This document shows positions 1 to 33,623 of a DNA stretch of 33,623 bases, one piece after another. The stretch is from contig LDOQ01000180.1 of assembly GCA_001887945.1 (NCBI GenBank), positions 1 through 33,623 of the forward strand. Direction: 5' to 3'. The stretch is from Spraguea lophii. Lineage: Eukaryota > Microsporidia > Spragueidae. Position numbers and translations under genes: made by a program. The notes beneath the pieces are model-generated. The model made no database searches and was not told the DNA's origin. It saw nothing but the letters and a program-made list of their open reading frames with translations. Position 1 is the first letter of the stretch; each line of letters begins with the position of its first letter.

Positions 1-237
1 TCAATACAGGGATTGCAACTACATCAGCTAAACACTACTTTAATCTAGTAGCGGGGCCGTCATACAAGGCACAGCTATGCTGCGCTATCGAAACCTCACC
101 CACTCAACAACCTTTTTCTTCTCTTCTGCATTTATTATTATTATTTTTTTTTTGAAAATTTTTTCTGGATGAGGGATTCGAACCCGCCAGGCTTGGGGTT
201 TGGTTACCACCCCACGACCACTGGGCCAGGCGGGACT
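1..237 (-). repeat. SINE-like repeat, copy 1 (cut by window edge), with tRNA-like head
   Basis: Read on the minus strand, this copy starts with a tRNA-like head (about 237 to 165) carrying an A-box TGGCCCAGTGG (228-218) and a B-box GGTTCGAATCC (184-174). These are the internal RNA polymerase III promoter elements. An A-rich linker and a body follow, running off the left edge. The body (about 1-140) is nearly identical to the reverse complement of 18110-18250, with only a few mismatches, so the family moved recently. The head has no paired acceptor stem, so it is tRNA-derived rather than a working tRNA. Alternatively it is a tRNA pseudogene beside an unrelated repeat, but the same head-body junction recurs at 5395. 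Confidence 0.6.
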
Positions 238-439
238 AAGATGTGTTTATTAATAAATTAAACCGACAAGTAATATAATATTCGAAAAATTACCACATCT
301 GTAATATCGGAAAAAGCTTAAATAAAAGATAAAGTTATATAACAAGAAATTTGTGGAGTAAAGGACCTAGAGAACTATATTCAGTATATATTAAAGGTCT
401 ATATAAACAAAATTATATGAGATACATAATGATAACCAT

Positions 440-1085
440 TATTTTACATACTTGCCATAATTGATAATCATTCTAGATTCGCTGAAATAAGTTTATTTTG
501 TAATAGATACAAACGGTTTAATCAAAAATATACAAAAACTAATTAAAACGATGGGAAAACCAGAGAGACTAATTTCTGACTAGGGTCGTCAATTTGTTTC
601 TCAAACGTTTGAAAAATTTCTTGATGATCAGCACATACAACATCATCTAACTACTCCACATAATCTACAAGGAAATAGGAGAGATGCTCAGAATAACAGA
701 AATAAAACCATTCAAAAGTTAAAGGAAAATCATGTAATTGATAAATTATACCGTAAACAGAACAACAAAACATTCCCCTATGGAACTTCAATATAACATT
801 GGTTTATTTACAAACCTTACGAACACAACCCTCCCCTACAAAAATAATACCACAACTCATAAAAGGAAGCAAAAAGAATCAAAAAAGGATGAATAAAGCC
901 AGAATTAAAAAAGAATAGAGCGAAGGAAATTTGGTATACGTAAAAAACCACTCTCAAAATAAAATAGAGCCTATTTGGAGGGCCCCTTCATAATTAATAA
1001 TAATAAAATAATTATGCGCCTGTAGGGAGATACGACTGAGAAGAAGTATAACATAAGCAACATAAACCGTATCAAGAGAGGGAAG
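440..1085 (+). pseudogene. Ty3/gypsy-type integrase remnant
   Basis: Broken reading frames match a retrotransposon integrase. At 451-490 the frame reads LAIIDNHSRFAEI, the region of the first catalytic Asp (463-465). At about 560-690 another frame reads PERLISD, then a TAG stop (581-583), then GRQFVSQTFEKFL and a TTPHNLQGN segment; the Asp of ISD (578-580) is the second catalytic residue. The third catalytic position (Glu) is not preserved. At about 910-990 a further piece reads LVYVKNHSQNKIEPIWRGPF, typical of the integrase C-terminal domain, and weak similarity continues to about 1085. Frameshifts, stops and a shortened Asp-Asp spacing make this dead. No LTRs were recognised. Confidence 0.7.
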
Positions 1086-1277
1086 CTTGGAATATTTAAA
1101 AATCTTCTACATCTTTTATTTTTTCTAAAAAAAATAAAACTCCTCGAAAAAAATCGATTCATTTTCGAATCAAAGGTCAAATATAAATACAACCAAAAAT
1201 CATAAAGAGGGTCGCATAAAGAGTATACAGGGCAAAGGGAATCATTCAAATAAAACTAACTTATTTAAAACGTTATC

Positions 1278-1600
1278 TATTTTTACCAAATACATTGCTT
1301 CTGAAACTTTGTCAAAGGATTACGGCAGTATTATCCCTAAAGAGTTTCATAACGATACTAGTTTTGAATTTAAGAACAAGAAGTTGCATTCCCGTATCAA
1401 AAATTTAATGTAAGATATGTGTTTGGTGTTCCTAATCATCCATAAACATAAAGTCATATTGGACGATTTAATAAATTTTAAAAATATGTTTTTCGATAAT
1501 TTATACAAATGGAACGATGAAATAATTAGGTAATTAGATATGTTTAATAGAACGACACAGAATATAACATTAAGACATAAAGGAACTAGTAAATAACCAA
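1278..1600 (+). pseudogene. Unidentified decayed coding stretch
   Basis: Two consecutive open stretches are separated by stops. The first ends at a TAA near 1412 and includes the segment SKDYGSIIPKEFHND. The second reads through DDLINFKNMFFDNLYKWND. Residue composition looks coding-like, but I recognise no family. It lies just downstream of the Ty3/gypsy integrase remnant and could be the 3' part of that element or an unrelated broken gene. Confidence 0.25.
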
Positions 1601-2220
1601 TAAAATTGTTCTCGGTACACCTTAGTATAATCCAGGTGAGGATATTTTTCGTGATGACATTAATCTTTCAACTTAACCTTTATAATATCGAATTTTAAGA
1701 AATAAACGATTATAGAAGAGAATATCAATAGGAATATAATAAGTAGGTTGTGTGATATAACGTCTAAATTAAATCGATTTAATAAGGATAGTAATAAGTA
1801 AAATTATTCATTAATTTTAAATCATTATTATTATGATTATATTCTTATATACTTCTCTATTTTTTAAAATAACTATTTTAATAATATAATGAATTTAATT
1901 CCATATCAGGTCTATCAAAAACCCGGTAAAATATCACTATTTTTAATAAAATGTTGTCATTAGGTATGGAATCTTATTAAAACAAATATGTAATCGATAT
2001 ACAAGGGTTTTCATAAATACAGATGTAAATTTCATAAATATAAAGGAAAATTATTATTGGATATAAATTTTTTTTAATGGGATATTTTTACCCGTTCTTA
2101 ACAGTCTGTAAATTCATAGATGCGGCTTTTAAAAAACCGGACTTTTAAAATCATATATAATTTGTGATTTCTGTTACCAAAATATGTTTAATGTAAAAAT
2201 GAAATAAAATTATACAGGAA
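1600..2220. other. AT-rich spacer, no gene recognised
   Basis: There is no long reading frame, RNA signature or clear repeat here. Part of 1960-2220 might be the badly decayed N-terminal half of the Merlin remnant that follows, but no zinc-ribbon or catalytic motif could be assigned. Confidence 0.4.
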
Positions 2221-2224
2221 AAGA

Positions 2225-2450
2225 TATTTATGGAACACGAAATTGTTAACTATAAAAGAAATTTTGTTTATTCAGAAACCGGTATCAATACATAATCTAT
2301 AGAATCGTATTGGAAGAAACAAAAAAAAGGATTAAAAATAAAATGGGGATTAAAAAAAATTATTGAAATATATATTAAAGAATGGGTGTTTAGTGATAAT
2401 ACTATAGAAAGGATATTGATAAATTATTTGGAATATTTGATATGAAAATA
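2225..2450 (+). pseudogene. Merlin (IS1016/ISXO2-type) transposase C-terminal remnant
   Basis: The frame starting ATGGAACACG at 2230 gives IVNYKRNFVYSETGINT, a stop, then SIESYWKKQKKGLK and KWGLKK. This matches the end of ISXO2/Merlin transposases, which carry a 'NHS..FVDP.TG.HTQ.IES.W...KK' pattern. One in-frame TAA interrupts it. The catalytic centre upstream is missing or unrecognisable. Assignment rests on this short C-terminal signature and on six better-preserved relatives in the window. Confidence 0.5.
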
Positions 2451-2639
2451 ATGATAATTAAATTTTATTACTAAAAATTCATCTGACCTTTTTTCTGGGA
2501 GCAGTAATTGTATAAATGTATTTTTGAGTGCAGTAAATGTACAAGATCCAAATTTTTTTTTAAAAAATAATAAAACAACAATAACAAACGTAAAAACAGT
2601 ATATCTATGATGGAATATTAATTAAACTTAATGATTTAT

Positions 2640-3532
2640 TTCGGGAGAGCGAAAATCGATTACGAATTTATGACCTTGGCTGAATTAATAAAAGATGTTG
2701 TTTATAAAGTATTAGGGTTTTATTAAATAATCTAAACGTTTCCTTTAGTGATTAATCTAAAAAAGACGAAAAACCGATAAACAAAAATTGAGAATGTTAG
2801 CCGTAAATATTTGCACAGATAATGCTCCCACACAAAAATGTGTATTATTAAATTAGACGATGAATGGAGGAGGGTTGTTTTTCATCTTAAACAGGATGAG
2901 TAAATCATATGGGTTCATAAGAAAAAAGAATAAAAAAGAGATTACTATTATTATCTCAGAAGAACACAAAGAGTCTGTAGACCGTTGTTATTGTTATGTG
3001 TTACTTGGGTGCACAAACAAAACACCACTGTTTCTTAATAAACCAGGTTTTAATATCTAACTAATATCTCATATAATTATAATCCTATTAATTACCATGT
3101 TGTAACACATCATGCTACATTTAAAAGTCAAAAAATTTCATTATGCACAGTTTCTTATAATATAGGATTATAAAACATAATTTGATTGAGGATGCATATA
3201 ACATAGAATTATTTGGGTATTTTCTTTCGTGAAACAACAACGAATCGATATGCACACCATAATTTTGTTTTAATATTAAACAATATCGCATTTCATAAAC
3301 CTAATACGATTTTAACGTTTCCGGATAACCATAATATAAAATATTTTTTTTTGTATTTATTTTCCAGAACTCAATCCAATAAAGAATGTTTTAATGTGTT
3401 GAAAAATGGAGTAGAAAATATAAGATCAAAAGGCGATTAATAGAAGCATGCTTAAAGCAAATATTTTAAATACAATAAATGAATTTAATAACAGAGGTCT
3501 GAATTTCTTTAGAGATTTTTATAGTAATACGT
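2640..3532 (+). pseudogene. Tc1/mariner (IS630-like) transposase pseudogene
   Basis: This is a DDE-superfamily transposase in broken frames. The 3040-3058 region reads FLNKPGFNI where active members have a DE.GFN motif, so the first Asp is lost. At 3263-3420 the frame reads FVLILNNIAFHK, with Asn replacing the second catalytic Asp, then NHNIKYFFL. A one-base frame change splits the 'SPxLNPIE' box: FPELNPIKNVL is in one frame and ECFNVLKNGVE in another. A C-terminal segment reads NTINEFNNRGLNFF before a stop near 3532. An N-terminal piece may start near 2660 (MTLAELIKDVVYKVLGF). Loss of catalytic residues and frameshifts show it is inactive. Confidence 0.65.
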
Positions 3533-3539
3533 GAGCGAA

Positions 3540-5030
3540 GATATAATTATTGCAATAGATTTTTATAATAAATTTAAATTTAAAACAATTAAATATTATT
3601 TTTTTTTACTTTTTTATAAGTATATATTTAAATATTTTCCATTGTACTTATGATACTTGTTCATATGTTTATGAAAACTCCTATAAAAATTATTTAACGT
3701 AATACGCTTTTTATTTTATTTTTAATTCAGTAAAATACAAGGTGACTTAATTCTATACTGTAATTAAAAATTAATAACCAAATAAATTGATATATAAAAT
3801 ATCACTCAAACATACCAACCATCCAAATATTGTTTTGTTTGTGACAAAAATTTTAGATAAAAAAAATCGATGAATATAGATTACAACAAATTTTTAATTA
3901 GAAAATTGAATTTTCGTTTATCGATTTTAAAAAATGAAAAAATATAAAAACTTAGAGGAGCCTGTTCTTTAAAGTGCAATCTTAACATTTATGTCTGGAA
4001 TTTCTCTGATACTAATGGATTTTTAAAGACAGTTTTCGGTGAAATGTACCTTAAAAGATCCCCATCAACGATGAAAAGTGTTAGAGGAAGTTGTTGTGTT
4101 TGTTATAAAACCCGTAATAAAAAACAAATTATATTTAAAAAACAGTCTATTTTATGGTTTTAAATGATCTTTCAACATTGTTATTTTAAAAAAATATAAA
4201 ATTAATGATTTATACGAACAATTAAGGAATTTAAATTCAAAGGAATAGATGTATAGAAAAACATATTTAAATAAACGCGAATTTAAATTCGAATGAAAAT
4301 ACAACGAGGATATAAAAATCGACAAAATTGGTGTATAGGAAATATATATATGGAACACCAAATATATTTTTTTGTATAAAACATAGATCCGTTATAAAGT
4401 GGAGAGGGAAAAAGACGCCACAACAATCATTGGTAGTTAGAATGCTATAATTTCCTTGAGAATGACAATTATATTCATAAAAAAATAAAATCATTCAGAA
4501 AATTTTGGTAATCCTAATAACATAAATTTTGTATTCAGAACATTAAGAACAGATGGAAATCCCTTAAAAATATCTAAAAGAATATAGTTCTAATATTTAG
4601 CAAGACTTTAAATTTAATATACAAAATCTATTTTTTACAAAACATAATGCTAATTTAATAAATTCCCGGGTTTATTTAAAGCTAAAATCGGCCATCTTTT
4701 TTAAATTATCTCTTTTCTACATAAATTTTTTAATAGGAACATCTAGAAAAATTTTACTTTAAATTCAAACGAAAAAGTATTTTATACGAACATAATTTCC
4801 ACAAAATTAAAATTGTGGTTTCCTAATATTATGTAATCACTTCCAAAACACCTTGTTTAAATTTTAATTTTCTGTTTTTATATAATCTTTTAATCATTAA
4901 TAATTTGCTTATATTGTTTGTGTGCTTATTTCTCTATTTCTTAATCCTAAAAGTGCTTGAACGATATATTTTCTAACGATTATAAATTAGGTTTTGAAAT
5001 GCTTTAAATCTATTTTTTATTTATAAAAAT
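3540..5030. other. AT-rich spacer, no gene recognised
   Basis: About 1.5 kb with only short reading frames that lack family motifs and have low-complexity composition. I see no tRNA, rRNA or clear repeat. It may hold transposon debris too decayed to classify. Confidence 0.4.
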
Positions 5031-5034
5031 TTCT

Positions 5035-5463
5035 TGATTGGTTAAGACTTATTATACCCGGTATTGTTAGTTCCATAAAACATGAATAACTTGTAATAAC
5101 GTGTTTCACTATATACCATGTATTTATTTCTATATTGCCATATATATTAGGATGTTGGAATATTACGTATCATATCCTTTAACAACCTTGCTGTGATTCT
5201 GATCTCTTTCTTGGTATAATATTGATTGAACAACTAATCGATATAGAAATTGTAACCCCATCTAGACATTACTTTAATCCAATAGCGACCATCATATTTG
5301 CAATAACCAAAATTATGTTATCAAACCCTCACCCACTCAACAACCAATCACTTCTCTTATGCTTATTTTATTATATTAAAAAAAAACTCTTCTGGATGAG
5401 AATCCGAATCCGCCAGGTTTGGGAATTGGGTTGCCGTCTAACAATCAGTAAGTTGGCCCGACT
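5035..5463 (-). repeat. SINE-like repeat, copy 2, old but near full length
   Basis: On the minus strand, the head (5463 to about 5395) resembles the copy 1 head base for base in many places but has lost a clean A-box and B-box. The body (about 5390 to 5050) aligns end to end with 18100-18430, for example the shared ACTTTAATC and CACCCACTCAACAACC strings at 5271-5350. It carries many C-to-T-like changes. This copy shows that head and body form one unit of about 430 bp. Its head end sits directly beside the 3' end and T-run of tRNA-Lys. Confidence 0.6.
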
Positions 5464-5464
5464 T

Positions 5465-5471
5465 AAAAAAA
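5465..5471 (-). terminator. RNA polymerase III T-run terminator of tRNA-Lys
   Basis: Seven A on the plus strand give a run of seven T on the tRNA strand, starting two bases after the tRNA 3' end. This is the standard signal for RNA polymerase III release. Confidence 0.75.
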
Positions 5472-5472
5472 T

Positions 5473-5545
5473 CGCCTCGTGGGGGACTCGAACCCCCGAC
5501 ATTTCGGTTAAAAGCCGAACGCTCTACCGACTGAGCTAACGAGGC
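5473..5545 (-). tRNA. tRNA-Lys (anticodon UUU)
   Basis: A full cloverleaf can be drawn: acceptor GCCTCGT/ACGAGGC (7 bp), D-arm GCTC/GAGC, anticodon stem TTCGG/CCGAA with loop CTTTTAA (anticodon TTT), a 5-base variable region, and T-arm GGGGG/CCCCC with loop TTCGAGT. All stems are perfectly paired. The length is 72 nt plus a discriminator base G. No intron is present. The internal A-box and B-box are intact and a T7 terminator follows, so it should be functional. Confidence 0.96.
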
Positions 5546-5549
5546 TCTG

Positions 5550-7335
5550 TGATTTCATAAAAACAGCAATATATTCTTTTATAAAAAACTAAGTAAATAC
5601 TCAAAACATACCACACCCTCACATGATATAAAGGGTTATAATTTTTTAAACCAATAATAAATACAATCTAATCTATTTTGTTATAAAAACAGACAATCAA
5701 GTATTTTAAATATAAAAAATCTTCTAAAAATAAATATTTTTTAATTATATTTTTATGATAAAATTATATTGTTAATTTGTCGACTTATTATTTTATTAAA
5801 ATTTCATTCAAAGTTCTTTCCGAACAAGTTTGAAAGGACAAATTAAGATCATCCTATATTTTATTGTGAAGGATTTTTAGTGTGTATAAATAAATTCTTG
5901 TCATGCTCTATTATTAATGTATTGGATCAAAAAAATATTATGGACCTGACAATCAATATTTCTTTGTTTTAAAGCTTTGGGGATTTTGATGAAAATGTTT
6001 TTTTGACTTTTCTTTATAAGAATTATTCTATATATACAAAGTTTGTTTTTTCTATTCAAGTCTTGTTAATCAAAATTTTAAAGATAATCCACAAAGTTAC
6101 GACTTTTTGAGTGCTTTTTTGCAATTTTTTTGAGTTACAAAATTTTTATTATGATTTATTATTCAGTGAGTACGTCCTATTTGGGGAGTTTTTATACGAT
6201 TTCCAACATTTATATATTATTATAATCTATTTATGTGTATTTTTTTTGTAATCTGTATCTAAGTAATTCTTTTCTACCAAATGTCTTTTAAAAAATATAT
6301 TTCGACGAATTTTTCCAGTATTCATTCGTTTTTAATATTATTCCTTATTGTATTTCTTTTTATTTAGAACAATTTCATCTATTTTTCGATTTTTTGCCAG
6401 TTTTTAAAACACAAACTGTTTGTAAAAAATTTATAAATTTGATTATTACATGTTTATAAAGTTCGTTATTTATAACTATGCCATTTATGGTTGTGTTTCT
6501 AGGTCATTCAAAGGGGATTATCCGACATTTCTGAGAGGTGATTTAATACTACTGGAAAATGCTTTTTAATGAATAGATATATTGTGTAAGCGGTATTTGT
6601 TAATCATATATACAGATAAACTTTTTTTTATTTTTTATATATTAAATTTTATGATCTTTTTGTATTGCCTTCACATGTTTATTTAAAAAACCCAGAGTAT
6701 TCTACTAAAAATGACCATTGTTGTGAGCAACATTAATTCAATACGTAATTTGGTAAATAAATAATGGTTTCTGTAAGTGAGTAATACGTTTGTAGAAGAA
6801 AATAAATGTTTGTTGAATACCATAATATTTTATTAGGAATTCAAAGTTTAAATACCTTCAATGTTTAGAAGAAAGTTTTCACTTTTAGTTTCTAGAAACT
6901 GTCAAAATATCTTAACAAGAAATATATTTTCTTATACGCCAATTGAAAATATAATAAATAATTTAGGATATCAATTATATAACTTGATTAGGATATGTAA
7001 GATTCTATAATATTTTATTATATTGGCTGAATGATACCATAATGGCAACGGAAAATTGAAAGTATCTTCAAGAAAAGCATTATAAGCTTGTATTTTTTGA
7101 TATTTAAGTTCTGATGGTACCGAGTCTGCTGGTTCAATTTATTATTAAACATAATAATTCTAATTTTATGTGATATATAATATTATTTTAAGATACCTTT
7201 TTAATGTTACACTGGAAATGGCTGGAAATCGAACATATTATTAGAGATTGTATTCCTTAAATAAATATACCTAATACCCCTTGAAGGAATTCGGAGATTT
7301 AAAAATATGTTTAATAAGAAAATCTTTTGTTTTTT
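5550..7335. other. AT-rich spacer, no gene recognised
   Basis: About 1.8 kb without a credible coding frame or RNA. The only oddity is a 17-bp string at 6476-6492 that recurs exactly at 23731-23747, in both cases upstream of a Merlin remnant. Confidence 0.4.
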
Positions 7336-7339
7336 CCAA

Positions 7340-8365
7340 TCAATAGGAATATGGGTATCGTGGACATAATAAGATACTGACGACTTACGCATGTAAACGA
7401 TATTTCATTTAGGTTTCGCCGTAAGTTTGGGGATTGATTAATAAGATTCAGCTATAATATTTTAACGATACTATATTTTATAATATGAAGTTACAATATG
7501 GTGAAGTCTTGAAATATTTTATCGGTTTAGTTATAAAAGGACAGTAATTGACAGCACAGAAATTTGTGATCGGATCAGTGAGATTGTTGCGAACTTTTAT
7601 AAGCTGTTTATATATAGACTACATATTTCCTTAAAAATACATGTGAAACATTGGTAGATATGTAATAACAATTCGTTTCGACGGAATCTCAATGGTCATA
7701 AGATACGATAATATCGGAAACATTAAACCATTAAACATTGTTTGGCTTGTTGGTGTGTGTATTTTCAGAGCAGAAAATGCATCTGTCGTTTGATATCTAT
7801 GTCAAGAATGAATTTGTTCGAGTTTTTAAAAGAATCTATCTTACCGAACCTCATAATAAATACCGATTGCCATAGACCATATCTAATGGTATCTCTTTAA
7901 GATATACTCACTTTAGAATTAATTATTCAAGAAAACTGGTGTCAAGAATAGGAATATGTACCAATCGTATTGGGGTATTTTAGACATACTTAAAATATTA
8001 AATCCTGGAACCGAGGTCCTCGAGGCATGGTCGCTCTATGTGAGTGGTAACCTCAGAAGGGGACTTTTTAAAGGGTGCAAGGCCATCAATATCCCGACCT
8101 CGGGATCCCTGACACTTATTACCGTGGAGTGTAATAGTCGCAAGACCCTAGTAATAGGTGTGTGAAAAGTTTTCTCCTCCTCTGGTGGAAAACAAAAAAA
8201 AATTAAAAGACTAAAAAGAAAATATGATTCCAATCGATTCAGAAGGAATATTTAAATATGTTTTTATCGGAATTTTATTTTAGATATACTTATGGTAGAT
8301 AGTAAAGAATACTAACAATGTTGAAATTTTTATATGTTCTGAAATATATTAAGAATGAGATTTAT
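7340..8365 (+). pseudogene. Merlin transposase pseudogene interrupted by an insertion
   Basis: This copy aligns along its length with the reverse complement of 19510-20430. Shared pieces in broken frames include YRFSYKRTVIDS (near 7525), IRFDGISMVIRYDNIGNIK (near 7676, around the first catalytic Asp) and NIVWLVGV. The HTDCHRPYL-like second-Asp region lies near 7860, and THFRIN near 7910. The match stops at 8002, resumes at 8202 (AAAATATGATTCC...) and ends near 8365. Many stops and frameshifts make it dead. The 8003-8201 gap in the match is a separate insertion. Confidence 0.65.
8003..8201 (+). mobile_element. GC-rich hairpin-rich insert with A-rich tail (retroposon-like)
   Basis: This roughly 200-bp block is far richer in G+C than its surroundings and splits the Merlin pseudogene. 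It ends in an A-rich tail (8189-8202), and ATTAAA flanks both sides (7997-8002 and 8202-8207), a possible short target duplication. It contains several perfect short hairpins: CGAG-GTC-CTCG, CCCG-ACCT-CGGG, ACACT...AGTGT, CCTA-GTAA-TAGG, and GTTTTC...GAAAAC just before the tail. A structured RNA copied into DNA is the simplest reading. I could not match it to tRNA, 5S, U-snRNA, SRP or RNase P RNA, and no clear A-box/B-box pair is visible. Confidence 0.55.
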
Positions 8366-8369
8366 TTTA

Positions 8370-9755
8370 TCTTCTTTTTCATTGCCAGTCACAGTATCAT
8401 CAACCTTTTTGTGTTGTATGTATCAAACGATTGATGCATGCGATAAACACAGTATAAGATATTACTCTTTATATAAAATAAATTTTTATTATTAGGAGAT
8501 TGAAATTACTTAAATAATACAATATAATTTATATATATTTTTTCTTAATTTTTTATATGTAAAAATATAACCGAAAGCAAAAAGAATTTGATATATTTGT
8601 TTCAACAAGATTAAAAAAACTCTGTTATTAAAATTAAATTAAAAAATAAAGCGCATACAGCCGCGTTGATTAACAGTTATTTTAAAAGTTATTTTCCGAA
8701 GTTTTTAAAAAATCGTATATTTTAAGAATATCGTTAAAAATTTTATCTGCTGTTAAGAAGCTGATGTTTTAAAAAAAGAATATAATTAAGTTTAATCCCT
8801 CCAACATTTTTTAAAGCCATGTGAATTTTTATCTGTTTAATTCCAATATTTTTTTAGTTCCTTTGTTAATAGTTTGTTTATAAAAATTCGATATTGGATT
8901 TTTAATTTCGATTTTGTTATTAATAATTTAATGCCACGTTTCGGTCTCGTTTGTAGATTTTTATTCGTAATCTATACAATACTTTCGTTTATTGATCTAT
9001 TTCTACAATAAAAAATAGTTTAATATGTATATGTTCCGAATACTCAATAAATTTATTTGAGTTTGTTATGTTTAATTTTATTATTTTTTCTTCTAATTTT
9101 TTTTAAAAAAGCCATATATTCTCTTTATTGGAAAAAAGGAAATGTGATTATTTGTTTGATTAATTTTTTAAATATGCCATCTTATTTATATAATGCAATT
9201 AACCCCTCGTTTTGAACTCGATTAAAATAAAGAATACAAAGCGGAAAAATTATAATCATAATTTTGAATTTATAAATGCCTTATTAACACATTAGTGAGT
9301 GCCTTTTAAAACCCCGGAATAACCATATCCGGATTGATTGTTGCGATTTCTTTAAACATTTTTAAAACATTTACATACATTTTATCTAATTTATTTTTTA
9401 TTATTATATATACTAATAAGTATGTTTTATTTAAAAACTGTATATATTGACAATAGTTAACTGAATTTCATTAGGTAATATTTAAATGTCCCATCAGTTC
9501 ATAAATATTTTGTGTTGGAATTGAACAATTAAGATAATGTGATTGGGTTATAATGATTTTCTGTGGTCAGGAACATATAATGATTATTGTTGTGTATAAA
9601 ACATAGTTCGTCTCGGTGTGAGTATATGAGAATGGGTTATTTAATGCCGTGCGCATGATGCGAGAAGCATGCAATGGATGCGACTGTGTTTGAATTTTCA
9701 TGCGACCAAATATTTTATTATTCAATAAAATTGTTTGTAAAAATTTTATTTATTT
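8370..9755. other. AT-rich spacer, no gene recognised
   Basis: There is no credible reading frame. A somewhat GC-richer patch at 9610-9710 (GCCGTGCGCATGATGCGAG region) stands out, but I find no fold or family for it. Confidence 0.35.
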
Positions 9756-9759
9756 TATA

Positions 9760-10140
9760 TATATCATCCTCATAAAAACCATTTAATTTTTCCTTTTGTT
9801 TTAAATGGTAATGCTCGTTGTCGAATAATATATTTTTCCATACACTTTTTAATGTTTTCTTTGAATTTTAAATAATTTTCATTTGCTAAGTGTTTTAATT
9901 TGTTTACATCAGGATGTTTAAAATCTTCATATAATTTTATAACCTCTAGTTTTATTATTTCTATTGATTCGTCGGGTATAACTCTAAGTGATTACTTATT
10001 GTTTATAAGGCATAATGTATTTTTAATATATCTGAAATATTTGGCCTTTTTTTTAATTAGTATTTGGTATTTTTCATTATCATTTTGATCTTTTTTATTT
10101 TTAAATATTATAAAATAATGTTCAACTCATTTTCGTTTTT
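9760..10140 (-). pseudogene. Ty3/gypsy integrase zinc-finger region remnant
   Basis: On the minus strand one frame reads KYQILIKKKAKYFRYIKNTL (about 10075 to 10015). It is followed in another frame by KLYEDFKHPDVNKLKHLANE and KENIKKCMEKYIIRQRA. This is the pattern of the H2C2 zinc-binding domain between RNase H and integrase core in Ty3/gypsy polyproteins (H..H...C..C), with the last Cys replaced by Arg. It is decayed by stops and frame changes. No integrase catalytic core is visible beyond 9760. Confidence 0.5.
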
Positions 10141-10149
10141 TGTTCCCTC

Positions 10150-11070
10150 TTTATATATGATAAAATTATTATTTTTCATAATATAAATTTAAACATTAAT
10201 TTTTACAGTATTTTTAGTTTCGAAAATTCCAAACCATAAAGATTTAAATCACTTTGACGTAATAATTTGAAATGGAAAAAACCCCGAACTTCACGGATAT
10301 TGATTTCTATGTAAAATAATAAATAGTTATATTTAAAAAAAGGAATAAAATTATCTTGAAAATTTTGATTAAATATCCCATTATATGTATTGCTGATCTT
10401 TTCGCATATATTATTATAAAAGTTTCTAAAAAAATCATTTGTATTAAAATTAAACTTTCAATAACAGTTATAATATTTCCTTTATTAATAAAACCTTTAT
10501 TTATTGAACTTTCTCGATTGGCTGTAGTTTACTGGGGTCTAAAAATTTTGGTTCCTAGAAGCATGATCATTTGAAACCCATCAAGAATAAAATCTGATGT
10601 TTTTTATCGCTTCCATTATTTTATTTTTATAATTTTCTAGACCTTTTTAAAGTGATTTCTTTCTCTACTATCTTTTTTCTTTCCTTGTTGTATCCGTATA
10701 TCGCAGTGCAGATAGTAACACATAACACAGTTTTCAAGATCTCCGATTATTATTTGTTACATACGCTGTTAATATCTGACCATTTTTTGTCACCGCTTCT
10801 TTTTTTCGATTTTTTTCTTATAGGCAAAAAAATATTAATTTTACATTTTGAATTTGAGAAGTAGAGTCACAACCATATGTAACACTATAAACATTAATGC
10901 GATCTGTAATGCAAAGTTATTTTGGTATTTTTTTGATATTAAGGCATATGAAAAATAGCACCTATGAATGAAATGCTCGTTACAACACGAGGCTAATTAC
11001 TTGGTAAATATGTTAATAATTTTGTGTTTGCTGATTAGCTAATGAGCATAGATATATTGAAAAGTAATGT
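10150..11070 (-). other. Spacer, possibly decayed pol sequence of the same retroelement
   Basis: It lies between the integrase zinc-finger remnant and the Merlin insertion. Minus-strand segments near 10370-10640 (e.g. NDFFRNFYNNICEKIS) weakly resemble the reverse transcriptase-RNase H connection, but no catalytic motif can be named. This is inferred mainly from position. Confidence 0.25.
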
Positions 11071-11074
11071 TATG

Positions 11075-11755
11075 TATTCAAATGTAAAAAATTTATGGTT
11101 TTGATGATTAAAAAAGTCTGATGAAAATATTTGGAGATGTATAGATACAAATGCAGAAATACATCGATTTTAATCAGAAAAAAAATCATTATTTGATGGA
11201 ACTAAAATATCGTTTACAATAATCATAAAAATAATATACAAAATTGTACTTTTTCATCAGACAAGAATATAATAAACGAATATAATATTGATTATTCATC
11301 AATTAAAACAGTTATTAGAATTTCAGTCAATATTTTTGATATTAAATACAATAAGAAAATTTGAGGGAATAAAATTGGGGTAGAAATAGATGAATCATGT
11401 ATTTCAAAAAGGAAATACAATAAAGGTAGACTTCTAAAAAATCCATGGGTTATAAGTGGTATAGATAGAGAAAGTTCAAATACATTTTTCGAGATTAGCC
11501 GAATAAGGAATTCAACAGAATTTAATAACATTATAGAAAAACATGTAAACGAAGGTAATATAATAGTAACAGATGACTGGATAGAATACAATATTATTAA
11601 TAAAAATAAATACGAACATTTTGCGATAAATTATAAAAAATATTTCGTTGGGCCAGAAAATAATAATATTAACACACAAAAATTGAATCAACACGGTCTT
11701 GGCTTAAAAGATACCTAAAGAAACAATATTTAAAAACTAAAAATCGATGACGGAA
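11075..11755 (+). pseudogene. Merlin (IS1016/ISXO2-type) transposase pseudogene
   Basis: The N-terminal zinc-ribbon remnant reads ENIWRCIDTN (near 11130). The core begins at about 11374 with IGVEIDESCISKRKYNKGR, the first-Asp box. NPWVISGIDRES, IIVTDDWIEYN (second Asp, near 11570) and NTQKLNQHG follow in the same frame. A frameshift near 11710 puts the expected LKRYLKKQ segment into the next frame, and a TGA at 11362-11364 breaks the upstream junction. The core frame from 11365 to about 11715 is otherwise open, so this is one of the younger Merlin copies here. It appears to have landed inside an older Ty3/gypsy element. Confidence 0.75.
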
Positions 11756-11759
11756 GCAT

Positions 11760-12160
11760 ATTAAATATATTTTTTCCTAATAAATAGAAAAGATTGTAAT
11801 TTTCATGAAGTATTAACAGAATTAAAAATAAAATAATAAGTTTTCAATCTACTTTTATACATCCCTTCTAATTTATCTTATTTTTTCAGGTGTCTTAATA
11901 CCCAAAAATGCTGTTATTTTTTAATATTATCTTCTTTATGTATTGGTTTGTACGGAGAGTTTCGTGATAAAAACAGTGTTATTTTTTGAATTCTTATGTT
12001 TTATCATAAAAGAAAGTATTTAAAGTATGTATGCTTACATAATAGTTGATTACATACCATTATAATATCTTTGACATTCTCCTCGTTATATAAAAACTAC
12101 ATTTATCGTAAAAAAGCATTTTTTATTATGTTAAATTCGTCATGAATATTCTCATACATT
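11760..12160. other. Spacer, nothing recognised
   Basis: AT-rich, with no reading frame or RNA feature that I can support. Confidence 0.4.
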
Positions 12161-12164
12161 TTTA

Positions 12165-12475
12165 AAGCCGGAACAATAAATTGTTATTATATAGACCTCT
12201 AACTTATTTGAGGCTATTACTCCAATAACTTTTTATGGTATTTGATCCATACATTTTACATATTAGTTAATTTGATAAGACAATAAATTTTTCGGGATTA
12301 AGATTTATTTAAAGTTTTTCTTCATATCCCCGAACAATGACTGTAAATCATTGAATTAGTACTTAATAATCATAAAAAAACATTTTGAGTCATTTTCTTG
12401 TTTTTTTAATAAAATATTAAGATATTCATTCCTAAACTTCCCTAAAAATACAGAGTATCTTCCTTCTTAACATTT
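12165..12475 (-). pseudogene. Possible Ty3/gypsy reverse transcriptase remnant
   Basis: Minus-strand fragments in different frames read FRNEYLNILLKKQEND and INLNPEKFIVLSN. The second resembles the conserved 'L.LNP.KC.F' segment that follows the YxDD box in Ty3/gypsy reverse transcriptases. The YxDD box itself was not found. Its order with the zinc-finger remnant at 9760-10140 (reverse transcriptase first, integrase later on the minus strand) fits one element cut by the Merlin at 11075. Confidence 0.35.
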
Positions 12476-12479
12476 ATAT

Positions 12480-12843
12480 CTAAAAATATTATGTTTATTT
12501 AAAATGTTTTCTTTTATATATCGACCTTCTTTGGATTATAATTAACCAACTTCCAGTTCAATATATTTACAATATAATCAATTCTTGAATCTCTTTTACC
12601 TTTATAATCCAATGGATATCCATAATATTCTACATACATAGCAACAATGCTTGTTTTAAAAGATAAATATAATTAACCTATACTCATTATATTCGAAAAC
12701 ATATGAAATATACCAAAAACAAAAATTAAAATTAATATTAATATACGTACCAGTATGATATCTTAAATATTTTATTCTTCTTTTACTAAAATATTATCAC
12801 TTACCATTATATAAATTCTTATAATATTTCACTTTCTCCATCA
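12480..12843. other. Upstream region of the PP4R3-like gene
   Basis: AT-rich, no gene. It ends in the CCC motif just before the ATG of the PP4R3-like gene. Confidence 0.4.
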
Positions 12844-12846
12844 CCC
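12844..12846 (+). promoter_or_regulatory. CCC start-proximal motif of the PP4R3-like gene
   Basis: The sequence CACCCTAATATG places CCC four bases before the ATG. CCC-type motifs next to start codons are known from microsporidian genes and mark transcription starts with tiny leaders. It supports 12851 as the start. Confidence 0.6.
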
Positions 12847-12850
12847 TAAT

Positions 12851-14272
12851 ATGACCAATCTAAGAATTTTTATTTTTTATGATAATGAATATAAGGATAT
12901 ATTTACAGGGAATATAGAACAATTATTTTCTAATAAAATAATATTGAATGGAAAACAAGAATTAATAATAGAATATAAAAACATACAAACATTCATAGAT
13001 GAAGATAATATTTGCAGAGTACATACAGATAATAATATATATTTCTTTAGCTTCAAAACAAATGAAGACAGAGATGAATTCCATGAAGCTATAAATATAA
13101 GAATAGAAGAAAATAACAGTATTATAAAAATATATAAAAACGACAAAGCCAATAATAAATTAGATGATAAAGATAAAGTCAATAATAAATTAGATGATAA
13201 TATTAATAATAACAATAATAATAATAATTCTATAGAAAATATATCCTATGAAATATATAATTTTAAAAAGAGAAACAACAATATAAAATATTTAAATGAT
13301 ATAAAGAAAATAAGAATAGGTTCATTTCTGATAGAAAATAATTTAATAGAAAAATTTATAAAAAATAAATATTCATTGTATAATATGCTTCTATTACAAA
13401 ATAAATATATATGTAGAATATTAATAGATATAAAATATAATAATTATAAAGATATACATCAAATAGAAGATAAATCTAAAGAGAATAGTAATAATATCAA
13501 TAAGGATGATAATAATAACAATATTATTATTAATAATATTACTAACAGTAAATATGATATAGCTATAAACTTATATGATTCTTTAAAAGATAAATATCCT
13601 GTTAGATGTCTAAAAGAAATAATTATACAGATGAAGATAGATGAGGATATAGAAAATATAAAGAATAATTATGATTCTGTAGAAATATATGATAGATTAA
13701 AAAGAGAATATAATATGTTTTCATATAATCATAAAATAATTATAATAGAAAATACATTTATAAAGGATTATTATAAAATATTATATTTTATTTATGAAAA
13801 AGACGAAGATATGATTTATGAAAGAATGGATGAAATTCTTATGAAAAAAATATTATTGAGAGATAGAACTTGTAGTAAATTGAATTTCTGTTATTTAATA
13901 GAATTTATAAAAAATATAATTTTAATAGATAAATTTAAAATAATGTTTTTTAATAATTTTAAATATCTATTTGTAACAGAAGATCTAAAAGAGTATGATG
14001 AACTTATATCTTTACCATTGAATGATGTGATAATGGAATTTCTATGTTACCTGGCTAAAAATTATTCTTTCTATCTTAAATTCTATTTTTACAATGGATT
14101 TTTTAAAAATTTAACTGTAGATGATTATTTTATCAGGATTATGGGTGATTTAATAGATAATGATCTTAGTTTAAAAATTATTGAAGATAAGATAGAAGAT
14201 ATAAAAAAGGTGAGTAAAAAATATTTAATGGTCAAACCAATTGCTGATAATATTTTATCACAAATAAAATAA
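12851..14272 (+). CDS. Protein phosphatase 4 regulatory subunit 3-like (Psy2/SMEK)
   Basis: This 473-residue protein resembles the PP4 regulatory subunit that guides PP4 to substrates in DNA-damage and cell-cycle control. Residues 1-100 have the strand pattern of the family's EVH1/PH-like domain, including DNICRVHTDNNIYFFSF and a following ED.DEFHEAI helix like the human 'DEIWEKI' segment. An Asn/Asp-rich linker (about 105-130) precedes an all-helical part. Near the end, FLCYLAKNYSFYLKFYFYNG matches the SMK-1 domain 'FCVEHHTYHIKNYIM' region, and KYLMVKPIADNILSQIK matches its 'RYITKGNLFEPVINAL'. Animal and yeast relatives are roughly 800 residues, and the acidic tail is missing here. The start is set by the CCC motif at 12844. 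Similarity is by eye, so the family call is probable, not certain. Confidence 0.7.
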   Translation: MTNLRIFIFYDNEYKDIFTGNIEQLFSNKIILNGKQELIIEYKNIQTFIDEDNICRVHTDNNIYFFSFKTNEDRDEFHEAINIRIEENNSIIKIYKNDKANNKLDDKDKVNNKLDDNINNNNNNNNSIENISYEIYNFKKRNNNIKYLNDIKKIRIGSFLIENNLIEKFIKNKYSLYNMLLLQNKYICRILIDIKYNNYKDIHQIEDKSKENSNNINKDDNNNNIIINNITNSKYDIAINLYDSLKDKYPVRCLKEIIIQMKIDEDIENIKNNYDSVEIYDRLKREYNMFSYNHKIIIIENTFIKDYYKILYFIYEKDEDMIYERMDEILMKKILLRDRTCSKLNFCYLIEFIKNIILIDKFKIMFFNNFKYLFVTEDLKEYDELISLPLNDVIMEFLCYLAKNYSFYLKFYFYNGFFKNLTVDDYFIRIMGDLIDNDLSLKIIEDKIEDIKKVSKKYLMVKPIADNILSQIK

Positions 14273-14918
14273 TAAATAAGAAATTTAATAAATGACTGCA
14301 ACTATTTTTAATTTAATTAAATTATTTATCCATGTTTTATTTTCTATGGATTTAGAGATTAAAACTTTTTAGTTAATAATATTTTAACTATAATTAAAAA
14401 CGTCATGGTATATTTTACATCGTCTTCAAGATTGTCAATTCCTTAAAGTACGGTAATTTATACCAATTATTTTCGTTATATATACGTATTAATCTCGTCT
14501 TACCTTATGCTTCAAAGTATTACAAAAGATGCTTAAATGATTTATTAAACTGTAAAGATAAGAAAATTAGTTAATTCTATCGTATAAATAATGTTTACTT
14601 AACCCGATGTCAATACATATAAGATATAAATTATTATTTATTATGTAATGAAATTTTACATATTTTATTAATACGACAAATTTAATATATCAGTTATTGT
14701 GTATTTATTTACTTACTGAAACTCACACGTGATATTATTATATTGATTAATTAATAATGAGTTAATATAATCTTTATAAATACGATATAATAGATAAATA
14801 TTCTATAATTCATTCAACAAACGATTACTCAAAAAAACATTACCTACCCTAACCCTTTCTTAAATTATAAATAATATTTTTAATGTTAATATTTGTTTGT
14901 TTTAATATAAAAATTCTA
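14273..14918. other. Intergenic spacer between the PP4R3-like and Sec8-like genes
   Basis: About 650 bp of AT-rich sequence with no reading frame. C-rich strings (CTACCC, AACCC) cluster at 14845-14860 and again at 14917-14921 just before the next start. They may be part of the Sec8-like promoter. Confidence 0.4.
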
Positions 14919-14921
14919 CCC
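14919..14921 (+). promoter_or_regulatory. CCC start-proximal motif of the Sec8-like gene
   Basis: The sequence CTACCCTTTCTTCATG places CCC seven bases before the ATG, in line with the other housekeeping genes of the window. Confidence 0.55.
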
Positions 14922-14928
14922 TTTCTTC

Positions 14929-17745
14929 ATGCAAAAAAACTTATCACATCTTCTTTCCACATTACGACTTGATTACTATGAATACCTATCACCAGAATTC
15001 AATCCATTACTTAAATCAAGAGAAGATAGAAACCAACAGCTCACCAACCAAGACCATTCTATATTAGATATATACCACCAAGTAGAAGAAACAATATCAG
15101 ACATCATAAAAAATAGATATTTAGAATTCAATAGTTCATTATTTATATACAAAGATATAAAACAATTATACAATACATGTAAACATTCTATAGAACAAAT
15201 TAACCATAGTTGTAATACAATAGAACATACAGAATATTATACCAATAGAAACAATGATATAACAAAAGATAATAATACTAATAAAGATGATAATATTAAA
15301 AAAATATCATCATATAACGTATGCAAACATAAAATAATTGTATTAAATAAAATATATGATGCTATCAATGCATTATCATTCTTCTCATCTGCATACAAAA
15401 ATATAAAAAATAAAAAGATAAATAAATCCATTATAAGCAATATAAATATAGTAGCCAACAAATTAATTGAGATAGAAGATATACATATATACAATAGAAT
15501 ACCTATAGTAAAAGATATAGAAAATAAAATAAAACATAATAAAAAAGAATTAATAAAAGAAATAGAAAGAGTATTTGATTATCTTATCTATTATAATAAT
15601 AATACTAATAACTATGATAATAATACAGATAATAATATAAATAATATATTTGTATTAGAAACAATAGAAGATCTATTACGTACGGTAATAACACTAAATG
15701 GATTAGAATCCTTAGATAAATACTTATATAAAAATATAAAATATAGAATATATTCTACTATATCTAATTGCTATAGTAATAATAATGATAATAATAGTAA
15801 TATGACTGATAATACCAATATTAATACAAATCCTAATATTATCACTAGTGCTAATACCATTACTGATAAAGATATAATATTGTATAATATAATTAATAAT
15901 TTATATAATATAAATTATAAATATAATTATATTATCAATAAGATTACAAATAATACAGAAGAAGATAATTATTTTAATATTTACATACCTAAATTATTAA
16001 TATTTAATAATAATGGTATAAATATAATAATAGATAATATTATATATGAATTAAATAGATTTATTACCTGTAATACATTTAATCATAAGAATAAAAGAGA
16101 AGATAACATATCATTAGAATATTTAATAGATAATAATTATAACACTAAGATTAAACATAAATATAACCTATATATATCAATGAATAATAATACATCTAAT
16201 AGTTATAGTAGTTATAAAATATTATCTATAGATAATATATTACATAGAATAGAAGATATAATCAATAAAAGAGTAATCAAAGATATTTATTATACTAAGA
16301 GAAGTAATATTACCAAAGATCTATGGTATAGCATTATTAAAGATAACAATAAGCATAAGAGTATAAATGATAATAATGACAAATATAAGAATATGAGTGA
16401 TAATAATACGTATAACAATATGAGTGATAATAATACATCTACTAATACTATAACTACTGTATCTACTCATACTGTATCTACATCTAATACATCTACTAAT
16501 ACTATAACTAATATAACAGATAATAATATATTATATACAAGAATTAATAATCTTATATCTTCTAAAATAAAAGAAGATATAAAATCTAAAGATAAAGAAT
16601 TATTACGTAGAATTACTAAGATGTTAGGTAACAATGATATAAATAATATAAATATAAAGAAGAAAAGAATAAATATTAGTATTATGGCTATAGATGTATT
16701 TAATAGATATAAATATATTTATAATTATAATAATTATATAGAATGTAATAAAATGATAATAAATAAAATAGAAGAGATGATAGATGTAATGTATAAGAGT
16801 AATATTATTAAAGAATGTATTAATTATAATAGAAATAAAAAACATAGAATAATCTATGATAATGATAAAGATAATTATGATGATGATACTAATGATAGTA
16901 ATTTAAATGATAAAGATAATAATATTAATACATTAACTAATATCGATATAAATAATATAATAAATGAATTTAAAAGAATGATTATTACTAAGCATATATC
17001 CTATGATACTCTTATTCTTAGTTATTCTTCATTCTCTTCTATTGTATATACTCTTAATAGTATTAATGATTTATATATATATTTTATTAATTCTATAAGA
17101 GATAGAGATAATGATATAAATAATATTATTAATAAATATAATAATATTATAAATAAATGTAATATAGGTTTTATGTTAGAAATATATATAAGTATTATAT
17201 ATTATTTTGATAAAATATATAGAGAAGGATATTATAAAGATAATAACAATAGTAATAGATTTATAAGTGATGGTAATGATGATAATATTGATAATGATAA
17301 AGATATTAATAAATCTACGAATGATAATAATACTAAAGATAATAATATTAATCATAATAAAGATGATAAAGAAATAGATGAAATATTTATTAATAATAAA
17401 AATAGAAGTATTTTAAAAAATATAATAGAAATTATATGTGGTGTTATACTTACTATCAATGATAATAATAACAATGATGATTATAATAATGATAACAATG
17501 ATACTATCAATAGCGATAATAATATTACTATTAATAATATATTCTATTATCTTTATGATATATTAAATTATTATGTTATAAAAAATATAAAGAATATTAA
17601 TTGTAGATCTACTGCTGAGTATAGGAGTTTTAGAGATGTATTATATTTTATAGAAGAAATTATTAATACTGAATTAAATACAAAAGATAATATATTGGAT
17701 GATGGATTAGAAGAATCTATATTATTTATAAATAATTATTGTTAA
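14929..17745 (+). CDS. SEC8: Exocyst subunit Sec8/EXOC4-like
   Basis: This 938-residue protein is a probable Sec8, a rod-shaped exocyst subunit that helps tether secretory vesicles to the plasma membrane. Residues 45-100 (YHQVEETISDIIKNRYLEF, YKDIKQLYNTCKHSIEQI) follow the Sec8 N-terminal coiled-coil pattern. Residues 130-220 continue with the matching helical segment (HKIIVLNKIYDAINAL, then a DIENKIKHNKKELIKEIE segment). Near residue 760, IGFMLEIYISIIYYFDKI and REGYY match the human '[22 protein letters not shown]' block. The tail TAEYRSFRDVLYFIEEIIN matches 'FARQYYEMLYNTADELLN'. Long Asn/Asp/Thr-rich inserts separate these blocks, for example residues about 215-235, 285-310, 480-540 and 790-830, so the conserved core is much shorter than the total. 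The start is set by CCC at 14919. No introns are seen. Confidence 0.8.
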   Translation: MQKNLSHLLSTLRLDYYEYLSPEFNPLLKSREDRNQQLTNQDHSILDIYHQVEETISDIIKNRYLEFNSSLFIYKDIKQLYNTCKHSIEQINHSCNTIEHTEYYTNRNNDITKDNNTNKDDNIKKISSYNVCKHKIIVLNKIYDAINALSFFSSAYKNIKNKKINKSIISNINIVANKLIEIEDIHIYNRIPIVKDIENKIKHNKKELIKEIERVFDYLIYYNNNTNNYDNNTDNNINNIFVLETIEDLLRTVITLNGLESLDKYLYKNIKYRIYSTISNCYSNNNDNNSNMTDNTNINTNPNIITSANTITDKDIILYNIINNLYNINYKYNYIINKITNNTEEDNYFNIYIPKLLIFNNNGINIIIDNIIYELNRFITCNTFNHKNKREDNISLEYLIDNNYNTKIKHKYNLYISMNNNTSNSYSSYKILSIDNILHRIEDIINKRVIKDIYYTKRSNITKDLWYSIIKDNNKHKSINDNNDKYKNMSDNNTYNNMSDNNTSTNTITTVSTHTVSTSNTSTNTITNITDNNILYTRINNLISSKIKEDIKSKDKELLRRITKMLGNNDINNINIKKKRINISIMAIDVFNRYKYIYNYNNYIECNKMIINKIEEMIDVMYKSNIIKECINYNRNKKHRIIYDNDKDNYDDDTNDSNLNDKDNNINTLTNIDINNIINEFKRMIITKHISYDTLILSYSSFSSIVYTLNSINDLYIYFINSIRDRDNDINNIINKYNNIINKCNIGFMLEIYISIIYYFDKIYREGYYKDNNNSNRFISDGNDDNIDNDKDINKSTNDNNTKDNNINHNKDDKEIDEIFINNKNRSILKNIIEIICGVILTINDNNNNDDYNNDNNDTINSDNNITINNIFYYLYDILNYYVIKNIKNINCRSTAEYRSFRDVLYFIEEIINTELNTKDNILDDGLEESILFINNYC
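16390..16525 (+). repeat. Tandem codon-repeat tract inside the Sec8-like gene
   Basis: The unit encoding NMSDNNT is repeated, and longer blocks encoding STNTIT recur a few dozen bases apart. This is recent in-frame slippage or duplication of AT-rich triplets within a spacer between conserved helices. Confidence 0.6.
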
Positions 17746-18095
17746 TGGTTATAATAATTAATTATTGATAATTGTAATGTTTTTCTTTAAGTAATAGTTT
17801 TTATTATAAAAAGAGTGTAATGGTTTTCTTTTATTTTTAAAATTACAGGGTTCTATTGGTTTTTTAATCATAGTAAATTGAATTGAATGTATCAAAATTC
17901 CACTATTTTCATTTAACACAGTGAATTGAGTATGAGTGATAATTGTATAATAAATAATTATTTTTAATAGTTGTTTTAACTTTCAAAAAAGATATATAAA
18001 AGAATGGTTTAAAAAGAAAATAAATTTATTAGATAATCTTTAATAAGTCCGATAATGTGGAAAACGGGGTATTTTTTATTATATAAATAAAAATA
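17746..18095. other. Spacer downstream of the Sec8-like gene
   Basis: AT-rich, with no gene or RNA recognised. Confidence 0.4.
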
Positions 18096-18104
18096 TTCTA
18101 AATA

Positions 18105-18495
18105 AAAATAATAAACGCAGAAGAGAAGAAAAAGGTTGTTGAGTGGGTGAGGTTTCGATAGCGCAGCATAGCTGTGCCTTGTATGACGACCCCGCTACTA
18201 GATTAAAGTAGTGTTCAGCTGATGTAGTTGCAATCCCTGTATTGATTAGTGACTCGGCCAATACTATGCAACGAAAGAGGCTGGGAATTCCTTAAGAGCT
18301 GGAAGTGGGGGCGGCGACGTGCACCAGACGCAAAATCCTAACACTCTGGAGCATAAGGTAAGATGAGATTAATGCATATCTGTAGCGAAACCAGTTAGTA
18401 CAAGTTTAATTTCGCTCGAGGAACCGAAGGTCACAGACCATGGTAGGCCGCAACCGGCCAGGGAACTTTGATAAATAAAAGTTTCATTCGTAAAA
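18105..18495 (+). repeat. SINE-like repeat, copy 3, best-preserved body and 3' end
   Basis: The body matches copy 1 almost exactly (18110-18250 versus 140-1, reverse complement), but the tRNA-like head is absent, as in a 5'-truncated retroposon. The 3' part is G+C-rich and hairpin-forming: AGCGAAA (18384-18390) pairs with TTTCGCT (18410-18416), GGTC-ACA-GACC spans 18429-18439, and GGCC-GCAACC-GGCC spans 18446-18459. It ends in an A-rich stretch (about 18475-18515). A short minus-strand frame is also open across copies 1 and 3, but this mostly reflects near-identity of the DNA. Confidence 0.65.
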
Positions 18496-18544
18496 AAATA
18501 AAAAAATAATAAAAATATTCTTTTTTATATTTTTATTTCCATTC

Positions 18545-19340
18545 GATCCTCTTGTTTTTAAAATCTTTTGAATACTTTCATCTATTCTCTATATTTTATG
18601 TGTAAATTATAGGATTGTTTGGATCTGCGAAATTTTTAGAGTTATTTACATTATAATGGGTATAATGTATTTTGGCCAATGAATTATGTATCTTCTAGGA
18701 TTTAGAAATAATGATTGTTTTATATTTCGAAATAAGATTTTTTCAAGTCTTGGTACATTTCTTTTAATAGATATTTCAAAAAAACTTTTTTTCCTCTATA
18801 CATAATCCTCTAATACATCGTTGTTGTTTTTGTTATTCTACCTCTGTTATATTTTCTTTTTGCCAAATAAATTTCATCTGTATCGACAATTACTTTTTTT
18901 TCTTATTCTTTTTTCGATAGAGATTTCATTTTAGTTCATAATAAGTTCCTAATATTTACATAGGTAATAAAAGAAATACTGTTTTCTTTTAAATTCTTTT
19001 TTGTTTTTTTTTTGAAATTGTATAAATTAATAATAATCTTTTTGATAAAGGTGTATGCAACCCATATAATAATGATTTTTTCCGATAGAAAATGAAATTT
19101 TTATACTTTTAAAATTAATATATTTTCATAACCATTTATCTATACTCACATTAATCATTACTATAAATATTTTTTTCACCTAGAATATTTTTAAAATATA
19201 TAAACGTTCAAAATAATCAAAAATTTCTGTGTGTTTCTCATCAAAGAAATTAATCCCAACCTATTAATAGCATTAATTTTTATTATAAAGGTCTCTTTTA
19301 TAATTCGTTTTGAAAGTTAAAACGATTTTTTGCCGCATAA
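18545..19340 (-). pseudogene. Merlin transposase pseudogene (subfamily with 30555 copy)
   Basis: On the minus strand one frame reads VIVDTDEIYLAKRKYNRGRI, the ISXO2/Merlin first-Asp box with the 'KRKYNRGR' signature (about 18895 to 18835). A following segment reads KKVFLKYLLKEM. The upstream part (19340 to 19100) should be the zinc-ribbon region but is decayed. Nucleotide similarity to 30640-31110 continues through several hundred bases on the opposite strand. Stops and frame changes mark it as dead. Confidence 0.6.
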
Positions 19341-19509
19341 TTATAATGTATATAATTTATAATATTTTTATTCTTTTTTTTATTTAAACAACGAGTTATT
19401 TCATATACAAGGACAAAAATTTTTTTCAAAAAATTCTAAGAGAACAAAACAATGGGCTGATAACAGAATAATGGCCTCAGAAAAAATTTAAAAATTTTGA
19501 TAAAATAAA

Positions 19510-20430
19510 ATTTATTCCATTAATTTATTCTTAACATATTTTAAAACGTATAGAAGCTTCAATACTGCTTTCTCCTGTCCCATCCGACATATGTATATCT
19601 AAAACAACATTCCGATAAAAAAATATTTAAATTATCCATACCAGATCAATTGAGGTCATATTTCCTTCTTAATTTTTAAGAATACCAAAAATACCTTCAA
19701 TCCAATTGGTATGTATTCCTGTTCTTGATACTCACTCTCTCGAATGGTTAGCCGTGAAATGCATATATCCCCAAGAAGATAATGTTAAATACGATCTGTG
19801 GGAATCGGTGTGTATTGCAGATCCTGGTAAAATCCACTCTTCTAAAAATCTAAATAGATCTTCTCTTGATGTCGATGGTAAAAATGACAAGAAACATTCC
19901 CACTGTGGATATCCACCGCACCAACAACCCGGGCAATGTTTGAAGATCTAGTAGCTCCGGTATTTTCATATCTTGTTGTTATTGGAATTTCATCAAAATG
20001 GATTATTATCTCATCTCCACCTAGTTTTTCAGATGTTTTTTCAAGGAAATACGTCAAACTTAACCTAAATAGCTTATAAAAACTCATTATTGTTGTTTTA
20101 CTGTGGCCAAGAGTCTCTGCGCTATCAGCTACTGTTCTTCGACAGCTAAACCGATAAAATATTTCAAGTACCTCCCCGTACTGTAACTTGTACCATTAAA
20201 TATGGTATCTTTAAATATATTATAATTTGTTTTCTCCTGGCAATCAGCAAACTTACATTAAAATCTAGGTGATCTGTTATCCTGCCAATGTACATTCCGT
20301 TAATATTCTATTACACCCACTGCATCTATATCTTTGTGGAAGTATTCCAGTTGACTGAAAAAGATTGTCAATTTCTTTATTTGTCATGTTTTTTAAGTCT
20401 TTAAATTCCATTTGATTTATATCAGGAGTT
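19510..20430 (-). pseudogene. Merlin transposase pseudogene, near full length
   Basis: Read on the minus strand: a zinc-ribbon piece PQRYRCSGCNRILTE (near 20275); YRFSCRRTVADSAETLGHS (20155 to 20100); a long open stretch 20087-19842 with GGDEIIIHFDEIPITTRYEN (first-Asp box), NIARVVGAVDIHSG and CHFYHRHQEK; then, after a stop, the HTDS second-Asp region near 19808. WGYMHFTANHS and NTYQLD-type segments with an IEGIFG piece follow in shifted frames. The C-terminal part ends near 19560 with CFRYTYV. Several small indels and stops break an otherwise complete transposase. It is closely related to the interrupted copy at 7340-8365. Confidence 0.75.
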
Positions 20431-20544
20431 TGTATATCGGATTCCCGGTTGTAATAATGTATTCGCTTTGTAATAATTTATTATGTAGCATTAAAGAGTA
20501 TTTTATAATAGTACATAATTTTAAGATTATTTAATTTAATGGTG

Positions 20545-20665
20545 AATTGGACTGGCGGCCCGGCTGCCCTCTGAGTTTAGAGTCTCTGAGAAGGAATTTT
20601 TTATTGCACTCTCCCTGGGGTGCTTTCGATTTCCGGATGCCATTATGCTGTTATCCACCCCAAAA
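20545..20665. other. GC-rich structured island of unknown nature
   Basis: About 120 bp with much higher G+C than its surroundings. It contains GGGGTG (20617-20622) pairing with CACCCC (20656-20661), an inner GGAT/ATCC pair (20635-20638 with 20653-20656), and near-repeated CTCTGAG (20570 and 20585). It could be a structured RNA gene, a retroposed RNA or a fragment of an unrecognised repeat. It begins about 110 bp beyond the N-terminal end of the neighbouring Merlin remnant and ends about 210 bp before the LRR gene. I could not match it to a known RNA. Confidence 0.45.
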
Positions 20666-20874
20666 CAATTTAAAATTTAACTCCTTAAAAAATATTTCCA
20701 TGTTTTGTACCAATCATTTTCGAATTATGTTAAAATATTACATTCTAGAATATTTCAACTTTTTATTTTCTAAAATAAGTTAATGGTATATATTTAAAAA
20801 CAACTTTATATATCTAATTGTAACATTTAAAATAGAAAATTAAAAATGATTTATATTCTGATAAATATTAGACT

Positions 20875-23490
20875 ATGTTTTTGTACTTTGTTATGTTATT
20901 ATGTGCAAACATAGAACCGTCACTTTTTGATCAGTTAATTTTATTAACAGAAAACCCAGAAAACATTATTTTATACAAAGAAGATTATATACGAGAATTA
21001 AATTCTGTAGATGCGAATATGAACCTGGATGTATTTAATTTTTCCATCAAAATAACAATACTTAGGGAATCACAATCAATACCAAGAATTATTTATGAAT
21101 GTATAGGTTTGAAAAGTTTTACATCGGAAAACAGTTTTTTAAACAGATTATCTGAAGATTTTAAAAAACTAGTCAATTTAAAATATTTGATATTGAATAA
21201 TAATAATTTTACAAAAATACCAAATGTTATTTTTTCTTTAATAAATTTAAAAATATTAGAAATGAATGGAAATAATATAAAAATGATTTCCAGTAATATT
21301 AAACATTTGAAACAACTTAAAATATTAAGATTAGAAAAAAACTGTATTATACGTATACCAACTGGGTTTAGTGAACTTACAAATTTAATAAATCTAAACT
21401 TATCTCATAACATAGAATTATTTGTTCCAAATATGTTTACAACATTAGAAAATAAGCATACTGATTTTTTTAATATGATAAATACTTTAGATCTTAAAGT
21501 TTTATATTTAAATGATACAGGTCTTCAGTTTATACCAGAAGATTTCGGATTTAAAAATCTAGAAGAATTTCATGCAAACGATAATAAACTCAATAGAATT
21601 GATATGAATACGGTAAAAAATTGTTCTTTAAAAAAAATATTTCTTGATAATAACAACTTTAAAATTTTTCCTATGTGTATTTTAACGATAAATAGCATCG
21701 AATTGATTTTTCTCGATTTAAACAATATTCAGAAAGTAAACATAAAAGACATGATATCCCCTAATTTAATATATTTGACTTTAAATCGTAATCAAATTAA
21801 AGATTTTTATATGTGTGCTAACGCAGTTCCATCTTTGAAAGTATTAAGATTAAATGATAATAATATAAAAAATTTTATTATGGATTCTAGAAATGTTTCA
21901 TGTTTAGAAGAATTGTATTTAAGAGAAAATAATATATCTGTTTTTGATAATAAGTTAACTGGGTTTAAAAATCTTAAGTTGTTAAACCTACGTGGAAATA
22001 ATATTTGTGTGATTGGTAATCTAAATGATATAAGTGATCAAGAAATTACATTAAAATTGCAAGTAGAATGTATAGATATAATAAAAAATCTAGTGTGTAC
22101 ACGACGTATTAATGAAATTAGTGTATCATGTAAAACTAAAACAAAAAATGAAAGCAGATTAAATATGTTCGAAAATTATACAGAAGAGAATGTTATTAAA
22201 ATTATGAAACTGGAATTTTGCCATCTGGAAAACATTCCTAAAGATATAGAAAAACTTATTTTTGTAGAAAATCTATCTTTTAAAAATAATAATTTAACAA
22301 AAGTGTATAACTATTTTAAAGACTTAAAATCTTTGAAACATCTTGATTTGTCTTATAACAAAATTAACTTTATTGAATCAGATATTTTGCTTTTAGAATC
22401 TTTAGAAATGTTAGATCTCGGGCATAATTGTTTAAAATATTTTCCACCATCTACGAAATATTTTAATCATAAGAAACTTAAAATAAAATGGACTGCAAAT
22501 GAAATTTTTCTCTTTGGTAATGAGCCAAATTTAGGGTGGATGGAGATACCACCTCATTATGCATCAACGGTAAAGATTGGATATTCAGAAAGGTATTTTA
22601 AATCCAATATGGCAATTGGTTTATATACAGTGCACTTTAAAGATTTATATCAATGGGATGTAAAAAGGATTGCACAAATAATATCAAATGAACCAGACGA
22701 TGAATATTTGCCATATAGTGAAATAATGGAATTGTGGAATTCATATGTGAAACCATATATAACAGCAGAAAATATAATTGAATCAATAGAAAATTATATA
22801 AATGCTTTATATAAGTTAAATAATATTATAATACCTTATATTACCGGATTCACTTTAAAGCAGTATGATACAATAAAAATATATTTGACAGCAGTGTTTA
22901 AATTCATAAAGGATAAAGATCCTTATCAGATAGAAAATATATGTACATCTATTTCACAAGAAACCCTTTTTTGTTATGATGCTCAATATGAAATACTTCA
23001 ACATATATATATTTCTTTAAAAACCGGAGAAAGTTTTAATATTACTTATTTTATTAAAGAAATAATATATAAAATAAAATATGATATTCTTTTACATATA
23101 GTTACATCAAATACAAATACACAAAATGTTCATGGGGTTGCTTATTGGAGAAATGAATTATCAGACGAAATTGGTTTTATAAAAAACGAATCTAAATATA
23201 TATACACGCATAAAGAAACTTTAATTGATAATAAGGAATATATTTTATTTCAATTTTTCCTTTTATTTAAAGCAGAAAAGGTCGCAACAGAAATAGTTGA
23301 AAAAATTAATAAGAGTGGAAACTTTTTATGTCTTGCATCACAATTTATAGTAGAACATGAAACAGATGAGTCTAAACTCGAAAAATATATGGAATTCGAT
23401 AGTATTGATTTATTAGATGTAAGAAGTATAACAAATGAAGGTGCAATTTTTATAATGGAAGTAATGGAATTATTTACGAAAGAAATATAA
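20875..23490 (+). CDS. Large leucine-rich-repeat protein, possibly secreted
   Basis: An 871-residue protein. The first 15 residues (MFLYFVMLLCANIEPS) are hydrophobic and could act as a signal peptide. From about residue 95 to 395 there are many LRRs of about 23 residues with the LxxLxLxxNxIxxI pattern (e.g. LKILRLEKNCIIRIP, LKVLRLNDNNIKNF, LKLLNLRGNNICVI), and a second block lies at about 440-520 (LKHLDLSYNKINFIE, LEMLDLGHNCLKYFP). The C-terminal 350 residues are predicted helical and match no family I know. LRR proteins with signal peptides are expanded in several microsporidia and may meet host proteins; that role is inferred. Unlike the housekeeping genes it has no CCC motif and no Asn runs. 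A relative starts beyond the right edge (33503-33623). LRR content is certain, secretion is not. Confidence 0.85.
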   Translation: MFLYFVMLLCANIEPSLFDQLILLTENPENIILYKEDYIRELNSVDANMNLDVFNFSIKITILRESQSIPRIIYECIGLKSFTSENSFLNRLSEDFKKLVNLKYLILNNNNFTKIPNVIFSLINLKILEMNGNNIKMISSNIKHLKQLKILRLEKNCIIRIPTGFSELTNLINLNLSHNIELFVPNMFTTLENKHTDFFNMINTLDLKVLYLNDTGLQFIPEDFGFKNLEEFHANDNKLNRIDMNTVKNCSLKKIFLDNNNFKIFPMCILTINSIELIFLDLNNIQKVNIKDMISPNLIYLTLNRNQIKDFYMCANAVPSLKVLRLNDNNIKNFIMDSRNVSCLEELYLRENNISVFDNKLTGFKNLKLLNLRGNNICVIGNLNDISDQEITLKLQVECIDIIKNLVCTRRINEISVSCKTKTKNESRLNMFENYTEENVIKIMKLEFCHLENIPKDIEKLIFVENLSFKNNNLTKVYNYFKDLKSLKHLDLSYNKINFIESDILLLESLEMLDLGHNCLKYFPPSTKYFNHKKLKIKWTANEIFLFGNEPNLGWMEIPPHYASTVKIGYSERYFKSNMAIGLYTVHFKDLYQWDVKRIAQIISNEPDDEYLPYSEIMELWNSYVKPYITAENIIESIENYINALYKLNNIIIPYITGFTLKQYDTIKIYLTAVFKFIKDKDPYQIENICTSISQETLFCYDAQYEILQHIYISLKTGESFNITYFIKEIIYKIKYDILLHIVTSNTNTQNVHGVAYWRNELSDEIGFIKNESKYIYTHKETLIDNKEYILFQFFLLFKAEKVATEIVEKINKSGNFLCLASQFIVEHETDESKLEKYMEFDSIDLLDVRSITNEGAIFIMEVMELFTKEI

Positions 23491-23690
23491 AAGTTAATTA
23501 AAATGATTTGGGTTCGAATTATTAATTTAACAGATTATGTGGCTATTTATTATTACTTTTAACATTCTAAAGATATTTAAAAATTTTAAAAAGTATTATT
23601 GTATTTACTATAAAAATAACTACAATATATACATTATAAATAAACTGTTATTGTAACTATTGTTATAATATTATATATTATTTTATACGA
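23491..23690 (+). other. 3' flank conserved with the second LRR gene
   Basis: The 200 bp after the stop are strongly similar to the reverse complement of 33313-33502, including a shared GTTATTGTAACTATTG string. Similarity ends abruptly near 23685. This shows that the two LRR genes arose by duplication of a unit that includes their 3' flank. Confidence 0.75.
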
Positions 23691-23871
23691 TAGAAATATT
23701 TTATGAAAGATTCAAATATAATTTTTTAATCTATGCCATTTATGGTTAAACCTATTTTTTGTAAGAGAGAAACGATTATTTGGAAATTTTATGAAAAATA
23801 TATATAATGAACATCAGATCTAAAAATATTTGTAATCATAGGTCCAATCATTTTAAATACAAAAAAAGTAA

Positions 23872-24605
23872 GATATGCAAATAAAGACCTTACGACCTCA
23901 AATGTCTACAACAAACAAAATATCAATAGAAATATATGAATTATCTAAAAAACTGTATAAACTTCTCTGTTGGCTTAAAAATCATGGATCAATTTCATCT
24001 AAAATGTTATGCCCAAAATGTAAAAAGATTATGCCAATTGAATATGGTGAGCGAATAGCTATTTAGATGGAAATGTTCTATTCTAAAATGCAAGAGAAAA
24101 ACCATATCAATAAGAAAAAATAGTTTTCTGATGGGTTTAAAATTTTTATCTACGAAATGTTTCAAGTATTATTGGAAATATGTAATAAATCAACACATAA
24201 ACGTATTATTGAAGAAACGAAATTAAATTATAAAGTAATAAATTCTATAATAAATAAATTAAAAATTGTAGTAATCAAAAAGATAAAATAGGTGTATGAT
24301 AATATAATAGAAATTGATGAGACTGTAGTTTCGAAAACCTAAATATAATACTGGAAGATATCTAAAACAATTTGGGGTTATTGGTGGCATTTCTAGAAAC
24401 ACGAAAAAAATATTTTATTATGTTGAAAATAAAAGAAATGCAGAAGTTATTGAAAAAGTAATCAAAAACAACGTTAATATAAGAACAATAATATTAACAG
24501 ACGGTTATAAAGCCTATTCAAAACTATTTAACCTTGGTTACATACACAAGACAATTAATCATGCAGAGAACTTTGTACACCCACAAGCCATTGAAATTAC
24601 ATAGA
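23872..24605 (+). pseudogene. Merlin transposase pseudogene
   Basis: The N-terminal part reads LLCWLKNHGSISSKMLCPKC and KKIMPIEYGE, a zinc-ribbon CPxC-type start. After stops, IIEIDETVVSK (near 24310, first Asp), a frameshift, then YLKQFGVIGGISRNTKK and IFYYVENKRNAEVIE follow. TIILTDGYKAYSKL (second Asp, near 24500), LGYIHKTINHAENFVHP and AIEIT come next, ending at about 24604. The C-terminal 'HTQ.IE' segment is missing. Only a few frame changes separate it from an intact protein, so it is among the younger copies here. Confidence 0.75.
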
Positions 24606-24609
24606 GGTA

Positions 24610-25030
24610 TTCAAAAAAAATATTTAAAAACAACCAATACAAAATATAAATGGATTAATGACTCAAATTTCACTTTATTTTTATTTAAAATATATTAAAA
24701 GATTATTTTTTTGCTTTATTCTTTTTGTTTCTTTTTTAACCTCTTCTTTATAGACTCTTTATCTACACATCTTACTCCAAAAAATATAATTGGCGATTAC
24801 TGACTCAAGTATTATTATATTAAGAAAAAGATTGGATCATATTAAAAACGAGACGAATAATAATCTGTATTATATAGGAAAATTAGAATATTATAGATTA
24901 TAAAGTAAAATAAGATTAATATTCTATCAGAATATTTAACAATTTCGAATCAAAATTATTTCAAAAACAAAATAACGCAAATCATGATGAATTAAAACAT
25001 CTTGAAATACTTTAATTACAATTAAAAAAA
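24610..25030. other. AT-rich spacer
   Basis: No gene or RNA recognised. Confidence 0.4.
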
Positions 25031-25035
25031 TATAA

Positions 25036-25365
25036 TAATGTATTATTCTTGAACTTTAACGATTTCATTGAATTAAAGTATTGTTTAATTTATGTAATTG
25101 CAAACTTTATATTGATTTGTTATTTTACCAATATTATGCCAAGAAAGAAGTTAAGAATTTTTAAAAAGATGAGAGGAGACGGTGATGGACATCATACGTA
25201 AAATTACAACACTTGGGAACATAAGATAAGATGTAATTAATGTATATATGTAATAGAATCAATTAGTACAAGTTTAAATGTGTTTTAAACACCTCAGATC
25301 GTAAACCATGGTAGACCACAGCCAGTCAGGAAATTTTTACAAAAAAAAATCTCATTCAAAAAACT
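25036..25365 (+). repeat. SINE-like repeat, copy 4, heavily decayed
   Basis: It aligns with copy 3 (18160-18480) from GAATTAAAGTATTG near 25070 through TTAGTACAAGTTTAAATG near 25262 and AAACCATGGTAGACCACAGC near 25303. It ends in an A-rich run (25339-25348). Most differences replace G or C with A or T and the hairpins are eroded, so this is an old copy. No head is visible. Confidence 0.6.
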
Positions 25366-25497
25366 TTATAATTCCTAAAATATCCCAATGTAAAGGAGAA
25401 AAATCTTCTTTTATAATAATTTTATACTTGTTATTAACCATCAGAGATTATTTCTTGTAACTATTAATAATATAAAAAATAAAAATACTATAAATCA

Positions 25498-26445
25498 TTA
25501 TTTATTTTCCATTGCATTTAAAGCTTTACTAACCTTCTCCCTCCATCTACTATATCTATTTTTTAATTTCATCAATTCTTCATTTTCCAACATTCTCTCT
25601 CTTATCCTTTTTATCCTAAACACATTATGTTCTTCATCTATCTCACCTTCTATCAATCCTAATCCCATAGTCTTTATTATAAGATTAACAACATCTTTAT
25701 ATTCAATTTTTAATTCTTCAGAGATATGATCAAATAATAACACTCTTTCATCTGAATTAAAACACATATTACATAATGCAATAATATATGCTTTAATCAA
25801 TATTTCATCATATTCAGCATAATATTCTAATACTAAACTCTTATTTTCCATTATATAATCAATATTACCAGATCTTAACATATCATATATATTTTGTAAT
25901 TTTTTATCATTAATTTCAATCTGCTCATTAAAAAATATACCTTCAGAAACTATAGCACTATATAATATTTTATATTTATCTTTCATCTGCTTAGAAATCT
26001 TATACGCCTCTTCATAATTTTTTATACTAATAAAAAAATCATAAGCAACATTATAATAATGTTTTCTCTCTCTTTCATGCATATCATCACGTAACCATTG
26101 ATACATTTCCGTTTCTATATTCTTACCCATTCTACTTTCTATCTCAGCCTTACTTATTAACAAATATAATTTAAATGCCCTATAATTCATATCTTTATTC
26201 ATAGATTTATCTATCTCAGATAATAAATTATTTATAAGCTCTAAACCTTCTTTATCAGACATATGCTTAGTTAAAAGATAAGCACCAACACAAAAATCCA
26301 AAGGTGGTATTCTACTGATAATCTCCATAAGTTCGTTAGAATAGAAACTTTTAACAGAAGTAATATCTTTATTGTTTTCTATATCTGATATACACTGATC
26401 AGATAACTGTGCCCATTGCTTCATCTTGAGGTAATGATGTAACAT
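25498..26445 (-). CDS. RPN9: 26S proteasome lid subunit Rpn9/PSMD13
   Basis: A 315-residue subunit of the 19S regulatory particle lid, which helps deubiquitinate and commit substrates to the 26S proteasome. The N-terminal two thirds are helical repeats, starting YLKMKQWAQLSDQ like 'YTKKLWHQLTLQV' of human PSMD13. The C-terminal PCI winged-helix region is clear: ELKIEYKDVVNLIIKTMGLG with LIEGEIDEEHNVFRI parallels the human '[34 protein letters not shown]'. The last helix LKNRYSRWREKVSKAL parallels 'MKDRLEFWCTDVKSM'. It is shorter than yeast and human proteins (about 380-390), lacking roughly the first 30 residues. The start is fixed by CCC four bases upstream. It shares strand with the Ubp14-like gene, which lies upstream of it. 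Confidence 0.9.
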   Translation of the reverse strand: MLHHYLKMKQWAQLSDQCISDIENNKDITSVKSFYSNELMEIISRIPPLDFCVGAYLLTKHMSDKEGLELINNLLSEIDKSMNKDMNYRAFKLYLLISKAEIESRMGKNIETEMYQWLRDDMHERERKHYYNVAYDFFISIKNYEEAYKISKQMKDKYKILYSAIVSEGIFFNEQIEINDKKLQNIYDMLRSGNIDYIMENKSLVLEYYAEYDEILIKAYIIALCNMCFNSDERVLLFDHISEELKIEYKDVVNLIIKTMGLGLIEGEIDEEHNVFRIKRIRERMLENEELMKLKNRYSRWREKVSKALNAMENK

Positions 26446-26449
26446 ATAA

Positions 26450-26452
26450 GGG
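26450..26452 (-). promoter_or_regulatory. CCC start-proximal motif of RPN9
   Basis: On the gene strand the sequence reads TTACCCTTATATG, with CCC four bases before the ATG. This is the same spacing as in the PP4R3-like gene. Confidence 0.65.
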
Positions 26453-26672
26453 TAACAAACAAATAAAGATATTAAAAAATATAATGTTATATATTTAATT
26501 AAAATACTCTCATGTTAGAAGAATATAACAATCATATTAAAGTATAATTAATTATACTAAGTATACAGGTATTTATCTTTTTATATTTCTTATATACTTT
26601 ATTATCTTTTTAGAATTATTTATTATTTCATTTATTATATAGATGATATATTAAAATATTAATTATAATATT

Positions 26673-27132
26673 TTATTCTCTGAAATAAGCTAAAATATAT
26701 GATTTACTAACTAACTCTCCTAGCACATAATCATCGTTGTTATCAGTATTGTTATTGTTAATATTATCATTGTTGCTGGGATGATTATTATTCTTTTCAT
26801 TATTATTATTAATGTTATTATTCTCTTCATTATCATCACCATCATTATTATTATTATTTAAATATATATTTTCATCATCTAATATTATTATCTTATCGTC
26901 TTTTTCTATACAACACACATAATGACCACTCAGTGCATTAGTACCCTTATGTATTATACTACCTATATATTTATATGTACCATTATTTTCATCCATACCT
27001 AATAATATATTTATACTAGTTTCTAGATCATTACCACATTCTAATAACACTCTACCTATAGTATCTATACTTTGATTAAAACCATATTCATTCTTAAGCA
27101 TATTAATCATATTTATATCATAGTTATTATCT

Positions 27133-27163
<31 letters not shown>

Positions 27164-28796
27164 GATATATATGAATATGTTTATTAATATATACATTATC
27201 ATCTATCTTCTTTATCTCTTTATCTTGTATATATATTCTATTAATAGATAATAATATACACTTAGAAGAAGATATAATATTTTTATCTTCTGAATATAAA
27301 GACAGAGAATTAGAAACAGAAGAAGAGAAGGGTAGAGATATTATTGATTCCTCTATCTTATTATTATGATTATTATCTCTATGATTAATAATAATATCAA
27401 AGATAGACATATCCTTTACTTCCCCCATACTTTCTCCTAATCTTATTTTATTAATCATAAATACCATTACTTCTGAAGCATCCTGTTGATTACCACCACA
27501 TAATCCCATTTCTCCCTCTATAATCTTTATTAAATATTTTATATTAAAAATATATTCTGCTGTGGTGTTGTTATTATCTGTATTATTATTATCTGTATTA
27601 TTATTGTTATCTGTATTATTGTTATTATCTGTATTGTTGTTATTGTTAATAATCTGTAATGTATTATTATCACCTTTTCTATTATATATAATCTTATATC
27701 CATTAATAAACCTTAATATCTGACAATAAAAACATATTATTCTATTCTCTTTACATAGATTATAATGATAATCTATATCTAAATATATTTTATTATATAT
27801 ATTACCTAATAATTGTAATACAGAAGATACATAACAAGTATTACCTATATTTATTATACCAGGTAATAGTGTTGTAATTATATTATTACAATTATCTTTA
27901 TTTCTATCATGGTTATCATTATCATTCGTATTGTTATTATTTTTGTCATTATCTTTATTATTGTTATCATTGTCGGTATTATCATTTATGACCTTTTTAA
28001 TAATATTATTTATTTTATCATTTATATTTATATAACTATCACATAGGTAACAATAACATACTCTTTTTTCTATATTATATACTATTTCATGATTATGTTT
28101 ATTATGATGTTCTAATGCGCATCCATTGCTATTAGAGTTATATTGTTTTCTACCACATCCTATATTCATACATATTATGCATAAATATAAATTATTATTT
28201 ATATTACAAGAATTACAAGATAAATTTATACTGTTATCATTATTATCCGCGGTAGAATTATTGATAGTATTTTTTTCATTTTCATGTTTATGATTTCTAT
28301 TATTATATTTTCTATTGTTTTTGTTATCATTTATATTTTTATTATATTTTTCTATTGTATTTTTTATATGACTACAATCTATAAGATCTTCATCTAAATA
28401 TAATCTTTTTTCAATTACCTTTGTTTCGTCTTCTATGTCATTATCACTCATATTTTCACTTACGATATTTATTCCAAAATCATTATCTTTTAGAATTGTA
28501 TATTTAATTTTATGTCCGTATGTAACACTATTTATAGTTATATAATTTGTTTGTTCGGCATTAGCATGATCATTTATGCTGTTTATGCTAGTATTTGTTT
28601 GTTTGTTTTCGTTTATATTGTTATCATTTGAATTATTTATATTTTTTGTGTTATAATTACATATATATTTATTATGTAGATCACAGAAGTATGTATTACA
28701 ATAGCAATAATGTAGATTATCTGTATTAAATGTTATATGACAATATGCACAGCTGTATTTTTCTAAATTCATTATATTATTTTTATTTTGATCCAT
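26673..28796 (-). CDS. UBP14: Ubiquitin C-terminal hydrolase, Ubp14/USP5 type
   Basis: A 707-residue cysteine protease of the family that disassembles unanchored polyubiquitin chains. The N-terminus has a Cys-rich motif (CAYC, CYCNTYFC), then a ZnF-UBP domain at about residues 190-255 (CNSC, CIIC, NIGCGRK and clustered His) that reads the free ubiquitin C-terminus. The catalytic Cys box is NIGNTCYVSSVLQLL (Cys about 321) and the QQDASE box is at about 437. A UBA-like segment lies at about 574-600 (IGRVLLECGNDLETSINILL). The His box is NALSGHYVC (His about 625), followed by a conserved-type Asp (ILDDE), and it ends YILAYFRE like the USP consensus. Only one UBA was seen where relatives have two. 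Long Asn runs separate the blocks. An ATG at 28829 is in frame, but CCC lies just before 28796, so that start was chosen. Confidence 0.92.
27570..27655 (-). repeat. Tandem repeat encoding Asn-Thr-Asp units in the Ubp14-like gene
   Basis: The unit CTGTATTATTGTTAT (12-15 bp) is repeated about five times on the plus strand and encodes NNNNTD-type units on the gene strand. It sits in a loop between the Cys box and QQDA box, so it does not disturb the catalytic core. Likely unstable in length. Confidence 0.75.
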
Positions 28797-28799
28797 TAA

Positions 28800-28802
28800 G
28801 GG
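28800..28802 (-). promoter_or_regulatory. CCC start-proximal motif of the Ubp14-like gene
   Basis: The gene strand reads CAACCCTTAATGG. CCC lies three bases before an internal ATG, while no CCC precedes the upstream in-frame ATG at 28829. This decides for the shorter protein. Confidence 0.55.
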
Positions 28803-28829
28803 TTGTTTTGTTGAATTAAAAATCTTCAT

Positions 28830-29260
28830 TGTTGATTTTAATTGATAGATTAAATATTTATGTTATTGTTTAAAACAGTTTTATTTTTTATTAATTATTT
28901 TTTAATCAGGTTTAATAATTGAAATCTTTTTTTACTAAATTTAGCTAAACTTTGTTGTTTATGAATGCATAAACAGCCCAAGATAGAGGATATCGATATT
29001 AGGATTAAAAGTTTATGTTATCAAATGCATAATTTTTTAACATATATTTTAATAATATAAATCTAAAGAAACCTTAAATTTATATCGGGCATCAAAGATT
29101 ATGGATTACGATATGTCTCAAGTGATCAGAAAACTTCTATAAATAAAAGGTTCATTTTTTTAAAGACTGGATATTAGACATCAGTAAATATTAAATTAGT
29201 TTCAAGAAAATAATTTAATGAAAATAATAGTCATCTTAAAATAATTATATTATAATTATT
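28830..29260. other. Upstream spacer of the Ubp14-like gene
   Basis: AT-rich, with no gene or RNA recognised. Confidence 0.4.
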
Positions 29261-29261
29261 G

Positions 29262-30211
29262 TCGTGGGCAATTACATTTTTTTAGCCAAAGGATTCTCAA
29301 GAATTGTAAGATTTTAAAATTAATTTATTAGAAGATAACACACTCAAAACAGATGGGGTTGCCAATCTGCTCAATATTTATACCAAGATGGAGGGAAAAA
29401 AAAGAGGGAGTTTTTGACAATTACAAAAAATATAATTTTTATTATCTATAAAATAGATATAAAAAATGTTTAATAAACCATACTTAAATCATAGAAACTT
29501 TTTTTTGAAAATATAAAAATTATCGTAATTTTTATTCGAAAAGCTTCTTTAATAAAAAGTAATATTTCTTTTCTTATAATATTGATCAATCGCTTTATTC
29601 TTTTATAACAATCAATATGCCATGGTAAATAAAGGTTCTTTTTAATATATGAATAATGTACTGGATATTTTAATGTAACATTATAAGTTACAAAAAACAA
29701 CATAAAAATTAGATATTTGAAAATGGATATAAAAAATAATTTTATTAAAGAATAATTAATTGTTTAAGATTATAAAAAAATTTAAAATAAGAATAACAGA
29801 AATGTATTTATTGCATTTAACTTAAAATATCTTAACTTAATCTATCATATCGTGGAGATATATAATTTTATTAGTCATTGGTTATTCAAATGAAGATAGG
29901 CTGAAAAAATTAATTTTTTAAAATAAAAAAAAATATGTAATTTGGTTTTTTTAAAAATATTAAAAATTGGAAAAGAAAACACCAAATCCATTGTTTCTTT
30001 CTGTAATCTTGAAATATCTTTCTAATTTGTACGGTAAATATATATCTTAATGGGAAAAAATTTACGCAAAAAAACCTACTTAAGACATAATCTGAAAAGA
30101 AAATAAAAAGGCCGTTTATTATAAATATATAATGGCTAGCTACATACAAAATATTGGATTATGGGATAATCTATATAATAGCTTTTTTCGACAAAAATTA
30201 ATTGCCCGCGA
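29262..30211. repeat. Possible terminal-inverted-repeat unit
   Basis: TCGTGGGCAATTACATTTTT at 29262-29281 is matched in inverted orientation by 30193-30211 (reverse complement TCGCGGGCAATTAATTTTT), with one mismatch and one gap. The roughly 950 bp between hold only low-complexity reading frames without a known transposase. A third, related end lies at 30386-30400. This could be a non-autonomous DNA transposon. No clear target duplication was seen. Confidence 0.35.
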
Positions 30212-30550
30212 GTAAACTTACAAAAAACAGGGAAAAAAGAAGAAGAAAGAAGAAAAGACCATACATATAACTAATAATTTTTAATTCTAAAACTTGGACT
30301 AGAAAGCCATTGTCTTTTCGCGTGTAGTAGCCAAGTTCAATTAAATAGAAGTCTAATATTTTTCATAGAAAAATATTGTCCTCCTATTTAATTGCCCTCG
30401 GCAATAATTAACAATATATATCTATTATACAATTATCACTGTTTATTTAGATAGAAGATCGTTCTAACTTTTAAAACAAACTATAAAAAAGATTTTACAG
30501 TATAAAACTGATCTATTAAACGATTAGAATTGGTCTCAACGATGAAAAAT
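30212..30550. other. Spacer with a third TIR-like end
   Basis: ATTTAATTGCCCTCG at 30386-30400 repeats the right end of the preceding unit in the same orientation. Otherwise nothing is recognised. Confidence 0.3.
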
Positions 30551-30554
30551 TTTC

Positions 30555-31110
30555 AGGTTTTTATGGTTATTTGGGATGTTTTGTATTTTAAAAGCATTCG
30601 AAAAATGTTCTAAATGTAAAAAGATATTGAAATTAATGATTAATGTGTGTATAGATAAATGGTTATGAATATATATTATTTTAAATGCACGAATACTTCG
30701 ATTTCTACCAGGAAAAAATCATTGTTATACGGCTTAAATACATCTTTATCAAAAATATAATTTAATAATTTATGATTTTTCAAAAAAAACAAAAAAAAAT
30801 TTTTAAGAGAAAACGGTATTTTCAGTATTAGCTATGTAAATGTTAAAAAGATATTATAGATTAAAATGAAAATATAACAGGATTAGAATAACAAAAAATA
30901 GTGATGTGTTAGAGGATTATGTATGGAGACAAAAAAATGTTTTTTTTTGAAATATAGAATAATCATTATTTCTAACTCCGGAAATAGCATAATTCAATAA
31001 TTAAAATAAATTATATTTATCATAAAATAATAATTCTAGAAATCTAATAGATCCAAACAATCTTATAACTTACACACAAAATATAGAGAATAAATAGAAA
31101 TATTCAAAAG
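30555..31110 (+). pseudogene. Merlin transposase remnant (same subfamily as 18545 copy)
   Basis: The N-terminal zinc-ribbon piece KCSKCKKILKLMINVCIDKW lies near 30610-30665. From 30640 on, the DNA tracks the reverse complement of 18600-19160, for example the shared GTATAGATAAATGGTTATGAA string. Relative to that copy it has lost the bases around the first catalytic Asp: the sequence jumps to KYNRIRI near 30870. LEDYVWRQKN follows near 30915. Deletion and stops make it dead. Confidence 0.55.
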
Positions 31111-31214
31111 ATTATTTAATGAATTTAATTTTTTTTAAACTACTTTTTTTATTTTTTTTAAAAGTTAATACAACTTTTTACCATAAGAAACTATATAAAA
31201 ATTTTTATTTATCA

Positions 31215-32540
31215 ATTTTTATTGCTAAGGTTATTATCTTCCTTATTAATCCAATCAAAAATATTGTCGTTCTTGCATTTTGTATTTTCTATTAAATATA
31301 TTTCTCTTTCTAATAAATTACTAACTCTATTTTTATTTGGCATTGTTTTGTTTGATATATAATTCCTTAACTTTTTTAACCTCGATCTCTCATATGAATT
31401 GTTTACTGTTATTCTTGAATTGGATGTTTTTTATGATCTTCTGGTATCTGATCTTTATTTTTTAAAAATGCTTCATCAGATGAACGCTTTATTGGCGCGC
31501 ATATGCTGTAATTATCCATTATGTTATCTGCCTTGTATTCTGGCCTATTAATAAATTGGTTGTAATCTTTTATTTTTACCGTTTTTTTCTTATTAGATAT
31601 AATTCTATTGTATTATTTAACCTGTATTTTTAACTACCGTTGTTTTTTTTTAATTATTGCCTTAGTCCAGCAACCAAAGATTATAGATTTCTACATCCTT
31701 CTATATTTTATAAGCCCGAAATATAACATTTTTTATATTGATTTCTGTATATATTTGACCAATATTTATTACTTTTTTTATGTTGTTCACAACATGTCTA
31801 ATTTATAATTTCTGTAATTTTAACTTAAAACTTCTGATAATTCCATTAGTAAGATATTGTGTTACATATGTTAAATTTTTAAGAAAATACATCAATTTTA
31901 TATTAGATAGTCCACATCTTATATAATGGTTGAAAACATTATTAAGAAATAGAACAGCTTTCTCCTTTTCATTTCATAATGTAATCCAATCACAGAAATT
32001 TCATATTGTCATCCACAAATTGAAGTTGTGCTAATAATTCATAAATACATCTAAATTGAATATATTAAAACACCTGGGTTGCTTATATTTGTTGATAAAT
32101 AATGGCTTCGATCTTTCACCCTAACTCTATTACAATATAATAAAATAGAAACTCGCCTTTTTAATATTTTTGTCAGTGTTTTATTAAATGCCATTTTATG
32201 AAAATATGCGATTTCATCATGATTAAATATAGCAACCATAGAATAATTTTTTAGAATACTTTCAATTTAATTATTAAAACGATCTTCAATTTTTATTTTC
32301 TTTGCGCTGAAAACTTGTCAGATAGTTTTTTTACCAACATTATGTCTTTTGCAAAATGAAGATATCTAATTATTTGACAGATTAAAGTCGAAAACTCCGG
32401 TTTATTTAGCCATTCATTTCCTGTATTTTTTGCTATTAAAATAATTATAAAGTACATTGTTTTTTTCTAATTCTGTTTCTTTTCTTAACATATTTTTATT
32501 TATTAAATAATATTTTTATTTAATCTTTTTATTTGTTCTA
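31215..32540 (-). pseudogene. Tigger/pogo-type transposase pseudogene
   Basis: On the minus strand, pieces follow the order of Tigger/pogo (CENP-B-like, Tc1/mariner superfamily) proteins. LEKNNVLYNYF and NKPEFSTLICQI come from the helix-turn-helix part (32480 to 32360), then KRHNVGKKT (near 32350). The open stretch 32239-32051 reads MVAIFNHDEIAYFHKMAFNK, parallel to the family's 'DIFNADETGLFYKLLPNK' first-Asp box, and then RRVSILLYCNRV. In the next frame KPLFINKYKQPRCFNIFNL follows, then VLFLNNVFNHY, with Asn in place of the second catalytic Asp, and TNGIIRSFKLKLQK where relatives have 'MDQGVIRSLK'. A low-similarity C-terminal tail runs to about 31220. Stops, frameshifts and the lost Asp make it inactive. 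Confidence 0.7.
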
Positions 32541-32544
32541 TGTT

Positions 32545-33310
32545 TACCTTCATTTTTGTATTTTTTCTTATATTATTTTGGGTTCTTATATAATATTCAA
32601 CATTTTCCCTCGAAGTGGTTTTTAATTTTATATGAAATAATATTGCCATTTCAGATTTTGTTCGGATGGATTTTTTGAATGATAATTAACTATTTCATAT
32701 TTTCCGAAATAGCAATTTGTTACTAAAATATAACTTCAAAATAAAATTTTTAATTGATAAGATATCTGTAATAGGTACATAATAATATTAGATGTCTCCT
32801 AAGTATTTCAACATTATAAAAACACAAAAATAATCAAACTCATATTTATTTTCTAATAACTAAACGTTTGTTTCATAGCGTGGTTATCTAAGCGAAATAT
32901 TTGTTTGTATTGTATAAAAGTATTCTAAACGTAACGCAATAAAATAAAAATACTCAAATATGATTAATTTTAGAGATATTTTTATTGGAATTCCAAAATT
33001 TTTAAAAATATTATTTATTGTAAAAAAATTTTCTCTTCATTTTGAAATTTTAACAAGGAAACATCTTTTGATTTATTAAAAAATTAATTATACATTAATA
33101 ATATTTATAATATAAATTATTTTATTTGAATCTTTTTACTTTATTGACCACTCTTAAAAATTACAAATAATATTAATTCTTCCATAAACAAAGTTCCTAA
33201 TTAATTTACATTCCTTTTATCGCCAAAAATGATACAAAAGAAACTATAATTGAATGATGAATGATTGTGATGCGGGGAAATACACAGCAGAACTAAATAA
33301 AAAAAACATT
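32545..33310. other. AT-rich spacer
   Basis: No gene, RNA or repeat recognised before the conserved 3' flank of the second LRR gene. Confidence 0.4.
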
Positions 33311-33312
33311 TA

Positions 33313-33502
33313 ATAATATATAAATATTATAACAATAGTTACAATAACAGTTTATTTATAATGTATATATTAACAATTATTTTTAATACATCCAACAATA
33401 CTTTTTAAAATTTTTAAATATCTTTAAAATTTTAAAAGTAATAGTAAATAGCCATATAATCTGTTAAATTAATAACTGGATTAAAATCATTATAACTAAC
33501 TT
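33313..33502 (-). other. Conserved 3' flank of the second LRR gene
   Basis: The reverse complement matches 23491-23690 with scattered substitutions, showing shared ancestry beyond the coding part. Confidence 0.75.
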
Positions 33503-33623
33503 TTATATCTTTTTTGTAAACAATCCCATTATTCCCATCATAAAAATTACACCTTCATTTGTTATACTTCTTATATCTAATAAATCAATATCATCAAATT
33601 CCATATATTTTTTAAGTTTAGAC
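33503..33623 (-). CDS. Second LRR-family protein, C-terminal end only (cut by window edge)
   Basis: The last 39 codons and stop of a gene running in from the right edge. The peptide (KYMEFDDIDLLDIRSITNEG ... GLFTKKI) differs at 9 of 39 positions from the C-terminus of the LRR protein at 20875-23490. The reading frame is intact here, so it may be a functional paralogue. The LRR part lies outside the window, so its presence is inferred from the relative. Confidence 0.8.
   Translation of the reverse strand, partial: SKLKKYMEFDDIDLLDIRSITNEGVIFMMGIMGLFTKKI

Follow-up and report, generated by a model that had tools for sequence, protein, structure and literature searches.

The repeat copies of the window and their surroundings

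The window, which is the whole stretch of 33,623 nucleotides analysed here, corresponds to one contig (C47) of a 5,273,041-base genome in 73 contigs and has a GC content of 23%. It contains a tRNA-Lys(TTT) gene, a gene for an LRR protein (20875-23490), and young and old copies of a dispersed element (Table 1). The first-pass annotation had described four of these copies as a SINE-like family; BLAST and a profile search recovered all four as genuine copies and refined their boundaries, but three weaker fragments had been overlooked. Copies 1 and 3, described there as nearly identical, are 97% alike over 146 bp, and copy 1 is 96-99% identical to other high-scoring copies and 97% identical to the copy of locus L008. 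The profile match of copy 2 (5449-5014, element positions 15-475, E 4.9e-45) ends short of a decayed head that can be followed by reading up to 5462. Copy 3 (profile match 18096-18494, element positions 90-488, E 1.8e-147) is 98% identical to a full-length copy and is a genuine 5’-truncated insertion. The truncation proposed for the window copies thus stood for copies 3 and 4, which have no head, but copy 1 is cut off by the start of the contig, which falls inside it; its end is a contig edge and not a result of retroposition, and therefore only copies 3 and 4 are truly headless. Other contigs also start in the repeat, with the tail word at bases 97-121 of C15, C25, C54, C56, and C60 and at 96-120 of C58, and because this word recurs near contig starts, the assembly has a tendency to break in the repeat.

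The window carries other repeats as well. Two Spraguea lophii proteins came out as closest to the LRR protein, the one protein of the window that was searched (55% and 52% identity, 100% query coverage), and we take the genome to be that of a microsporidian related to Spraguea. The 3’ end of the LRR gene with its flank (23370-23682) recurs inverted at the right contig end (33312-33623) at 88% identity, with one 49 bp stretch at 100%. A second, AT-rich repeat lies directly downstream of copy 3 (18562-19192) and recurs inverted at 30601-31113 with 78-82% identity; weaker relatives of it lie near the pair of copies on contig C1. By eye, an AT-decayed segment at ~570-690 resembles a remnant of a Ty3-type integrase.

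Table 1 Features of the window
Feature	Position	Strand	Remarks
Copy 1	1..236	-	young; complete head and start of body; profile element 1-239
B box GGTTCGAATCC of copy 1	174..184	-	letters read directly
A box TGGCCCAGTGG of copy 1	218..228	-	letters read directly
Copy 2	5014..5462	-	old, decayed, head recognisable; directly behind tRNA-Lys terminator
Pol III terminator (T7 run) of tRNA-Lys, in front of copy 2	5465..5471	-	letters read directly
tRNA-Lys(TTT) gene	5473..5545	-	ARAGORN; Rfam 75.2 bits; copy 2 in its 3’ flank
3’-end fragment	10483..10560	-	element 409-486; profile E 8.6e-7
Old fragment	14430..14522	-	element 333-426; profile E 1.2e-8
Left TSD AATAAAAATATTCT of copy 3	18086..18099	+	14 bp
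Copy 3	18100..18494	+	young; 5’-truncated at element ~90-93; A-rich tail after
Right TSD AATAAAAATATTCT of copy 3	18508..18521	+	14 bp
Copy 4	25067..25360	+	old, AT-decayed, 5’-truncated; element 191-486; E 8.4e-52; 71.5% identity
3’-end fragment	29085..29156	+	element 411-482; profile E 9.2e-6

Structure and copy number of the element

The element is about 487 bp long (487 bp in L008) and is followed by an A-rich tail. It starts with GTCCCGCC (GTCCCGCT in L008) in a head that carries A and B boxes; next come a body of unknown origin and then, in front of the tail, a fixed 3’ end (...TTTCATTCGTAAA). The 5’ end, the 3’ end, and the A-tail are common to the copies read, and every young head read continues into the body except where the end of a contig or locus interrupts it, so that head and body were not found to occur independently. 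The longest sense-strand frame in L008 has 52 aa, and an antisense frame of 106 aa extends beyond the element. With 487 bp plus tail, the element lies below the size of ~700 bp expected of a dispersed, non-coding SINE, and it occurs on many contigs in both orientations. At ~397-470 of locus L004 (C17), the head occurs as a variant that contains a long inverted repeat (GTCCCGCCTGGCCCAGTGGTCGTGGGG...CCCCACGACCACTGGGCCAGGCGGG) and perhaps arose by template switching.

Searches of the genome yielded well over a hundred closely similar, dispersed copies. At least 42 matches were obtained with the body as query (40 at 98-100% and two at 73-77% identity, the best 40 of 430 candidates being scored) and at least 41 with head plus body (40 at 96-100%, the best 40 of 292 candidates being scored). 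A 29-base head pattern matched 126 places with up to three mismatches (50 forward, 76 reverse), and among the 100 places listed, 86 were exact and 14 had one mismatch; a 25-base tail pattern matched 175 places at the same tolerance (85 + 90), and the reversed control gave 0 matches for either pattern. Head word and tail word are thus each present in more than 100 places. The excess of tails over heads is what 5’ truncation predicts, with the proviso that the two patterns differ in length and hence in mismatch tolerance. From the loci we collected 75 matching stretches, which represent about 72 copies because one copy on C5 was counted twice, one of the two stretches being cut by a locus end, and the paired stretches on C10 and on C40 are each one interrupted old copy. 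In two collections with few or no eukaryotes, the head word (viral_contigs) and the body word (genome_contigs) each had 0 matches.

Age and decay of the copies

The 46 young full-length copies differ from each other by 1.9% on average. This diversity is a lower bound because the copies were picked by score, and the low divergence partly reflects the selection of the best-scoring ones. Seventeen variable base columns are common to at least four of the 46 copies, and 24 of the 52 singleton substitutions are C>T or G>A. Thirteen older copies have 68-88% identity and 27-43% GC, between the mean of the young copies (46%) and the background of the window (23%), which bears out the erosion toward A+T that had been noticed in the old window copies. 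One young copy is nested inside an old one (C10, L011). From these sequences, the family was apparently amplified recently from several source subfamilies.

Target-site duplications and 5’ truncation

LINE-type target-site duplications (TSDs) usually range from about 7 to 20 bp. The 3’ end is present in 58 copies; without the one that had too little flanking sequence, 57 entered the TSD analysis, of which 49 are young (>95% identity to L008) and eight older. An exact TSD of at least 9 bp flanks 40 of the 57 copies, all of them among the 49 young ones, and when flanks were paired at random between different copies, TSDs of this length appeared in only 3.1%. The TSD is 13-15 bp long in 32 of the 40 copies, 14 bp being both the commonest length and the median of the 49 young copies. 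Between the TSD and the element there are no bases in 19 and one A in 13 of the 40, and the A-rich tail, measured from the terminal CGT to the TSD, varies from 4 to 19 nt, in agreement with the tail that had been noticed before.

No exact TSD of at least 9 bp was found for the eight older copies, one of which, at a tRNA-Ala gene, has an 8 bp TSD, or for nine of the 49 young ones. By eye, three of these exceptions (C10, C18:46617, and C59) have a TSD with a mismatch or extra bases, while the pair on C1 and the copy on C20 have the look of rearrangements. The element and ~1.25 kb downstream of it are common to C20 and C73 at 95% identity, and the upstream sides of the two differ; this 95% segmental duplication (L032 1502-3236 and L041 1501-3228), which starts at the 5’ end of the element, is either a rearrangement at the repeat or a misassembly. 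The other three young copies that lack an exact TSD of this length are C1:213343, C45:4791, and C67:45258. Two of the three truncated young copies have a TSD (C47:18100-18494, which is copy 3, and C48:6414-6576), and the third, C1:143893, has none. The genome-wide survey that the first-pass annotation had proposed thus brought out common ends, TSDs mostly of 13-15 bp, and truncated copies that carry TSDs, all of which support its SINE interpretation.

The head and its Pol III signals

The clean A and B boxes that had been reported for the head are present in copy 1 (Table 1), the head of copy 2 is still recognisable, and in ten old heads the two boxes look, by eye, like the best-kept parts. 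These motifs were identified as A and B boxes by the box consensus. When the head was aligned with 30 of the 57 tRNAs of the genome and compared with shuffled sequences, tRNA-Trp (z 7.1) and tRNA-Arg(TCG) (z 6.6) scored best. In Rfam the head stays below significance as a tRNA, and a young head folds as a long hairpin with no cloverleaf. The label ‘tRNA-related’ is therefore used here for what the A and B boxes, their spacing, and the alignment scores suggest. None of 46 copies has a run of five T on the sense strand (the longest T-run is four in 43 copies and three in the other three), and T5-T9 runs lie within 14 nt behind 27 of 30 tRNAs of this genome. The lack of T5 is permissive and not proof of Pol III read-through because such a run is likewise missing from 1613 of 2000 shuffled versions of a young copy.

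A tRNA-related SINE family and its alternatives

Taken together, the data make it very probable that the family is a tRNA-related SINE, that is, a non-autonomous retroposon of ~487 bp with an A-rich tail. RNA polymerase III would start at the head and read through the body, which lacks T5; a LINE-type reverse transcriptase would then take up the A-tailed RNA, and target-primed reverse transcription at staggered nicks in AT-rich DNA would insert it; older generations would decay towards the AT-rich background. Three other readings were considered and rejected in view of TSD length, A-rich tail, 5’ truncation, nesting, and decay. That the copies are a dispersed family of functional non-coding RNA genes and not a mobile element would agree with the Pol III-type head and with a fold slightly better than that of shuffled sequences (z -2.0, 2 of 100 shuffles as good), but the TSDs, the truncated copies, the nested insertion, and the decay of old copies argue against it, and no Rfam family was assigned to the element; we regard this reading as very unlikely.

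A solo LTR or a TRIM-like non-autonomous LTR element with a Pol III-like head, of the kind known from the Cassandra, Helenus, and Ajax groups, is still less probable. LTR elements typically have TSDs of 4-6 bp, a range that the TSDs of mostly 13-15 bp exceed, and neither the variable A-rich tail nor the 5’ truncations suit such an element. Ty3-type elements with long open frames do exist in this genome (L091, L092), and LTR elements with small-RNA-like parts are on record (PMC10886601, in the part available), but a BLAST comparison of the element with these two loci produced nothing beyond short A/T-rich matches (E ≥ 0.014). Neither these two loci nor the sense-strand frames thus showed the body as part of a longer element or gene, which had been named as an outcome that would speak against a SINE. 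A MITE or another derivative of a DNA transposon can practically be discounted, because the many closely similar short copies, and the presence in the genome of an insert with terminal inverted repeats (L067), are outweighed by ends that by eye lack terminal inverted repeats and by the A-rich tail, the 5’ truncation, and the TSDs, which are mostly of 13-15 bp and have no fixed length.

Candidates for the LINE partner

Published passages report LINEs in microsporidia, Dong-R4 among them. The RVT_1 profile had nine matches in the genome. Four are Ty3-type, of which C73 (L091) and C44 (L092) were typed by reading of their frames and C48:16630 and C56:47827 by their match to these two loci; two more fall in L093, within the telomerase gene (Telomerase_RBD E 1.1e-15). 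One match, L094 on C5, is a decayed frame with reverse transcriptase motifs that look LINE-like; one open piece of it matches RVT_1 only at E 0.056 and has no second copy in the genome. The last two, a match with four stops (C48:24138-24548) and an open frame of 479 aa at the end of a contig, which covers the first 40 profile positions only (C72:6-146), match neither Ty3-type query, and a LINE fragment may lie at either place. No intact LINE was thus identified among the nine matches, of which these two stay unclassified, PF14529 had 0 matches in the genome, and in the window no RVT_1 match lies near the 3’-only fragments at 10483 and 29085. The absence of a LINE is weak evidence because short repeat contigs may be missing from the assembly, the smallest contig seen being 11.5 kb. 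The LINE that drove the SINE may have died out, may be absent from the assembly, or may hide in an unclassified match, despite the recent amplification of the SINE. The partner is a concrete question; a LINE ending in ...GATAAATAAAAGTTTCATTCGTAAA would be the one.

The family among known SINEs

Microsporidia are textbook cases of genome reduction, and the literature searched mostly gives counts per class for their repeats. A SINE family that is young and sharply bounded offers a record of retroposition in the form of subfamilies, nested insertions, and decay towards AT, and the presence or absence of the 487 bp insert provides locus markers in parasites with which genetic work is difficult. 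The suggestion that the family may be undescribed stood for the family itself, of which, as of any microsporidian SINE family, we found no description in the literature searched (most subscription papers lie outside its coverage), but not for the class, because a repeat table of Nosema bombycis has a ‘SINE’ row of 28,669 bp or 0.18% of the genome, the sole use of the word in the part of that paper available (PMC3614468). The row concerns the same phylum and the same class label, but the passage is without a family, head, TSD, or copy description, and the likeness is one of label only (PMC3614468). The word ‘sine’ occurs 0 times in the main text of six further papers (PMC4202319, PMC7313128, PMC12558613, PMC12449221, PMC13174016, and PMC3749934). 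Other fungi have tRNA-related SINEs too. The AfuSINE2 families of Aspergillus fumigatus, for example, as described in the passages available, are likewise tRNA-related and have short TSDs of 4-14 bp, a likeness by description alone, whereas the Spraguea family has a body of unplaced origin, is young, and resides in a 5 Mb parasite genome (PMC5063351).

Old copies directly behind tRNA terminators

Copy 2 lies directly behind the terminator of the tRNA-Lys gene, and the junction reads tRNA-ATTTTTTTAA-GTCGGGCC. Rfam gave 57 tRNA matches in the genome, and ~3 kb around the 30 best-scoring ones were examined. At four of these 30 loci, Lys(TTT) in the window, Asn(GTT) on C40, Ala(TGC) on C45, and Leu(TAA) on C43, an old SINE starts ~9-11 bp behind the tRNA, past the T-run and on the same strand, and the junctions have the form of a T-run, A or AA, and then the SINE. 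A fifth old SINE follows a tRNA-Lys relic in L065, whose alignment score of 80 compares with a mean of 14.7 for shuffles (sd 2.2, maximum 22). Coordinates alone suggest a sixth case at C52:13825-13902, the weakest of the 57 tRNA matches. Genome-wide, GTGRTCGTG is preceded by a tRNA B box at a distance of 20-50 bp in six places (control 0), namely at Asn, Leu, Ala, the Lys relic, the C52 tRNA match, and one young copy at C1:271366 (L046), which has no tRNA in its locus and was taken as a chance match. The old SINEs behind terminators are found in loci L062 (window 5014-5545), L067, L075, L090, and L065 and, by coordinates alone, at C52:13786-13842.

Four of 30 loci is a strong excess. For 30 tRNAs, 0.025 same-strand SINE starts within 25 bp would be expected from the six other copies in the 91 kb concerned (P(≥4) ~1.5e-8), and with all 57 tRNAs and a generously assumed number of 500 copies the expectation is 0.068 (P ~8e-7), both statistics being computed after the pattern was seen. 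We also considered that tRNA-Lys and its SINE might have been copied as one unit (L062 and the relic in L065) and rejected this; the two SINEs are only 71% alike, and because they are no closer to each other than to other copies, they are independent insertions. At the tRNA-Ala gene the terminator ATATTTTT lies on both sides of the SINE; among the Ala, Lys, and Leu copies it is the only one to show both clearly, a right-hand duplicate of the T-run not being clear for the Lys and Leu copies.

These observations would be explained, tentatively, if the SINE machinery recognises the ends of Pol III genes and if older generations were inserted exactly behind the terminators with duplication of the T-run, as seen at Ala; we hold this to be plausible but short of probable. 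A machinery guided to, or cutting at, Pol III gene ends would then have placed a minority of the older insertions immediately behind tRNA terminators, oriented as the genes are transcribed, and since the T-run is duplicated, the tRNA gene would keep its terminator. The alternative is that the pattern reflects survival and not target choice, insertions behind a terminator being harmless and therefore persistent. Every tRNA-flanking copy read is old (69-90% identity), and no tRNA terminator adjoins any of the 46 young full-length copies that were read, most copies lying elsewhere; both points fit survival, but neutral survival does not predict the same orientation and the same position to within a few bases at four genes and one relic, and we consider it rather unlikely. 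The absence of tRNAs next to the 46 young copies does not prove that target choice has shifted over time, and such a shift was not adopted.

If recognition of Pol III gene ends is true, the family would be a SINE with a Pol III-end target and would extend targeting downstream of tRNA genes to outside the dictyostelids, in a very small genome. As described in the parts available of two papers, the TRE3 LINEs of Dictyostelium integrate on the downstream side of tRNA genes, with transcription running the same way, and Skipper-2 LTR elements lie downstream of tRNA genes as well, in D. discoideum at distances down to 8-23 bp (PMC5006619, PMC5911963). The Spraguea family shares this downstream insertion, but TRE3 and Skipper-2 are an autonomous LINE and LTR element, respectively, whereas here a SINE lies immediately behind the T-run, in a minority of copies (PMC5006619, PMC5911963). 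The copies at terminators make the target choice of a SINE testable, and they are the part of these results most likely to surprise the specialist. The copy at tRNA-Asn is itself interrupted, at ~1684-2995 of L067, by an insert of ~1.3 kb with terminal inverted repeats of ~40 bp (TATAGGGTTTCCCG...), which is probably a DNA transposon with a TA target.
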